From Lacticaseibacillus parakribbianus (GTDB lineage: Bacteria; Bacillota; Bacilli; Lactobacillales; Lactobacillaceae), in NCBI RefSeq assembly GCF_025490915.1, contig NZ_JANQBA010000003.1, forward strand, positions 96,624 to 160,623: 64,000 nt of DNA, given 5' to 3'. The notes beneath the pieces were generated by a model. It was not told the origin of the DNA. It did not search any database and saw nothing but the letters and a program-made list of their open reading frames with translations. Shown piece after piece: positions 1-64,000 of the stretch (the stretch's first letter is position 1; every line of letters starts with the position of its first letter). The translations under genes were made by a program, and so were the position numbers.

Positions 1-245
1 GGCGTCGCCGAGCGAACTTAGCCAGCCGGCTAGCGTAAGGCTGGCGCTTGGGCCTGCCCTTGGCCCGAGTGGCGGCCTTAGCTGGACGCACTGGCGTTGC
101 TCGGCAGAGCCCGTTTAGAGCGTGACCCGGGGCGGGGTTAGCGGAGCGGTCAGCGTAGGCTTGGGATTTGAAGCGGTCCTTGCTTCAAATTCCGAGCCTA
201 GCAGACCGCATCCGCGTTGCCCCGGGGAACGCGTTTGGGGCGTCG
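1..245 (+). repeat. R1 hairpin repeat, two tandem units
   Basis: Two adjacent copies of a roughly 120-nt intergenic element, about 1-118 and 119-245, share the block TTAGC-CGG-TAGCGTA, a central hairpin and a right edge reading CGTTT. The second unit closes with CCCGGGGC near 125 and GCCCCGGG near 219, and its inner hairpin pairs GATTTGAAGC with GCTTCAAATTC. The first unit uses different bases for the same helices (GCCGAGC with GCTCGGC). No coding gene is supported here. Confidence 0.8.
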
Positions 246-250
246 CCGCA

Positions 251-467
251 GGCTCCGGGGTTCGGGCAAGGCGAACTGCGCGGCCGGTCTTTGCCCGTTG
301 GGCTCCGACCTAAAGCCGGAGCCGACCGTCGCCTACGGCTCCTCTGGTCGTCTTCGGCTTTGCCGGAATCAGCCACGCGTGAGCCTCGCCCAACCCGCGA
401 GTCTCACGGGCGGCTGATTCTTTCGCGGCTCGCCTTGCCCGAACCCCTCCACCTGCTACCATGTGGA
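251..467 (+). repeat. R2 multi-helix structured element, copy 1
   Basis: Outer helix P1 pairs 257-274 with 430-447 in 18 perfect base pairs. P2 pairs 312-320 with 353-361. P3 pairs 366-374 and 378-383 with 412-420 and 403-408, and ends in a tip pairing CTCGC with GCGAG. P4 pairs 448-452 with 463-467. A second copy at 3136-3353 keeps the loops and junctions but changes the bases in every helix. It may be a non-coding RNA, a leader element or a mobile structured DNA; function is unknown. Confidence 0.75.
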
Positions 468-737
468 ACGAGGCGGCCGATGTCCCGTAGCCACACTCGC
501 GCGGCCGCTTTGCGCTCACCCAAAGGAACCGGCAGCTAAACTGGCCCATTCCAAAGTGTCACGGGCGGTGCTGCCGCGGCCCCACCTAAAGCGCGAACCT
601 CACCGTTCATCTCTAGCAATACTCCGAAGTTCTTCATCCGCTACCTCAAGCTTCAGGAGCAGGGGTCGCAGCTGACCATTCCATCCGTCCGACGCCGCCG
701 CGTTTCACGCCCCTTTTCCATCCCCGCCTCAGACGCG
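468..737. other. Intergenic, nothing recognised
   Basis: GC-rich sequence between R2 copy 1 and the promoter of the hydrolase gene. Reading frames here lack ribosome binding sites or family resemblance, so none is called. Confidence 0.5.
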
Positions 738-765
738 TACAATGGGGACAAACGGAGGCATTGCC

Positions 766-1431
766 ATGGATATCACAGTCGGCACCATCTCAATTCACTA
801 CACCAAGGCCGGACAGGGCCACCCGCTGCTGCTCTTGCACGGCAACGGTGAGGACCACACCCTGTTCGATTCGCTGGTGCCGCTGCTCGCCCCGCACTTC
901 ACCGTGTATGCGCTGGACACCCGCGGCCACGGCCAAAGCTCGAGCGGCAAGCTCGACTACCGACTGTTCGCCCAGGACGTGCTGGGTTTCGTTCAGGCGC
1001 TAGGCGTCGAGCCGGTGATTCTGCTCGGCTTCTCCGACGGCGGCATCACCGGGCTGATCGCCGCCAGCAGCGAACCGGCGGCGGTGCGGCGGCTGATTGT
1101 GGCCGGGGCGAACCTGACGCCGCTGGGCGTTCGCTGGGCCGCCTACTGGGCCACCCGCGTCCAGAATTGGAAGCACCGCAGTCCCCTTTTGACGCTGATG
1201 CTCGAGCAGCCGCACATCACCCGGCAGATGCTGAATAATATTCAGGCGCCGACGCTGGTCATGGCCGGCCAGCACGACGTCATTCGGCCAAGCGAGACGG
1301 CGCGAATCGTCCGGGAGATTCCGCAGGCCCGGGGTATCACGGTTCCCGGCGCCTCGCACAGCAGCTACATCAAGGACGGGCCGACGCTGTACGGCCTGAT
1401 TGCCCCGTTCCTCCAGCCGCTGGCACTGTGA
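766..1431 (+). CDS. Alpha/beta hydrolase
   Basis: A 221-residue soluble hydrolase with a complete alpha/beta-hydrolase triad: Ser90 in the elbow GFSDGG, Asp171 in AGQHD and His198 in GASH. The oxyanion-loop motif LLHGNG lies at residues 24-29. The ATG at 766 is chosen because GGAGG at 754-758 precedes it by 7 nt; an upstream in-frame ATG at 742 has no such site and overlaps the likely -10 TACAAT (738-743). The substrate cannot be named; this family includes esterases, lactonases and C-C hydrolases. It appears monocistronic. Confidence 0.85.
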   Translation: MDITVGTISIHYTKAGQGHPLLLLHGNGEDHTLFDSLVPLLAPHFTVYALDTRGHGQSSSGKLDYRLFAQDVLGFVQALGVEPVILLGFSDGGITGLIAASSEPAAVRRLIVAGANLTPLGVRWAAYWATRVQNWKHRSPLLTLMLEQPHITRQMLNNIQAPTLVMAGQHDVIRPSETARIVREIPQARGITVPGASHSSYIKDGPTLYGLIAPFLQPLAL

Positions 1432-1457
1432 ATATTTTCTGTATTTTTTTAAAATGC

Positions 1458-1486
1458 TTGCATATTTCCTCGATTGGGTTTATATT
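1458..1486 (+). promoter_or_regulatory. Promoter of SBP-permease gene
   Basis: TTGCAT (1458-1463), 17-nt spacer, TATATT (1481-1486), followed by an AT-rich start region and the ribosome binding site AGGGGAG before the ATG at 1520. Confidence 0.7.
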
Positions 1487-1519
1487 CAATAAAAATTCAA
1501 TCGCAGGGGAGTTCTCGGT

Positions 1520-2965
1520 ATGAAGAAGTTTTTCAAGTGGCTGTTACCGCTGATCGCAATGCTTGCGCTCGGCTTCACCCAATCCAATCAGCAGGTCCAA
1601 GCGGCGAGCGGCAGCCGCCTGACCGCCATCAAGTCACGCGGTTACCTGGTCGTCGGCCTGTCTGCCGACTACGCGCCGCTGGAGTTCCACGCCACCGTCA
1701 AGGGCGACGACACCATCGTCGGCGCCGACGTGTCCTTGGCCAAGCAGATTGCCAAAGACGCCGGCGTGAAGCTGCAGATTAAGGAAATGGGGTTCGACGC
1801 CTTAATCGGGGCCCTCAAGACGGGTAAGGTCGACATGGTCATCTCCGGCATGAGCAAGACGCCGGAACGTGCCAAGCAAGTCGACTTCTCCGAACCCTAC
1901 ATGTACGAAAAGCAGATCGTCGTGATCCGCAAAGCCGACAAGGCCAAGTACAAGAACGTCGCCGACTTCTCCGGCGCCAAGGTCGGGGCCCAAAAGCAGA
2001 CCACCCAAGAGGCGATTGCCAAGGCCCAGCTGCCAGGCGCCAAGATTCAAAGCCTGCAAAAGGCCAACGACGTGGTCGCCCAGGTCTCCTACAACAAGCT
2101 AGACGCCGGCGTCATGTCCAGCATCATCGCCGGGGCCTACGTTCAAAAGAACAAGAGCCTGATGATGGTGGATCCGCACTTCGCCACCGCCGCCTCGCCG
2201 ACCGTCGTCGCCTTGCCGAAGGGCGACACCGCCCTGACGGCGCAGGTCAACAAGACCATCAAGAAGGTCAAGTCGCAGAAGCTTTGGGCCAAGTGGCTCG
2301 ACGCGGCCTACACGCTGCAGAACCAAAGCGACGGTTTTTGGGCCAAGTACGGGAGCTTTTTCGTCAAAGGCGCGGTTAACACGCTGGTCTTCGCGCTGTT
2401 GACCGTCGTCGCCGGCACCGTGATCGGCACCTTCCTGGCGCTGATGCGTCGCTCCAAGCTCTGGATTCTCAAGGCGATCGCCGTGGTCTACGTCGAGTTC
2501 ATCCGCGGCACCCCGCTGATGGTCCAGGCCTTCATCGTCTTCTTCGGAACCCAGGTGCTGGGCATCAGCCTCTCCGCCTTCGCGGCCGGCGCGATTGCCA
2601 TGGGCATCAACTCCGGCGCTTACGTCGCCGAAATCATCCGCTCCGGCCTGAACTCCGTGCCGATCGGCCAGACCGAGGCCGCCCGGAGCCTGGGCCTGTC
2701 CAACGGCCAGACCCTGAAGTCGGTCGTCTTGCCACAAGCGGTCAAAAACATCTGGCCGGCGCTTGGTAACGAGTTCGTCACCGACATCAAGGAATCCTCC
2801 GTGCTGTCCGTCATCGGCGCCACGGAGCTGATGTTCGAAGGCTCCACCGTCCAAGGCGCCTCGTTCCAGCCGTTCTTCCCGATGATGATCGTGGCCTTGA
2901 TCTACTTCGCCATGACCTTCGTCCTGACCCGCCTGCTGGGCTTGGTCGAGCGGCGGTTCAACTAG
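1520..2965 (+). CDS. Amino-acid ABC transporter, substrate-binding/permease fusion
   Basis: A 481-residue protein with a signal peptide (about 1-29, ending VQA), a polar-amino-acid binding domain (about 33-265, with GLSADYAPLEF and the SGMSKTPERAKQVDFS region) and a HisM/GlnP-type permease domain (about 275-480). The EAA-like loop includes EAARSLGL. Fusions of this kind are usual in Lactobacillales, where an ATPase subunit completes the importer. No ATPase gene is adjacent, so it must use one encoded elsewhere, possibly the one at 25517. Glutamine, glutamate, arginine or a related amino acid is plausible, but specificity is not visible. Confidence 0.88.
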   Translation: MKKFFKWLLPLIAMLALGFTQSNQQVQAASGSRLTAIKSRGYLVVGLSADYAPLEFHATVKGDDTIVGADVSLAKQIAKDAGVKLQIKEMGFDALIGALKTGKVDMVISGMSKTPERAKQVDFSEPYMYEKQIVVIRKADKAKYKNVADFSGAKVGAQKQTTQEAIAKAQLPGAKIQSLQKANDVVAQVSYNKLDAGVMSSIIAGAYVQKNKSLMMVDPHFATAASPTVVALPKGDTALTAQVNKTIKKVKSQKLWAKWLDAAYTLQNQSDGFWAKYGSFFVKGAVNTLVFALLTVVAGTVIGTFLALMRRSKLWILKAIAVVYVEFIRGTPLMVQAFIVFFGTQVLGISLSAFAAGAIAMGINSGAYVAEIIRSGLNSVPIGQTEAARSLGLSNGQTLKSVVLPQAVKNIWPALGNEFVTDIKESSVLSVIGATELMFEGSTVQGASFQPFFPMMIVALIYFAMTFVLTRLLGLVERRFN

Positions 2966-3137
2966 GACCAGGGCGGAAGCCGGCGCAGTTAGCAGGACGG
3001 CTAGCGTAGGGCTGGTGCTTGAGGCCCGGGCTTGGCCTCGAGTGCCGGCCCTAGCTGGACGTTCCTGCGTTGCCGGCTGGAGCCCGACGAACCAAGGCGG
3101 AAGGTCGCGTAGTTAGCGGGACGCATAGCCTAGCCGG
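2966..3137 (+). repeat. R1 repeat, one full and one truncated unit
   Basis: A complete R1 unit starts directly after the TAG stop of the transporter gene and ends near 3092. Its helices include GCCGGC near both ends and GCAGGA with TTCCTGC. A second unit starts near 3097, keeps the block around TAGTTAGCGGGACG, and breaks off at 3136 where R2 copy 2 begins. Confidence 0.75.
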
Positions 3138-3353
3138 CTCCGGGTCAGGGGCGGGTCGGGCTGCGCGGCCGGTTTCCGCCCGTTGGGCTCCAACCTAAAA
3201 TTCGAGCCACGCCGCTGCCTACGGCCTCGTGCCTGTCTCGAATTTTGCCGGGATTAGCCAAGCGCAAGCCTCGCCCAACCCGCGAGTCTTGCGGTCGGCT
3301 AATCCTTTCGCGGCCCGGACCCGCCCCTGACCCTACGCTTGCGACCTCGTAGG
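3136..3353 (+). repeat. R2 multi-helix structured element, copy 2
   Basis: P1 pairs 3142-3157 with 3318-3333 (16 perfect base pairs). P2 pairs 3197-3206 with 3237-3246 (10 base pairs). P3 pairs 3251-3259 and 3263-3268 with 3297-3305 and 3288-3293. P4 pairs 3334-3337 with 3348-3351. The 19-nt loop at 3269-3287 is identical to 384-402 in copy 1, while P1 and P2 differ almost completely in sequence. The element lies 165 nt upstream of the peptidase gene, so a leader role is possible but unproven. Confidence 0.75.
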
Positions 3354-3518
3354 ACAAAACCAACCCAGCACGACGCAAATGTAGTCTGACCACTTCAGTC
3401 GGAATCGGCAAGCGTCAAACGCCCTTTCGTGCCACAGCCATCAGACAACAGCACCATCGTCATCACCACCCAACGCGGCCGACGCCTGTCGGTCGCGTTG
3501 GCGTCTACGGAGGAAGCC

Positions 3519-4193
3519 ATGGATTACTTACTGACATCGGGCGGCATCCAAAACGCCGCCGAACGCGCCGCTTTGGTGGCGCTTTTGGGTAAGCCGATCG
3601 AGGCGGCCAACGCCTTGTGCATCCCCACCGCGGCCTACGCGACGCCGGAGAGCTCGCCGCAAGGGGTCTGGCGCTTCGTCGCCGGCCAAAGCTCCGCCCC
3701 CTTGGTCGGGCTGGGCTGGCACAGCATCGGGGTGCTTGAGCTGACCGCCTTGCCGGATCTGCCAGCCGAACGCTGGCGGCGCTGGCTTGAGGCGGCCGAC
3801 GCGCTGCTGGTCGACGGCGGCGACGCGGTGTATCTCGCCTACTGCCTGCGTCGAGCCGGGCTGGCCGACCTGCTGCCGACCCTGGCTCACAAGGTGTGGG
3901 TCGGCATCTCGGCCGGCAGCATGGTGGTGGCGCCGCGCATCGGGCAGTTCTTCACCACCTGGGCCCCGCCCAGCGGCCCGACCGACGCGGGACTGGGGTG
4001 GCTAGACCTCGCGATTTTTCCCCACCTCAACTTGTTTGAGGAAAACAACCTGACCAACGCCCGGGCCTGGGTTGAAGACCTCGGCCGGCCGGGCTACGTC
4101 ATCGACGAGCAAACCGCCATCCAGGTTCGCGGCGGCGCGGTGTCCGTGGTGTCCGAGGGCGAGTGGCATTTGCTGCGGCCGGGCTCGCTTTAA
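3519..4193 (+). CDS. Peptidase E-like protein (family S51)
   Basis: A 224-residue class-I glutamine-amidotransferase-like fold of the S51 family, whose known members are aspartyl dipeptidases or cyanophycinase relatives. Visible features are the N-terminus LLTSGGIQN typical of the family, GGDAVYL (100-106), the nucleophile elbow GISAGS with Ser131, and FPH with His169. The ATG at 3519 is preferred because GGAGG (3509-3513) precedes it and the protein then begins as family members do; an upstream GTG at 3429 would add 30 residues of uncharacteristic sequence. Substrate not certain. Confidence 0.8.
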   Translation: MDYLLTSGGIQNAAERAALVALLGKPIEAANALCIPTAAYATPESSPQGVWRFVAGQSSAPLVGLGWHSIGVLELTALPDLPAERWRRWLEAADALLVDGGDAVYLAYCLRRAGLADLLPTLAHKVWVGISAGSMVVAPRIGQFFTTWAPPSGPTDAGLGWLDLAIFPHLNLFEENNLTNARAWVEDLGRPGYVIDEQTAIQVRGGAVSVVSEGEWHLLRPGSL

Positions 4194-4207
4194 TTAAATA
4201 AAAATTG

Positions 4208-4256
4208 TATAATTAACCCGAATGATGCAAGAATACGTGACGCGGCTCACGCGTCA
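4208..4256 (+). promoter_or_regulatory. argG promoter and leader inverted repeat
   Basis: TATAAT (4208-4213) lies in an AT-rich island; the -35 is weak. The stretch TTGTATAATTA resembles half of an arginine-repressor box, which is only suggestive. Downstream, TGACGCG (4238-4244) and CGCGTCA (4250-4256) form a perfect 7-bp inverted repeat with a 5-nt gap, just before AAAGGAG. Confidence 0.55.
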
Positions 4257-4276
4257 ACTCAAAGGAGAACTCACTC

Positions 4277-5488
4277 ATGACTAAGAAACTGGTACTCGCT
4301 TACTCCGGCGGCCTCGACACCTCCGTGGCCATTCCCTGGCTGCAAGACCGCGGCTACGACGTCATCGCCGTCTGCCTGAACGTCGGCCAACCCAACGCCG
4401 ACATGGCCTTCATCCAGAAAAAGGCGCTGCAAGTCGGCGCCATCGAGAGCTACGCGATCGATGCCCAGGAGGAATTCGCGAACGAGTACGTCGCCCCGGT
4501 GATCAAGGCCAACGCCTTGTACGAAGGCGACTACCCGCTGGTCTCCGCCCTGTCGCGGCCGCTGATCATCAAGCACCTGGTCAAGATTGCGCATGACAAC
4601 GGCGCCGTGGCGATTGCCCATGGCTCCACCGGCAAGGGCAACGACCAGGTTCGCTTCGAGGCCGCGATTCACGCGCTGGACCCGAATCTTGCCATCGAAG
4701 ACCCGATCCGCGATTTTCACTGGTCGCGTGAGGAGGAAATCGACTACGCCAAGGACCACAACGTGCCGGTGCCGATCGGCAAGAAGTCGCCTTACTCCAT
4801 CGATGCCAACCTCTGGGGTCGCGCCAACGAGGCCGGCATCCTCGAGAACCCGTGGAACCAGGCGCCGGACGACGCCTGGGGCATGAGTGTCTCCCCGGAG
4901 GAAGCGCCGGACCAGGCGACCTTCCTGGATTTGACCTTCGAAAAAGGCCTGCCGGTGGCCATCGACGGCGAGCAGCTCGGCCTGGCCGCGCTAATCAAAC
5001 GCCTCAACCAGATTGCCGGCGCCAACGGCATCGGCCGCATCGACAAGATCGAAAACCGCATGGTCGGCATCAAGTCCCGCGAGGTCTACGAGGCCCCGGC
5101 CGCCGCGGTGATCATGGCGGCTCACCACGAGCTGGAGAACCTGACGCTGGAACGCGACGTCGCCCATTACAAGCCGCTGATTGAGCAGCAACTGGCCACC
5201 ATGATCTACGAGGCCAAGTGGATCACCCCGCTCTTCGACGCCTTGATGGCCTTCGTCGACCACACCCAGCAGGTGGTCAACGGGGTGGTCAAGATGAAGC
5301 TGTACAAGGGCAACGCGACGGCGGTGGCCCGCAAGTCCGACACCAACTCGCTGTATGACGAGAACCTGGCGACCTACACCGCCGCCGATTCCTTCGACCA
5401 GGAGGCCGCGGCCGGCTTCATCAAGCTGTGGACGTTGCCCGGCACCGTTTTCGAGCAAGTCAACCACGTTCACTCGGAGGAACAATAA
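4277..5488 (+). CDS. argG: Argininosuccinate synthase
   Basis: ATP-dependent condensation of citrulline and aspartate to argininosuccinate, the penultimate step of arginine synthesis. At 403 residues it is the usual family length. The PP-loop AYSGGLDTS lies at residues 8-16 and conserved [14 protein letters not shown] follows near 115-128. AAAGGAG sits 9-10 nt before the ATG. The stop codon shares one base with the argH start (TAATG), so argG and argH form a translationally coupled operon. No carbamoyltransferase gene is in the window. Confidence 0.97.
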
Positions 5489-6873
5489 TGACCGACAAGC
5501 TCTGGGGCGGCCGCTTCACCCAAAAGGCGGCGCAGTGGGTCGACCAGTTCGGCGCGTCCATCGGCTTCGACCAGCAGATGGCGGCCGAGGACCTCGAAGG
5601 CTCGCTGGCTCACGTCGCGATGCTGGGCAAGCAGGGCATCATTCCCCAAGTCGACGCCGAGGCGATTACGGCCGGGCTGCACCAGCTGCAGGCCAAACTT
5701 GCAGCCGGTGAGCTGACCTTCACCGTGGCCAACGAGGACATTCACCTGAACATGGAGCGGCTGTTGACCGACTTGATCGGCCCGGTCGCCGGCAAGCTCC
5801 ACACCGCCCGGTCGCGCAACGACCAGGTCGCCACGGACTTTCACCTGTGGCTCAAACACCGGCTGCCGGAGCTTTTGACCGCCCTGTCCGGCCTGCAGGA
5901 GGTACTGGTGACCAAGGCCGAAGAACACGCCGGCACCATCATGCCCGGCTACACCCACCTGCAACACGCCCAGCCGATCACGTACGGCCACTACCTGCTC
6001 GCGTATTTTGAGATGTTCCAGCGCGACTACGAACGCTTCGCCTTCAACCAAAAGCACACGGACATCCTGCCGCTCGGCGCCGCGGCACTGGCCGGCACCA
6101 CCTTCCCGATTGACCGCGAATTCGTGGCCGGGCAGCTGGGCTTTGACGCCGTGTATCACAACTCGCTGGACGCCGTGTCCGACCGCGACTTCGCCCTGGA
6201 ATTCCTCAGCAACGCCGCGATTTTGATGCAGCACTTGTCACGCCTGGCCGAGGAGCTGATCCTCTGGTGTACCTACGAGTTCAACTACATCGAGATGTCC
6301 GATGCCTTTGCCACCGGCTCCTCCATCATGCCGCAAAAGAAGAACGCGGATTTTGCCGAGCTGACCCGAGGCAAAACCGGCCGGGTCTACGGGGCCTTGA
6401 TGGGGCTGTTGACCACGATGAAGGGCCTGCCTCTGGCCTACAACAAGGACATGCAAGAGGACAAGGAGCCCGTGTTTGACGCCTACACCACGATTCTGGG
6501 CTCCGTGCATATCTTCTCCGGCATGATCGAGTCGCTGACGGTTCACGAAAAGCGCATGCATGACGCGACCGTCGCCGACTTCAGCAACGCCACCGAGCTG
6601 GCCGACTACCTCGCCACCAAGGGCGTCCCGTTCCGCAAGGCTCACGGCATCGTCGGCGAGCTGGTGCTCAAGGGCATTCAGACCGGCACCAGCCTACAGG
6701 ACATGCCGCTGGAATCGCTGCAGCAGGCCGCCCCGGAGATTCAGGCCGACGTCTACGCCGAGCTGTCGTCCGAAGCCGCGGTCAACCGCCGCGTCAGCCT
6801 CGGCGGCACCGCCGTCGCCAACGTCAAGCAGGAAGTCGCCCGGGCCCAGGCCATTTTGGCCGCTCGCGGGTAA
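5488..6873 (+). CDS. argH: Argininosuccinate lyase
   Basis: Splits argininosuccinate to arginine and fumarate. The 461-residue protein carries [12 protein letters not shown] and the fumarase/aspartase signature [10 protein letters not shown] with the flexible-loop catalytic serine. The start is the ATG at 5488 ([10 protein letters not shown]), preceded by GGAGG at 5476-5480 inside argG; an upstream in-frame start would run through argG and is rejected. The operon ends at the hairpin near 6880-6928. Confidence 0.97.
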
Positions 6874-6878
6874 CCGTC

Positions 6879-6928
6879 AAAAACAGCGCTCGTCCCTCGC
6901 CAATTCGACGATGAACGAACGCTGTTTT
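6879..6928. terminator. Bidirectional terminator between argH and the DUF805 gene
   Basis: AAAACAGCG (6880-6888) pairs with CGCTGTTTT (6920-6928) around a partly paired loop. A/T tracts on both sides suit termination of the two convergent genes. Confidence 0.65.
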
Positions 6929-6954
6929 AGCGTGTGCTGCTTCTCACTTTGGCC

Positions 6955-7536
6955 TCAGTTCGGTGCATCCGCCTTGTAGCGCATGAAGAACCGCGCGACG
7001 GCGCCGTCGCTGCGGGTGGTCAGGCTGTCGGTCGGCAACAGCTTCAGCACGAACTGGAAGATGGATAGCGCCAGGGTCAAAAAGGCGGTGACGCCGTTGC
7101 TGCTGGCGGTCATCGCGGTGCCGGCGACCAGCGCCTGAATCATCGCAATCCAGCTAGGCACCACCAGCGCGTATTGGACGACCAAAAGCACCGCGGTGCC
7201 GCGGCCGGTGATACCGACATCCCGGTTGCGCCGGGTGACCAAGGACAGCTCGACCACCGCGGTGACCAAAGACAGGATCAAGATGATCGGCGTCATCTGG
7301 CTGGTCGCCTGCGAAGTGGCCTTGGTCACGTCGTCGCCGTACTGGCTCAACGCCTGGGTGACCAGGCTCATGGACACGGCCATCATCACCACGAAGTTGA
7401 CGGCGTAGGCCAACAGCTGCACCCACCAGTACCCGGCCCGGGTGCTGCGGCCGCGAAACTCGATGAGCCCCTTGAAAAAGTCTGCGTAGGCGCGGCCGAT
7501 GCCGACCTGCCCGGGAATTTCCTGAATCTGCTTCAT
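6955..7536 (-). CDS. DUF805 family membrane protein
   Basis: A 193-residue protein with about four hydrophobic segments. The N-terminal pattern FFKGLIEFRGRSTRAGYWW matches the DUF805 signature (F-x-GR-x-x-R-x-x-YW), and RRNRDVGITGRG resembles the conserved R-x-x-D-x-G loop. Family function is unknown. AGGAGG lies 7 nt before the ATG. It converges on argH and appears monocistronic. Confidence 0.8.
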   Translation of the reverse strand: MKQIQEIPGQVGIGRAYADFFKGLIEFRGRSTRAGYWWVQLLAYAVNFVVMMAVSMSLVTQALSQYGDDVTKATSQATSQMTPIILILSLVTAVVELSLVTRRNRDVGITGRGTAVLLVVQYALVVPSWIAMIQALVAGTAMTASSNGVTAFLTLALSIFQFVLKLLPTDSLTTRSDGAVARFFMRYKADAPN

Positions 7537-7636
7537 GTGGTTGCCTCCTGTGTGATGCGTCGCGTGGCGTCACCGCCCTTGCCAACGATTATACACTCAA
7601 AATCTCGTAAGATTAATTTAATTGCTCGATACAAGT

Positions 7637-7644
7637 GGTATAAT
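7637..7644 (+). promoter_or_regulatory. Extended -10 promoter of the GGDEF gene
   Basis: TGG followed by TATAAT (7639-7644) forms an extended -10 element; the -35 region is poor. It sits 32 nt before the chosen start. Confidence 0.55.
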
Positions 7645-7675
7645 GTGCTAATTCGTCTTGGGGGAGGGTGAGGAC

Positions 7676-8821
7676 ATGGTGCCTGCCGCGTTGCGGTCGG
7701 TCACGTTTTTGACCAACGCAATCGTTTTGATCTGCTTCATCTGGGTCTACACGTGGCTGAACCGCGACGCCACCCTGCCCCTTATTCGGCGGTGGCGGCT
7801 GCCGTTGACCATCCTGCTGACCGTCGCCTTCCTGATCTTTTTCCACGCGTCGTCGCTTCTCAACATCGCCAATCAGGACTACCCCGTCGGCTACGGCTGG
7901 ACCTACCTGAACTTCCAGATCATCACGGTCTACTTCGCGCTACTGGCAACGCACCGGCCGGCGATGCTCCTGACGCTTGAGGTGGTGGTCGGCACCTGGT
8001 TCATCTGGATGAGCGGTGGCGCGTGGTCCGGCGTGATCGGCCTGACGCTTCTGGCGCTGGCCGTCGTCTACCTGGGCCGGCGCATCCTGACGGCCAGTGC
8101 CACCTTGTACATGGGCTTTGGCGTGATGTTCGCGCTGCCGTTCTTCTTCATCAACTGGATCAAGCTGGGCGGCATCGACGTCGGCTGGGGGCCGCAGTTC
8201 GGCTACCTCGTGCTGTTGTACCTGATGCTTTGGGCCGTGACCCGCTACTTGCAGCGCCGCGCCGCCCGGGAGGCGAAGCTGGCTCACGACGCCGCGGTCG
8301 ACGCGATGACCGGGCTGAACAACTTCGCGAGCTTCGACCGCGACCTGCAAGCGGCCTACCGCAGGTTTCAGGCCACCGGCGAGCAATACGCGCTGTTCAC
8401 CTTCGACATCGACCACTTCAAGGCGATCAACGACCGTTACGGCCACCTCGCCGGCAACGCCGTTTTGACCACCGTCGGCACCACCACCCGCCAGAAGACC
8501 CGGGCCTCGGCGTTCAACGCCAAGACCTACCGCACCGGCGGCGAGGAGTTCAGCATCCTGTTCTTCGCCATCGACGACGACCGCAACCGGGCCTTGGCCT
8601 TCTCCCGCGACCTCGCCGACACCATCGCCGCGTTGGCCTTCGACTTCGCCACGCCGCCGATTCACGTCACCATCTCGCTTGGCGAAGACCGCATCCAGGC
8701 CACCGACCAGAACTACTTGGACCTCTACCGCCGGGCCGACGCCTACCTGTACGGGGCCAAGCACAGCGGCCGCGACGCCTTGACCGTGCGAGGCGAGCTG
8801 CACAGAAGGGCTCACGCGTAA
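7676..8821 (+). CDS. Membrane-bound diguanylate cyclase (GGDEF)
   Basis: Predicted to make cyclic di-GMP from two GTP. The 381-residue protein has about six membrane segments in residues 5-190 and a C-terminal GGDEF domain (about 205-375). FDIDHFKAINDRYGH (243-257) holds the metal-binding Asp, and the active-site loop is GGEEF (288-292), so it should be active. The RxxD inhibitory site is absent (AFNA at the equivalent place), which suggests no product feedback at that site. The ATG at 7676 follows GGGGGAGG; the TTG at 7658 lies in front of that site. No EAL or PilZ gene is nearby. Confidence 0.88.
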   Translation: MVPAALRSVTFLTNAIVLICFIWVYTWLNRDATLPLIRRWRLPLTILLTVAFLIFFHASSLLNIANQDYPVGYGWTYLNFQIITVYFALLATHRPAMLLTLEVVVGTWFIWMSGGAWSGVIGLTLLALAVVYLGRRILTASATLYMGFGVMFALPFFFINWIKLGGIDVGWGPQFGYLVLLYLMLWAVTRYLQRRAAREAKLAHDAAVDAMTGLNNFASFDRDLQAAYRRFQATGEQYALFTFDIDHFKAINDRYGHLAGNAVLTTVGTTTRQKTRASAFNAKTYRTGGEEFSILFFAIDDDRNRALAFSRDLADTIAALAFDFATPPIHVTISLGEDRIQATDQNYLDLYRRADAYLYGAKHSGRDALTVRGELHRRAHA

Positions 8822-8878
8822 AAAAGCATCCCCGGGTTGCCCGGCCACCAAGGCCGCGTTTCCCGAGGATGCTTTTTT
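8820..8878. terminator. Bidirectional terminator
   Basis: AAAAAAGCATCC pairs with GGATGCTTTTTT, with further internal pairing (CCGGG with CCCGG). It serves the GGDEF gene on the plus strand and the membrane-protein gene on the minus strand. Confidence 0.85.
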
Positions 8879-9273
8879 CAGTTGCGCAGGCGAACGAACA
8901 GCCCGACGCCGATGATCAGGGCCGCCAGCGGCAGCAACACCATCAGCGGCACGATGAAGTAGCCGAAGCCCTCGTTGGCGTCGGGGCCGAGGTAGAACAG
9001 ACACGCCGGCAGCGTCACCACCGCCAGCGTCAACAGCGCCTGCAGCCCCCAGCCGCGGCCGTGAGCCCGAACCGCCGCCGCACCACCGAGCAACACCAGC
9101 GCCAGCGCCTCGCCGTAAAACGGCAGCTGCCCGTCGCCGAGGTTCAACCCGATGCCACAGCCCGTGCCAAGTACCAGCGCCGCCGCCAGCACCAGGCCGG
9201 TCAGCACCGCAACGATGCCATTAGCCAGGCGCCACCCGGTGACGCCTGCTTGAGGTTCCTGTCCGTTCGCCAT
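8878..9273 (-). CDS. Small multi-pass membrane protein, unknown function
   Basis: A 131-residue protein with about four hydrophobic helices (roughly 17-37, 45-65, 73-95 and 102-127). I do not recognise a family. The ATG at 9273 is chosen because GGGAGG lies 6 nt upstream; an in-frame extension to 9348 has no ribosome binding site. It converges on the GGDEF gene and shares its terminator. Confidence 0.7.
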   Translation of the reverse strand: MANGQEPQAGVTGWRLANGIVAVLTGLVLAAALVLGTGCGIGLNLGDGQLPFYGEALALVLLGGAAAVRAHGRGWGLQALLTLAVVTLPACLFYLGPDANEGFGYFIVPLMVLLPLAALIIGVGLFVRLRN

Positions 9274-9512
9274 CGTCAGCCTCCCAAATTTCCTTACCCA
9301 AGGCCGGGTACCCCACCCGGCCACCGCTCGGTGAATGCCCCCATCCACCGACTTGCAATGATTGCGTGACGGCCGCCGCCAGCCGCACCTCGCCCCGGTT
9401 CAGGGTCCGAGGCAAGTCGCGCCTTGGCTCACGGGGCGACGGCCGTCTGTTCGCAGTGGCGCCAAAACCTTAGCACGTGGCCTGCGCCTAAAACGCGGGT
9501 CAGTCGCAGGTG

Positions 9513-10868
9513 CTACTGGTTGACCGCCGCGGCGGTGCCGGTGCCGGTCTGCCCGGTCGCGGTGCCGCCGGTGCCGGTGTTGCCGGTCTTAGTGCCGCCG
9601 GTGGTCACGCCGCCGACCTTGGTGCCGCCGACTTTGGTGCCACCGGTCGCGGTGCCGGTCCTGGTGCCGCCGGCGGCCTGCTGCGTCGCCCCGCCGCTCG
9701 CCTGCTTGGCCGTGCCGGCTTGCGGCAGGCAGTAGCGCTGCATCAGCCGGGTCACCGCGTCGCCCAGCGCCGGCATCGACTTGTCCTGAACGTTGCTGAA
9801 CAAGACCACGGCGTTTTGGCCGTCCGGGGTGATGCGGAAGGTGTCGTAGAACCCGTAACCGACGCCGTTGGTGCGGTAGTAGTCCGAGTGAATGTAAAAC
9901 CCGCCGCTGTACCGGTAACCCGGCTGGTAGAGCTGGTTGCGGCTGGCCCCGGTCAGCTGACCGGTGACCAAGGCCCGTTCGGTGCGGTACAGATCGGTCA
10001 CGGACATGTAGACCTGCCCGGTGCCGAGCTCGGCGTGCATCCGGTCGGTGGTCGGGGCCTGCGGCGTTTTGTAGGCCGCGTCCTTGTAGCCGGTGGCGAT
10101 CGGCAGCCGGTGGTCCAGCGCGTAGGCCATCTGCGTGTGGGTCAGCTTGAGGCCGTCGATGTAGCGCTGCTTGAACTGCGCCTCGTAGCTCTGGCCGCTG
10201 AGCTGTTCACCCAGCCCGGCGAGCAGCAGGTAGTTGACCGGCGTGTAGACGAAGGTGCCGCGCAGGTTCGGGCGGTCGGCCAACGCACCGAGGTTGGCCG
10301 CGACCAGCTGGGTGTCGTCGACGTAGGTCGGCGTCAGCACCCCCTTGATGGCCAGGCCCGACGCCATGTGCAGCATGTCGGCGACGGTGATCGGCGACTG
10401 GGCGAAGCGCTGGTAGAACTGGCCGAGCCGGCTGGTGAAGGCGAGCTTGCCGGCGTTGATCTGCTGGACCAACAGGCCGGCGGTCAGGCTTTTTTGAAGC
10501 GAATCGATCTGAAACATCGTGTCCAGGGTGTTCGGCCGGTTCGCCGCCGCGTCGGCCAGGCCGCTGGCTCGCGAGGCGACGATCGCGCCGTTTTTGATAA
10601 TCACCGCGGTACCGGAAAAATCCAGCTTCGACAGCGTCGCGTCCAGATCGGTCTGCGCCGCCTCGTTGGTGCTGACGGCCAGGGCCGGCGCCGCCTTTTT
10701 GACTGTCGCCTTCTTCTTGCTGGCATCCTGCTGCAAGGTGCGAACTTCGGCCTGCTGCGGGGTGCTGACCCGCCCGAGCCAAAAGCCCCAGGCGAACACG
10801 CCGATCAGAATGGCGGCGAGCATCAGCCCCCGGTGCCACCAAGATATTTGAACAACACGTCGGTGCAT
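9513..10868 (-). CDS. Beta-lactamase-fold serine hydrolase (PBP4*/PbpX type)
   Basis: A 451-residue membrane-anchored serine hydrolase of the class-C beta-lactamase family. Residues 14-33 form an N-terminal membrane anchor. The active-site SxxK is S123-L-Q-K126, and the second motif reads YTPVNY (from Tyr208) instead of the more common YSN. The last 60 or so residues are an unusual Gly/Thr-rich tail made of GGTKxG-like repeats. It follows dltD in the same direction after 187 nt. In other lactobacilli a related gene accompanies dlt, suggesting a role in cell-wall or teichoic-acid D-alanine metabolism, but the substrate is not visible. GGAGG precedes the ATG at 10868. Confidence 0.8.
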   Translation of the reverse strand: MHRRVVQISWWHRGLMLAAILIGVFAWGFWLGRVSTPQQAEVRTLQQDASKKKATVKKAAPALAVSTNEAAQTDLDATLSKLDFSGTAVIIKNGAIVASRASGLADAAANRPNTLDTMFQIDSLQKSLTAGLLVQQINAGKLAFTSRLGQFYQRFAQSPITVADMLHMASGLAIKGVLTPTYVDDTQLVAANLGALADRPNLRGTFVYTPVNYLLLAGLGEQLSGQSYEAQFKQRYIDGLKLTHTQMAYALDHRLPIATGYKDAAYKTPQAPTTDRMHAELGTGQVYMSVTDLYRTERALVTGQLTGASRNQLYQPGYRYSGGFYIHSDYYRTNGVGYGFYDTFRITPDGQNAVVLFSNVQDKSMPALGDAVTRLMQRYCLPQAGTAKQASGGATQQAAGGTRTGTATGGTKVGGTKVGGVTTGGTKTGNTGTGGTATGQTGTGTAAAVNQ

Positions 10869-11055
10869 CGAAAAACCTCCCAAGAAATCACACTGACCCA
10901 AGCGTCGCGGCCACTGCCGCGGTTCGCCCGGCCGCAATCGTTCGCTGGCAAACGCCGGGCTGCGACGGCGCCACGGCCCGGCCGGCACCGGTTGACCGCG
11001 AACGGCTCACCGCCGCCCATTGCGCCTAGCCGCCACTAACCGCGGCGAACGGCGC

Positions 11056-12309
11056 CTATTTGCCGCTCACCACCGCGTCGCGCCAGCTCTTGGTGAAGAA
11101 CTGCGAATTCAAGTGGTACTGAACCGGTTGGCGCTTGGCCGCCAGGAACGGGGCGACGGTGCGGTCGACGCGGACCCAGCCGCGCCAGCCGATGTGAATC
11201 GTGTCTTGCATGAAGTACGGCCGGTTGCCGTCGCGGCTGAGGTCCAGCACCCGGTTGAAGCCTTGGCCCTGCAGCTGCACCCGCAGCTTCTCGACCGCCT
11301 GGTGCAGCTTGGCCTGAGACAGGCCGGTGTAGCTGGCCCACTTAGCGTTGATCGGCGGAATGACGAACTGAACGTCGATGTCGTACTTGGCAAAGGCCGC
11401 CAAGAGCAGCTCAAAGTCGCTGTACTCCGGGCCGAAGCGGTAGTCAAAACTGCGCTGCTTACCCCGCATTTTGGCCAGCCGTCCCTCCCCCAGCCGCGAG
11501 CTGAAGAAGCGGTCGTCGATGCCAAAATCGTTGTTGGTGGTGTGAGCGGCGCCGACCTTGGCCGCCAGCGCGTCCAGTTGCTGGTTGGTCGCGGCGGCCG
11601 GCAGCTGGCGAATGCTTCGGGCCAGCTCACGCTCGTGCGGGTTGACCGTGAAGTGCGAGAACAGGCCGTCCTCGTTGTGGAGAACGGTCAGCCGCGCCTC
11701 GAGCAACAGCCGCATCGGGCGGTCCAGCTTCTGGCCGGCCGCCACCTGCAGCAAGGCGCTTTTGATCAGCCGGTCCTTCCTGACCGCTCGCATGCACAGC
11801 AGGCGCCGGGCGGCGTAGCGATCGGCGACCGTGTCCTTGGCCTTAAGCACCCAGGTCACCGTCTCAAGCGGCGAGTAGAAGTAATCGAACGCCTGGCGCA
11901 TCACGCCGCGGCGGGTGAACCACTGCATCGACACGATGAACACGGCCTTCTTGTGCCGCAGCTTCGGCAGCATGGTCTGCGCGTTGATGAACTGGGTCAA
12001 AGACTGGGTGCCGGGTGCCCCGATCAAAAAGGGCCGGTAGTTGCGGTGGTACCGCGCCGCCAACGCCGACGGGTGGAACGGGTCCAGCCGCGACAGCTCG
12101 CTTGAGCCGAAGAACGGCACGGCGCCTTGGGCCAGCGCCTGGTTCTTGGCCCGGGCCCCGGCCAGCACCGTCGGCGACATCGCCACCGAAGCCGACCGCA
12201 CCGCGGCCGGGCTCATGCGCTTGAAGGACAAAGGCGCCAAAAACAGCGCCAGCGTCAGCCCCGCGGCGATCAGCAACGGGCCGAAAATCTGCCAGACGCG
12301 CCGCTTCAT
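11056..12309 (-). CDS. dltD: D-alanyl transfer protein DltD
   Basis: The 417-residue membrane-anchored DltD protein works in D-alanine transfer to teichoic acids outside the membrane. It has an N-terminal transmembrane anchor (about 6-28), then the FFGSSELSR region with the SGNH-type catalytic Ser, and HIGWRGW near the C-terminus holding the His. The ATG at 12309 overlaps the dltC stop by 4 nt (ATGA), which argues against the longer in-frame extension. It is the last dlt gene. Confidence 0.95.
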
Positions 12310-12539
12310 TGCAGGCTGGCCGCCTTGGCCGCGATTTTGGCCGGCGTCTCCCACTCGCTGCGGTCGAACTCGGATACCGGCACGGTGATGCCGAGCTGGT
12401 CTTGAAGCGCCAGCAGCAGCTGCACGGTGTCCATCGAGTCCAGGGTGCCGGTTTCAAAAAGGTTCTCGTCCGGGCTGCCCGTGAAGTCGGTGCCGGTCAG
12501 GTCCTGCAAAATATCGAAGACGGTTTTTTGAATATCCAT
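12306..12539 (-). CDS. dltC: D-alanine carrier protein DltC
   Basis: A 77-residue acyl-carrier-type protein that carries activated D-alanine on a phosphopantetheine arm. The modification Ser is Ser35 in [12 protein letters not shown]. The start at 12539 follows AAAGGAG. The reading frame is open upstream to 12767, but that extension has no homology and no better start. It is separated from dltB by an unusual 229-nt gap and coupled to dltD by ATGA. Confidence 0.96.
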
Positions 12540-12768
12540 GTTGTACTCCTTTTGGCGCAAGGCGCCGTGCTTAGTGACAGTGATGTCGCAGAATCCGGTA
12601 TGGGTGCTGGCGACTGTGAGGTCCGGGCCGCGCGGGTCAATTCGCCAATGGCTTGGCGTCCGACTCAAGGATTGTCTTGAGTCGAACGCACGCGTCATCA
12701 CGCAGCGTCGGCTCTTTGTGGTCCCCAACCGCAATGTAGCCGGCTGCAGGGGCCCCAAAGCCCACACG
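12540..12768 (-). other. Long dltB-dltC intergenic segment with hairpins
   Basis: The 229-nt gap contains a perfect 9-bp inverted repeat, CGACTCAAG (12661-12669) with CTTGAGTCG (12676-12684), and a smaller hairpin with CGCCAA and TTGGCG. No U-tract follows either hairpin. dltB and dltC are normally nearly contiguous, so this may be a processing, attenuation or inserted element. Confidence 0.6.
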
Positions 12769-13974
12769 TTAAAGCAACCGGTTCAGAAAAAGAAAGCCCG
12801 AGAAAATCAGGAAGCTGAAGCAGACCACGTTGAAGGTGATGAAGACGGCCAAGGCCTGAGTCCAGCGGTTGTGGGGCAGCGATTGGCGGTGCTTTTTCTT
12901 GAAGCGCAGCCAGTAGTCGTTGATGATGATCGCCACGGCGTGGAACAGGCCGTAGACGATGTAATACACGGTGACGCCGTGCCAAAAGCCCATGATTAAA
13001 AAGTTGATCAGGTAGGCGACCTGCGACACGCGGATGCGGTTTTTGACCAACTTGTGCTTCATGATGAAGAAGGTGACGCGCATGAAGATGAAGTCGCGGA
13101 ACCAAAACGACAGCGTCATGTGCCAGCGATTCCAGAAGTCCTTGATGTTCTTGGCGGCGAATGGCTTGTTGAAGTTCTCTGGCGTCTGAATGCCCATCAC
13201 CAGGCTGATGCCGACGGCGAACAAGCTGTAGCCGGCAAAATCAAAGAACAGGTACATGGAATAGGTGTACATGTAGCCAAGCAACGGCCAGATCAACGCG
13301 CTGGTGCCGTGAGCGGCCATCGCCGCCTGGGCGACCTGCGGCAGCATGACAGTGCCGAAGGCGTAGCCGAGAATGTACTTGTACAGGAAGCCGAGCAGGA
13401 TGTGGTGCAGGGCCCGACCCAGCATTTCCAGGTAGGCGCCGCGTTCGGGCACCGCGTCGTAATCCTTTTGGAAGCGGCGGAAGCGGTCGATTGGGCCGCT
13501 CGAGATCGTCGGCAGGAAAAGCAAGAAGCGCAGGAACGCGATCGGGGCGACGGCCTTCATCGTGCCGTCGCGCAGTTCCATTAGCACCTGCACCGACTTG
13601 AAGGTCAGATACGAGATGCCCATGAAGCCCAGCAGGGACGGGTGCAGCGCCACGACCGGCGTCAGCTTGACCGCCGCCAACGGCGCGATGCTTAAGCACA
13701 CCGCCAGGACGAAGACCCAAGTCGCGTTGTGGTTGCGGCGGTACCGCGCGAAGCCCTGCGTCAGCGCCAACTGCCAGATCACATAGGCCACCAGGGCGAC
13801 GCCTTCGTGCCACTTGTGCGGTCCGGCGAACATCCAGGTGATGAACACCAGCGCGACGCCGCTTTCCCACAGCCGCAGCCGGTGGCCGTGCCACAGCCCG
13901 ACAACCACCGGAATCAAGGCAATCAGCAGGATGGCGAAGTACTGCGGGTCGGCGTATGGGGCCAGCGGGCTCAT
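12769..13974 (-). CDS. dltB: MBOAT family D-alanyl transferase DltB
   Basis: A 401-residue polytopic MBOAT protein that, with DltC and DltX, moves D-alanine across the membrane. It has about eleven hydrophobic segments. The signature histidine lies in [11 protein letters not shown], and [21 protein letters not shown] carries the second conserved histidine. The start overlaps the dltA stop by ATGA. Confidence 0.96.
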
Positions 13975-15479
13975 GCGTTAACCTCTTGGATCAAGGCCTT
14001 GATCGCAACCTTGCCGTTTTGCGTCAGCGGCAAGCTGTCTCGGAACTCGAAGCGCGACGGAATCATGTAGGCCATCATCACGCCTTGCAGATGCGCGTGG
14101 ATCGCCGCCGTCAGCGCCTTGGCATCGAAGTCGGCCGCGGTCGGCACGACGTAGGCCAACAGCGCGGAGACCTTGTGTTCACGGTTGTAGCGCGGCACCG
14201 CGACGCCTTGGCGAATCATCGGCGCGAGGTTGAGGAAGTGGTTGACCTCTTCCAACTCGATGCGGTAGCCGTTGAGCTTGATCTGAAAATCGGTCCGGCC
14301 GCAGTAGAAAATCAACCCGTCGTCCTCGATGTAGCCGAGGTCGCCGGTGCGGTAGGCCTGACGCCCTCGGTCCTGGGTGAACACGGCGGCCGTTTTGTTC
14401 GGCCGGTTCAGGTAACCCTTGGAGACGCTGGGGCCGGCGATTGCCAACTCCCCGATCACGCGGTCACCCTCCTGCTGGGCGGTGTCGGCGATCAGGCGCA
14501 GCGTGGTGTCCGGCTTAGCGTAACCGATCGGCAACCGCGGGTACTGCGCCAGTATTTCCCGGGAAATCTGCACCGCCGTCACCGCTACCGTCGCCTCGGT
14601 CGGGCCATAGGTGTTGAACACCTCGGCCGCGGGGAAGCGGTCCAGCAGGCGTTCGGCGGTCTTGTGGGTCAGCTCCTCGCCGCAAAAGTACAGCTGGCGC
14701 AGCTCCGGGTGATGCGCCGCGTCGAAGGTCGGATCCAGCAGGCACATCTCGATGAAGCTGGGCGTGGAGACCCAGACGTCGACGGTCAGCTTCGGCAGGG
14801 CCAACACCAGCTGGCGCAGGTCGGCCGTGGTTGACTTGGGCAGCACCTTCAGGCAGCCGCCGGCGGTCAGCGCCGGGTACAGCGACATCACGGACAGGTC
14901 AAAGGAGAACGGTGCCTGGGCCAGCACCCTGGCGTGTTCCGGCAGGTCGAAGCTCGCCATCCAGTCGACGAAGCTCTGCAGGTTGGCCAGGCTGATCTGA
15001 ACGCCCTTGGGCTGGCCGGTGGTGCCGGAGGTGAAAATAATGTAGAAGTTATCACCGGCCTCAAGCGTCGGCACCGGCGCCGCGGCCCCATCCGCCATGG
15101 TGGCGGCCAGCTGGGCCGGTGTCATCGTCGGCGTCTTCAGGGCGACCGGCAGTTCCGCGGTGGCGATCACCAGCGCCGGTTCGGCGATGGCCTCGATCAT
15201 CGTCAGCCGGTCATTGGGCGAGTGCGTGTCGACCGGAATGTAGGCGTGGCCGGCCTTGACGCAGCCCAGAAAGGCCGCGATGGCCGCGAAGCTCTGGTCG
15301 CAGTAGACCAGAATCGGCGCCTTGGCCGCGAGCGGTCGCACGGTCAGATCCGCCGCGATGGCGTCCGAGGCCGCCTTCAGCTCGCCGTATGTGTTGACCT
15401 GACCCAGCACGTCGATAGCCGGGCGGTCGGGTTCTTGCATCGCAATCGCATCGATTGCCTGAATAATCGTCTGTTGCAT
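13971..15479 (-). CDS. dltA: D-alanine--carrier protein ligase DltA
   Basis: An ANL-superfamily ligase of 502 residues that adenylates D-alanine and loads it onto DltC in the cytoplasm. Motifs include the ATP-binding loop FTSGTTGQPKGV, NTYGPTEATV, YRTGDLGY and the catalytic lysine region near NGKVAIKALI. The gene begins 13 nt after dltX and overlaps dltB by 4 nt. Confidence 0.97.
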   Translation of the reverse strand: MQQTIIQAIDAIAMQEPDRPAIDVLGQVNTYGELKAASDAIAADLTVRPLAAKAPILVYCDQSFAAIAAFLGCVKAGHAYIPVDTHSPNDRLTMIEAIAEPALVIATAELPVALKTPTMTPAQLAATMADGAAAPVPTLEAGDNFYIIFTSGTTGQPKGVQISLANLQSFVDWMASFDLPEHARVLAQAPFSFDLSVMSLYPALTAGGCLKVLPKSTTADLRQLVLALPKLTVDVWVSTPSFIEMCLLDPTFDAAHHPELRQLYFCGEELTHKTAERLLDRFPAAEVFNTYGPTEATVAVTAVQISREILAQYPRLPIGYAKPDTTLRLIADTAQQEGDRVIGELAIAGPSVSKGYLNRPNKTAAVFTQDRGRQAYRTGDLGYIEDDGLIFYCGRTDFQIKLNGYRIELEEVNHFLNLAPMIRQGVAVPRYNREHKVSALLAYVVPTAADFDAKALTAAIHAHLQGVMMAYMIPSRFEFRDSLPLTQNGKVAIKALIQEVNA

Positions 15480-15492
15480 CCTGCACCCCTTT

Positions 15493-15639
15493 TTAGAATT
15501 CGTTGTAGATGAAGTGACCCCCGGCCACGCCGCGGTAGCTGTACAAATACACCAGCACGATCAAGATCGCGGTGTACAGAACCGTCCGGGCGATGAAGGC
15601 CACGAGCGGCCGGTGCCAAAAGCTCATGAATCGCGTCAC
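15493..15639 (-). CDS. dltX: Small membrane protein DltX
   Basis: A 48-residue protein with one hydrophobic helix (about 12-34) and the C-terminal tail FIYNEF typical of DltX, the small subunit associated with DltB. The start is a GTG at 15639 with AGGAGG 7 nt upstream; an internal ATG at 15627 lacks such a site. It is the first gene of the dlt operon, 13 nt before dltA, and is easily missed because of its size. Confidence 0.9.
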   Translation of the reverse strand: MTRFMSFWHRPLVAFIARTVLYTAILIVLVYLYSYRGVAGGHFIYNEF

Positions 15640-15833
15640 GGTGCCGCCTCCTTTGTCGCAAGTTTGTCAGAAGATACACCCAGTTTACCGAGCGGCGCTG
15701 CCGGCTGCATTCAACGGTTTCTAAGCACGAGATTAAGGATTCTCAGAAAGCAGTGCCGGTTGGCGGCGGGTCGCGAGCGTCCGGACGCAGCATGTCCATC
15801 CCCGCGAGCAAAGCCTTGCCGCAAGCACCGCAC

Positions 15834-15878
15834 AAAAAAGGCGCTGACCCCGGGACGTGGTTTGCCCGTGGTCAACGC
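15834..15878 (-). terminator. Terminator after the two-component operon
   Basis: On the minus strand GCGTTGACC pairs with GGTCAGCGC around a partly paired loop (GGG with CCC), followed by TTTTTT. It lies directly after the kinase stop codon and upstream of the dlt operon. Confidence 0.75.
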
Positions 15879-15890
15879 TTGGACTTGCAA

Positions 15891-17369
15891 TTAATGCGGC
15901 ATGGCGGCCGCCTCGAAGCTGACCTCAAAGACGCTGCCGTGCGGCTGGTTGTCGACCACCGCGATGGTCGCCTGAGACAGGCTGGCCAGCCGGGCCGCGA
16001 TGGCCAGGCCCAGACCGGTGCCGGCGATTTTCTTAGAGCGAGACGAGTCGACGCGGTAGAAGCGGTCGAACACCTGGGCCTTGGCGGCGTCGGGAATGCC
16101 GGGGCCCTGGTCGGCCACCCGCAGCACGACGCGGCCGCCGCCGCTCACTGCGTCGATCGTGACCGGGGCGTCCGGTGCGTACTTGGCCGCGTTGTTCAAC
16201 AGGCACAGCAGAATGTGCGTCACCGAATCGGCGTCGGCCAGGATCCACAGGCCGCCGGGCAGGGCCACCACCGGCGGCTGGTCGGTGGCGTAGCGATCGC
16301 AGACGTCCGCGACCAGCTGCGTCAGGTCAAGCGGCACCCGCTCGACCTGGACGTGATCCATGCGCGACAGGCTCAGGAGGCTCTCGATCAGCCGCTGCAT
16401 CTTGCGCGACTCCTCCTCGATCACCGCCAGGGACTCCGGCACGATCTCCGGATGCGCGTCACCATGGCGGCGAATCAGGCTCGCGTGGCCGCGAATCGCC
16501 GTCAGCGGCGTCCGCAGCTCGTGGGAGGCATCGGAGACGAACTGGTTGTCCCGCAGCACCTGCGCGTTCAGCGTGGCCAACAGGCGGTTGAACTCGATGG
16601 ACAGCGCCTGCACCTCGGCCGGGCCGGTGGCCACCGGCAGCGCCTCTTGGTGCGTCGCATTCTCCTTGGCCGTGATGCCCTTGGCCGCCTGGGTCAAGGC
16701 CGCCAGCGGCCGGTTGAGGCGCCGGGCCAGAATCGAGGTCGCCCAGGCCCCGGCGAGCAGGCCAACCAAGGTGATGAAGACGATGATCGCCAGCAGCAGC
16801 TTGACTAGCGCCACCATGCGGTTGAGGCTCATCCAGATCTCGTAGTCGACGGTCACGCCGTCTTTTTTCACCACCGCCTCGCGGTAGTAGTAAATGCCTT
16901 GGTCCTCCTGGTATTGCACGTGCGAGATCAGGGGGTAGGTCATCAGCGTGTCCTTCAAAAAGCGCTTGGTGTTCTTGGCGTAGTATGTTTCGTTGGCCCC
17001 CTGGCCGGACACGTTGACCCGCACGAAGGCGTGGTGGGTGCGGTAGCTGGACGAGAACCAGGCGTCCCAGTCCGGCTTGTTGTTCTTGAACGAGTCCTGC
17101 AGGTCGCCCATCAGCTGCGCCGAGTCGTCCTGCTTGCTGCGAATCAGGTACTCGGCCACCACGCCGACGCTGACGATGCCGATCACCGTGACCACAATCG
17201 TGAGCAAAATCACGTAGGTCCGGGTGATGCGCCGGGCGTAGGTGGCCGGCCGCCGCTCGCGGCGCGGGGCCTGAGCCGCCTCGGACGACTGGCCGGCGCC
17301 GTGCTTGGCCCCCGTGCCGCGCTGAACTGCCGCGCCGCCCTTGGCCGCCGTGCCGCCGCGCTTACGCAT
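15891..17369 (-). CDS. Sensor histidine kinase, HAMP/HisKA type
   Basis: A 492-residue membrane sensor. It has a basic, low-complexity cytoplasmic leader (1-45), TM1 (about 50-76), an extracytoplasmic domain (77-186), TM2 (187-212), HAMP, HisKA with phospho-acceptor His283 in SDASHELRTPL, and HATPase with NNAAKYAP, DQGPGIP and GTGLGL. The architecture resembles ArlS. Its start overlaps the regulator gene by 8 nt. The target is unknown; the adjacent dlt operon is one candidate because similar systems control envelope charge. Confidence 0.92.
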   Translation of the reverse strand: MRKRGGTAAKGGAAVQRGTGAKHGAGQSSEAAQAPRRERRPATYARRITRTYVILLTIVVTVIGIVSVGVVAEYLIRSKQDDSAQLMGDLQDSFKNNKPDWDAWFSSSYRTHHAFVRVNVSGQGANETYYAKNTKRFLKDTLMTYPLISHVQYQEDQGIYYYREAVVKKDGVTVDYEIWMSLNRMVALVKLLLAIIVFITLVGLLAGAWATSILARRLNRPLAALTQAAKGITAKENATHQEALPVATGPAEVQALSIEFNRLLATLNAQVLRDNQFVSDASHELRTPLTAIRGHASLIRRHGDAHPEIVPESLAVIEEESRKMQRLIESLLSLSRMDHVQVERVPLDLTQLVADVCDRYATDQPPVVALPGGLWILADADSVTHILLCLLNNAAKYAPDAPVTIDAVSGGGRVVLRVADQGPGIPDAAKAQVFDRFYRVDSSRSKKIAGTGLGLAIAARLASLSQATIAVVDNQPHGSVFEVSFEAAAMPH

Positions 17370-18039
17370 TGGCCGCCTGAAGCGCGTAGCCGACGCCTCG
17401 CACCGTGTGGATCAGGTTCGGGCTACCCAGCTTTTGGCGCAGGTAGCGGACGTAGACGTCGACGATGTTGACCTGGCCGTCGAATTCCGTGCCCCACACC
17501 GCGTCGAGCAGCTCGTCGCGGCTCATCGCCGTGCCGGCGTGTTGCATCAGCACCAGCAGCAGGTCGTACTCGCGCTGGGTCAGCTGGGCCAGCTGGCTGC
17601 CGCGGTGAACCTGCCGGGCCTTGACGTCCAGCGTCAGGTCGGCCACCCGGTAGGTCGTCGGCACCTGCTTGTCGTGGCGGCGCAGCAGCACCCGCAGCCG
17701 GGCCAGCAGCTCCTCGATTTCGAAGGGCTTGGTCAGGTAGTCGTCGGCGCCGTTGTCCAGCCCCGCCACCTTGTCGCCGACGTAATCCCGGGCGGTCATC
17801 ATCATGATCGGCACCTGCGAGGTCTTGCGAATGCGCCGCATCACCTCGAGGCCGTCGAGTTTGGGCAGCATCCAGTCCAGCAAGATCAGATCGATGCTCG
17901 CCCCTTTTTGCTGAAAAAGCTCCCAGGCCGCCTGGCCGTCCGTCGCCAACAGCACCCGGTACTCCTCGAACTTCAGCTCCGAGCACAAGTACGTGCTCAG
18001 GCTCTCCTCGTCTTCCACCAACAAAATCGTCTGCGTCAT
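17362..18039 (-). CDS. OmpR-family response regulator
   Basis: A 225-residue regulator with a receiver domain (1-120; acidic pocket Glu9/Asp10, phospho-acceptor Asp55 in LILLDWMLP, and KPF for the conserved lysine) and a winged-helix DNA-binding domain (about 128-222, with TQREYDLL and VRGVGYAL). It resembles ArlR/CsrR-type regulators. It is co-transcribed with the kinase and lies first in the operon. Confidence 0.93.
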   Translation of the reverse strand: MTQTILLVEDEESLSTYLCSELKFEEYRVLLATDGQAAWELFQQKGASIDLILLDWMLPKLDGLEVMRRIRKTSQVPIMMMTARDYVGDKVAGLDNGADDYLTKPFEIEELLARLRVLLRRHDKQVPTTYRVADLTLDVKARQVHRGSQLAQLTQREYDLLLVLMQHAGTAMSRDELLDAVWGTEFDGQVNIVDVYVRYLRQKLGSPNLIHTVRGVGYALQAANA

Positions 18040-18180
18040 CGTTTCTCCCTAGTCTTCACCTATTCTGCTTTCAGAATACCACAGGCGCCACGGCAGCAGT
18101 CATAACAGTTCTGTCACCCGCCCGGCCGCAAGCCGCCGCACCACGCAACGGCGGGGCATGGGCCGGTTACAGAAAACAAC

Positions 18181-18210
18181 AAAAAAACGCGCGGTCAAAT
18201 CACCGCACGT
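18181..18210 (-). terminator. Terminator after the GNAT gene
   Basis: On the minus strand ACGTGCGGT pairs with ACCGCGCGT (one G-U pair) and is followed by seven T residues. Confidence 0.8.
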
Positions 18211-18227
18211 TGCTTGTCGCCGCAGGG

Positions 18228-18773
18228 TTAGGCGACCCCGGCCAAAAATTCGCCAATCTCGGCGAGCGTGATGCCGAGAAACTTGTTGGTCTGGCCATTG
18301 GGGCGGCCGTACTGGCGAAATCGAAATTGCTCGTAAAACGCGATGCTGCTCGGCAGCGCCTCGACTGATAGAATCGTGAAAGCGCCGAGGGCGTGACGCT
18401 GCTCGTAGGCCATGGTCATCGCTGTCAGCAGCAGCTGACGGCCAAACGATGCTTTCTGAAACTTCGAGGCGATGCCTAAAAAACTGATTAAAACGGCAGG
18501 GTAATCCGTGACGCCACCGCGCAGAAAATGGTGATCCTTGCGGTACTTGCGCGAGATCGCGGTTGCGTCGTTTTGGAGCGTGAAGTAGCCGACGATCGCG
18601 TCTGGCCGCCACAAAACAAAGGTGTTGGCGATGGTTTCGCTTCTGATTGCATCGTCTCTGAGGAAACGATCGATGCCAACGTTACCGGTCGAAAAGTCAG
18701 CGGCTAACTGTTCAAAGTCCGCCTTCGCCGCCACCTTCAGAATGTGGGAGAAACGCAGATCACCGCTTGTCAT
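18228..18773 (-). CDS. GNAT-family N-acetyltransferase, possible toxin
   Basis: A 181-residue GNAT fold. Visible elements are FVLWRPDAIVGYFTL (strand 4 region), FLGIASKFQKASFGRQLL as a degenerate acetyl-CoA binding loop, and LSVEALPSSIAFYEQFRFRQYG, the common C-terminal GNAT motif. Its start lies inside the 3' end of a 57-codon gene (14-nt overlap), so the two are co-translated. This arrangement resembles GNAT toxin-antitoxin pairs, but the partner is not a recognisable ribbon-helix-helix protein. A plain metabolic or ribosomal acetyltransferase is the alternative. Confidence 0.75.
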   Translation of the reverse strand: MTSGDLRFSHILKVAAKADFEQLAADFSTGNVGIDRFLRDDAIRSETIANTFVLWRPDAIVGYFTLQNDATAISRKYRKDHHFLRGGVTDYPAVLISFLGIASKFQKASFGRQLLLTAMTMAYEQRHALGAFTILSVEALPSSIAFYEQFRFRQYGRPNGQTNKFLGITLAEIGEFLAGVA

Positions 18774-18933
18774 CGTCCAGCCGATACGGCTTTAGGCCGC
18801 GCAGCGCCGTCCCCGCCGCCCGAAGTTCCCGCCGCCGCTTGGCCGACACCTCGCCACGGGCTCGTGCCTTGAACAACTTGTAATCGTCCGCATTCAACTC
18901 CAACACTCGGTGTTTACGCTCGATTGTACCCAT
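18760..18933 (-). CDS. 57-residue basic protein, candidate antitoxin
   Basis: A short gene with an excellent AGGAGG site 7 nt before the ATG. The product starts MGTIERKHRVLELNADDY and continues with an Arg/Lys-rich middle (AKRRRELRAAG). I recognise no family. It overlaps the GNAT start by 14 nt. A promoter (18964-18993) and a palindrome CAATTTGAATTG (18947-18958) just before the ribosome binding site would fit autoregulation. Confidence 0.75.
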   Translation of the reverse strand: MGTIERKHRVLELNADDYKLFKARARGEVSAKRRRELRAAGTALRGLKPYRLDDDKR

Positions 18934-18946
18934 GGTGACCCCTCCT

Positions 18947-18993
18947 CAATTTGAATTGGTCTGAGTCTATCACGGCCGTCGCAAAACCGTCAA
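18947..18993 (-). promoter_or_regulatory. Promoter and palindrome of the GNAT module
   Basis: On the minus strand TTGACG (18993-18988), 18-nt spacer, TAGACT (18969-18964). The near-perfect palindrome CAATTTGAATTG (18947-18958) lies between the -10 and the ribosome binding site. Confidence 0.7.
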
Positions 18994-19088
18994 CCAACCA
19001 CCGCCTGGACACCGCCTCATGCCTATTGCGCCGGGGTTGCGGTCCCCACAAGCGTGGCACGATTGGCCAACTTGTTTTCCCGCCATTC

Positions 19089-19116
19089 AAAAGGCCCATC
19101 CGGCAACGGATGGGCC
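19089..19116 (-). terminator. Terminator after the DUF956 gene
   Basis: GGCCCATCCG and CGGATGGGCC form a perfect 10-bp stem with a 4-nt loop, followed on the minus strand by TTTT. Confidence 0.85.
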
Positions 19117-19124
19117 CCAACGGC

Positions 19125-19547
19125 TTACTTGCGCCGCGACCGCGGCTTCATGCTCTGAAACAGGTTGATCCAGGATTCCTTGTGGAACAGATTCTTGCCG
19201 CCGCTTCGCAGCACCTGCCAGAAGGTCAGAGACTTGCGGATGCGGTCGGCCGGAATATGCTCGCGAACCGCGCGTAGCACCGCCTTGGGGTCGTGCGACG
19301 AGAAGGTGTAGGTGCCGCTTTTGCGCGTCACCAGGGCGTAGCGGGGCAGCCACTTGCCGCCGAACATCACAGACACGGCGACGTGGTCGACTTCCTTCCA
19401 GGGAAACTGCATGTAGTTCTTCGGGTTGCGGGAGTCGTAGAACTCGAACCCGCGGTCGCCGACCATGATCTTGCCGTAAGCCGGCAGCCCCATGAAGGAA
19501 GTGCCGTCAACGACCAGCTCGACTTTCGTATTCAGTGATTCGACCAT
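19125..19547 (-). CDS. manO: DUF956 family protein (ManO-like)
   Basis: A 140-residue protein that closely follows the DUF956 pattern: an N-terminus of the form VESLNTKVELVVDGTSF, then YGKIMVGDRGFEFYD and VMFGGKWLPRYA. DUF956 genes accompany mannose-family PTS operons in Lactobacillales and are thought to modulate them; biochemical function is not established. The ATG at 19547 is better spaced from AAAGGA than the ATG at 19556. Here it is separated from the PTS genes by one membrane-protein gene and a terminator. Confidence 0.85.
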   Translation of the reverse strand: MVESLNTKVELVVDGTSFMGLPAYGKIMVGDRGFEFYDSRNPKNYMQFPWKEVDHVAVSVMFGGKWLPRYALVTRKSGTYTFSSHDPKAVLRAVREHIPADRIRKSLTFWQVLRSGGKNLFHKESWINLFQSMKPRSRRK

Positions 19548-19559
19548 TGTCTCCATCCT

Positions 19560-20132
19560 TTACTTGAATAAACCGGTTTTCTGGTGAAGCAGGTAGAACA
19601 AGTTAGCGCCGTCCGGGTGCAGCCGGACGCTGTAGCCGGCGTATTTTTGATCCGCCAGCTTGTTTTCGACCCAGGCGAGGTACCAGGTTTCCTCGTGGGT
19701 GCCGCCGCCGGGATCCGGCAGCGTCACGACCAGGTGCGACTGGACCTTGCGCCAGGTGAAGCGCGTCGTCGCCTTGGCCTCGACCATGCGGCCGGTGTGG
19801 TTCTTGGCCAGTTGGATGCTGGCGCGAGCCGTGCTGCTTTTGGCCGGGTCCTGGGGGTCGAACAGGCGATCCGTGATGCTTTTTTCAAAAGCGGTCGAGG
19901 GCTGAATCAAAGCCGCCTGATCGAACACGAACCAGTGGGTCCCCGCCTGGGTCAGCTCCTGCTCCGGGTCGTGGCGCAGGCCGCGCCAGGCCCAGGCGCC
20001 AAGCGCCACCGCCACCACCAAGGCGATCAGCCACACCCGCCGCCACCGCACCGGCTTGGCCAGCCGCGCCGGTGGCAGCGGCGACCGCTCCCAGTTATCC
20101 GGCACGTGAATCCCGCCCGTATCCTGCCCCAT
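19560..20132 (-). CDS. Single-pass membrane protein, unknown function
   Basis: A 190-residue protein with a short Pro-rich cytoplasmic start, one membrane segment (about 31-48) and a polar extracytoplasmic domain (about 55-190). I recognise no domain. GGAGG precedes the ATG by 8 nt. It ends 12 nt before the DUF956 start, so the two form an operon. Confidence 0.75.
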   Translation of the reverse strand: MGQDTGGIHVPDNWERSPLPPARLAKPVRWRRVWLIALVVAVALGAWAWRGLRHDPEQELTQAGTHWFVFDQAALIQPSTAFEKSITDRLFDPQDPAKSSTARASIQLAKNHTGRMVEAKATTRFTWRKVQSHLVVTLPDPGGGTHEETWYLAWVENKLADQKYAGYSVRLHPDGANLFYLLHQKTGLFK

Positions 20133-20254
20133 TGCAACCGCCTCCTTGTCCCCTTAACTGTAGCGAAGCACCGGCCAAAAGGCAACGGGCCCCGAGCGGA
20201 TTTTCCGGGTGCTGCGGGGATTTCCCGGGTGCTGGCGCAAGGGCGGCATGAGAC

Positions 20255-20287
20255 AAAAACGGCCGTCCTTCGCGTGAAGGACGGCCG
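20255..20287 (-). terminator. Terminator of the mannose PTS operon
   Basis: A 12-bp stem (CGGCCGTCCTTC with GAAGGACGGCCG), tight 4-nt loop, and TTTTT on the minus strand. Confidence 0.9.
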
Positions 20288-20299
20288 CCGTAACCGTGA

Positions 20300-21211
20300 C
20301 TACATCAGGTTGGCCAGGTGCATCAAAATCCCGAAGACGAAGAGTCCCAAAATGATGACGATTGGCGAAACCTTCTTCTTGAGCAACCACATGCACAGGA
20401 AGGTCAGAAGAACCGCGGCCAGGCCCGGAATCAGGCTGTCCAAGTTGTTCTGCAGCGTCGTGATCTTGTGATTGGTCAAGGACAGGCCAGCCGCCTGGTC
20501 CTGCAGGGCCTTTTGAATCCCCTTGGCCCCGGCAGGCAGCGCGTTCCAATCGATGTAAGCCCCTTTGTCCAGCTTAACGTCGGAAACCTGCGGCGTGAAC
20601 TTGACGGAGACCCAGCGGTTAACCAAGGCACCCAGGATGAACATCCCGAGGATGGAAGCACCCTTGGTCACGTCCTGAAGCAAGGTCCCGGAAAGGTCGT
20701 CGGCAATTTTGGAGCCGGCGCGGTAGCCGAATTCCTGCGTGTACCACAGGAAGGCGATGCGGATGACGTTCCAAGCCACGAAGAAGATGATCGGGCCGAG
20801 AATCGAGCCACCCATCGCCATGGACGCACCCAAGGCGCCGAGGATTGGGCGAACGGTGAACCAGAAGACTGGGTCGCCGACACCGGCCAGCGGGCCCATC
20901 ATCCCGATCTTAACGCCTTGGATGGTGACGTCGTCGATCGGCGCCCCATTGGCCCGCTCTTCTTCAAGGGCGAGCGTCACGCCGATAACTGGGGAAGCCA
21001 GGTACGGGTGGGTGTTGAAGAATTCCAGGTGGCGCTTCAGCGCGGCCACGCGGTCTTCCTTGGTGGTGTAAAGCTTCTTGAGGGCTGGAATCAAAGAGTA
21101 GGCCCAGCCGCCGTTTTGCATACGCTCGTAGTTCCAAGACCCTTGCAAGAAGGTGGAACGCCAGCATACGGCCCAACGATCTTTGGTCGTTAACGTAATT
21201 TTATCTGCCAT
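20300..21211 (-). CDS. manN: Mannose-family PTS component IID
   Basis: A 303-residue IID membrane subunit of a mannose/fructose/sorbose-type PTS. Conserved features are QGSWNYERMQNGGWAYSLIPAL near the N-terminus, GPLAGVGDP and two C-terminal hydrophobic helices. The ATG at 21211 follows AAGGAGG by 9 nt; an earlier TTG overlaps that site. Third gene of the operon. Confidence 0.94.
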   Translation of the reverse strand: MADKITLTTKDRWAVCWRSTFLQGSWNYERMQNGGWAYSLIPALKKLYTTKEDRVAALKRHLEFFNTHPYLASPVIGVTLALEEERANGAPIDDVTIQGVKIGMMGPLAGVGDPVFWFTVRPILGALGASMAMGGSILGPIIFFVAWNVIRIAFLWYTQEFGYRAGSKIADDLSGTLLQDVTKGASILGMFILGALVNRWVSVKFTPQVSDVKLDKGAYIDWNALPAGAKGIQKALQDQAAGLSLTNHKITTLQNNLDSLIPGLAAVLLTFLCMWLLKKKVSPIVIILGLFVFGILMHLANLM

Positions 21212-21228
21212 TTTCGCCAACCTCCTTG

Positions 21229-22047
21229 TTAGTAATTGTCGATGATATCGCCGACTGGGTCACCGGTACCACTGTTGCTGGACCCGCCGTTGCTGCTGCC
21301 GGAGCCGCCCATCTTGGACAGGTTCAGGTAAATCAGGGCGAGGCCGACGCCGATGGCACCCAGGCCGATCAGCGTGATCGATTGAACGGTCGCCAGCACG
21401 AAGCCGATGGCGAAGAATGGCCATACTTCGGCGGTGGCCATCATGTTGATAACCATGGCGTAACCCACGGCCACAACCATGCCACCACCGATACCCAGGC
21501 CGTCAACCAGCCAGGATGGCATCGCGTCGAGCAGGGACTTCACGGGCTTGGAACCGACGGCCAGGATGAAGCCGGCCGGAATGGCGATACGCAGGCCCTG
21601 CAAGCAGATGGCGATCATCTGCCACAGGTCGATTTTGGCAAAGCTGCCTTCCTCGGCGGCCTTATCCATGATGTGGGCGATACCAGTTGCCAGGGTGCGG
21701 ACGAAGGTCGTCAGAAGCAGGCCGGCAACGGCCAGCGGAACGGCCATGGCGATCGCGGACTTAACGCCGTCGGTCCCCTGGCCGCCCAGTACGAGAATAA
21801 TAGCTGAAGCAACGGCTGCCAAGGCAGCGTCTGGTGCGACCGCGGCGCCGATGTTCGCCCAACCTAAGGCGATCATCTGCAAGGTCCCGCCCAAGATCAG
21901 GCAAGGCACAAGCTGGCCGGTCACTAAGCCGATCAACGTGCACGCAACGATTGGCTGGTGGAATTCGAATTCATCAAGAATCCCTTCGACCCCAGCCAGG
22001 AACGACACGATGAGGACTAGGATGATTTGAATGAAGTTCAAAGACAT
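21229..22047 (-). CDS. manM: Mannose-family PTS component IIC
   Basis: A 272-residue polytopic IIC subunit that forms the sugar path together with IID. Family features include AGVEGILDEFEFHQPIVACTLIG near the N-terminus and GGTLQMIALGW. The C-terminal 30 residues carry a short Gly/Ser-rich stretch (GGSGSSNGGSSNSG). It lies 17 nt upstream of manN. Confidence 0.94.
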   Translation of the reverse strand: MSLNFIQIILVLIVSFLAGVEGILDEFEFHQPIVACTLIGLVTGQLVPCLILGGTLQMIALGWANIGAAVAPDAALAAVASAIILVLGGQGTDGVKSAIAMAVPLAVAGLLLTTFVRTLATGIAHIMDKAAEEGSFAKIDLWQMIAICLQGLRIAIPAGFILAVGSKPVKSLLDAMPSWLVDGLGIGGGMVVAVGYAMVINMMATAEVWPFFAIGFVLATVQSITLIGLGAIGVGLALIYLNLSKMGGSGSSNGGSSNSGTGDPVGDIIDNY

Positions 22048-22085
22048 GTGAGTGTCCTCCTTTTTTCCGGTTAAAAAATGTCAGA

Positions 22086-23060
22086 TTATTTGGCCGCGTT
22101 CAAGGCGTCTTGGGCCTTCTTGAGAATCGCGTCCATGTTATCGCCAGAGTCGGTTGGGACCTTGCGAACATCGAAGCTGATGCCCTTGGCCTTGAGCTTG
22201 CCGAACGTGTCGATGTCGTCTTGGTCGAACGCCAAGACCTTGTTCGGCTGCACCTTGCCGGCGGAATGCGCCATGGAGCCCACGTTGATGGTCTTCAGCG
22301 GCACCCCACCCTCGACGGCGCGAAGCGCGTCCTGCGGGGTTTCGAACAGCAGTAAGGCGCGTTCGCCGCCGAAGTGCTTGTCGTCCTTAGCGATTTTGAT
22401 CATCTGATCCACCGGAATGACATGCGCCCGGACACCGCCCGGCGCCGCATCGGTGATCAGTTGCTTGCGCAGCTTGTCACGCGCAACGTCGTCGGAAACG
22501 ACGATGATGCGCGTCGGCTTAACGTCCTTGGACCAGGCCGTCGCCACTTGGCCGTGCAAAAGCCGCGAGTCGATTCGCGCCAGCACGTACTCAAGCTTGC
22601 CCGGCTTGCCGCCCTTGGCAGCGGCCGGTGCCGCAGCAGCGGGTTCAGCGGCCTTGGGTTCCAGTTCTTCCGGCTTGATGCGAACGCCCTCACGCCCGGC
22701 GTCAACCAGGTGAGCCGCGATGTCATGCGCGGAAGTCATGGACAGACGAGACCCGTAAGCCTCGATCAACATTGGCAGGTTCAACCCGGTAACGATCGCC
22801 CACTTGTCTTTGTGTGCTTCATACAACCCGTTAGACTGGTTGAATGGTGAGCCGCCCCAAAGGTCCACAAGGAACAATACTTCATCTTCCGGATCGAACT
22901 TTGCAATGGCTTCTTCAAGGTGTGCTTTCAGGTCTTCCGGACCTTCGTTTGGCATGAACGTCACAACTTCAACTTTTTCTTGCTCACCGAAAATCATCGA
23001 ACCGGATTGCTTAATGCCAGCGGCGAATTGCCCGTGACTGGCAAGAATGATTCCGACCAT
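22086..23060 (-). CDS. manL: Mannose-family PTS component IIAB
   Basis: A 324-residue cytoplasmic phosphotransferase fusing IIA and IIB. The IIA domain (1-135) has phospho-acceptor His9 in ILASHGQFA and LWGGSPFN. An Ala/Pro-rich linker (about 136-153) joins it to IIB (about 155-320) with the second phospho-His in [15 protein letters not shown]. Together with IIC and IID it imports and phosphorylates hexoses, commonly glucose and mannose. First gene of the operon, with cre-like sites around its promoter. Confidence 0.95.
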
Positions 23061-23095
23061 TGTTTGTCGCCTCCTAATAAAATTTGTGTGAGTTT

Positions 23096-23110
23096 AGTGA
23101 GCGCTATCAT
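23096..23110. promoter_or_regulatory. cre-like site downstream of the man promoter
   Basis: On the minus strand ATGATAGCGCTCACT matches the catabolite-responsive consensus WTGNAANCGNWNNCW with one mismatch. It lies between the -10 and the start codon, a roadblock position typical for CcpA repression. Confidence 0.6.
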
Positions 23111-23149
23111 TAACGGTCCAACGCGCCGATGATGACGAGCGCAAAAACT

Positions 23150-23188
23150 CCCAGAAGCTAGTATGACAAGGTTTCTGGGCTTTTGCAA
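23150..23188 (-). promoter_or_regulatory. man operon promoter with flanking inverted repeat
   Basis: On the minus strand TTGCAA (23188-23183), 17-nt spacer, CATACT (23165-23160). CCCAGAA (23150-23156) and TTCTGGG (23173-23179) form an inverted repeat that brackets the -10, a possible operator. I see no -24/-12 sigma-54 promoter. Confidence 0.7.
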
Positions 23189-23205
23189 TCATTTTGACTA
23201 ATAAT

Positions 23206-23220
23206 ATTTACCGTTTTCAT
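23206..23220. promoter_or_regulatory. cre-like site upstream of the man promoter
   Basis: On the minus strand ATGAAAACGGTAAAT matches the cre consensus with one mismatch. It lies about 18 nt upstream of the -35. Confidence 0.5.
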
Positions 23221-23458
23221 GAAAGGACTATACCACCGCGATTTCACCGGTTCAATTCACCGAACTGTAATCTGCCAGTTTTGAGCCATTCTCGTCCAAA
23301 AGTGGGATGGTTGAATTGATGTAGCGCTTTCTCGAAGTTTTCTTTACGTAAACCCACACCAGGAGATGGTTGACGCAAGAAACCGCTTGCGCAAAAAATC
23401 TTGGGCCGACGCGAGCGAGAATCGGGCGAGCAGCGCCGCTTGACAAGAAAGCGCTGCA

Positions 23459-23556
23459 GAATGAAACACACTTCATTCGGGCCGTGAAAGGACAGCAGAA
23501 TGAAACACACTTCATTCTGGCCACGAGCCGGCCGCAGAATGAAACATACTTCATTC
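23459..23556. promoter_or_regulatory. Array of three identical palindromes, candidate operator array
   Basis: Three 20-bp inverted repeats (GAATGAA, 6-nt centre, TTCATTC) start at 23459, 23498 and 23537, exactly 39 bp apart. Each is preceded by GCA. The centres read ACACAC, ACACAC and ACATAC, while the 19 bases between them are unrelated. The array ends 32 bp upstream of the promoter of the lysine-transporter operon. The binding protein is unknown. Confidence 0.75.
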
Positions 23557-23588
23557 CGGGCCCGGCCGAAGTTTTTCTGCAACCGCGC

Positions 23589-23617
23589 TTGACAATCCCG
23601 GGGAAGTCACCTAGACT
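23589..23617 (+). promoter_or_regulatory. Promoter of the lysine-riboswitch operon
   Basis: Near-consensus TTGACA (23589-23594), 17-nt spacer and TAGACT (23612-23617), 34 nt upstream of the riboswitch. Confidence 0.85.
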
Positions 23618-23649
23618 CATGGTCAGACATTTAAATAAACCACCAAGAA

Positions 23650-23808
23650 ATAGAGGTCGCGGGTGGTGACGACAGCTGATGAGGGCCTAACCCGATGAGT
23701 CAGCCGTAAGCATCCCCGCCGAAACTCACCAAGCGATTAGGCGCTTGGCGGGTTGGGACAGTGGGCGAAAGCCGCTGGACTGTCGAAGCGATTGCTTCGG
23801 AGCGCTAT
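23650..23808 (+). ncRNA. Lysine riboswitch (L-box) aptamer
   Basis: The leader carries the conserved L-box blocks in order: GAGGTCGCG at the 5' side, GATGAG, GCCGAA, TTGGGACAG with CTGGACTGTC, and the closing GGAGCGCTATG. Strong hairpins (AAGCG with CGCTT; GGGCGAAAGCC) separate them. It is followed by an intrinsic terminator, so binding of lysine is expected to end transcription before the transporter genes. This gives the best evidence for the transporter's substrate. Confidence 0.9.
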
Positions 23809-23834
23809 GATTCTTGCGAATTATGCAGAAATCC

Positions 23835-23876
23835 ACGTTGGCCTTTGTTTATCGTAAACAAAGGCCAACGTTTTTT
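23835..23876 (+). terminator. Riboswitch-controlled terminator
   Basis: A perfect 17-bp stem from 23835 to 23871 with a TCG loop, followed by TTTTTT. It sits 27 nt after the aptamer and 46 nt before the start codon. Confidence 0.92.
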
Positions 23877-23921
23877 AGTTCTCTATTTCCCGAGTGACCA
23901 AACACGAAGGGAGAATGTCTT

Positions 23922-25502
23922 ATGAAGAAGTTGTTTTCCGCCATTATCGGCGCAGGGTTCGCCCTCGCCGTCGGTCTGGGCCTGGCTGCCCAGACCCAAC
24001 CCGTTCAGGCCGCCGGCGGCACCCTCAAGGTCGGCATGGAGGCCGGCTACGCCCCGTTCAACTGGACGCAAAGCACCAGCGCGAACGGCGCCGTCAAGAT
24101 TCAAGGCTCCAGCGACTACGCCAACGGCTACGACGTGCAGATGGCCAAGAAGGTCGCCAAGGCCCTAGGCAAAAAGGTCATCGTGGTCAAGACGTCTTGG
24201 GACGGCCTGCCGCCTGCTTTGACCTCCGGCAAGATCGACGCGATCATCGCCGGCATGTCCCCGACCCCGGAGCGGCGCAAGACCATCGATTTTAGTAACA
24301 CCTACTACGCCTCCAAGCTGACCGTCGTGGTTCGCCGCGACAGCAAGTACGCCAAGGCCACCAGCATCAAGGACTTCAAGGGGGCCAAGATCACCGCGCA
24401 GCTCTCCACGTTCCACTACCAGGCGATCAGCCAGCTGAAGGGCGCGATCAAGGAAGGCGCGATGAACAACTTCCCGGCCATGCGCGTGGCGCTTGAGTCC
24501 GGCACCATCGACGGCTACGTCTCCGAGGTGCCGGAAGGGATTACGGCTTCGGCCGCCAACCCGAACCTCACCTACCTGCGCTTCAGCAAGGCCAATGGCT
24601 TCAAGACCAACCCCGAAGACGTCGACTTGGCCATCGGGCTGCGCAAGAACGACCCGGACAAGGCCAAGATCAACGAGGCCCTGGCCAAAATTTCCAGCAA
24701 GCAGCGCGATCAGCTGATGACCGAGGCCGTCGCTAACCAGCCGTCGACGGCTAGCGAAGGCAACTGGTTCATCAGCATCCTCAAGCAGTACGGCCCGATG
24801 CTTCTGCGGGGGACCGGCATGACGCTTCTGATCTCTTTGATCGGCACGATCGTCGGCTTCGTCATCGGCCTGCTGGTCGGCATCGTTCGCACCATTCCGG
24901 CGCCGAAGACCAAGGGCAAGCGCGGCCTGCAGTGGTTCATCAACTGGCTGTTGGCCGTCTATATTGAAGTGTTCCGTGGCACCCCAATGATCGTCCAGGC
25001 CGCCGTGCTTTACTACGGCGCCGCCCAGGCCTTCGGGCTCAACATGGACAAGACGGCGGCCGCCTTGGTCATCGTCTCGATCAACACCGGGGCCTACATT
25101 TCCGAAATCATCCGCGGCGGCATCATCTCCGTGGATGCCGGCCAGTTCGAGGCCGCTCACGCCCTGGGCTTCACCCACCTGCAGACCATGCTCAAGGTCA
25201 TTTTGCCTCAGGCGATTCGCAACTCCCTGCCGGCCGTGACCAACGAGTTCATCGTCAACATCAAGGACACCTCGGTGCTGTCCGTCATCTCGGTTTCCGA
25301 GCTGTTCTTCACCTCCGAAACCGTCGCCGGTCAAAACTTCCAGTTCTTCCACACCTACCTGATCGTCTGCGGCATCTACCTGATTCTGACCTTCACGATT
25401 TCCCGCCTGTTCCGCCTGATTGAAAAGCGCATCGACGGCCCGAAGAACTACAACGTGATGAACAACCAGATGCAGGTGGAGACACCCACGACCAACAACT
25501 AA
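23922..25502 (+). CDS. Lysine-type ABC transporter, substrate-binding/permease fusion
   Basis: A 526-residue fusion: signal peptide (about 1-30, ending VQA), binding domain (about 33-285, with [12 protein letters not shown] and [16 protein letters not shown]) and permease domain (about 295-505, with [10 protein letters not shown] and the EAA-loop EAAHALGF). The lysine riboswitch upstream makes lysine, or another cationic amino acid, the likely substrate; the protein alone does not settle it. Compared with the fusion at 1520 it is 45 residues longer. The ATPase gene follows after 14 nt. Confidence 0.92.
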
Positions 25503-25516
25503 GGAGGAGAACGACT

Positions 25517-26260
25517 ATGACAGAATCCATTATTGAAGTCCAAAACCTCAAGAAGGTCTTTGGCGACCACGTGGTGCTGACCGACATCAACTTCGACGTC
25601 GCGCAAGGCGAAGTCGTTTCCATCATCGGCCGCTCCGGCTCCGGGAAGTCGACCCTGCTGCGCAACATCAACCTGCTCGAGGAGCCGACCGCCGGCGACA
25701 TCAAGTTCCACGGCGCCAGCATCCTGGAGAAGAACTTCGACCTGGCGCATTACCGTGCCAAGGTCGGGATGGTTTTCCAAAGCTTCAACCTGTTCAACAA
25801 CCTGACCGTGCTGCAAAACGTGGTCACCCCGCAGATGACCGTGCTCAACCGCGACGCGGCGGCCGCCAAGGAACACGCGCTGGAGCTGCTGCACCAGGTC
25901 GGCATGGACCCCTTCGTCAACGCCAAGCCCGACCAGCTGTCCGGCGGCCAAAAGCAGCGCGTCGCGATCGCCCGGGCCGTCGCCATGGACCCGGAAGTCC
26001 TGCTGTTCGACGAGCCGACCTCCGCGCTTGACCCGGAAATGGTCGACGACGTCCTCAACGCGATGAAGGCCCTAGCCACCACCGGCCTGACCATGATCGT
26101 CGTCACCCACGAAATGGAATTCGCCCGTGACGTCTCCGACCGCGTCGTCTTCATGGACCAAGGCGTGATCGCCGAAAGCGGCACCCCGGAGCAGCTCTTC
26201 GACCACCCGCAGGAAGCACGCACCCAAGAATTCTTGAAGCGGTACCTCAACAGAGCGTGA
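25517..26260 (+). CDS. Amino-acid ABC transporter ATP-binding protein
   Basis: A 247-residue GlnQ/HisP-type ATPase with Walker [11 protein letters not shown]-loop VFQSFNLF, signature LSGGQKQR, Walker [13 protein letters not shown] and the H-loop VVTHEM. AAGGAGG precedes the ATG. It completes the riboswitch-controlled importer and might also serve the orphan fusion protein at 1520. The last codons (Arg-Ala-stop) coincide with the left edge AGAGCGTGA of the R1 repeat array. Confidence 0.95.
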
Positions 26261-26870
26261 GCCGCGGCGGGGTTAGCGGGTCGGCTAGCGCGGCGCCGGC
26301 TCTTGAAGCGGGTTGTGCTTCGAGGGCCGGTGCGAGCAGGCCGGACCTGCGTTGCCGCGGGGAACGCGTTTAAAGCGTGAGCCGCGGCGGATTTAGCGGA
26401 ACGGATAGCCTAGCCGTGGCGCTTGGGACCGGGCCTTGGTCCCGAGGGCCGCGGCGTCGCTAGCCGCTTCCGCGTTGCCGCGAGGAACGCGTTTAAAGCG
26501 TGAACCGCGGCGGGGTTAGCAGGTCGGCTAGCGCGGCGCCGGCTCTTGAAGCGGGTTGTGCTTCGAGGACCGGTGCGAGCAGGCCGGACCTGCGTTGCCG
26601 CGGGGAACGCGTTTAGATAGAGCGTGAGCCGCGGCGGGGTTAGCAGGTCGGCTAGCGCGGCACCGACTCTTGAAGCGGGTTGTGCTTCGAGGGCCGGTGC
26701 GAGCAGGCCGGACCTGCGTTGCCGCGGGGAACGCGTTTAAAGCGTGAACCGCGGCGGGGTTAGCGGAACGGCTAGCCTAGCCGTGGCGCTTGGGACCGGG
26801 CCTTGGTCCCGAGGGCCGCGGCGTCGCTAGCCGCTTCCGCGTTGCCGCGGGGAACGCGTTTAAAGCGTGA
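26252..26870 (+). repeat. R1 repeat array, five units plus a fragment
   Basis: Units start at 26254, 26374, 26497, 26621, 26741 and a fragment at 26864. Two types alternate in the order A-B-A-A-B. Type A pairs GCAGGTC with GACCTGC and GAAGC with GCTTC. Type B pairs GCGGAA with TTCCGC and GGGACC with GGTCCC. Outer blocks (GCGGCGGGGTTAGC and GTTGCCGCGGGGAACGCG) are nearly invariant. Each unit can fold into one long hairpin. Confidence 0.9.
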
Positions 26871-26942
26871 GCAACGGCGAGGTTATCAGAACACCTTTAC
26901 CACACCACCCCAGGCCGGCACCCAAAAGCCTTGGCCGGCCGC

Positions 26943-26992
26943 AAACGGCGGCTCACCCCTCCCATTGTTGGGAAGGATGAGCCGCCGTTTTT
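26943..26992. terminator. Bidirectional terminator
   Basis: AAACGGCGGCTCA pairs with TGAGCCGCCGTTT, with T/A tracts on both sides. It serves the minus-strand gene ending at 27010 and probably read-through from the transporter operon. Confidence 0.85.
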
Positions 26993-27009
26993 GTTCTATA
27001 ATATCGCGT

Positions 27010-27333
27010 TCACAGCCACGTCCCGCTGGCCACGATCAGCCCGTACCCGAGGGCCGCCCGGCGCAGCTGGGCCGCGTCGTAATCGCGGTAGTGGTCGTGC
27101 AAGGCCCCGTAAAGCCTGCGGCCGGCTGGCGGCAGCGTCATCGGCCGAAAATACGGCAGGTGGTACAGCGCCGTGTAAAGCGCCAGCCGCGTCGTGTCCA
27201 GGTCGGCCCCGGCTTGCAGCGCCTTGGCCGCGGTCAGCAAAACCTCGTGGTAGCGCTGATCCAGCTCGCTTGCGAACCGCTCCGCGTAGGCCGCGTCAAC
27301 CAGGTCGAACAATGCTTGTGCGTCTTCTGTCAT
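27010..27333 (-). CDS. Small helical protein, unknown function
   Basis: A 107-residue cytoplasmic protein, apparently all alpha-helical (Ala/Leu/Tyr-rich, no membrane segment). GGAGGAG precedes the ATG by 6 nt. Its size and helix pattern faintly recall bacteriocin immunity proteins, but no diagnostic motif is visible and no bacteriocin gene is adjacent. It is monocistronic, with its own terminator. Confidence 0.65.
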   Translation of the reverse strand: MTEDAQALFDLVDAAYAERFASELDQRYHEVLLTAAKALQAGADLDTTRLALYTALYHLPYFRPMTLPPAGRRLYGALHDHYRDYDAAQLRRAALGYGLIVASGTWL

Positions 27334-27578
27334 GCAATCTCCTCCAATGCAGCGAGTCTACGCCTGGTCGGGCGGCGACACAACGGAGGTGACAGAAGTG
27401 TTAGCCCCGCCGCAACGGACCAATCACCGTCGCTTAGCCGATTGCCAGGCAACGCGGCTCGTCACGCGGCCGATGAAAGGGGTTGCATTTTTCACCAGGG
27501 GGGTAATATTCAGTTGCTTGCAAGTTCACGAACCAATCCTGCGCTTGCTAGCAACTGGGGTATGGGAAAGGACAGCCA

Positions 27579-27815
27579 ATGAAAAAACAACCAGTCATCC
27601 AGTGCGTCGTCCTCTTGGTCATCGTCGCCGCGTTCGCCTGCGTCGGCTACGGGCTGGAGGGCCACTTCCGGGCGCTGTACCCGATGGACCGCGAGGACGC
27701 CGCGGCCAGCACGTTTTACGTCGCCATCTACGTGATCGAGAACGCCTACGCGCTGCTGGTCATGGGCCTCGCCGCGGCCGGGCTGTGGCGCATTTTCGGC
27801 CGGTCGGACCACTAA
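27579..27815 (+). CDS. Small two-helix membrane protein
   Basis: A 78-residue protein with two predicted membrane helices (about 7-25 and 49-70) joined by a charged loop (YPMDREDA). AAAGGA lies 6 nt before the ATG. I recognise no family. It ends at a bidirectional terminator. Confidence 0.65.
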   Translation: MKKQPVIQCVVLLVIVAAFACVGYGLEGHFRALYPMDREDAAASTFYVAIYVIENAYALLVMGLAAAGLWRIFGRSDH

Positions 27816-27820
27816 CTCAA

Positions 27821-27867
27821 CCAAAATGGCTCGCCTTTTGTCAGTGACAGGAGGCGAGCCATTTTGG
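27821..27867. terminator. Bidirectional terminator
   Basis: CCAAAATGGCTCGCCT pairs with AGGCGAGCCATTTTGG in a perfect 16-bp stem between two convergent genes. Confidence 0.88.
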
Positions 27868-27891
27868 CTTGCATTCGGCGGCGGGTCGCGG

Positions 27892-28521
27892 CTAGTTCAG
27901 CTGCGCCGCAATCTCCGCCGTGCTCAGCCAGCGCCGGTCTTTCGGCGAGTGTGTGACGGTCAGCCGGCGGTGGTGGTTGGCCTCCACCTGCAGGCGAAAG
28001 CTGGCCAGGCGGCCGCAAAGCTTGCGGTACACCGCCGCCACCGGCGCCGCGCCGCGGGTCGTGTGCAGCGTGACCACCGGCTGCGGCCGCACCGTGTCCA
28101 GGTAATCGTCCAGGTTGATGGTGGCCGGCAGCGTCAGCGCCGTCTGGCCGGCCAGGTCGAACGTGGCGCCGCTGGCGGCCGGTAGCTTCGCCAGCCGCTG
28201 GCGCATTTCGCGGCGAAAGGCCGGCAGCACGTGGTACTTGTCGTAATCGTCACTGAAGCTGCCGCCGTTTTTCAGCGTGACGCGCGTGTGGCGCTTGGGC
28301 GCGTTGACCGGGGCAAAAACGGCCTGAAGCCGCCCACGGCTGCCGCTGACGTAGGCGACCCTGCTGCCCTTGACCAGGCGAAACGCCTGCTTGTGCCGCG
28401 TTTGGAGCTGCTTGGCGGCGGCATGCAGCGCCGCCTTCTTGCTGGTGCAGGCCTGTGCGTTCGCGCAGCCGCCCAAGGCCACCGCCAGACCAATCAGAAT
28501 CAAGACCACCCAGTGTCTCAT
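27892..28521 (-). CDS. Putative lipoprotein, unknown function
   Basis: A 209-residue secreted protein with a lipoprotein signal peptide; the lipobox ALGGC places the modified Cys at residue 19. The mature part is basic and has no recognised domain; it contains one further Cys near its N-terminus (CTSKK) and another in RKLCGR. AGGG precedes the ATG at 28521. A longer in-frame reading frame upstream lies in GC-rich repeats and is not supported. Confidence 0.72.
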   Translation of the reverse strand: MRHWVVLILIGLAVALGGCANAQACTSKKAALHAAAKQLQTRHKQAFRLVKGSRVAYVSGSRGRLQAVFAPVNAPKRHTRVTLKNGGSFSDDYDKYHVLPAFRREMRQRLAKLPAASGATFDLAGQTALTLPATINLDDYLDTVRPQPVVTLHTTRGAAPVAAVYRKLCGRLASFRLQVEANHHRRLTVTHSPKDRRWLSTAEIAAQLN

Positions 28522-28876
28522 CGTTATCCCTCCCACGCGATACAGTGTACCACGAATTGCGACGCGACCAATCCGTCGCAGGGCCGAGACCGGGCCAGAC
28601 GCGGGACCGGGCGGCGACACCGGGGCCGGATGGTGGCGCGAGGCCGGGCCGCGCGTGGGGTTGGGCAGCGACGCAAGGCCGGGCCGCGCGTGGGGTTGAG
28701 CGGTGACGCGGCCGGCCTGATCGCCACCACAGCCGGCCGACGGCGCGAGGCTGGGCGACGCGGCCGGCCCAACCGCCACTGCGAAGCGGTTCGAACCGGC
28801 CGAGAACGGCGAGCGGCCACGGTCGGCCGCAACCGGAAACGGCCGCAAACCTGACCGCCGCGACCGCGGCGACACC
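28522..28876. other. GC-rich intergenic segment with degenerate repeats
   Basis: About 350 nt without a supported gene. It has imperfect direct repeats such as GGCCGGGCCGCGCGTGGGGT (twice) and several GCCGGC-type palindromes. All frames are open for long stretches only because stop codons are rare at this base composition. Confidence 0.6.
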
Positions 28877-28912
28877 AAAACGACGCACCGCGCTAATCGC
28901 GTGATGCGTCGT
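28877..28912 (-). terminator. Terminator after the GH1 gene
   Basis: ACGACGCACCGCG pairs with CGCGTGATGCGTCGT (one bulge), followed on the minus strand by TTTT. Confidence 0.8.
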
Positions 28913-28917
28913 AAGAT

Positions 28918-30315
28918 TTACGCCTTGAAGCCGTGATTGGCCGCCAGCTGGGCGAACCAGCGACCCGAGGCCTTGACCGTTCGCTTTTGGGTGCGGATGT
29001 CCACCGCAATCAGGCCGTAGCGGTTGCGGTAGGCGTTGGCCCAAGACCAGCAGTCAAAAGGCGTCCAGACGTGGTAGCCAAAGCAGTTCGCCCCGGCCGC
29101 GATTGCCTCGTGCAGAACCTTGAGGTGAGCGGTCATGAAGTCAATGCGGTAGTCGTCTTGAATGACCCCGGTCGCATCCGCGAACCGCGATTCACCGGAG
29201 ACGCCCATGCCGTTCTCCGACACGTACCACGGCAGGTTGCCGTAGTCGTCTCGCAGCCGCGTCGCGATGTCTTGCAACGCGTCCGGGTAAATCTCCCAGC
29301 CCTTGTCGACGTTCATCACCCGGCCGGGTTTTTGGTACTCGGCGAAGTAATTGCTGGGCAGCCAAGGCATCAGGCTGGTCGGCGAAATCGCCGGCCGCTG
29401 GACGCGAAACGGGTGGTAGTAATTGACCCCCAGCATGTCGATCGGGTTGGCCGCAATCACCGCGTCGTCTGCCGCCGTGTGCGACCACAGCACCCCGTCT
29501 GCGGCCAGCCAGTCGCACAGCGCCTGCGGATGGTGGCCCCAAACGGCCGGGTCCAGGAACAGCCGGGTGGTCCACAGGTCGGCCTTGTTCGCCGCCGCCT
29601 GGTCGGCCGGGTCTTCGCTTGCCGCGTAGGCCGGCGTCAGGTTCAAGATGATGCCGATGCGGCCGCCTTGCGATTGCGGCGCCGCGCGGTAGGCCGCGAT
29701 GGCGGCAGCGCTGGCCAGGCTGATGTTGTAAGCCGCCTGCACCGCCTTTTGGCCGTCTACCTCAAGCGGGTAATGGAACTGGTACAGGTACTCGCCGTCG
29801 AGGATCACCTGCGGCTCGTTGAAGGTAAACCAGTTTTTCACCCGGTCGCCGAAGGCCGCAAAGCAGGCCTTGGCGAACTTGACGTACAGGTCAACCACGT
29901 GCCGCGAGGTCCAGCCGCCGTACTGCTGGTACAGGGCCACCGGCAGGTCGAAGTGGTGCAGGTTGAACACCGGCGTGATGCCGGCGGCCAGGCAGGCGTC
30001 GATCACGCGGTTGTAATACGCGACGCCTGCGGGATCGACGGCGCCGGTCTCGAAGTCCTTGATCAGCCGGCTCCACTGAATGGAGGTTCGCAGGCTGTTC
30101 AGGCCGATGCCTTTCATCAGCGCCAAGTCGTCTTCGTAGGTGTGGTAGAAGTCCGACGCCGTGTTGGGCCCGACTTGTTGGTAAAAAGCCGCCGGGTCGT
30201 GGTCGTACCAGTAGTCGAACAGGTTGCGATGGGCCTTGGCGAACCGCCCCTCGCTTTGGGGGCCCGAGGTCGCCCCGCCCCACCAAAAATCGCTTGGAAA
30301 TTGGTAATTAGTCAT
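28918..30315 (-). CDS. GH1 beta-glycosidase
   Basis: A 465-residue family-1 glycosidase, cytoplasmic, with acid/base Glu167 in TFNEP and nucleophile Glu367 in VSENGMG. The C-terminal aglycone/phosphate region reads CWSWANAYRNRYG, which does not show the Ser-Lys-Tyr pattern typical of 6-phospho-glycosidases. Since the neighbouring importer is an ABC system rather than a PTS, an unphosphorylated beta-glucoside or beta-mannoside is likely. It starts 21 nt after the GntR gene and ends the minus-strand operon. Confidence 0.88.
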   Translation of the reverse strand: MTNYQFPSDFWWGGATSGPQSEGRFAKAHRNLFDYWYDHDPAAFYQQVGPNTASDFYHTYEDDLALMKGIGLNSLRTSIQWSRLIKDFETGAVDPAGVAYYNRVIDACLAAGITPVFNLHHFDLPVALYQQYGGWTSRHVVDLYVKFAKACFAAFGDRVKNWFTFNEPQVILDGEYLYQFHYPLEVDGQKAVQAAYNISLASAAAIAAYRAAPQSQGGRIGIILNLTPAYAASEDPADQAAANKADLWTTRLFLDPAVWGHHPQALCDWLAADGVLWSHTAADDAVIAANPIDMLGVNYYHPFRVQRPAISPTSLMPWLPSNYFAEYQKPGRVMNVDKGWEIYPDALQDIATRLRDDYGNLPWYVSENGMGVSGESRFADATGVIQDDYRIDFMTAHLKVLHEAIAAGANCFGYHVWTPFDCWSWANAYRNRYGLIAVDIRTQKRTVKASGRWFAQLAANHGFKA

Positions 30316-30336
30316 AGTCTCCCACTTTCTCAGTGG

Positions 30337-31056
30337 TCAACTGACGTCCATCACATCGTAGCTACGCGCGTCGTAGCGGTTGCGGGAAAAGGAGTATTCA
30401 AACGGGATGCCATCGGCCAGCCAGGCCACCTGCTCGACTTCAAGCACCGGGTCGTTGGGCTTGCAATCGAGGTACTGCACGTCCAGCTTGTCGGCGAACA
30501 CCGCGTGAATCTTGCGAAACGCGCCGCTCAAGACCAGGCCCAAGTCGTTTTTGAGGTAGCCGTAGATCGAGCCGTTCAGCACCTCTTCGGTCAGGTTCGG
30601 CATCAGCTTCTGCGGCATGAACGTGTGCTCCAGCACGTACGGTGCCCCGTCGACCTCCCGCAGCCGCAAGATCTCGAACACCGGCTCGTTCTTGCCGAGG
30701 CGCAGGTGGGTGCGAAGCGTCTCGGTCGGAAACATGATGTTGAAGCGAATCACCTTGGAGGTCACGTGGTCTGGGCCCATCGTGGCGGTCAGGCCCATGT
30801 GTTCCTTGGCCGGGGCGTTGGACTCCAGCTTCAGCTCGATGTCGCCCATCACGTAGGTGCCATCCCCGCGGCGGGTGTAGATCAGGCCGTCTTGGGCCAG
30901 GCCGTCCAGCGCTTTTTTGATGGTCATGCGGCTGACGTTGAATTCCGCGGCCAGCGTCACCTGATCGGGAATCATGGCGTTGGCGGCGTACTCACCGGAC
31001 TCGATGCGGGTGCGAATCTGATCGGCAATCTGTTCATACTTTGGGATCTGCGGCAT
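30337..31056 (-). CDS. GntR/HutC-family transcriptional regulator
   Basis: A 239-residue regulator with a winged helix-turn-helix (about 5-70; LAAEFNVSRMTIKKALDGL) and a UTRA ligand-binding domain (about 90-235). The ATG at 31056 follows AAGGAGG by 7 nt; an in-frame start at 31074 overlaps that region. It probably senses a sugar or sugar phosphate and controls this glycan locus in both directions. Confidence 0.9.
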   Translation of the reverse strand: MPQIPKYEQIADQIRTRIESGEYAANAMIPDQVTLAAEFNVSRMTIKKALDGLAQDGLIYTRRGDGTYVMGDIELKLESNAPAKEHMGLTATMGPDHVTSKVIRFNIMFPTETLRTHLRLGKNEPVFEILRLREVDGAPYVLEHTFMPQKLMPNLTEEVLNGSIYGYLKNDLGLVLSGAFRKIHAVFADKLDVQYLDCKPNDPVLEVEQVAWLADGIPFEYSFSRNRYDARSYDVMDVS

Positions 31057-31091
31057 GTCAAGGCCTCCTTGCAACTTCCATAATACTCCCG

Positions 31092-31133
31092 ATTATACAC
31101 ATCATTTTCCCGGATGGTCATGTATTTGGACAT
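31092..31133 (-). promoter_or_regulatory. Promoter before GntR and overlapping palindrome
   Basis: On the minus strand TGACCA (31120-31115), 17-nt spacer, TATAAT (31097-31092). The imperfect palindrome ATGTATTTGGACAT (31120-31133) abuts the -35 and could be an autoregulatory operator. Confidence 0.6.
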
Positions 31134-31150
31134 CGGTTGCCAACTTATCG

Positions 31151-32113
31151 TCAGTCGTCTGAATCAATGAAAAAGCCGCGCAGTTCGTCGCTCACCTTGG
31201 GCAGGTATTCGTGGCCGTACTCCGGCAAAACCACCAGGTGCTTGGGGCTTTGGATGTTGTTGAACGTCGCAAACTGGGTCTGCGGCGGCACCACCGTGTC
31301 CTGCAACCCCATCGACCAGTAGACCTCGGCACGAATGCGCGGCGCCAGGAAGTGGATGTCGATGTAATCCAGGGTGTCAAAAATCTCGCTTTCGCGCTTG
31401 TGCAGCGGGTCGCGGAACTGGAACCAGTAGGCGATTTCCTCGAACGCCGAGGTCTGGGCCCCCATCCGGTAGGCCTTGCGGTAGTCGGACAAGAAGGGGT
31501 AGCTGACCTGAACGCGGTAGATCTCGGGCACCAGGCTGGCACAGGCGATGGCCAACCCGCCGCCTTGCGAGGCCCCGACCGCGTAACAACGCGTCGCATC
31601 GACGCCGGGGTAGGCCATCAGGAGCTTGGCCGCCTGGGCGGTGTCGAGAAACACGCTGCGGTAGTAGAGGTTGGCCGGGCCTTCCTCCATGCCGCGAATG
31701 ATCAGCCCCTTCATCACGTCCCCGCTGGTGCGGGTGACGTCCTGCGACAGGCCGCCTTGGCCCCGGGCGTCAAGCGCCAGGCAGACGAAGCCCTCGGCCG
31801 CCCAGCCGAACTTGTCCTGGTAGTCCCCCGAATCGCAGTGGTAACCGTGAAACATCACCATGCCCGGATGCTTGACGGTCGGGTCGTAGGGCTTGGGCAA
31901 AATCAGCTGGCAGTGGATCCGCGCCTGGCCGACGCCTTGGAACCACAGGTCATAGGCCTGCGCCACCCGCGATGGAATCGCGACGGGTGCGACCGTGAAG
32001 TCTTGGGGTAGCGCGTTCATCTCCGCCAGCCCCTGGGCCCAAAACGCATCGAAATCGGTCGGCTTCTCGCCGGTGCCGAAGTAGTGGTCGCGCCACTCGG
32101 AAATATCGATCAT
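31151..32113 (-). CDS. Acetyl xylan esterase / cephalosporin-C deacetylase (CE7)
   Basis: A 320-residue cytoplasmic alpha/beta-hydrolase of the CE7 type, which removes acetyl groups from short oligosaccharides. Triad: Ser182 in GASQGG, Asp272 in GLQDTVVPP and His301 in GHEY; the family signature RGQ lies at 117-119. The ATG at 32113 follows GGGAGG by 7 nt. It fits the uptake and trimming of acetylated plant oligosaccharides, followed by GH1 and GH113 action. Confidence 0.9.
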   Translation of the reverse strand: MIDISEWRDHYFGTGEKPTDFDAFWAQGLAEMNALPQDFTVAPVAIPSRVAQAYDLWFQGVGQARIHCQLILPKPYDPTVKHPGMVMFHGYHCDSGDYQDKFGWAAEGFVCLALDARGQGGLSQDVTRTSGDVMKGLIIRGMEEGPANLYYRSVFLDTAQAAKLLMAYPGVDATRCYAVGASQGGGLAIACASLVPEIYRVQVSYPFLSDYRKAYRMGAQTSAFEEIAYWFQFRDPLHKRESEIFDTLDYIDIHFLAPRIRAEVYWSMGLQDTVVPPQTQFATFNNIQSPKHLVVLPEYGHEYLPKVSDELRGFFIDSDD

Positions 32114-32197
32114 ACTGTTACCTCCCGCGGCGGTGAAGAACCTCGCCGCCTTTTTTTGCGCATTCTGTTTACAAAATTGCCTGGGTGTTGCATACTG

Positions 32198-32228
32198 TTG
32201 CTGCCATCTCGAAAATAAGTATATACTT
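32198..32228 (+). promoter_or_regulatory. Promoter of the GH113 gene with palindromic operator
   Basis: TTGCTG (32198-32203), 18-nt spacer, TATACT (32222-32227). The perfect 12-bp palindrome AAGTATATACTT (32217-32228) covers the -10 and is a good candidate operator for the GntR regulator. Confidence 0.65.
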
Positions 32229-32257
32229 TTGCTCACGCATGTCAAAGGAGAATCGCG

Positions 32258-33190
32258 ATGAACCCAATTAATGCGGTCACTTACGGCTACACCAGCCAGC
32301 GCGGCGACTGGACCACGCTGCGAGCCCAGCAGTCCCTGCGCCTCCTGCACGAACGCACCGGCGCCAACACGGTGATTCTAGCCGTCACCGTCACCCAGCC
32401 CGACGCCTTCACGCCGCGCATCGACTGGCAATCGCCCGCCGTTTTGAGCGACGCGGAGGTGCTGGCCACCGCCGCGGCCGCCCAGGCGCTGGGCATGGCC
32501 GTGATCTTGAAGCCGATGGTCAACCTGGAGGACGGCGTGTGGCGAGCCCACATCAACTTCTTCGACCACGACGCCCCTTGCGAACCCACGTGGGGCCAGT
32601 GGTTCACCGCCTATTCGGCCTTCATGGCACACTACGCCGCACTGGCCGAGCAGTGCCACGCCGCGATGCTGGTGATCGGCTGCGAGCTGGTCAACGCCGA
32701 CCGTCGCGCCGACGAGTGGCGAGCCCTGATCGCCCGGCTGCGGCGGCTTTACCACGGTCAGCTCACCTACAACTGCGACAAGTACCAAGAGGACGCCGTG
32801 TCTTGGTGGGACGCCGTCGACGTGATTTCAAGCTCCGGTTACTACCCGCTCGACGCCTGGTCAGCGCAGCTGCCGCGCATTCAGGCCGTCGTCGAGCGCT
32901 TCGCCAAGCCGTTCTTCTTTTGCGAGGCCGGGTGCCCGGCGCGACGCGGCGCCGCGCTGTTGCCCAACGACTGGACCCGGCGCGGCGCCTTGGACCTCGC
33001 CGAGCAGGCCGCCTGGTACCGCGCGATGTTCGCGGCGCTGCGCCAGGCGCCGTGGGTTCGCGGCGTCGGCCTGTGGGACTGGAAGGCCGACCTGTACCCC
33101 GCGGCCCAGGCGGCGACCAACGACGACTACGCGCTTTACGGCAAACCCGCCGAGGCGGTAGTGTTGGAAAATTTCGCGCATTCAAAATAA
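32258..33190 (+). CDS. GH113-type glycoside hydrolase
   Basis: A 310-residue (beta/alpha)8 protein without a signal peptide. It resembles GH113 beta-mannanase-like enzymes: acid/base Glu143 in IGCELVN and nucleophile Glu223 in FCEAGCP, with conserved aromatic GYYPLDAW. It probably cleaves imported beta-1,4-linked manno- or related oligosaccharides inside the cell. AAAGGAG precedes the ATG. It is divergent from the esterase gene and leads toward the ABC importer. Confidence 0.82.
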   Translation: MNPINAVTYGYTSQRGDWTTLRAQQSLRLLHERTGANTVILAVTVTQPDAFTPRIDWQSPAVLSDAEVLATAAAAQALGMAVILKPMVNLEDGVWRAHINFFDHDAPCEPTWGQWFTAYSAFMAHYAALAEQCHAAMLVIGCELVNADRRADEWRALIARLRRLYHGQLTYNCDKYQEDAVSWWDAVDVISSSGYYPLDAWSAQLPRIQAVVERFAKPFFFCEAGCPARRGAALLPNDWTRRGALDLAEQAAWYRAMFAALRQAPWVRGVGLWDWKADLYPAAQAATNDDYALYGKPAEAVVLENFAHSK

Positions 33191-33218
33191 AAGACTATAC
33201 ATTATTTCAGCACCGTGC

Positions 33219-33245
33219 TATCATTTGTTCCGGAAGCGATTTCAA
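33219..33245 (+). promoter_or_regulatory. Extended -10 promoter and cre site of the sugar ABC operon
   Basis: TGC followed by TATCAT (33219-33224) forms an extended -10. CGGAAGCGATTTCAA (33231-33245) is a cre match with one mismatch when read on the minus strand, placed immediately downstream, suited to CcpA repression. Confidence 0.65.
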
Positions 33246-33265
33246 AATTTTGAGGGGGAAACATC

Positions 33266-34573
33266 ATGAAGAAGCAACTTGCATTAATGGTCGGCCTGTC
33301 TGCCGCCCTGCTACTCGGTCTGACCGCGTGTGGCGGGAGCAAGGACAGCGGTGCCACCAAGTCCAAGACGCAGACCATCACCTTCATCAACCACAAGACC
33401 GACTGGGCCGGCAACGGCAAGTGGAAGGCCTACATGAAGGACTTCAACAAGAAGTACCCGAACATCAAAGTGAAGATCGAAACCATCACCGATTACGCCG
33501 GCCAGATGAAGACCCGCATGAACTCCGATCAGTACGGCGACGTGTTCATGCTGCCGGACACCATCAAGCCCAAGGACTTCGCCCACTTCGTTGCGCCGCT
33601 GGGCAAGCAAAAGACCTTGGAAAAGAAGTACCTGGGCCTGACCAACAAGTCCTACAACGGCACCTCCTACGGCATTCCGTCGCAGCTGAACGCCTCGGGC
33701 ATGGTCGTCAACATGAAGGTGTTCAAGGACGCCGGCATCAAGACCTTCCCGAAGACCCCGGCGGCCTTCATCAAGGCGCTGAAGACCATCAAGGCCAAGA
33801 ACCCGGACGTCATCCCGCTGTACACCAACTACGCCGCCGGCTGGACGCTGGCCAACTGGGACTTCACCCGGCCGGGCGTCGTCGGCGATCCGGCCATCAC
33901 CAACAAGATGATGACCGACAAGGCCCCGTTCGAAAAGGGCAAGGTCATGTACACCATTTACGACACACTGTACAAGGTGGCCAAGGACAAGCTGATTGAA
34001 AGCGACCCGACGACCTCCGACTGGGAGCAATCCAAGGTCGACATGGCCAACAACAAGATCGGCGTGATGGTCCTGGGTTCTTGGGCCGTGCCGCAAATCC
34101 AAGAGGCCAACAAGGACAACGCCGACAACATCACCTTCCAGACCTTCCCGGCCACGGCCGAAGACGGCAAGCAGTACATCTCCGTCGGCGCCGACTACAA
34201 CTACGCGATCAACGTTCACAGCAAGCACAAGGACGCGGCGCGGAAGCTGATCAACTGGCTGGTCAACGACTCCGATTACGCGATCGACAACGGCGGCCTG
34301 CCGACGGTCAAGGGTGCCAAGTACCCGGCCTCCCTGCAGGGGCTGAAGGACTCCGGCGTCACCCTGCTTGAAACCGCGGCGGCACCGAAGGGCAAGGAAT
34401 CCCTGTTCTCCGAAATCGACGACGCCTCCGAAATCGGCCTGGACACGACCGACAAGACCAAGCAGCGCATCATCGAGGCGGCCATCGGCAACACCAACGA
34501 GAGCTTTGCGACGATCATGAAGGACCTGAACGGCAAGTGGGCCAACGCGATCAAGACCGTCAACGCCCAATAA
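33266..34573 (+). CDS. Sugar ABC transporter substrate-binding lipoprotein
   Basis: A 435-residue extracytoplasmic binding protein of the MalE-like CUT1 family. Lipobox LTAC gives lipidated Cys22. Regions such as YGIPSQLNASGMVVNMKVFKDAG and AALGNTNESF-like C-terminal sequence are typical. With two permeases and no ATPase in the operon, it must share a MsmK-type ATPase encoded elsewhere. Context suggests oligosaccharides from plant glycans. Confidence 0.93.
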   Translation: MKKQLALMVGLSAALLLGLTACGGSKDSGATKSKTQTITFINHKTDWAGNGKWKAYMKDFNKKYPNIKVKIETITDYAGQMKTRMNSDQYGDVFMLPDTIKPKDFAHFVAPLGKQKTLEKKYLGLTNKSYNGTSYGIPSQLNASGMVVNMKVFKDAGIKTFPKTPAAFIKALKTIKAKNPDVIPLYTNYAAGWTLANWDFTRPGVVGDPAITNKMMTDKAPFEKGKVMYTIYDTLYKVAKDKLIESDPTTSDWEQSKVDMANNKIGVMVLGSWAVPQIQEANKDNADNITFQTFPATAEDGKQYISVGADYNYAINVHSKHKDAARKLINWLVNDSDYAIDNGGLPTVKGAKYPASLQGLKDSGVTLLETAAAPKGKESLFSEIDDASEIGLDTTDKTKQRIIEAAIGNTNESFATIMKDLNGKWANAIKTVNAQ

Positions 34574-34584
34574 AGGCGCCTTTT

Positions 34585-34611
34585 GCGGGGTCGTGCCCAT
34601 CACGACCCCGC
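34585..34611 (+). terminator. Hairpin between binding-protein and permease genes
   Basis: GCGGGGTCGTG and CACGACCCCGC form a perfect 11-bp stem with a 5-nt loop but only a weak T-rich tail. Such hairpins usually give partial termination or protect the upstream mRNA, so that the binding protein is made in excess. Confidence 0.75.
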
Positions 34612-34639
34612 ATCTTATTTCAGAAAGGTGTGTTTCAAA

Positions 34640-35524
34640 TTGAAAGCGATAAGGTTCGACTACCGCACGCAAAAGCGCCTGATCATCGTCTTGTTCACGA
34701 TCATTCCCGTCGCGCTGTTGCTCGTGTTCTCCTACTACCCACTGGTCAAAATGGTCCAGTACAGCCTGACCAACTGGGACGGCTTCTCGCCCGACAGCAA
34801 GTTCGTCGGCCTGGCCAATTACAAGACGATTTTCACCGACCCCACGTACTTCTCGGTGTTTCGCACCAGCCTGTACTACTTCGTCGCGACGTTCTTCCAG
34901 CTGGGGTTCGCCCTGCTGTTCGCCACGATTCTGTCCTTCAAGGTGAAGTTCGCCAACTTCTGGAAGGGCGTCTTGTTCTTCCCTTACCTGCTCAACGGCG
35001 TGGCGATCGGCTTCATCTTCCTGTACTTCTACAAGCAGCACGGGACGCTTGACACCCTGTTGAGCTTCATCGGGCTCAAGAGCCAGATTCACCTGTGGCT
35101 GGGTGACCGCTCGATCAACAACATCTCTTTGGCCTTCACCTCGATTTGGCGCTACACCGGCTTCAACTTCCTGATCTTCCTGGGCGCGATTCAGTCGGTC
35201 AACCCCGAGGTCTACGAGGCCGCCGAGATGGACGGGGCCAACCGTTGGAACCAGTTTCGCTTCATCATTTTGCCGAGCATCAAAGAAATTGTGTTCCTGA
35301 ACATCATCCTCGGCGTCTCCGGGTCGCTGTCCGTCTTCGACATTCCATACATCATGACCAGCGGCTCCAATGGCACCAACACCTTCGTCATTCAGACCAT
35401 CGACACCGCGTTCAAGTACAACAAGCTCGGGCTGGCCTCGGCCATGGCGATCATCTTGCTCCTGATTGTGGTCGTCGTCACCGTGCTTCAGCGAATCTTT
35501 ACCAGAGAGAAGGCGAGTCGCTAA
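34640..35524 (+). CDS. Sugar ABC transporter permease (MalF/UgpA type)
   Basis: A 294-residue permease with six membrane segments; the EAA loop reads EAAEMDGANRWNQF. The start is a TTG at 34640, preceded by AAAGG at optimal spacing; an in-frame GTG at 34628 overlaps that site. The stop codon overlaps the next start by one base (TAATG). Confidence 0.92.
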   Translation: MKAIRFDYRTQKRLIIVLFTIIPVALLLVFSYYPLVKMVQYSLTNWDGFSPDSKFVGLANYKTIFTDPTYFSVFRTSLYYFVATFFQLGFALLFATILSFKVKFANFWKGVLFFPYLLNGVAIGFIFLYFYKQHGTLDTLLSFIGLKSQIHLWLGDRSINNISLAFTSIWRYTGFNFLIFLGAIQSVNPEVYEAAEMDGANRWNQFRFIILPSIKEIVFLNIILGVSGSLSVFDIPYIMTSGSNGTNTFVIQTIDTAFKYNKLGLASAMAIILLLIVVVVTVLQRIFTREKASR

Positions 35525-36351
35525 TGCATGCACATCACTTCACCATTGGGACGTTCTTCAAGTACCTGCTGCTGGTCATCGGCGCCGTGGTCGCCATCGT
35601 GCCGATCCTCGTGGTGTTCCTGGGCTCGTTCAAGTCCAACACCGAGTTCCTGTCGACCGGCGTCTTGTCCTTACCCAAGCACCTCGACTTCAGCAACTAC
35701 AAGACGGCCTTCGTCAACGGCCAGATGCTGACCGGGTTCAAAAACACCTTCCTGATCTTCGCCATCAGCATGGTCGGCAAGCTGCTTTTGGGCTCCGCGT
35801 TCGCCTTTGCCATCAACCGCTTCAACTTCAAGCTCAAAAAGCCGATCATGGCGCTGTTCATGGTTGCGATGCTGATTCCGGCCATCACCAGCCAGGTCGC
35901 GACCTTCCAGATCATCAACGCGATGGGGCTGTTCAACAAGATCTGGTCGGTCATCGTGCTGAACCTCGGCACCGACGTGATCTCCATCTACATCTTCCTT
36001 CAGTTTCTCGACGGCATTCCGGTGTCGTTGGACGAATCCGCCTACCTGGACGGCGCCAACTACTTCCAGATTTTCTACAAAATCATCCTGCCGAACCTGA
36101 AGGCGCCGATGGTCACCATCCTGATCATCTCGGGGGTCCAGATCTACAACGACTTTTACAACCCGTTCTTGTACATGCCGGATCCCAACCTCAAGGTGAT
36201 TTCGACCGCCCTGTTCGCCTTCAAGGGCCCTTACGGCACCAACTGGCCGGTCATCCTGGCCGGGGTCATCATCGTGATCCTGCCGATTCTGATCGTGTTC
36301 CTCACGCTTCAAAAATACATCTACAACGGCGTCGCAGGCTCGGTCAAGTAA
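35524..36351 (+). CDS. Sugar ABC transporter permease (MalG/UgpE type)
   Basis: A 275-residue permease with six membrane segments; the EAA loop reads ESAYLDGANYFQIF. It pairs with the preceding permease by a one-base stop/start overlap. Confidence 0.93.
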   Translation: MHAHHFTIGTFFKYLLLVIGAVVAIVPILVVFLGSFKSNTEFLSTGVLSLPKHLDFSNYKTAFVNGQMLTGFKNTFLIFAISMVGKLLLGSAFAFAINRFNFKLKKPIMALFMVAMLIPAITSQVATFQIINAMGLFNKIWSVIVLNLGTDVISIYIFLQFLDGIPVSLDESAYLDGANYFQIFYKIILPNLKAPMVTILIISGVQIYNDFYNPFLYMPDPNLKVISTALFAFKGPYGTNWPVILAGVIIVILPILIVFLTLQKYIYNGVAGSVK

Positions 36352-36378
36352 CCCCTGCCGCCGTGATCGGAGGTCGCC

Positions 36379-36993
36379 ATGTCCACCCAACCCAGCAAAC
36401 TCATTCGCGCCGTCACGGCGTTTTACCGCCTGGTGCCGCAATCGCTGCGCTTTTGGTGGCAGCTGATTCGCCACGGCCTGGTCTACGGCTGGCTGGCGGC
36501 CATGACTGCGGGGTATGACGCCTTGCAGCCGCCCGTGCCGCCGCAGTCTGACGCGGCCGCCGCGGCCGCGCCGCAAGACCGGCGACCACCGCTGCCAGGT
36601 GCTGGCTGGTCCTTCGCGTTCACGCTGGCCATCGGCGGCCTGCTGGTGGCCGTGCGGCGGCTGGCCCAGGCCCCGCACAGTGCGGCTTGGCAGCTCGCCG
36701 TGGTCGCCTTGCTCGCGCTGGTGCTGGTGGGCAGCGCCTTCCTGGCGGCGCTCGCCTTTGGGTCGATTCGGCCGGACGCGGCCGAGTCCCCGGCGTTTGC
36801 CGCCCTGGCGCTTTTGATCCGCCACCCCGGCACCACCCTGAGCCTCGCGCTGTCTTGGACCGGCTGCACCATTCTCGGCTACCTCAACCCCTTGGTGGCC
36901 GTGCTGCTGGCCCCAGGCGCCTACCTATGGCTCACCAAGTCCCTTTTGACCCGCACCGCCGGCGGCCACGCGCCGCTGGTTGCCAAACCCTAG
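36379..36993 (+). CDS. DUF624/YesL-like membrane protein
   Basis: A 204-residue protein with about five hydrophobic segments. Its place at the end of a CUT1 sugar ABC operon and its N-terminal membrane pattern suggest a YesL/DUF624-like protein; residue-level resemblance is weak. A hydrophilic Pro/Ala/Asp loop lies at about 50-75. GGAGG precedes the ATG by 5 nt. Confidence 0.55.
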   Translation: MSTQPSKLIRAVTAFYRLVPQSLRFWWQLIRHGLVYGWLAAMTAGYDALQPPVPPQSDAAAAAAPQDRRPPLPGAGWSFAFTLAIGGLLVAVRRLAQAPHSAAWQLAVVALLALVLVGSAFLAALAFGSIRPDAAESPAFAALALLIRHPGTTLSLALSWTGCTILGYLNPLVAVLLAPGAYLWLTKSLLTRTAGGHAPLVAKP

Positions 36994-37018
36994 ATTGCCA
37001 ACCCTAATCAGCCAAGCC

Positions 37019-37053
37019 AAAAAGGCCTCGCGTCTGCCAACGCGAGGCCTTTT
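37019..37053. terminator. Bidirectional terminator
   Basis: AAAAGGCCTCGCG pairs with CGCGAGGCCTTTT. It can end the sugar operon on the plus strand and the candidate non-coding RNA on the minus strand, where five T residues follow. Confidence 0.88.
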
Positions 37054-37437
37054 GAGCGGAAAAATTGGGTTACGGGACGCAAAGGGTACCGCGGTTTGCC
37101 CCGCAGTACCCCGGTTGAGATTGGATTGAGGAACCGACCCAACTGCAGGGCAGACTGCCCCCGCCAGCTGGTGAACCCGATTCGGTTGGTGGTACGCACT
37201 GTGGTGGACCCGGCAGTCGCAGCTCCCTGGAATCAAACCAGTTAAGCTGTTTTCTTTTACGCGAATTTCTTCGTCGCTAGACACTCACGCCGCGGACGTG
37301 GTCGACATAGGTCGACGTTCATCAGATGAGGATGATAGTCACTGCGAGCTGCCTTGAGCTGCGCTTCGGCCGTGCGACCGAGAGGCGCTGCGGAATTCTA
37401 CGGAAATAGAATAACACCAGGCGACCGGAAATACCAT
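37019..37437 (-). ncRNA. Candidate stand-alone structured RNA of about 415 nt
   Basis: A non-coding segment bounded on the minus strand by a good promoter (37473-37444) and an intrinsic terminator (37053-37019), with no downstream gene in that direction. Internal hairpins include GTCGAC-ctat-GTCGAC, GGGTACTGCGG with CCGCGGTACCC, and GGGGGCAG with CTGCCC. I looked for tmRNA, RNase P, 6S, SRP and T-box features and did not find them. A 119-codon frame at 36925-37284 has no ribosome binding site. Confidence 0.6.
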
Positions 37438-37443
37438 TACAGG

Positions 37444-37473
37444 ATTGTAAATGTTAGGTAAATTTAGTGTAAA
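37444..37473 (-). promoter_or_regulatory. Promoter of the candidate RNA
   Basis: On the minus strand TTTACA (37473-37468), 18-nt spacer, TACAAT (37449-37444), within the most AT-rich stretch of this region. Confidence 0.7.
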
Positions 37474-37518
37474 TAAATAACACAACTTCAATAGAGCCAA
37501 CAAAGAATTCAATCAACG

Positions 37519-37565
37519 CAAGACCGGCGACCGCCCCCATTGCTTCAGGGCAGTCGCCGGTCTTG
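37519..37565. terminator. Strong hairpin, probable terminator
   Basis: CAAGACCGGCGAC pairs with GTCGCCGGTCTTG, extended by GCCC with GGGC. Flanking U-tracts are weak. It lies between the R1 array behind the purine permease and the promoter of the candidate RNA. Confidence 0.6.
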
Positions 37566-37569
37566 GTTT

Positions 37570-37869
37570 GGTGGGCAAGCGCGTTGCCAGCGCTACGCTA
37601 ATCGGTTCGCTAAATTCGCTCGGCTCCACGCTCTAAACGCGTTCCCCGAGGCATCGCCGGAGCGGCTAGCTAAGGCCAGACACTGAGCCACGGCCCGGCT
37701 CAATGTCCAGCCTTGCGCTACCCGTCCGGCTAAACGCCTTGCTCCGCCCTCTAAACGCGTTCCCCCAGGCAACGCGGGAGCGGCTAGCTACGCACCAGCG
37801 CCGGGGCATAACCCGCCCCAACGCTGGTGCTAGGCTACCCGTCCCGCTAAACCCGCCTCGGGTCACGCT
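37570..37869 (-). repeat. R1 repeat array, minus orientation
   Basis: Two full units (about 37749-37869 and 37633-37748) and a fragment (37570-37632), reading with the minus strand. The first begins TAGAGCGTGACCC, so that the TAG is the stop codon of the purine permease. Inner helices differ from the 26-kb array, for example GGTGCTAG side against CACCAGCG side. Confidence 0.8.
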
Positions 37870-39180
37870 CTACATATTCAATATCCACATGAACCCGATG
37901 AAGACGAAGAACAGGCCGTACATGATCGGCGAGACCTCCTTGCCGCGCTTGGCCGCGATCATCGTGATCGGGTAGAAGATGAACCCAAGCGCGATGCCGT
38001 CGGAGATGCTGTAAGTCAACGGCATCCCGAGCAGGATTAGGAAGGACGGAATCGCGACCTCCAGCTGGCTCCAGTTGATCTGACGCAGGGACTGCGCCAT
38101 CAAGACGCCGACGATGATCAAGGCCGGGGCGGTGACCTGCGTCGTCACGACGGCCAAAAGCGGCGAGAAGAACAGGCCGAGCAGGAAGAAGGCCCCGGTG
38201 ACCACGGCGGTCAAGCCGCTGCGGCCGCCGACCGCGATGCCGGCGGAGCTTTCCACGAAGGCGCCGACCGGGCTGGTGCCCAGAAGCGACCCGGCGAGCA
38301 TGGCGGTGGAGTCGGAGGCCAACGCCTTGCCGACCCGCGGCATCTTGTTGTCCTTCATGAAGCCGGCCTGGTTGGCCAGGCCAACCAGGGTGCCGGCGGT
38401 GTCAAAGAAGGTGACGAGCAGGAAGGTCAAGACGACCACCACCAGCTGCAGCGAATTGATGTCGCCGACGTGTTTGACGGCCACCAGGAAGGTCGGGGCC
38501 AAGGACGGCGCCCCGGACACGATGGCGCTTGGGGCGTGAATCAGGCCGGTGGCCAGGCCGAGAATCGTGGTCAGGACCATGCCGATGAAAATGCCCCCCG
38601 GCACCTTTTTGACCATCAAAACGGCGGTGACGATCAGGCCGAACACGGTCAGCCACGTGGTGCCGACGCTCAGCGACCCCAGGCCGACCAAGGTCGACTT
38701 GTTGGCGACGATCAGGCCGCCGTCACTGAGCCCGAGAAAGGCGATGAACAGCCCGATGCCGCCGGAAATCGCGTACTTCAGGTCGGCGGGAATCGCGTCG
38801 ATAATCATCTCCCGCAGCTTGAAAATCGTGATGACGATGAAGATCAAGGCGGCGACGAACACGCCGGCCAGCGCGGTTTCCCACGGAATCTTCATGCCGA
38901 TGCAGACCGAGTAGGCGAAAAAGGCGTTGATGCCCAGCGCCGGGGCGGTGGCGATCGGGTACTTCGCCAGGATCCCCATCAGCATGCACCCAAGGGCCGA
39001 GGCCAGGGCGGTCGCGGTGAACACCGCGCCTTTATCCATCCCCGAAGCGCCCAGTACGGATGGATTGACGAACAGAATGTAGGCCATCGAGATGAACGTG
39101 GTGAACCCCGCCAGGATTTCCCGGCGAACGGTCGTGTTGAGCTCCCGAATCTCGAAGTAGGCCAGCAGCTTCTCTTTCAT
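37870..39180 (-). CDS. Purine permease, NCS2/AzgA (PbuG-like) family
   Basis: A 436-residue transporter with 12-14 membrane segments. AzgA-type features are an N-terminus of the form LNTTVRREILAGFTTF followed by MAYILFVNPSVL, ALGINAFFAYSVC, and ESSAGIAVGGRSGLTAV. Members import hypoxanthine, guanine or adenine with protons. GGAGG precedes the ATG. The upstream region has AT-rich promoter sequence and GAAC motifs (near 39200 and 39245) that loosely resemble PurR boxes. Confidence 0.92.
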   Translation of the reverse strand: MKEKLLAYFEIRELNTTVRREILAGFTTFISMAYILFVNPSVLGASGMDKGAVFTATALASALGCMLMGILAKYPIATAPALGINAFFAYSVCIGMKIPWETALAGVFVAALIFIVITIFKLREMIIDAIPADLKYAISGGIGLFIAFLGLSDGGLIVANKSTLVGLGSLSVGTTWLTVFGLIVTAVLMVKKVPGGIFIGMVLTTILGLATGLIHAPSAIVSGAPSLAPTFLVAVKHVGDINSLQLVVVVLTFLLVTFFDTAGTLVGLANQAGFMKDNKMPRVGKALASDSTAMLAGSLLGTSPVGAFVESSAGIAVGGRSGLTAVVTGAFFLLGLFFSPLLAVVTTQVTAPALIIVGVLMAQSLRQINWSQLEVAIPSFLILLGMPLTYSISDGIALGFIFYPITMIAAKRGKEVSPIMYGLFFVFIGFMWILNM

Positions 39181-39311
39181 GTGTGAATTGCCTCCAAAAC
39201 ACGAACTATATTTTTACAACGCAGTCTTTATCTTATAATATTTCGAACGTTGTGTAAAGATGAACGTGTGGCCGGCGATTTTTCCGAAGATTGTTCGGGC
39301 CTTGAGCAAGC

Positions 39312-39348
39312 AAAAACCCCGCCACCGCGGATGCGGCAGCGAGGTTTT
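39312..39348 (-). terminator. Terminator after pyruvate kinase
   Basis: On the minus strand AAAACCTCGC pairs with GCGGGGTTTT (one G-U pair) around CCGC-atc-CGCGG, ending in TTTTT. Confidence 0.85.
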
Positions 39349-39375
39349 CAGTGCAGTCGTGCAAGCGCCAGGAAC

Positions 39376-40806
39376 TTAGTCGGCGATGCGACGGACCATA
39401 ACATTGTTGGTGGAACCTGGTTCGTACAAGGGCAAGCCGGCCACGATGACCACCACGTCACCCTTCGCCAGCTGACCGTCGGCAACCAGTTTCTCTTCCG
39501 CCTGGGCAACCAGGGCTTCGAATTCGGCACCCTTGTCGACCACCAGCGGGGTCACGTTCCAAGACACCAGCAGGCTGGAGGCGGTGCGTTCGTCGTAGGT
39601 CACGGCCAGGATCGGGGCTTCCGGCTTCAGACGGGAAATCTGACGCGCGGTGTAGCCGCTGGCGGTCAAGGCGATGATGGCCTTGGCGGAGACGCGTTCT
39701 GCGGCGGTCACGGCGGCGATCGCGGTCGTCGTGGTGATGGAGCCGGAGGTCTTCAGTTCTTCAAGAACCGGGGAGTGCTTCGGCAGCATCTTGTCGGCGC
39801 GTTCGTCGATCACGGCCATGGTGTGGACGGATTCGACCGGGTAGTCCCCGTTGGCGGATTCGCCGGACAGCATGGTGGCATCGGTGCCCTGCAAAACGGC
39901 GAAGGCCACGTCGGTCACTTCGGCACGGGTCGGGCGTGGGTTCTCCTGCATGGAGTCCAGCATCTGCGTCGCGGTGATCACCGGCTTGCCGGCGAGGTTG
40001 CACTTGTGAATCAGCATCTGCTCAACAGCAGGCACTTCTTCGTAAGGAATCTCGATGCCCATGTCGCCACGGGCCACCATGATGCCGTCGGACATCTCAA
40101 GGATGGCGTCGGAGTTGTCGATGCCTTCCTGGGATTCGATCTTTGGGATCACGAGGACGTCTTCGCCACCGACTTCGGCCAGCACGTCGCGAATTTCTTG
40201 AACGTCGGAAGTCTTGCGAACGAAGGATGCGGCGATGAAGTTGATGCCTTGCTTGACGCCGAAGCGGATGTCGTCTTTATCCTTGTCGGTGATGCCCTTC
40301 AGCTGCAGGGAAACGCCTGGGGAGTTGACACCCTTCTTGGAGCCCAGGATGGCTGGGTTTTGCACTTCGAGGATCAAGGCGCGGTTGGCCTCATCCTTTT
40401 CGATGATGACGGTGTCGAGCAGGCCATCGTCGAACAGCACGTGGTGACCGACGTTGACGTCGTCGTACAGGCCGCCGTATGTAATGTCAACGGCACCCTT
40501 TTTGCTCAAAGCCCCGGTGTTCATGGTCAGGGTAATCTTGTCGCCCTTCTCGTAGCTCACCTTGCCGCCGTCGGTCGTGGCCGTCGTGCGGATCTCGGCG
40601 CCCTTGGTGTCGAGCATCAGGCCGACCTTCACGCCGGTTTCCTTCATGGCCTGCTTGACCAGGTTCATGCGGCCGAGCTGCTCTTCGTGGTCACCATGAG
40701 AGAAGTTGAAGCGGAAAATGTTAGCCCCGGCGCCGATCAGCGCCTTAATCGTCTTCAGGTCGTTGGACGCAGGGCCCAGGGTGGAGACGATCTTCGTCTT
40801 ACGCAT
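39376..40806 (-). CDS. pyk: Pyruvate kinase
   Basis: Catalyses the last glycolytic step, phosphoenolpyruvate plus ADP to pyruvate plus ATP. At 476 residues it has the core A/B/C domains but lacks the extra C-terminal domain of about 110 residues found in many bacillar and lactobacillar enzymes. Motifs: KIVSTLGPAS, MDSM with the MLDSMQENPRPTRAEVTDVA substrate region, and catalytic Lys in VIPKIES. GGAGG precedes the ATG at 40806. It has its own promoter; the common partner pfkA is not adjacent. Confidence 0.95.
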   Translation of the reverse strand: MRKTKIVSTLGPASNDLKTIKALIGAGANIFRFNFSHGDHEEQLGRMNLVKQAMKETGVKVGLMLDTKGAEIRTTATTDGGKVSYEKGDKITLTMNTGALSKKGAVDITYGGLYDDVNVGHHVLFDDGLLDTVIIEKDEANRALILEVQNPAILGSKKGVNSPGVSLQLKGITDKDKDDIRFGVKQGINFIAASFVRKTSDVQEIRDVLAEVGGEDVLVIPKIESQEGIDNSDAILEMSDGIMVARGDMGIEIPYEEVPAVEQMLIHKCNLAGKPVITATQMLDSMQENPRPTRAEVTDVAFAVLQGTDATMLSGESANGDYPVESVHTMAVIDERADKMLPKHSPVLEELKTSGSITTTTAIAAVTAAERVSAKAIIALTASGYTARQISRLKPEAPILAVTYDERTASSLLVSWNVTPLVVDKGAEFEALVAQAEEKLVADGQLAKGDVVVIVAGLPLYEPGSTNNVMVRRIAD

Positions 40807-40860
40807 AAGTGTATTCCTCCATAATGTTGACAGTCGATGCGCATTTCGCATCACCTCTCA

Positions 40861-40889
40861 ATTTTAAAGATTTTTGGCAGCATTTTCAA
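40861..40889 (-). promoter_or_regulatory. pyk promoter
   Basis: On the minus strand TTGAAA (40889-40884), 17-nt spacer, TAAAAT (40866-40861). Confidence 0.7.
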
Positions 40890-40907
40890 TAAGTTCTGTG
40901 AATCCCC

Positions 40908-42416
40908 TCATTTGGCCTGGGCCGCCGCGAGCTTGGCGGTGTAAAGGGTGTGCAGCGCGGCGTAGAGCTCGCCGAACACGTCGCTGGTCGCCACGCTCGG
41001 CCAGGTGAAAACCGGCGGCATGTCGGCGCTGGCCGGCGGCAGCGGCACGGCGGTGGCCGCCACGATCAAGTCGGCGGTGGCGTATTGGTCGCGAACCACC
41101 GTGACGAACGGCACCTGGGTCAAAAAGCCGACCAGCTCGACGTAGCCCAAAGTGAGTGGCTCCAGCATCAGCGCCACCTGCACCCGCCGCCGCGGCTGCA
41201 CCTGGCGGCGGTAGCGGCTCAACAAGGCGGCGAAGGCCGCGGTCAGCGCCTGCTGGTTGAGGCCGGGCAAGGGGGTGTCGTACAGCGCGGCCGCCAGGGT
41301 CTGGCGAACCAGCGCCGCGGTGTCGGCATCGGTCGCGGCGTCTTGCTGCGGCGCCAGGTGCCTGGCCAAAATGCCGGACAGGTCGCGGCCGAAGACCACC
41401 ACGCCCATGGCGGTCGCCAGCAGGTCGAGCCGCAGCGCATCCTGGCGAGCCGCCGGCAGCTGCGCCTGATCCAGCACCGGCGGCGGCAGCAACGTCCAGA
41501 ACCGCTCGACCACCGCAAACAGGCGGCCGCCGTAGCGCTCGCCGGTCGCCAGCGCCTTGGCCACCGCGGCCGCATCGGTGGCAAAGGCGCCGCTGAGCAT
41601 GGCAAAAAGCTGGTACAGGGCCGCGCTTTCGGCGAACTGCGCCGCCTGCTGGGCCGGGGCCCAAGCCGCCAGCCGCCCCTCGAACAGGTTGGGCACCGGG
41701 TAGCTCAAGGCGCTGGGCACGGCCTCGAGCCCCTGGCGCTGGCCCAGGCGCGTCAGGCTGATGGTCAGCAGGTAGGCGAACAGCTCGCGCAGCACCGGAT
41801 TGCCCAGGCCCAGCCCAAAGGCGCCGCACACCCCGGTCACCTGACCCAGCGCCGCCTCGCGGTTCAAGGCGGTCAGCGGCCACCACCGCCCCTTGGTGGC
41901 CAACCACAGGCCGCAGGTGAGAAACAGGCGCTGGGCCAGCTCGCTGCCGCGCAGGGCCATTTTCTCGTAAACCACCCGCACCCCGAGCTCGCCGGCCAAC
42001 GCGCGAAGCGGCCGCAGGTAGCGCAGGCAGGTGGCGCGTGACACGCCGACGCCGGCCAAGAAGTGGTCAAAATCGCCCGGTTCCTGGTCCAACAGCGCCA
42101 CCAAGAAGCGGTAAGGAACGCTCGACTGCACCAAGTGAGCCCGCAACACCCCGGGGGCGACGTCGTACAGGTGCCGGCGACCTCGGGCCAACGCCGCGAG
42201 GTCCTGATTCAGGTGGGTGAACACGTAGTACAAGGTCCCGTAGTTGCGGTTCATCAAAGTCGCGATGCGGCGCAGGTTGACCTCGCCGACCGCGGGTTGC
42301 GCGTTGTGCAGCCGGGCTGTGACTGGCACCGCCGCCTGGCTGTCGCGCTGGATTGCCCCAAGCAGGGCCAGCTTGTCTCGGGCGCTTTTCTTCAGGAACA
42401 GGTCGTCTTCCACCAT
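40908..42416 (-). CDS. Mga-like helix-turn-helix regulator
   Basis: A 502-residue protein with the layout of the Mga/AtxA family: N-terminal helix-turn-helix domains (about 10-150; EVNLRRIATLMNRNYGTLYYVF and FLAGVGVSRATCLRYLRPL), a PRD-like central part and a C-terminal EIIB-like region. The start at 42416 is chosen because GGAGG is well spaced from it and only 2 nt from the ATG at 42422. Mga-type proteins often regulate surface genes; the WxL cluster upstream in the same direction is an attractive but unproven target. Confidence 0.7.
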   Translation of the reverse strand: MVEDDLFLKKSARDKLALLGAIQRDSQAAVPVTARLHNAQPAVGEVNLRRIATLMNRNYGTLYYVFTHLNQDLAALARGRRHLYDVAPGVLRAHLVQSSVPYRFLVALLDQEPGDFDHFLAGVGVSRATCLRYLRPLRALAGELGVRVVYEKMALRGSELAQRLFLTCGLWLATKGRWWPLTALNREAALGQVTGVCGAFGLGLGNPVLRELFAYLLTISLTRLGQRQGLEAVPSALSYPVPNLFEGRLAAWAPAQQAAQFAESAALYQLFAMLSGAFATDAAAVAKALATGERYGGRLFAVVERFWTLLPPPVLDQAQLPAARQDALRLDLLATAMGVVVFGRDLSGILARHLAPQQDAATDADTAALVRQTLAAALYDTPLPGLNQQALTAAFAALLSRYRRQVQPRRRVQVALMLEPLTLGYVELVGFLTQVPFVTVVRDQYATADLIVAATAVPLPPASADMPPVFTWPSVATSDVFGELYAALHTLYTAKLAAAQAK

Positions 42417-42596
42417 CGCCATCTCCTCCGTCTTTCTTCACCCAGCTTACCGGCCCGGCCGAGGCTTCGGCCCAAACGGCGCATATTCGCGCCATTTTTC
42501 AAAATTCAGCGTCGAATTCGCCTCCGGAAGCCAGCAACGCGGCCAACCGGCGCCTTCTCAGGCGCTTTTTCCTCAGGATGTTCAAGCCAATTGACG

Positions 42597-42810
42597 TAGC
42601 TCGGGTCGAACACTGGGCCAAGCCCGGGCCCAATGCCCAACCCGCCGCTACCCGTCCGGCTAACCCCGCTCGGCTGCGCTTTGGACTCGTCGAGCTACGC
42701 CGAGCTACGCCGGCGCGGCTAGCTCGGGTCGAACACTGGGCCAAGCCCGGGCCCAATGCTCAACCCGCCGCTACCCGTCCGGCTAACCCCGCTCGGCTGC
42801 GCTCTGGACA
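42597..42810 (-). repeat. R1 repeat pair, minus orientation
   Basis: Two R1-family units with a 123-nt period; about 90 nt are nearly identical between copies starting at 42597 and 42720. Each contains the pair GGGCCCGGGCTTGGCCC as central hairpin. They lie between the WxL-cluster terminator and the Mga-like gene. The rest of 42417-42596 holds only small hairpins such as GGCGC with GCGCC. Confidence 0.82.
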
Positions 42811-42811
42811 C

Positions 42812-42840
42812 AAAAAAAACGGCTTCCCCAAGCCGTTTTT
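42812..42840 (-). terminator. Terminator of the WxL cluster
   Basis: AAAACGGCTT with AAGCCGTTTT, loop CCCC, followed on the minus strand by a run of T residues. Confidence 0.9.
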
Positions 42841-42915
42841 CGTGGAACAGGCGCCGTACCTCAGGCGACGCCGGAACGCTCACACACGCACTTCACTCGA
42901 TGGAAAAGTCAGCCA

Positions 42916-43797
42916 TTAGTTAATCCCGGTTGCCAAGGTCCAGGTCAACGTCGTCTCGTAGATCGCGTTTTCTGCCGTGAAGGTGCTTGGCAGCGTCAGC
43001 TTGATGTCGGACTTGTCCCAGCCAAAGACGTTCGCGCCGGTCCCTTCGCCGTCAGCGGCGGCGGCGACCTGAACGGCTGTGGAATTGGTGTTCACGTTGA
43101 CGTTGAAGTCCTTGGTGATGGCCGATACGTCGGTTTCCGTAGCGGCGGCCGGCGTGTAGCCGTCATCTTGGGACTCGGCGGTCAGGTCGTAGACGGCGGT
43201 GGTGCGACCGTATGCGGTGTTGGCAAAAGACAGCAGCGCGTCGGTGGTGCTACCGGCGGCCTCGCCGAGTTCGTTGACCTTTTGCAGTGGGCCATCCGCC
43301 TTCACGGACAGCTGCCAGGTCCCGTTGCTGTTGGTGTTTGGCGCGGTGGCGTCGGTGCGGGAGTCTTGCTTATCGACAACCGTGACCCAGGCCTTGCCGT
43401 TGACGTCTTGGAGCTTTTGGTCCTGAGTGTTCAGGATGGCGGTCATGTTGGTGTCGCCGGACTTGTAGTTCGGGTAGCGGTTGTTGGTGTCGTTGTAGCT
43501 GTTTTTGCCATCCGCCGTGAAGGTCGGGTAGCTGGTGTTGAAGGTTTCGTGGTTACCAAAGTCCAGAATTTCTGGGACCTTCTGGAGCCGCAGGTAGCCG
43601 GTGTTGCCGTTCGGGTTCGGCTCGCCAAAGGAGATGCCGGCCGTGGTCTGGTCGGTTTGTGGCAGCGCGATGCCATTGTTGGCGGTGGCGTTGCCTTCCT
43701 GGGTGGCGGCGTTGGTCGCAACCGGGGCAACCAGCGCAAGGGTCCCTAATACCGTTGCACTCGCCAAGGCGAGCGACGCAATTTTGGTCAGTTTCAT
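42916..43797 (-). CDS. Small WxL-domain cell-surface protein
   Basis: A 293-residue secreted protein: signal peptide (1-31, ending TNAA) and a mature part dominated by a C-terminal WxL domain, which binds peptidoglycan and partner proteins non-covalently. Both signature motifs are intact: TWQLSV in the middle and YETTLTWTLATGIN at the very C-terminus. GGAGG precedes the ATG at 43797; an upstream in-frame extension to 43878 is rejected. Last gene of the cluster. Confidence 0.93.
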   Translation of the reverse strand: MKLTKIASLALASATVLGTLALVAPVATNAATQEGNATANNGIALPQTDQTTAGISFGEPNPNGNTGYLRLQKVPEILDFGNHETFNTSYPTFTADGKNSYNDTNNRYPNYKSGDTNMTAILNTQDQKLQDVNGKAWVTVVDKQDSRTDATAPNTNSNGTWQLSVKADGPLQKVNELGEAAGSTTDALLSFANTAYGRTTAVYDLTAESQDDGYTPAAATETDVSAITKDFNVNVNTNSTAVQVAAAADGEGTGANVFGWDKSDIKLTLPSTFTAENAIYETTLTWTLATGIN

Positions 43798-43905
43798 AAG
43801 TGATCTTCCTCCATATTCGTGATGTGCAAAATCAAAGCTAATTTTTATCCCCCGCTGAGGCTTGCGCGGCATAAACAAGGTGGGTCAAAACGAACACTGG
43901 TCAGG

Positions 43906-44061
43906 CTAATTCAGGGTGTAAGACACCCATGAGTTCAATTCCTGATACGTCTTCACGGTTTTGTACAGGCTGAAGCCGAACGCCAGGGTCATCACGACCG
44001 TCAGCCCGACCACGGTCCAACAAACCCGCTTGAAACCGAAGCGATTGATCAAGAATTTCAT
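43906..44061 (-). CDS. 51-residue single-pass membrane protein in the WxL cluster
   Basis: A short gene with GGAGGAG ahead of its ATG. The product begins MKFLINRFGFKRV, has one hydrophobic helix (about 13-32) and a short polar C-terminus. It lies between the second WxL-interacting protein and the WxL gene, 108 nt before the latter. It has no LPXTG motif. I know no function; it may assist export or anchor the complex. Confidence 0.75.
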   Translation of the reverse strand: MKFLINRFGFKRVCWTVVGLTVVMTLAFGFSLYKTVKTYQELNSWVSYTLN

Positions 44062-44144
44062 GCCACTCCTCCTTTTGGGTGCAAAGTTCGGCTAGGCACG
44101 GCCGGCTCGGCGCTGAACCGCAGTTCAGTGCTGAGCCAGCCGGC

Positions 44145-45290
44145 CTAACGCGCTTGCCGACGCCACCAGTGCAGCAGCCCGACCGTCCCGAGAATCAGCG
44201 CCACCGCCACCAGCGCCAGCGTCAAGGTCAGCGCCTGGGCCTTCAGGTAGGCGGTGCGGGTGGTCCAGGAGACGCGGCCATCGGCCAACACCCGCAGGTA
44301 GCGCCGCTGTTGCTGCCGCCCGGCCGAGCCGCTCAGGTGCAGGGTCAGGGCATAGACCCCCTGCGGCAGCCTGCGACCGCCCAGGGCCAGCGTGTAGGCG
44401 AAGGCGCTTTGCGGGGCGACCTTCATCCCCCGCGTCACTTGGCTCAGCGGCACGGTCAGGCGGTTGGCCGCCGTCAGCGTCGCCTTGACGCTCAGGCGCC
44501 GGATGAACTGCGGCCGCCAGTTAACCAGCTGCAGCCGCAGGTGCCGCGGCGTCTGGGTGACCGGCGACCCCACGGTGAGGTGCAGGCCGGCCGCAAGCGG
44601 TCGCCCGGTCAAAAGCCAGCCGATGCGGTAGCGAACGCGGCTGGCCACCGCGCCGGGGCCGGCAGCCGCCGGACCGGTGAGCTGAATCGCCATCGCCTTG
44701 GTGCCGGCAAAAAGCGTCCGCTGCGCCGGCACGGTGAACACCACCTGGCGGGTCTCATGCGCCGCCAGCCGAACGGTTCGCGGGTAGCGGACCAGCCGGC
44801 TGCCCGGCTTGGTCAACAGCGCATCGCGCTTTGCGGCCGGCACGTAGGCGACCACCCCTTGCGGCCCGGTCACCGCGTCCAACAGCGCCACGTGGATCAC
44901 CTGCGGCGTTTTGGCGGTGTTGGCCAGCATGACCGCCACCCGCCGCTCGGTGGCGGTGCGAAGCCGCAGGTCGAAGTAGCCGGCGCTTGCGGGAACGCGG
45001 TTGTCCGTCGGCATCACCGGCCGCACCATGAAGCTGGCGGCTTGGACCGGCGCGGCGCGAAGTCCGACTACGGCCAGCGCCACCGCCGCGAGGCCGACCG
45101 CCACCCGTGCGGCCAGCGATTGCCGCCTGCTTGGGGTCGAACGGCGCGGCCGCCTGCCCAGGGCGATGCGACACCGCGTCTCATCCGTGACCGCACGGCA
45201 CGGCCACATGCGCGTGACCGCACGGCACGGTACCATACGCGTGGCGAGGCGGCGCCACCCCGTGCCCGTGGCCGGGCGGCGCGGCATCAT
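44145..45290 (-). CDS. WxL-interacting protein (DUF916-like), second copy
   Basis: A 381-residue protein related to the preceding gene: extracellular DUF916/DUF3324-like domains (about 85-335) and a C-terminal transmembrane helix (about 350-373) with basic tail. The ATG at 45290 overlaps the previous stop by ATGA. This start gives an unusually long Arg-rich N-terminus of about 58 residues before the signal hydrophobic core (LAARVAVGLAAVALAVVG); a later start would give a normal signal peptide, but I see no clear ribosome binding site for one. Confidence 0.78.
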   Translation of the reverse strand: MMPRRPATGTGWRRLATRMVPCRAVTRMWPCRAVTDETRCRIALGRRPRRSTPSRRQSLAARVAVGLAAVALAVVGLRAAPVQAASFMVRPVMPTDNRVPASAGYFDLRLRTATERRVAVMLANTAKTPQVIHVALLDAVTGPQGVVAYVPAAKRDALLTKPGSRLVRYPRTVRLAAHETRQVVFTVPAQRTLFAGTKAMAIQLTGPAAAGPGAVASRVRYRIGWLLTGRPLAAGLHLTVGSPVTQTPRHLRLQLVNWRPQFIRRLSVKATLTAANRLTVPLSQVTRGMKVAPQSAFAYTLALGGRRLPQGVYALTLHLSGSAGRQQQRRYLRVLADGRVSWTTRTAYLKAQALTLTLALVAVALILGTVGLLHWWRRQAR

Positions 45291-46342
45291 GCGCGTGGCC
45301 GCACCGCCAGCATCCAGATCAGGCTGCCGAGTGCGACCAGCCACAAGGCCCCGGTGGCGTAGGCGACCGGCACCCACTTGTTCTTGGGCTTTTGGGCCGC
45401 CTTCGCGTTGATTGCCGCCGCCTTTTTGGCCGCGACGCGAAACTGCCGGTTGAAGTTCAATGTCATCGGGAAGCGATTGCCGTAGTTTTGGCCCTTGATG
45501 GTGACCGCGACCTTGTAGGTGCCGGGCTTCATCGTGTTGTAGTTCCAGGAAATCGGAATTTTCAGGGTGGAGCTTGGCGCGATCATCACCCCGGTTTTGC
45601 TGTAGACGCGCGTGATGTCGCGGCTGCCGACCAGGGAGACCTTGGCGAGGATGCTCACCTGCCGCATCGCCATGGCGGCGGTGTTTTGGATGTTGATGCC
45701 CATCGCCGGGTGGCGGTTGGCCAAGAACGGCTCGGTGTTCTGGTAGCGCAGCTTCGGGAAGGTCTGGCGAAAGTCGGTGCCGCGCAGCAACACCCCGACG
45801 GAGTAAGCGTACTTGGCGCCGACCGCGTTACGCGACTTGGCCTTGTTGGCGATGGCCTCGCTGAAGTGCCAGTCGCCGTAGATCATGCCGGCGTAGGGCT
45901 TTTGGGGCATGGTGATGGTCACCGACAGCGTCTTGGCTCGCCTGGGACCCAGCGTCACGGTGGCTTGGCCGCGCGGCTGCTTGGCCAGCGTCGTGAATGG
46001 GTGCTTCAGGCTGACGTCGGGCTTGGCCGCCTCGCTTGCAAAAACGATGCCGCCGCCGGTTTGGGTCACCGCGTTGCCCAACCCGCTTTTGACCTTGATC
46101 GTCTTGTTGGTGAAGTTTTGAATCCGCAACTGAAGCGTCTGGGTCTGCCCCGGCGCCAGCTTCAGGTCGTAAAAGTTCTCCGCCATGTTGACCTGGGCCT
46201 CCGGCAGCACCGGCTGCACCTCGTAATCGTTGGTCCCCGCGCCGCTGGCGGCGTTGACCTTGGTGGTGTTGGCGGTGGCCCAGGCGGCCCAGGCGCCAAG
46301 CAGCGCAACCGCCGCGATGGCTAATCTGTGTTTCAATCCCAT
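45287..46342 (-). CDS. WxL-interacting protein (DUF916/DUF3324), first copy
   Basis: A 351-residue protein with signal peptide (about 1-30), a peptidoglycan-binding-type DUF916 domain (about 35-150, starting YEVQPVLPEAQVNMAENFYDL), a DUF3324 domain (about 160-300) and a C-terminal membrane helix (about 325-347). Such proteins bridge WxL proteins and the cell surface. AAAGGA precedes the ATG at 46342, 14 nt after the large surface-protein gene; the longer frame inside that gene is rejected. Confidence 0.9.
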   Translation of the reverse strand: MGLKHRLAIAAVALLGAWAAWATANTTKVNAASGAGTNDYEVQPVLPEAQVNMAENFYDLKLAPGQTQTLQLRIQNFTNKTIKVKSGLGNAVTQTGGGIVFASEAAKPDVSLKHPFTTLAKQPRGQATVTLGPRRAKTLSVTITMPQKPYAGMIYGDWHFSEAIANKAKSRNAVGAKYAYSVGVLLRGTDFRQTFPKLRYQNTEPFLANRHPAMGINIQNTAAMAMRQVSILAKVSLVGSRDITRVYSKTGVMIAPSSTLKIPISWNYNTMKPGTYKVAVTIKGQNYGNRFPMTLNFNRQFRVAAKKAAAINAKAAQKPKNKWVPVAYATGALWLVALGSLIWMLAVRPRA

Positions 46343-46356
46343 CGGTCCTTTCCTTT

Positions 46357-49300
46357 CTATGGTAGGCTCGAGGCCGTCCAGGTCACCGTGGTGCGGTAAT
46401 GCCCCAGGTGACGCGCGGTGGTGGCCGGCACGTGCAGGCCGACGCTTTGACCGCCGCTGGTCGCGTCGCCGAAGTTCAGGCGCCACGCCCGGGTGGTCGG
46501 CGCTGTGGTCGCGGTGGCCGCGGCCTCAGGCGTCAGCTGGGCCTGCACAATGGTTTGCGGTGCGGTGGTCGGCGTCAGCGTGAACGCGGCGGTTGTGGTG
46601 AAGGTGTAGGCGCTACTGCCGCCGCCTTCGCTGCCGGCGGCCTGAACGTTCAGGTTCTTGAACCACAGCTTCGCGTCCGTCAGCTCGTGGTCGCCGTTTT
46701 GAAACTGGCCGTCCTCTTGAACGCTGACGGCCCAGCCGGCCACGCCGGTGCGGTCGATCACGCTGATCCCGAAGGGCAGCGGCTGCCCGGTGGTCGCCGA
46801 GTGCGTCCCCAGCTGGTAGTTCGCGTCCGTCTGATCCGGGGCGAAGGTCCCAAATTCGATGGTCGGATCCGGGTTGAGCTCGAAGAACGGCAGGTCAAAG
46901 ACATAAGTCAACGTCTGGGCGGTCGCGGCGAAGCGCGGATCCGGCGGGTTGGCGGCGTCGTATGGGTCAAGCGCCGTGGCCAAAGTCGGATCCATGGTCG
47001 ACCCCCACAGCGTCAGCCCGGAATGTTGCCCGGGCAGGTTCGCGCCGGTGGCGGCCGAACTTAGCGGCGCGTCGATGGGGCCGCTGAACGTCTGGGTTCG
47101 CATGACCGCCCCGGTGGCGCGGTCCAGGTCCTGCACGGTGATGGTGCCGGTCTTGGGCTCTGCCTGGTCGGCGAAAAGCAAGCGGCCATCGGCACCCAGC
47201 TGGAGCACCCCGTCGCTTGAGGCGGTGGCCCAGACCGAGTCGCCGGCCAGGCGAACCGCCGTCACGCCTTGGGTGGCCGACCACTGCAGCTCGTAGTCGG
47301 CGGCGTTGAGCAGGTAATCCCGCGGCGCCGTCTGCTCGCGAAGCGTCAGGATGCGGTCACCGCTGCCGCTGACCGTGCTACCGGCCAGCCCGTCGGCATC
47401 GGTGGCCGGCAGGGTCACCGCCGCCTGAGCGGCCGTCGCGTTGCCCAGCGTGAAGATGGCACCGGGCAAAACCTTAGTGGCATCCTCCGCGGCGGTTTTT
47501 TGGACCGTCACGGTCAACTGACTGTCGCGGAAGGTCAGGGTGTGATCGGCGTTGACGCTGACCACGCCGTCGCTTGAGGTGGTCCCCCAGCGACCATCGG
47601 TGCCGCTGACCAAAACGGCCCCGGCGCTGCTGGACCACTGCACCAAGTAGCTATTCGGGTTCAACGCGTAGCCGCTCGGGGCGGTGACTTCGGTCAACAC
47701 CATGGTGCGGCTGAGGTCGCCGGTGACGGTGGTGCTGGTCAACCCGTCGGCCCCGGTCGCCGCGGTGGTCACGGCCGGGCTCATGGTGTCGGCCGTCGTG
47801 TTGGTGACGCTGAAGGTCGCCCCGGCCAGGGATGCCGCCGCCGCGGCGCTGGCCCCGGACTCAAGGTCACCGGCGGCGGCTGAGGTCGCAATCGTGCCGG
47901 CTGCCGCCGTTGCTTTCGCGGCAGCGGTCGCCGCCGCCGGGCCCGTCAAGGTCGCGGCCAGCCCGGTTGCGCCGGTCAAGGAGGCGACCGGGCCCGTTGC
48001 CCCAGTCAAGGATACGGCCGGGCCCTTTACGGTCGCCGGCATCGCGGTTCTCGCCAGTGCGGCCGTGCTTCTCGCCGGCCCGGTCTGGCCCGTCGTGCCA
48101 TCGCCGATCGGCAGCGACGGGTTGGCCGGGTGCAGGATCGGGTACTTGGTGACCTGCGGATCCGCCGCAATTTTGTGAATCGTCAGCGCCAGCCGGCGGT
48201 CGCGAAAGACCAAGACGTGCGACTCGACGCTCACCACGCCGTCTTGCGTGGTGTCGGCCCAGGCGCTTTCGCCGGCCTGGCGAACCGCGGTGACCCCGGT
48301 CGCCTGCGACCATTGCACCTCGTAGGCGGTCGCGTTGGCCGCGTAGCCCGTCGGCGCCGTCGCCTCGCTCAGCGTCAGGATGCGATCGCCGCTGCCGGTG
48401 ACCGCGACGCGGGTCACCCCGTCTGCGGTGGTCGCCGCCGTCTGCGTGGAAGCGGCGGTGTCATCGGTGTTGCCGACGGTGAAGGTGGCCCCGGCCAGGG
48501 TTTGGCTGGCGTCGGTCACAGCCACCTTGCGAATCGTCACGGCCAGCTTGCGGTCGCGAACCACCAGCACCTGGTTTTTGACGCTCACCGCGCCGTCGGC
48601 AACGGTGGTGCCCCAGCTGCCGCCGGCCTCGCGAACCTGGGTGGCGCCGGAAGCGGCCGACCACTGCACCTCGTAGCTGGTCGGATTGGCCGCATAGCCC
48701 TCCGGCGCCTTGGTCTCGCTGACGGTCAGCGTCCGGGTGCCGCTGCCGGTAGCCGCGACGCTGGTCAGGCCGGCGTCATCCGTCGCCGGCGTGGTGACGG
48801 CCGCAGTCGCGTTCGTCGTCGTGTCGGCCACGCTGAAGGTGGCCCCGGCCAGCGGCTTGGTGTCGTCTTCGGCCGCGACTTTTTGAATCTTCAGTCCCGG
48901 CTGGCTGTCGCGGAAAACCAGCGTCCGGTTAGCGATGCTCAAAGCGCCGTCGCTGGAGACACTGCCCCAGTCGGCGTCACCGGCCAGCCGCACCCCGGCG
49001 GCCCCGAGGACCGCCGACCACTGCACCTCGTAGGTGTTGGGGTTGAGCGCGTAACCGCTCGGCGCCGTGGTTTCCTTCAGGCTCAGGGTTCGCAGACCGC
49101 TGGCCGTGATCGGCACGTTGGCCAGGCCGGCCGCATCCGTCGCCGGCAGGCTCAGCGCCTGGGGGCTGGTCGCGTCGGTGACGTCGCTCACGGCAAACTT
49201 GGCGCCGGCCAGCCCCAGCGTCTCATCGGTCGCCGCCACCTTTTGGAGCTTCAGGGCCTCGGTCGGCGCGATGATGTCGCCGGTCGGCGTGAAGGTCCAG

Positions 49301-50976
49301 GTGTCGTTGATCAGGTAGTCGCCGTCCTTGATGTCGTACAGGTGCAGCTTGTAGCCGTTCTTGCCGGCACCGGCGCCGACCTGGATCGGCAGGTAAAAAC
49401 GCAGCTCCCCCTGCGTCGGCATCGCGATGCTCAGCAGGTTGGTGTCCTTGTTGTAGGTGAGCGTCGCCGGAATTGGGTCATCCGCCCCGCCGCGGTAGCT
49501 AACCTGGAAGTTCCCGGTCAGCGTCTGAACGCTGCCAGTGGTGGTCAGCTGGGCGTCGGTGAAGGTGTAGGTGTTGTTGTTGTAATCCTTGATTTTTAAG
49601 TTGGCGAAGGCGGCCAGGTCGAGGGTCAGCCCTGGCGACAGCTGCAGATGCACGTCGCCGTTGGCACCGCCGATGCCGGCGTAGTAAAACGCCAGGTACA
49701 GGCGGCCGCCGACCGCGTAGGCCTCGGGGGCGGTCATGACCGCATCCCCGTACCACCACTCGGCGTCTTCGTTGGCCGGGTCCTTGGTCAGGTAAGTGTC
49801 GCTTTCAAGCGTCCCCACCGCCCCACCGACATGGGTCCAGGTCGCGGTGGCAGCCGCCGCCGTGCCGTCGGCCAGGGTCGGCAAAATGCTGTAGGTGGCC
49901 GGTGGGTTGGCCACCGAATTGATGGCCAGCGGCACGTAGCCCTGGTAATCACCGCTTTGGTTCACGGTGACGGTCAAGATTTGCTGGCCGCTGCGGTCCG
50001 TCGTCAGCTTGACGCTGGCGCCGGTGCGGTTGGTCAGCGTCGTGCCATCCGCCGACAGGCTCACGCTGCCGGCACCGTAGTAGTCCTGCCACCGCGTGGC
50101 CAGAAACGTCAGATCCAGCTTGAACTTGCCCAGCTTGAGGGTGACCGGTTGGCTGGGGTCGGTGGTGTTGATCAGGGTGAAGGCCAGCGAGGTTTCGTTG
50201 TCCCCGTAGATGGTCTGCCCCCCTTGGTCGATGGCGAACTTGGTCGCGGCGGTCGGCGCAGGCGCTGGTGCCGGGGCCCGGTTGGGTGCCTGCACCTGCC
50301 GCAGGGCCGGTTGGGTCACGGCCGCGACGGCGGCTTGGCTGGCCGGCGTCACCGCGGCGGCCGCATCGCTGGTCAAAATCAGCGCGTTGCCGGCCACCTG
50401 GCTGCTGGCAAGCACCGGCGTCAGGGTCACGCGGCGGGTCGCCGCGGTGACGGCAAAATCGCCGCTTACCGCCGCCGGCGCAGTGGCCGCGGCCACTGCG
50501 GCGGTGCTGGCCGTCGCCGCATCAGCGCCAGCAGCGTCAGCAGCGTCAGCAGTGGCCGTGTTGTCCGGGGCCGTCGCCGCCACCCGGCTCAGCGTGACCA
50601 CGGTGCGGTCGCGTTCGTCGGTGGTGACGGCCAGCTGCCGGTCGGCTGCCGTGATCGTCTGGGTCTTGGCATCGGCGGTGCCGGTGCCGGGCCACAGGCG
50701 CTTGGTGGCCGCCCAGTCCAGCGTCACGCCGGCCGGCAGGGTCACCTGGGCCGCATCCGCGGGGCTGAGCCGGTTGGTCAACGTCAGCGCCTTGGGCTGC
50801 CCCGCGGTGAAGCGGTCGCCACCAGTTTTGGCGGTCAGCGTCAGGCGGTCGGCGGTGGTTTCGCCAACCGCGGGTCGCGCCCAGATGCCGCTGACGGGAA
50901 TCAGGGTTCCCACCACAATTAAGGCGAGGCCGAGCAGCCGCAGCGTTTTGATTCCAATCGTGTTTAGCCTAGACAT
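46357..50976 (-). CDS. Giant surface protein with SpaA-like repeats and a degenerate WxL domain
   Basis: A 1539-residue secreted protein. Signal sequence about 1-38; an N-terminal adhesin-like region (about 40-560); five SpaA/Cna-B prealbumin-like repeats, each of the form KIQKVAAEDDTKPLAGATF...ETKAPEGYAANPTSYEVQW. The fourth repeat is interrupted by about 130 Ala/Thr/Gly-rich residues. The C-terminus (about 1360-1539) has a WxL-like domain, but the motifs read GWAVSV and YRTTVTWTASSLP, so the second W-x-L is W-T-A. No LPXTG is present. AGGAGG precedes the ATG. First gene of the cluster. Confidence 0.88.
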   Translation of the reverse strand: MSRLNTIGIKTLRLLGLALIVVGTLIPVSGIWARPAVGETTADRLTLTAKTGGDRFTAGQPKALTLTNRLSPADAAQVTLPAGVTLDWAATKRLWPGTGTADAKTQTITAADRQLAVTTDERDRTVVTLSRVAATAPDNTATADAADAAGADAATASTAAVAAATAPAAVSGDFAVTAATRRVTLTPVLASSQVAGNALILTSDAAAAVTPASQAAVAAVTQPALRQVQAPNRAPAPAPAPTAATKFAIDQGGQTIYGDNETSLAFTLINTTDPSQPVTLKLGKFKLDLTFLATRWQDYYGAGSVSLSADGTTLTNRTGASVKLTTDRSGQQILTVTVNQSGDYQGYVPLAINSVANPPATYSILPTLADGTAAAATATWTHVGGAVGTLESDTYLTKDPANEDAEWWYGDAVMTAPEAYAVGGRLYLAFYYAGIGGANGDVHLQLSPGLTLDLAAFANLKIKDYNNNTYTFTDAQLTTTGSVQTLTGNFQVSYRGGADDPIPATLTYNKDTNLLSIAMPTQGELRFYLPIQVGAGAGKNGYKLHLYDIKDGDYLINDTWTFTPTGDIIAPTEALKLQKVAATDETLGLAGAKFAVSDVTDATSPQALSLPATDAAGLANVPITASGLRTLSLKETTAPSGYALNPNTYEVQWSAVLGAAGVRLAGDADWGSVSSDGALSIANRTLVFRDSQPGLKIQKVAAEDDTKPLAGATFSVADTTTNATAAVTTPATDDAGLTSVAATGSGTRTLTVSETKAPEGYAANPTSYEVQWSAASGATQVREAGGSWGTTVADGAVSVKNQVLVVRDRKLAVTIRKVAVTDASQTLAGATFTVGNTDDTAASTQTAATTADGVTRVAVTGSGDRILTLSEATAPTGYAANATAYEVQWSQATGVTAVRQAGESAWADTTQDGVVSVESHVLVFRDRRLALTIHKIAADPQVTKYPILHPANPSLPIGDGTTGQTGPARSTAALARTAMPATVKGPAVSLTGATGPVASLTGATGLAATLTGPAAATAAAKATAAAGTIATSAAAGDLESGASAAAAASLAGATFSVTNTTADTMSPAVTTAATGADGLTSTTVTGDLSRTMVLTEVTAPSGYALNPNSYLVQWSSSAGAVLVSGTDGRWGTTSSDGVVSVNADHTLTFRDSQLTVTVQKTAAEDATKVLPGAIFTLGNATAAQAAVTLPATDADGLAGSTVSGSGDRILTLREQTAPRDYLLNAADYELQWSATQGVTAVRLAGDSVWATASSDGVLQLGADGRLLFADQAEPKTGTITVQDLDRATGAVMRTQTFSGPIDAPLSSAATGANLPGQHSGLTLWGSTMDPTLATALDPYDAANPPDPRFAATAQTLTYVFDLPFFELNPDPTIEFGTFAPDQTDANYQLGTHSATTGQPLPFGISVIDRTGVAGWAVSVQEDGQFQNGDHELTDAKLWFKNLNVQAAGSEGGGSSAYTFTTTAAFTLTPTTAPQTIVQAQLTPEAAATATTAPTTRAWRLNFGDATSGGQSVGLHVPATTARHLGHYRTTVTWTASSLP

Positions 50977-51311
50977 GCCAACGGCCTCCTCCTGACAAGT
51001 TTTGAGGGACGCAAAAAGGTGAGATCATCGTGTGATGTCCCACAAAAAGTCCCCCGGCTTCATCGCCATTTAATCACGGGCAGTTCACGTGAGCAACCAA
51101 TTCCCGTTGCGCGACGCCGGGTCGCACCGGCCCGGGCGGCGGGTTTTGAAAATCAGGGGGTTATTCAAATATTTAATTCGATTTTTGCCGCCGGCGCCAA
51201 CGGGCCGGCGTTGGTCAACGGCCGTTCGCCCAGTGGCCGGCATTCGGCGACCGCTTTTTTGAAAAAGGGTCTTGGAATAGGCGCCGAGGCCCAAGTTTTA
51301 CACGGGCCGCC
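50977..51311 (-). promoter_or_regulatory. Promoter region of the WxL cluster
   Basis: 335 nt between the Rgg-like gene and the cluster. An AT-rich tract around 51148-51185 is the likely promoter, but I cannot fix the -35 and -10. Near the start, GGGAC (51006-51010 side) pairs with GTCCC (51050 side) around ATCA-tcgtg-TGAT, giving a leader hairpin. Confidence 0.45.
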
Positions 51312-52214
51312 TCACGGACGCCCGAACCAGGCGTCAAGCGCCGCCACCTGCCGCCGGACCTCGTCTGCGTTGTCCGGCGTTGCCGCGGCGGCCACCACGG
51401 TTTGCACGGCCGCCACCGGCGCCAGCGCCGCGGCCTCGCCGGTGCGGTGATACGCCGCGTAGGCATTGTAGACCTGCCGCATCAGGGCCGGAAAGACGTA
51501 GCGTTCGGACATCGGCATCGCGTTGAACTGGTCCAACAGCTGCGCGAAGGCCGCGGCGTCTTGGGCCGCGATCACCGTCGCGAAGCTTTGCTGCAGCAGC
51601 TCCTGCTGGGCGGGGATGCTGGTGCTGCCCTGGCCCAGCCACGTGTTGTTTTGCACCGTGTAGAGGTAGCGCGTCACCATCCGCAACAGCGTCTTGATGT
51701 CTAGAATCTGCAGGATGTTGTGCAAAAGCGCGACGTCGTTGGCGAACCAGGTGTCCATCGCGTCGAGGTAGGCGACAAGCTCGGCCAGGGCCGCGTTGGG
51801 TTGGGCGATGTCCTTGCCGTTTTCCAGGTAAATCGCCAGGGCGTCGGCGACCAGGCCGCTCAGCCGCTCGTTGGGGTAGCCGTACTTGGCAAACAGCTCC
51901 CGGCACAGCGCCGCCGCCTGGTGCAGCGGTGCGGGGTCTTGCGCCACCCAGCCGGCGTTGAGCAGGCCGTTGACTTTGGCGGTCAGCTTGCCGGCGTCGC
52001 GGCCGTTGAGCCCGTTGTAAAGCATCGCCCATTCCGGCAGCGAGATGTTCAGGCGCTTGGTCAACTCGTACAGGTTGGTCGACGCGGTGTCGATGCCGCC
52101 GTCCTCAAACCGCGCGTAGTTGGACCGCGACATCAGACCGGTGTACATCCACTTGGCCGGGTAGCCGCGCTTTTGGCGAATCTGCCGCACGGCCGGGCCG
52201 ATTTTGATTTCCAT
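51312..52214 (-). CDS. Rgg/GadR/MutR-family regulator
   Basis: A 300-residue regulator with an N-terminal Xre-type helix-turn-helix (about 5-65; MYTGLMSRSNYARFEDGG) and an all-helical C-terminal repeat domain that in this family binds short peptides. GGAGGGG precedes the ATG at 52214. It lies directly upstream of the WxL cluster in the same direction. In enterococci an Rgg-like protein (ElrR) activates a WxL operon, so a parallel role is inferred here. Confidence 0.85.
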   Translation of the reverse strand: MEIKIGPAVRQIRQKRGYPAKWMYTGLMSRSNYARFEDGGIDTASTNLYELTKRLNISLPEWAMLYNGLNGRDAGKLTAKVNGLLNAGWVAQDPAPLHQAAALCRELFAKYGYPNERLSGLVADALAIYLENGKDIAQPNAALAELVAYLDAMDTWFANDVALLHNILQILDIKTLLRMVTRYLYTVQNNTWLGQGSTSIPAQQELLQQSFATVIAAQDAAAFAQLLDQFNAMPMSERYVFPALMRQVYNAYAAYHRTGEAAALAPVAAVQTVVAAAATPDNADEVRRQVAALDAWFGRP

Positions 52215-52314
52215 GTGCTCCCCTCCATTCGCCCTAAGGTTACGGGGCGAATGAAGGCTTGTCAATCGCCATCGCTTGGCTCACGCGCCGCAACCGCGGC
52301 CGAACGCCGCCAAC

Positions 52315-52342
52315 TTGGCACCGCTATCAAAACGGGTATAAT
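52315..52342 (+). promoter_or_regulatory. Promoter of the oxidoreductase gene
   Basis: TTGGCA (52315-52320), 16-nt spacer, TATAAT (52337-52342). Confidence 0.75.
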
Positions 52343-52375
52343 GGAATTCAGATTCTTGCAAAGAAGGTAATCTCA

Positions 52376-53338
52376 ATGACTGAACTCAATTGGGGCATCA
52401 TCGGGCTGGGCAGCATCGCGCGGCAGTTCGTCACCACCGCCAAGGCCAACGTCTTGGGCGTCGCCACCGGCCACGATCCGGCCCGGGCCCGGGCCTTCGC
52501 CGCCGAGTATGGCATCCCCCACGCCTACGCCGGCCTCGCCGCGATGTGCGACGACCCGGCGATCGACGCCATCTACGTCGCCAACACCCACAACTTCCAC
52601 TACCCGAACATCAAGACGGCGCTGACCGCCGGCAAGCACGTGCTGGCGGAAAAAGCGATCACGCTCAATGCGGCGCAGCTGGGCGAGCTGGTCGCCCTAG
52701 CCGCCTCCCGCCACCTGATTTTGATGGAGGCCCAAACCACCTACCACCTGCCGCTGTACCCGGCGCTGGCCGCCTTTCGCAAGGCCCATCACGTCGGCCG
52801 GCTCAAGGCCATCCAGGCCTCGATCGGCGAGCGGGTGCCGGTCGACTTGCACGGCCGCTTCTACGACCCCAAGCTGGCCGGCGGGGCGCTTTTGGACATG
52901 GGCGTCTACCCGCTGAGCCTGATTCGCGCCTTGATGACCGCCACCCCGCAGCTCACCGCGTCGCAGGTGGAGATGAGCGACACCGGTGTCGACTTGGACG
53001 AGTCGTTCCTGCTGAACAACGCCAACCGCGAGCAAGCCAGCTTTCACGCGACGCTGCTGGCGCGGCTGCCCAACCGCGCGATTGCGACCTACGAGAACGG
53101 CTACTTCCTGTTCGATAACGCCAACCGCACGGACTCGGCAACCTACTACCCGCTGGCCGGCGAGCCCGAAGTGATTCAGGCCGGCGACGCCAAGCTGGCC
53201 ATGGCCTACGAGGTCCAAGACATGCAACAGGCCGTCGCCACCGGCGAGAACCCGACCTTGGCCTGGACGGTCGACACGATGGCGATCATGACCGCCGCCC
53301 GGAAGGCCTGGGGGATGCGCTACCCAGCCGAGGACTGA
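52376..53338 (+). CDS. Gfo/Idh/MocA-family oxidoreductase
   Basis: A 320-residue NAD(P)-dependent dehydrogenase-like protein. Rossmann motif GIIGLGSIA lies at residues 7-15, the conserved family motif appears as AEKAITL instead of EKP, and GGALLDMGVYPLSL marks the C-terminal domain. Members act on sugars, inositols or dihydrodiols; substrate not visible. GAAGG precedes the ATG at 52376. The TGA stop is directly followed by the R3 repeats. Confidence 0.88.
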   Translation: MTELNWGIIGLGSIARQFVTTAKANVLGVATGHDPARARAFAAEYGIPHAYAGLAAMCDDPAIDAIYVANTHNFHYPNIKTALTAGKHVLAEKAITLNAAQLGELVALAASRHLILMEAQTTYHLPLYPALAAFRKAHHVGRLKAIQASIGERVPVDLHGRFYDPKLAGGALLDMGVYPLSLIRALMTATPQLTASQVEMSDTGVDLDESFLLNNANREQASFHATLLARLPNRAIATYENGYFLFDNANRTDSATYYPLAGEPEVIQAGDAKLAMAYEVQDMQQAVATGENPTLAWTVDTMAIMTAARKAWGMRYPAED

Positions 53339-53545
53339 GCCCGGACCGGGTGGCCGTCACGGCGGCGGCGACTAGAGCCTCGGCCCGGTCGCATTCACGG
53401 CAAGCCAAGGCCCGAGCCCGACCGGTTCGCCGTCACGGCGGCGGCGACTAGAGCCTCGGCCCGGTCGCATTCACGGCAAGCCAAGGCCCGAGCCCGACCG
53501 GTTCGCAGTCACGGCAGCGGCGACTAGAGCCTCGGCCCGGTCACA
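53337..53545 (+). repeat. R3 tandem repeat, three 76-nt units
   Basis: The block ACTAGAGCCTCGGCCCGGTC recurs at 53371, 53447 and 53523, exactly 76 nt apart. Units one and two are almost identical; the third is slightly diverged and shorter. GACCGG and CCGGTC within each unit can pair. It starts at the stop codon of the oxidoreductase gene. Confidence 0.9.
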
Positions 53546-53557
53546 ATTCACGGCAAC

Positions 53558-53604
53558 AAAAAAACGGCGGTGGTCTGCGCAAAGCGCAGGTCACTGCCGT
53601 TTTA
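53558..53604 (-). terminator. Terminator of the surface-protein operon
   Basis: ACGGC-GTG-CTGCGC pairs with GCGCAG-CAC-GCCGT around AAA, with seven T residues on the minus strand and TTTT on the plus strand. It can serve both convergent units. Confidence 0.88.
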
Positions 53605-53641
53605 GTTTAGGGGTAAGCTTGAGAATCGTGAAGCAGGTGGA

Positions 53642-56600
53642 TCAGCGACGCTGCTTGCGCTTGAGGCCGAAGAAGCCCATCAGTGCGAGCATGGCGGCAC
53701 CCAGTGCGGCGATGCCGGTTTGGATCATCGTGCCGGTTTGCGGCAGGTCGCCCGATTGCTTGGCAGCCTGATCGTTCTTGGCGGTGGTCGACGTGCCGGT
53801 TGCGGCAGTTGCGGCCGCCTTGCCGGTATCGTCGCCGGTTGCGGTGGTCGTAGCCGCCTTGCCGGTCTTCGCGGTGTCGTCAGTCGCGGTGGCCTGACCG
53901 TCGCCGGTCGCGGTCGCGTCGCCGTTGCCGGTGCTGTCACCGGTTGCGGTCGCATCACCGTTGCCGGTGGTGTCGCCGGTTGCGGTCGCGTCGCCGTTGT
54001 CGGTGGTGTCACCGGCCGCGGTCGTGTCACCGTCGCCGGTCTTGCCGGCGGCCGCGGCCAGGGCCGCCTTCTTCGCGTCACTGACCTTGGCGCCAAGCGC
54101 CTTCAGGTTGGTGACCTGGGCGTAGGCAGCCTGGTAAGCCGTGGCGTAAGCGGCGGATTGGCCGCTCAGGTCGGCTTGCGCCTTGCCGGTGGCCGCGTCG
54201 GCGAAGCCGGCGGTGCGGCCGGCCTTGGCGTCGGCCGCCTTGGTTGCGGCGTTAGCAGCGGCTGCGGCCTTGGCCTTCACCGCGGCGGCCTTCAGGTACT
54301 GACCGAAGTCGTAGGCCTTTTTGGCCAGCGCGTAAGCGCCGGTGTAGGCGGCCTGGTAGGCGGCACTTTGCGCCGTCACGTCGGCCGCGGCCACGCCCTT
54401 GGCGCCGTCTGCGAAGCCGGCCTTTTGACCGGCGGTGGCCTCTTCGGCGGCCGTGGTCGCCGTCACGTCCGGATCTGCGGTGGTCGCCGCGTCGACCAAG
54501 TCGTAGCCGGCGGCGTAACCGGCCTGGTAGCCGGCGCTTTGGGCCGTCACGTCGGCCTTGGCGCCGTTTTCGGCGTCCTGGAAGCCGGCGAGTTCACCGG
54601 CGGCAAAATCGGCCTGGTAGGTCGCCAGCGCCTCCGCGTAGGCGGCCTCGTAGCCGTCGCGGTAAGCCTGCGACTGGTCGGTGTTGTCGGCCGGATCCGC
54701 GGCCGCCGCACCATCCTTGGTGCCGGCGGCGGCCCCGGCCGCCTTTTGGTCGGCCAACGCATCCGCGTCGGCCTGAACCCCTGCCTGGTAACCGGCCTCG
54801 TAGCCGGCCACGTAAGCCGCGGTTTCACCGTCAGCGGTGCCGGCCGGTTCACCGGCGGCGTAATCCGCCGCCCCGGCGGCCTGGCCCAGCGCAAAGTCTG
54901 AGTCGTAGGCCGCCTTAGCCTTGGCGTAAGCCGCGGCGTAGGCCGTCTGGTAAGCCTGAGACTGCGCGGTCACATCCGCACTCGCTTCACCGGCTGCCCC
55001 GGCCGCCTGACCGGCGGCTTCGCCGGCCGCGGCGTCGTCAAGCGCCTGACGGGCAGCGGCGAAGCTCCCCGTCTTCTTCTCGGCGGCGTAGGCCGCGTCG
55101 TAAGCCTCGCGGTAGGCCAGGCTCTTGGTGCCCGGGTTGGACGCATACGCGCCGGCCTTGGCGTCGGCGGTGCCGGCTGCGGTACCGGCCGCGGCGTCCG
55201 CTACGGCCACGTAGCTTTGAACGTACAGGTAGGCGTAGGCAGTGTTTTCAGGCAGCGTCTGCGCCTTCCCGGCCTCGGCGTCGGCCTTGCCGGCCGCCGC
55301 TGCGGCCTCAGCATCCTTGGCGGCGCTTGCGTACATGCTGGTGTAGATCGCGGCCTTGTCGCCGACGTCGCTGCTGCGATCGCCGAGCCCCAGCGCCAAG
55401 TCGGCCTGAAGCACCTGGCTGACCTTGCTTGGATCCAGGCTGCCGGCGGCCTTGGCGGTGGCGACGTAGGCGTCGCGCATCCCCAGCCAGTAGGCGTGGG
55501 TCTTGGTTGCGTCCTTAAAAATCACGTTGCGCAGCTGCTCGCCGGCGCCTACCAGCGCCTCACCGGCTTTTTGGCCGGCCTCGTACTCGGCGGTGTAGGC
55601 CGCCTTCCCGTCATCGAAGCCCGTGTTGAAGGTGCGAATGTAGGCATCGGCCTTTGCGGCCAGGGCCCGGGCCCCGTCGCCGCTGTAGCCATCGGCAAAG
55701 CCGTCGTTGTAGCCGCTTTGCTCAACGTAATCCTTCTCGGTCGCCTTGCGCAGCACGGCGTAAAGCGCCGTGTCGGTGGTCGGTAGGTAATGGTTGATGT
55801 CCACGACCTTGCCGTAGCCGTCCTCCCAGTGATCCAGGACGTAGCCGTTGTCGGCCACGACGCCTGGCACCAGGCTGGCCGTCAGCTGCTCATCGGCCGG
55901 GATGGTCTGACTCACCGGCTGATCCTTGCCGGTCGCGCCGGCCAGCTGGCCGTGGTACGTGCCGTCTGCATCCGCCGCCACGTAGAAGTTCAAGGCGAGG
56001 TCATGCGCCTCGGCCTCCGTCAGCGTGAGGGTCGTCTCGAGGTTCAGGAAAAACGCGATGTTCGGGGTCAGCCCCGGCATGTGCAGCGCCATGTACTGGT
56101 AGGTCAGCGTGGTCGGGACCCCGCTGCCTTGGTACTCCGCCACGCCGCGATCGTCGAGCACCCAGTTGTTGTCACTGATGCGGTAGTATGACGAGTCGCT
56201 GTTGCCGGTCAAGGCGGCCAGATCTACGTACCAGTGGCCGTTGACTTGGTACATGCCGGCGTCGACGGTTTGACCGTAACCGGTCAACTCCGGCCCGGCG
56301 CCGCCCTTGATCGCCGTGGCCAGCGCCAAGGACGAGTTGACGTCGTAGTGGGTCAGGTGGTTGTTATCGGTTGCGACCACCATCAGCTTCGGTGAGTGGC
56401 TGAAGTCGACGCTGGTCAGCTGGTTGTCGTTGAGCGTCGCCACCTGCAGCTCCGGGTCGTTGCTCAGGTTGATTGTGGTCAGCTGGTTACCGTCCAAGTC
56501 AACCTCGGCCAGCTCGGGCCGGTTGGACAGGTCCCAGTCGCCGCTCAACTGGTTGTTGGAGGCGTTCAGAATCACCAGGTTCGGCGCGTTCAGCTCCAGC

Positions 56601-57706
56601 TCGCTCAGCTGGTTGTCGAACACATCCAGCTCCATCAGCTTGGTCAGCTTGCCGGTCGCCAGCTCGCTCAGCTGGTTTTCGGCGACGTCCAATAGCTGCA
56701 GGTTGGTCAAGTCCGCCACGTCCAGGCTGCTAATCTGGTTCTTGCGTAGATCCAGCTGCTTCAGGTTCTGCTGACCGGACAAATCCAGCGCCTTGAGCTG
56801 CCCGTCGGAGACCCGCAGCGTGGTCAGCTTGCCGCTGTCGCTCAGCTTGAGGTCGCTGGTGTTGGTTTCCATCAAGGTCAGGCTCGCAAGGTTCGGCGCG
56901 GCAGACAAGTCGAGCTTGCCGTCGTTGCCGAGCGTCACGTCGCTGAGGTACAGAGACGTCAGGTCGTGCAGGGCCGCGTAATCGAGGCTGGTCAGGTGCG
57001 AAATGTTGGTCAGCCCGAGAACCTGCAGCTTGTTGGTGGCCGGCAGCACAAGCTGCTTGAGCCACTGGTTGTCGACCGACCGGGTGCCGCCGTCTTCTTC
57101 CGTGATCTGGGTGCCGCCGGACAGCGACAGCGTCTCAAGATCCGGCACCGCGGACAGGTCCAGGGTGTCGGTCCGAGTGTTGGTTTGGTTAATCACCTTG
57201 AGGGCGGTCAGGCCGTTGTCCTTCAGGGCACTCAGGAGTGGGGCCTGGTCGTAGTTAATGACCAAGGCGACCACCGAGGTGGCCGGCTGAAGGCCCTTCA
57301 GCGAGTCCAGCGGCATCCCGCTGACGTCCACGGTGTCCAGCTTGGTGAACACCTCCAGGCCGGTCAGGTCGTGAACATTGCCCTCCAAGGCGTAACTCGC
57401 GTGTTGCAGCGTCTGCCACTGCAGCATCGTCGGCGTCAGCGACTTGCCGTCCCAGTTGGCCGTTTCGGCGCTGGGCAGGCTGTCCATCTCGACGGCCGCG
57501 TTGGCGCAGCTGATCAGCAAGGCGCGAAGCCCGGCGTCCGGAAAATGGGCCGCGTCGATCGGCACGTTTTGGGTCGCCGGCACCGTCTCGGTGCTGGTAT
57601 CCGCATGAACAGCGGTGCCCGGCGTGGTGGCGGTCACCGCACCCACGGTTAACGCCCCCAGCACGGCCGCGCTGTAAAGCAGTCGTTTGGAATTACTTTT
57701 CTTCAT
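53642..57706 (-). CDS. LPQTG-anchored leucine-rich-repeat surface protein
   Basis: A 1354-residue cell-wall protein. Signal peptide about 1-36; leucine-rich repeats of internalin/BspA type (about 90-450, e.g. LKQLDLRKNQISSLDVADL); an Ig/MucBP-like region (about 540-680); a very long Ala/Gly/Tyr repeat region (about 690-1240; units like AAYQAAYTGAYALAKKAYD); a short TGDGDAT-type linker; and LPQTG with a hydrophobic helix and RRKQR-like tail, the sortase-A signal. The start overlaps the proteinase stop by 14 nt. Adhesion is a reasonable guess. Confidence 0.9.
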   Translation of the reverse strand: MKKSNSKRLLYSAAVLGALTVGAVTATTPGTAVHADTSTETVPATQNVPIDAAHFPDAGLRALLISCANAAVEMDSLPSAETANWDGKSLTPTMLQWQTLQHASYALEGNVHDLTGLEVFTKLDTVDVSGMPLDSLKGLQPATSVVALVINYDQAPLLSALKDNGLTALKVINQTNTRTDTLDLSAVPDLETLSLSGGTQITEEDGGTRSVDNQWLKQLVLPATNKLQVLGLTNISHLTSLDYAALHDLTSLYLSDVTLGNDGKLDLSAAPNLASLTLMETNTSDLKLSDSGKLTTLRVSDGQLKALDLSGQQNLKQLDLRKNQISSLDVADLTNLQLLDVAENQLSELATGKLTKLMELDVFDNQLSELELNAPNLVILNASNNQLSGDWDLSNRPELAEVDLDGNQLTTINLSNDPELQVATLNDNQLTSVDFSHSPKLMVVATDNNHLTHYDVNSSLALATAIKGGAGPELTGYGQTVDAGMYQVNGHWYVDLAALTGNSDSSYYRISDNNWVLDDRGVAEYQGSGVPTTLTYQYMALHMPGLTPNIAFFLNLETTLTLTEAEAHDLALNFYVAADADGTYHGQLAGATGKDQPVSQTIPADEQLTASLVPGVVADNGYVLDHWEDGYGKVVDINHYLPTTDTALYAVLRKATEKDYVEQSGYNDGFADGYSGDGARALAAKADAYIRTFNTGFDDGKAAYTAEYEAGQKAGEALVGAGEQLRNVIFKDATKTHAYWLGMRDAYVATAKAAGSLDPSKVSQVLQADLALGLGDRSSDVGDKAAIYTSMYASAAKDAEAAAAAGKADAEAGKAQTLPENTAYAYLYVQSYVAVADAAAGTAAGTADAKAGAYASNPGTKSLAYREAYDAAYAAEKKTGSFAAARQALDDAAAGEAAGQAAGAAGEASADVTAQSQAYQTAYAAAYAKAKAAYDSDFALGQAAGAADYAAGEPAGTADGETAAYVAGYEAGYQAGVQADADALADQKAAGAAAGTKDGAAAADPADNTDQSQAYRDGYEAAYAEALATYQADFAAGELAGFQDAENGAKADVTAQSAGYQAGYAAGYDLVDAATTADPDVTATTAAEEATAGQKAGFADGAKGVAAADVTAQSAAYQAAYTGAYALAKKAYDFGQYLKAAAVKAKAAAAANAATKAADAKAGRTAGFADAATGKAQADLSGQSAAYATAYQAAYAQVTNLKALGAKVSDAKKAALAAAAGKTGDGDTTAAGDTTDNGDATATGDTTGNGDATATGDSTGNGDATATGDGQATATDDTAKTGKAATTTATGDDTGKAAATAATGTSTTAKNDQAAKQSGDLPQTGTMIQTGIAALGAAMLALMGFFGLKRKQRR

Positions 57707-60700
57707 TCTTAGTCCCCCATTTGCGTAGCATCGCCCAGGCGCTGGCCAAGGCCACCGTGAGGCCGACAATGGTCATGCTGAGCAGCAGCTGCTCGCCGGT
57801 TTGCGGCAGCAGGCCCCGCAGCCCGGTTTTGCCCGTCGTGGCGGTGCTTGCGGCCTTGCCGGTGGCGCTGTTGCGGCCCCAGCTGGCGGCCTGCTTGCCG
57901 GCTTGGTTGCCGGCCTGCATGTTCCAGCCGCTGGCCTGCTTAATCTTGCTGCCGGTCATCGGTTCCGCCTTGCCCCAGTCGGCCGCGGTCTTGCTCGTGC
58001 CCTTGTGCGGCTTGGTCGCATCGTCGTCGCTTGGTGCCGTCGTGTCACTGTCGCCCGTCGCCGGGGTCGTGGTGTCGCTTGGTGCCGTCGCATCGCCGTC
58101 GCCCGTCGCCGGCGTCGTGGTGTCGCTTGGTGCCGTCGCATCGACGTCGCCCGTCGCCGGCGTCGTGGTGTCGCTTGGTGCCGTCGCGTCGCCGTCGCCC
58201 GTCGCCGGGGTCGTGGTGTCGCTTGGTGCCGTCGCGTCGCCGTCGCCCGTCGCCGGGGTCGTGGTGTCGCTTGGTGCCGTCGCGTCGCCGTCGCCCGTCG
58301 CCGGGGTCGTGGTGTCACTGTCGGCGGCGGTCGGCAGGGTCACCGTCACGGTTTTGGCCGCGCTGGTGTTGCCGGCGTCGTCTGCGACCCGCACCTCGAA
58401 GGTGGTGTCTTCGCTGACCTTCAACGGCTTGTCGTACTGCTGCCAGGTTTTGCCGCCATCGGTGCTGTACTGCAGGTGCGTGATGGCCGCCAGGTCGGCC
58501 GACAGCTTGCGATCGTACCCCAGTGTCAGGGTGATGGCCCCGTCTGCGTAATCGCTCAGCGTTGCGGTCGCCTCGGCCGTGGTCGTCCGAACAACGTTGG
58601 TGACGCTGTAGGTCGTGACCGCGGATTCGTTGCCGTACTTGTCGACGGCCTTGAACTGAACGTCGCCGTTCACGCCCTTGACGACGCCGTTGGTGTAGTC
58701 GGTCCAGGTCTTGCCGTCGTCCAGGCTGAAGCGAATCTGCTCGCCCTTGGCCTGCGTGGCGGTGACCAGCACCGGCTTGTTGCCAAGCTCAGTGCTTGAG
58801 GCCTTGGCAACCGGTGCAGCCGGCGCCTCAGTCGCGTGGTGAATCAGGATGGTTTTGCGCGTCGCGTTGCCCATGTTATCGTACAGGGTCAGCCGCACGG
58901 TGCGTTCCGCCTGGCCACTCAGGTCGATGTCTTGACTGAACTGGTAATCCTTGTTGTCGCTGAACTGGGCCAAAACGGTGCCGTCGTAATCGGACCGGTA
59001 AGCCTCGTCCGAGTCGATGTACAGCTGGTAGCCGGTCAGGTCATCGCCTGCGGTGCCGGCCAGAGTCCAGGTGTCCTTGTTGGTCCAGACCTCCAGATCG
59101 ACGTCGTCTTTTTGGGAAACCTGCCAGGTGTCCTCATCCGCCATGGTGATCGTCGGGAACACCGCGTCCATCTCGAAGCCGAAGCTCCCGGTGACGGTTT
59201 CGCCGGTAGACTTGTTGAAGTAGGAGTAGCCGACCACGCGGGAATCGGACGGATTCACGTGCAGGTCGTAGCTGAAGCGGCCGTTGCCGTTGCCGTCGTC
59301 GGTGATCGTCGGCTGGTTGGCCGGGTCGTCTGGATCCGTGCTGTTGCCGAAGATCCGCAGGTCCTCGATGTAATTGGTGGCGATGCCGCCGGTCACCTTG
59401 TAGATGCCGGTGGCGGCGTCGTAACCCTTTTGGGCCGCGCGAGAGGCGGTGAGCAGGGCCACGCCGTTGGCCGTCACGTTATCGAAGGTGATGGTGGCGC
59501 CGCCGAGCTGGTGAACCAAAATGGCGTCGGTCGAGCCGGTGATCTTTTCACCGTCGGCGTTCTTCTCGTAGGCCGCCGCGGTGAACAGGTCATCGCCCGG
59601 GTAGCCCATGGCCACGCCGGTCAGCTTGGCGAAGCGTTCCTCGTCGGACAGATCGCCGTAGTCCATCTTCGCCATCTCATCGAAGTCCGGCAGCATCGAG
59701 AAGGTGCCGCTGAAGGTTCGCTTGGTGTTGTCATACTTCCACTCGATCGTGGCGCTACCGCCTTGAGACGAGAGGATGGCCGGGAAGAAGGACCCGGCCA
59801 CGCCGGCGGTATCACCGTCGCCGTCCAGGTGACCGGTCAGGTGAATGAACTGCTCGGCGTTTTGGATCATGTAAACCGGCATCCCGGAGTACGTGGTCCA
59901 GCTGCCGCCGGTCTTGTCGAAGGTGGCCAACGGCAGCACCGTGAAGCCGAAGTTCATCTTCTTGATCACGCGCTGGTTGTTGGCGTCAAGCGCAAAGACC
60001 AGCTGGGTGGTGCCGGACAACAGCTTGATGTGCGCCACGAAGTTGCCGTCCTCATCGACCTTGACCGGCTGCCCGTTCAGGTAGAAGTCGCGGTTGAAGT
60101 TGCCGTAAAAGGCGTAGGTGCCGGACTTTGCGTCGTAGTATGGCGTCGACGTGCTGGTTTCGATTTCGTCGGCGTAGGCGTTGTACATCACCGGGGTGGC
60201 GCCGAGCTCGCTGGCCGAGGCGGCCTTGGCGAAGCTGACCTTGGCCGTGCCTTCGTTGCCGGCGTTATCGTCGAGGTAAAGCGTCAGCTGGTTCTTGCCC
60301 GTCTGGCAGTGCTGGGCGAAGTCGCTGGAAAGCGTGATGTCAAAGGACTTGTCCTTCAACAGCGCGGTGGCCTTGCTGTTGCCTTCGACGTAATCCTGGA
60401 GCGACACGGTGCTGTCCAGGTGGTAGGTCGAGGCCACGCGCTGGCCGCCGTTCAGGTCAACCTGCAGGGCGGTGAAGTTGCTGACCCCACTGGTTGCGTC
60501 GGTCAGGCGACCCGTCAGGTGGTAGCCGTCGGACTGCTTTTCCACCTTGAGGTCCTGGAACTTAGGCGCGACGCTGTCGACCTTCACCGGCAGCTTGATG
60601 GTCTCGGAGGTTGAATCCTGGCCGTCGACCGTCGCGTCCAGCCGGTAGTAGTACTGGCCGTCCGGCACCAGCTCGTCTTGCCCGGTGGCGCCGTTGTAAA

Positions 60701-63680
60701 CCGTGCCGTCGAAGGCGGCAAGCGCCGGATCCTTGGTCACCTGGTACCACCACTCGCTGCCGTCATCCGCAACGAAGTGCCGGATGCCGGCGTACTCGGT
60801 GTTCAGCTTGCGAATCTGCTTGCCATCGGCGTCTTCAATCGAGGCCACCAGGGTCTTGACGTTGCGGTTGGTCATCACGATGGCCTCGGCGTTGTCCTTG
60901 AAGCCGTCCCCGTTCGGCGAAATCGCCGACTTGTTGCGGTCGATGAAGTCGACGTAGCGCGGCAGGTCGCTTTCGTCTTCGGTGGCGTTGGCCAAAGAGC
61001 TGTAGTCATCCGAGCTCAGGTCAAGCCCCAAGACGTTGTTGTTGGTGTCTTGCAGGAAGTTGTAGCCGAACTTGGAGTCGGCATCGCCGCCCAACCCGTC
61101 AAAGACGCTGTGGCCGTCGATGTGGCCCCAGTCGCCGTAAAAGGCGAGGTAAGGCATCACGAGGCTCGGCGCGTCTGCGCTTTGGCTGGTGAAGCCGACG
61201 AACCCTTCGGCGAACTGGCTGGTGGCAAAATCATCCGGCAGGCTCAAGGTCAGCGTGACGGTGGTCGAAGTGCCCGGGGCCACGGTGATCGCGTTTTGGT
61301 CGGCCGTGATGCTGGCACCGTCGATCTTGGTGTCGTAGTTGATGCTTTGGTCGTCCAGCGCCTTGGTGTAAACCCCGTTGTAGTCGTTGAACTGGTAGGT
61401 CGCAGCCGACTTGCCGTGGTTGGTCAAGGTGACGTCAAAGCTTTGCTTGCGCGAGTCGATCGACTTCAGCGACGCGGCGCCTTCACCCTTGTAGTCCAGG
61501 GTCACCGTGTTTTGGATGGCGGAGGCGATGCGAACCTCGCCGGCGCCTTGCAGGCGTGGCGAGTACGGGGCGCTGTCGTGCTTGGCGTCGGTCATCGGGA
61601 TGGCGGTGTTTTGAAGCGACAGCTTGACGGCCTTGACCAGGTCAAGCCCGGTCAGGTCGGTGTTGCCCTTCATCGCCTGAAGCACCAAGGCGGCGCTACC
61701 GGCGACCATCGGTGTCGCCATCGAGGTCCCGCTCATTTCCTGGTACTGGTTGTCGTTCATCAACGACCAGATGCGGCCGCCCGGTGCCGTCACGTCCGGC
61801 TTGGCACTCAAGTCGGTGTTGTAGCCCCAGGTGGAGAAGGTCGACATCGTGTTGGCCGAGGCACTCGCCACGTTGGCCCCCTTGATGGCGCTGAAGGAGA
61901 AGGTCCCAGTCGGGTTGGCCTTGGCCGCGGCCAGCACCTTGGCGGCCGCCGGCTGGTTGAAGAACAGCGTCGGAATCGCCGAGCCGTCCGTGATGGTGGC
62001 GCGAATGTCGTCATCCGCGTTGTTCAAAATGATGATGCCCACCGCGCCGGCATCCTCGGCGTTTTGCATTTTCTCGGTGAAGTTGTTGATCCCGCGGGAT
62101 ACCACGGCGATCTTGCCGCTCACGTCGACGCCTTCAAAGTCGCTGGCAAAGCCGCGGCCAGGCATACCAGCGGCCACCGGGTCGATGGCGGCACCTTCGG
62201 CATCCGTCGTGGTCTTGTCCGGCAAAAGCACCAGCTGGCCGGCCGGGAACACGCCTTGAAGCGCCTTGGTCACGCTATCGCTGCCCTGAATGCTCAGGTC
62301 GGCTTCCACGGTCTTGCCATCCACCAGCATATCGGCGGTGGCGCCGTTGTGCGTCGAGTTCTCGCTCGAGGCCACGGTGATCGCGTTGGCCGCGCTGGCC
62401 GGCGAGGACATCAGCCCGGTGTCCGGGCTGGTGTCGGTCGACATGTTCTGCGACGCGCCTTGGCCCAGCCAGTCGGCGACCCCGTCGTTGCCGGCGGCGA
62501 TCACCGGCACCACGCCGGCTTCCGCGGCGCGGTTGACCGCGGCGACCTCGGCGTTGGCCGTGGTCGCGGTGTCATCGGACGAGCCCAAGGACATGTTGAT
62601 CACGTCGGCGCCGAGCTTGACGGCGTCTTCAATCGCCTGAATCGTCATGTCGGTGGTCGGACCGTCCTGGCCGTCATTGGCAAAAATCTTCAGGTTCAAA
62701 AGCTGTGCCTCCGGTGCGACCCCCTGAATGCTGGTCACGCCGTCCGGGTTCTCGCCGTTGGCGCCGATGATGCCGGCCACGTGCATCCCATGGTCGACGC
62801 CGTCGTCGGCCACCAGGTCGGTGTCGTTGCCGTTGCCGTAGTTATGCGCAAAAGGCACCTTGGCGCTTTCGTAGGTCCCGTAGCCCATTGTCTTGCTGTA
62901 CTTGACGGAATCGGCCTTGCTAATTTTGGCCTTGGATTCATCGCTCAGGCGCAGGTCCTTGTGGTTGGCGTCGATCCCGGAATCGATGACCGCGACCACC
63001 ATCCCCGTGCCATCCACGCCGTAGTTGGCCCAGGCCGTCGACGCCTCGACGGTGTCGTTGGCCGTCGCGTCTTGTTGCGCGACCACGTCGGCGACCTGAA
63101 CCGCCTTGACGCCCTTGATGGCCTGAATCTTAGCGATGTCTTGAACCTTGGCATCGATGGAAAAACCGTTCAGCAGGTAGCCGAACTCCTGGGCCACCTT
63201 GTGCCCGGTCAGCTTTTCGACCTTGCCCTGCACGGTGTCTTGCTTGGCCAACACGCGGTTTTCCGCCTTGTCGGCCTGCTTGAAGGACTGCCGCTCGTTG
63301 TCGTTGGCCGCCAAGGCACCGTCGCCCGTCAGCTCAACGATCACCCGGACCGTTTTCTTCTCGGTCGCTTCCAAAGACAGCTTCTTTGGATTGGCCCCCT
63401 TGGCCTTCAGCTGCGCGGCAATCCGCGTCAGGCTGGCCTTCTTCAGCACACTGGCCGTTGCCTCATCCGCGGCGTGGAGCTTTTTGGTCGCGGCCTGGGC
63501 ATCCACCGTCGTAGCCTTTTGCGTTGTCGCCTGAGTCGTCACCTGTGCCGGCGCCGTCTTGGCTGCGGAAACGAGCGCTGGCGCATCAAGCGCCAGGTTC
63601 GCCGCACCGCCCAACAGCAGCGTGGAGCACAAAAAGATGCCGGTCAGGCGGTTGAGGGTCGTGCTATTCGTCTTATTCAA
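57693..63680 (-). CDS. Cell-envelope S8 serine proteinase (lactocepin-like)
   Basis: A 1995-residue LPQTG-anchored subtilase resembling lactococcal and lactobacillar PrtP/PrtB. Signal peptide about 1-40, pro-region to about 200, catalytic triad Asp233 (VIDSGID), His297 (DHGMHVAG) and Ser653 (SGTSMATP), oxyanion Asn398. A PA insert lies at about 460-600, Fn3/Ig-like domains follow to about 1800, then six 16-residue SDTTTPATGDGDATAP repeats and LPQTG. The start is a TTG at 63680 with GGGAGG 8 nt upstream. It supplies peptides from external protein. First gene of a two-gene operon. Confidence 0.93.
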   Translation of the reverse strand: MNKTNSTTLNRLTGIFLCSTLLLGGAANLALDAPALVSAAKTAPAQVTTQATTQKATTVDAQAATKKLHAADEATASVLKKASLTRIAAQLKAKGANPKKLSLEATEKKTVRVIVELTGDGALAANDNERQSFKQADKAENRVLAKQDTVQGKVEKLTGHKVAQEFGYLLNGFSIDAKVQDIAKIQAIKGVKAVQVADVVAQQDATANDTVEASTAWANYGVDGTGMVVAVIDSGIDANHKDLRLSDESKAKISKADSVKYSKTMGYGTYESAKVPFAHNYGNGNDTDLVADDGVDHGMHVAGIIGANGENPDGVTSIQGVAPEAQLLNLKIFANDGQDGPTTDMTIQAIEDAVKLGADVINMSLGSSDDTATTANAEVAAVNRAAEAGVVPVIAAGNDGVADWLGQGASQNMSTDTSPDTGLMSSPASAANAITVASSENSTHNGATADMLVDGKTVEADLSIQGSDSVTKALQGVFPAGQLVLLPDKTTTDAEGAAIDPVAAGMPGRGFASDFEGVDVSGKIAVVSRGINNFTEKMQNAEDAGAVGIIILNNADDDIRATITDGSAIPTLFFNQPAAAKVLAAAKANPTGTFSFSAIKGANVASASANTMSTFSTWGYNTDLSAKPDVTAPGGRIWSLMNDNQYQEMSGTSMATPMVAGSAALVLQAMKGNTDLTGLDLVKAVKLSLQNTAIPMTDAKHDSAPYSPRLQGAGEVRIASAIQNTVTLDYKGEGAASLKSIDSRKQSFDVTLTNHGKSAATYQFNDYNGVYTKALDDQSINYDTKIDGASITADQNAITVAPGTSTTVTLTLSLPDDFATSQFAEGFVGFTSQSADAPSLVMPYLAFYGDWGHIDGHSVFDGLGGDADSKFGYNFLQDTNNNVLGLDLSSDDYSSLANATEDESDLPRYVDFIDRNKSAISPNGDGFKDNAEAIVMTNRNVKTLVASIEDADGKQIRKLNTEYAGIRHFVADDGSEWWYQVTKDPALAAFDGTVYNGATGQDELVPDGQYYYRLDATVDGQDSTSETIKLPVKVDSVAPKFQDLKVEKQSDGYHLTGRLTDATSGVSNFTALQVDLNGGQRVASTYHLDSTVSLQDYVEGNSKATALLKDKSFDITLSSDFAQHCQTGKNQLTLYLDDNAGNEGTAKVSFAKAASASELGATPVMYNAYADEIETSTSTPYYDAKSGTYAFYGNFNRDFYLNGQPVKVDEDGNFVAHIKLLSGTTQLVFALDANNQRVIKKMNFGFTVLPLATFDKTGGSWTTYSGMPVYMIQNAEQFIHLTGHLDGDGDTAGVAGSFFPAILSSQGGSATIEWKYDNTKRTFSGTFSMLPDFDEMAKMDYGDLSDEERFAKLTGVAMGYPGDDLFTAAAYEKNADGEKITGSTDAILVHQLGGATITFDNVTANGVALLTASRAAQKGYDAATGIYKVTGGIATNYIEDLRIFGNSTDPDDPANQPTITDDGNGNGRFSYDLHVNPSDSRVVGYSYFNKSTGETVTGSFGFEMDAVFPTITMADEDTWQVSQKDDVDLEVWTNKDTWTLAGTAGDDLTGYQLYIDSDEAYRSDYDGTVLAQFSDNKDYQFSQDIDLSGQAERTVRLTLYDNMGNATRKTILIHHATEAPAAPVAKASSTELGNKPVLVTATQAKGEQIRFSLDDGKTWTDYTNGVVKGVNGDVQFKAVDKYGNESAVTTYSVTNVVRTTTAEATATLSDYADGAITLTLGYDRKLSADLAAITHLQYSTDGGKTWQQYDKPLKVSEDTTFEVRVADDAGNTSAAKTVTVTLPTAADSDTTTPATGDGDATAPSDTTTPATGDGDATAPSDTTTPATGDGDATAPSDTTTPATGDVDATAPSDTTTPATGDGDATAPSDTTTPATGDSDTTAPSDDDATKPHKGTSKTAADWGKAEPMTGSKIKQASGWNMQAGNQAGKQAASWGRNSATGKAASTATTGKTGLRGLLPQTGEQLLLSMTIVGLTVALASAWAMLRKWGTKNEEK
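58030..58318 (-). repeat. 48-bp coding tandem repeats in the proteinase linker
   Basis: Six in-frame 48-bp units encode the Pro/Thr/Asp-rich cell-wall-spanning linker before the anchor. Most units are nearly identical in DNA (differences such as GDVDA and GDSDT), so length variation by slippage or recombination is likely. Confidence 0.88.
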
Positions 63681-63860
63681 CCCCTAATCCTCCCTAATCT
63701 CGGGTCTGTTGACACAGATCCCGTGTTTTGCGACTGCGAATCAGTCGCGCAATAATTGCGGTTGCGCGAGGCGCCACGGCCCTACCCGTGGCACTTCACC
63801 ACACAGTTCTGACACACTCACCCACCTTTGGTATGGCTGCATAAGCCGGAAGTATGACCG
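63681..63860 (-). promoter_or_regulatory. Long structured leader of the proteinase operon
   Basis: About 175 nt of untranslated leader lie between the promoter and the TTG start. Hairpins include GCGACTG with CAGTCGC (around 63731-63750) and CCACGG with CCGTGG (around 63775-63795). A 65-codon frame in this area has no ribosome binding site. Confidence 0.55.
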
Positions 63861-63861
63861 G

Positions 63862-63890
63862 ATTATACGATGAGAAAGCAATGAGTTAAA
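63862..63890 (-). promoter_or_regulatory. Promoter of the proteinase operon
   Basis: On the minus strand TTTAAC (63890-63885), 17-nt spacer, TATAAT (63867-63862). Upstream 63891-64000 contains no recognisable gene. Confidence 0.75.
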
Positions 63891-64000
63891 CCGGGCAAAA
63901 ATCACGGATAACGCCCCGCGGTTCGAAATAATTGCCATAATCTTCTAATGCAATTGGCTAAGCGCCGTTAGCACGCGTTACGGCCCGACCGCCGGCTGAT

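Follow-up and report, generated by a model that had tools for sequence, protein, structure and literature searches.

In the analysed window (64,000 nucleotides of Lacticaseibacillus parakribbianus), two copies of an element named R2 were found to share a covarying four-helix fold, which in another genome (G315) forms one arm of a non-coding transposable unit and whose distant relative is a streptococcal family of Rfam. The reading preferred here, with a probability of about two in three, is that a non-coding, non-autonomous mobile element, mobilised in trans, has R2 as one of its arms, with this arm acting as RNA and the fold making insertions tolerable.

The literature searched contained no published description of an R2 element in Lactobacillaceae, and the name Lacto-rpt was not found in it. 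MITEs, bcr-like structured repeats and Rfam SSRC8 are kinds already known. New, as far as the searches go, are the Lactobacillaceae family, the transposon anatomy with two arms, the relation to SSRC8_2 and the terminator pairs. If the reading is true, an sRNA already catalogued in streptococci and a lactobacillar structure missing from the catalogues are copies of a single dispersed element, and the annotation of such "sRNA genes" should change. The family offers hundreds of naturally occurring variants of a single RNA-like fold, and R2 insertions are datable against relatives. Because of these variants, the datable insertions and the food bacteria that carry them, it becomes possible to test why so elaborate a fold is kept by a transposable element.

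Fold and covariation of R2

The coordinates of both window copies and of an adjoining repeat (R1) are shown in Table 1.

Table 1. Positions of the R2 arms, their helices and the R1 repeats in the window
Feature	Position	Strand	Remark
R2 copy 1, whole folded arm	248-457	probable RNA sense minus (by SSRC8_2 homology)	folds on either strand; model match 271-434
Copy 1 P1, first side	257-274	no strand	18 bp with 430-447
Copy 1 P1, second side	430-447	no strand	partner of 257-274
Copy 1 inner P1 and junction helix	276-284	no strand	276-280 with 424-428; 281-284 with 362-365
Copy 1 P2 hairpin	286-310	no strand	
Copy 1 P3 hairpin	312-361	no strand	
Copy 1 P4 hairpin, CTCGC/GCGAG tip	366-420	no strand	
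R2 copy 2, whole folded arm	3133-3345	probable RNA sense minus	R2 at same site in sister species G011 (L092)
Copy 2 P1, first side	3142-3157	no strand	16 bp with 3318-3333
Copy 2 P2 hairpin	3171-3195	no strand	
Copy 2 P3 hairpin	3197-3246	no strand	
Copy 2 P4 hairpin	3251-3305	no strand	
R1 repeat places	17, 137, 2988, 3112; 26272-26759; 37597-37834 (-); 42647, 42770 (-)		

A sequence-only reading had claimed one shared set of helices for 251-467 and 3136-3353, and this was confirmed by the folds, which were alike in both copies. Folding energies were -138.8 kcal/mol for copy 1 and -134.0 kcal/mol for copy 2 against shuffled means near -94.6, giving z scores of -9.76 and -8.21, respectively, with 0 of 200 shuffles equally good. 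P1 was perfect in both copies (18 pairs in copy 1, 16 in copy 2) and differed in sequence as described, and P2, P3, P4 and the CTCGC/GCGAG tip matched the earlier description in both. The mean column identity of copy 1 and copy 2 was 86%, which for two sequences corresponds to about 72% identical columns. GCCCGTTGGGCTCC and the P3 loop were constant between the two window copies but vary across the R2 family.

The R2 model built from eight copies showed compensatory change in 28 of 54 pairs. A model-based search of related genomes, which had been proposed as a check, found further copies, and the covarying helices were borne out on an alignment (A4) of 114 copies from seven genomes. In A4, 92.1% of 5932 cells paired, 45 of the 54 helix pairs showed changes on both sides, and 1517 cells were changed on both sides compared with 462 +/- 20 after shuffling (0/500), counts that favour the structure, since the model that guided the alignment already contained it. 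Single-sequence folds are free of this alignment bias, and when the partner was slid by 1-3 columns as a control, pairing was only 35-45%.

Single mismatches were common in old orthologous copies. Twelve orthologous pairs of L. suibinensis (G024) and its sister species (G025) showed 152 single and 17 double changes with both directions counted (about 9 to 1), the pair L102/L121 being omitted for want of orthology support from the flanks; RNase P, in comparisons of at least 90% identity, gave 1 single to 1.7 doubles, in pairs chosen in a different way. Because singles so far outnumber doubles when set against RNase P, old R2 copies look weakly constrained, and such weak constraint on fixed copies fits an element selected while moving rather than a host gene. 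At one site occupied in four species of genus g24 (L303, L305, L306 and L308), P4 was a plain long hairpin and the usual internal mismatch was absent.

Distribution and transposon anatomy

The genome of the window (G000) contained 12 full-length R2 copies at E <= 3e-14, of 17 matches at E <= 0.1. R2 was present in 10 of 30 Lacticaseibacillus genomes (E <= 0.01), with at least 11 matches in 8 genomes; other labelled species of this genus are L. kribbianus (G011), L. manihotivorans (G012) and L. porcinae (G018). Matches were found in 47 of 301 genomes and 10 of 40 genera of Lactobacillaceae in a survey with strict filters, in which the best nine candidates were scored per genome. Five genomes that were counted contained at least 144 (G315, from the best 150 candidates scored), 87, 38, 30 and 9 matches. 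The class-wide search gave 4 of 299 genomes, namely that of the window and three from a single genus in another family, here called streptococcus-like for carrying Rfam's Streptococcus family SSRC8_2. The G315 unit had no match in plasmids or phages, and window copy 1 had none in plasmids.

R2 copies were intergenic and lay in either orientation. Among 118 groups with simple ORF calls, single copies were ++ in 23, -- in 30, +- in 12 and -+ in 10, and a fixed orientation to the downstream gene, as for a cis-regulatory leader or riboswitch, was not found in these groups. Close R2 pairs converged (27 among the pairs listed, 149-307 bp apart), also in other genera, and no close divergent pair was among the pairs listed. 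Comparison of flanks showed that sister species share R2 sites (G000 with G011, G024 with G025). One of them is the site of window copy 2, which is occupied in G011, and this copy is therefore old. At one site, judged from positions, each of the two species gave a match to a single arm, left in one and right in the other (L112, L129). Contig C23 (233 kb of 2.82 Mb) held 7 of the 12 full-length copies of G000 (p about 1e-5), and placement was uneven in G011, where 5 of 30 copies lay on contig C1 (1.54 Mb; p about 2e-5).

In G315, R2 was the left arm of a non-coding unit of about 540 bp, the right arm of which was another structured arm. The 14-bp TIR CTAAAGGTTGAAAG had 132 occurrences with up to 1 mismatch, and the reversed control had 0. 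Among 24 distinct units, selected for having both ends, target duplications were exact at 7-9 bp in 19 and matched at 7 of 8 in 4, while 1 was without an exact one; two of the 24, chosen by their ends and not by R2, were short (293 and 319 bp). The flanks of one G315 insertion, about 830-900 bp apart in G315 itself, were separated by 49-294 bp in 17 of 20 congeners, too little to hold the unit, which is thus absent there in these 17; in the remaining 3 the flanks were not adjacent. The one site that was aligned showed patchy similarity. TIRs, a short target duplication and sites without the insertion in relatives, which characterise MITE-type elements, were all found for G315, the last of them for one unit. 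As for an autonomous relative, the 100 of 132 TIR places listed contained no two opposed TIRs at a distance of about 1-3 kb.

Seven copies in G009 shared a unit estimated at about 0.9 kb and bounded by CTGTCCGGCAGCG and its complement. Five of the seven had both ends clear, and a target duplication was recognised in none of the seven. The TIRs differ between G315 and G009. G253 contained two elements, each pairing an arm of one subtype with an arm of a second subtype. PF01797 (Y1/RAYT) had no match in G000, G009, G011 and G012, which are four of the eight genomes with at least 11 copies, and the analysis turned up no enzyme that would mobilise R2. R2 is mobile in G315, and would be so in the other genomes. 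At the window copies neither a TIR nor a target duplication could be made out, by eye or in a further analysis, and neither copy showed a second arm; they would be single-arm survivors of two-armed insertions.

SSRC8_2, probable RNA strand and paired terminators

The sequence-only reading knew no named family for R2 and implied the strand on which it was read, and neither point was supported. There is a distant named relative, Rfam RF02616 (SSRC8_2), and all 8 overlaps had it on the strand complementary to R2. Three class-wide R2 matches overlapped SSRC8_2 matches of 38.1, 27.2 and 34.6 bits on the opposite strand (L476-L478), and five further loci overlapping R2 had SSRC8_2 at 48.6-56.6 bits, all below the curated cut-off (72 bits). 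When the R2 model was run on 28 streptococcus-like loci, 8 matched at E <= 1, all opposite SSRC8_2, and 20 gave no match, so that wherever both models overlapped at one place the strand was consistent. Positions 152-209 of the Rfam model correspond to P3-P2 of the R2 complement. L477 contained two adjoining SSRC8_2 matches in the same direction (1329-1423 and 1540-1638), one of which (27 bits) overlapped R2.

SSRC8_2 was dispersed in the streptococcus-like genus: at E <= 0.01 it matched 46 of 59 genomes, 9 of which exceeded the cut-off, with up to at least 26 matches per genome; locus L479 carried two SSRC8 families of Rfam on opposite strands. At the window R2 copies no Rfam family reached its cut-off and nothing plausible appeared up to E 5 in window 1-3600, nor up to E 0.5 on 20 R2 loci of other genera; these searches returned two or three microRNA-type chance matches. 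SSRC8_2 itself had no match at the window copies or at the Lactobacillaceae R2 copies searched.

In the published description of SSRC8 from S. pyogenes, a 3' probe detected it on Northern blots, circular RACE determined its ends, and an intrinsic terminator closes it; its listed homologues lie within nucleotides 142-250, its abundance drops in late stationary phase, and it is missing from the sRNAs that this study had in common with two other S. pyogenes studies (PMC3675131). A list of intergenic Rfam-annotated sRNAs, as given in the excerpt of another report, is without SSRC8 (PMC6431027). The SSRC8_2 model (281 positions) would be the mapped SSRC8 transcript, as the numbering fits. The RNA sense of R2 is probably the minus strand of the window. 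The earlier contrast between an RNA and a transposon end was not supported: the distant relative is a reported RNA, and R2 is an arm inside a transposable element in G315.

Wobble pairs on the read strand, with each pair-type counted once in five R2 sets, were 58 GU and 78 AC (p 0.10). The GU:AC counts by pair-type were 22:29 for the G315 left arm, 42:43 for the G315 right arm and 40:27 for the RNase P sense strand, and the R2 counts differed from RNase P with a Fisher p of 0.026. The wobble test leans weakly towards the complement, without significance. Cell-wise counts placed GU above AC in both arms with the RNAalifold structure; a Watson-Crick-only consensus fold gave 34 GU and 90 AC in the left arm (p 5e-7) and 89 GU and 63 AC in the right arm, and G253 showed 7 GU and 21 AC for type I and 9 and 11 for type II. 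Three pairs that many copies had inherited accounted for nearly half of the AC cells of the G315 left arm. Because the cell-wise counts are contradictory and inflated by inherited pairs, they are no proof of strand, and another wobble comparison (odds ratio 0.58, p 4e-6) shares the weakness of inheritance.

A model-spanning match was present in 11 of 25 SSRC8_2 loci (L479-L503), of which L486 was dropped because a contig end truncates it, leaving 10. Similar host terminator hairpins were found at both ends in 9 of the 10 loci (scores 17-32), with L496, a short match, scoring 7; the cross-locus control (n=90) had a mean of 8.7, a standard deviation of 2.5 and a maximum of 21, and L479 (17) and L485 (19) fell inside its range. 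The paired hairpin copies were direct or inverted. An open frame on the same strand ended 3-74 bp upstream in 8 of the 10 loci, and none was found for L479 and L485. In contrast to these paired streptococcal terminators, G315 showed a short duplication only. The paired terminators point to a mode of insertion that spares gene ends.

Proposed mechanism, alternatives and neighbouring repeats

A transposase acting in trans would move the element. Neighbouring genes may read into the arm, and the read-through transcript would then carry the arm, acting as RNA. The compact fold beside terminators may shield or end transcripts, which would make the insertion tolerable, and copies so tolerated would persist as long-lived intergenic residents. 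RNA has been reported for one streptococcal relative only, and in Lactobacillaceae the R2 arm would act as RNA. An extended form, in which R2 and SSRC8 make up one Lactobacillales superfamily of RNA-bearing mobile elements whose structured RNA helps to move them, for instance through recognition of intrinsic-terminator hairpins, together with an enzyme acting in trans, is considered unlikely.

It is conceivable, if doubtful, that the arms act only as DNA, as single-stranded or cruciform ends bound by a transposase like the hairpins of REP and IS200/IS605, with no RNA role. Their place inside a TIR element in G315 agrees with this, as do G-U pairs that are not above A-C on the read strand (58:78), unlike those of the RNase P sense strand (40:27). 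To our knowledge, however, the ends of known DDE transposons need less than an elaborate four-helix fold, and the Y1 family is missing from half of the copy-rich genomes, as stated above. The report of the streptococcal relative as an RNA, in the sections that describe it, also argues against a DNA-only role (PMC3675131).

A host-owned regulatory RNA or cis-element turned multi-copy, with each arm regulating its neighbour gene, is quite improbable; it would suit the persistence of copies at orthologous sites and the described fall of SSRC8 in late stationary phase (PMC3675131), but both orientations to neighbours are common among the 118 groups, target duplications are present in G315, and 254 of 301 family genomes were without a match under strict filters. 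Least credible is quasi-palindrome correction, in which arm-to-arm copying in replication keeps the helices and there is no selection for the fold. The 17 doubles beside 152 singles in the 12 G024/G025 pairs exceed a rough expectation of 1 to 3 doubles under independence, as such copying would produce, but it would erase mismatches that the arms retain (GCC opposite GTC), RNase P has more doubles per single, and the loops are conserved.

Several known systems resemble R2 in part. MITEs are, like the R2 unit, non-coding and present in many copies with TIRs and short target duplications, but R2 arms have four elaborate covarying helices across genera, and TIRs that differ in two genomes. REP/BIME sequences, and REPINs with RAYT, are inverted pairs of palindromic units of 20-40 nt in intergenic DNA, whereas an R2 arm has about 200 nt; a REP/RAYT (Y1) system was rejected because PF01797 is missing from four of the eight copy-rich genomes. 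Group IIC introns insert at intrinsic terminators, as is suggested for the streptococcal copies, but there was no Rfam intron match at R2, R2 is too short, and two terminator copies are present. A group II intron, suggested by GUGCG at one end, was likewise rejected, as it had no Rfam match and domain V was absent by eye. SSRC8_2 is dispersed like R2, and a segment of its model matches the complement of P3-P2; it differs in that a pair of similar terminators tends to flank its full-span streptococcal copies and that Rfam lists it as an sRNA gene. The bcr1 repeat and its relatives in Bacillus cereus are described, in the parts of the reports that concern them, as short mobile intergenic repeats with many copies, and bcr1 is listed with a conserved fold (PMC6542083, PMC2267715). 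Compared by description only, bcr mobility is tied to TTTAT motifs, whereas R2 in G315 has TIRs, 7-9-bp duplications and two arms.

A second repeat, R1, forms short arrays of hairpins that are about 120 bp long and carry a motif resembling GTTAGCRGGACGGCTAGC; it adjoins both R2 copies of the window. Pattern scans covered at least 119 genome-contig stretches and 16 viral ones; 96 of 135 were scored with model R1, and matches better than E 0.01 were obtained only in Lacticaseibacillus records. The P2 loop was enlarged in some R2 copies (L006, the minus-strand copy of L007, and L004) with the R2 fold intact, and in L006 and L007 the enlargement looks like an R1 hairpin. L006 also contained, at about 1870-1945, 9-bp GAGCTAATC units repeated in tandem, with an open frame downstream of them. 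Elsewhere in the window, a lysine riboswitch was found at 23643-23815 (77 bits).
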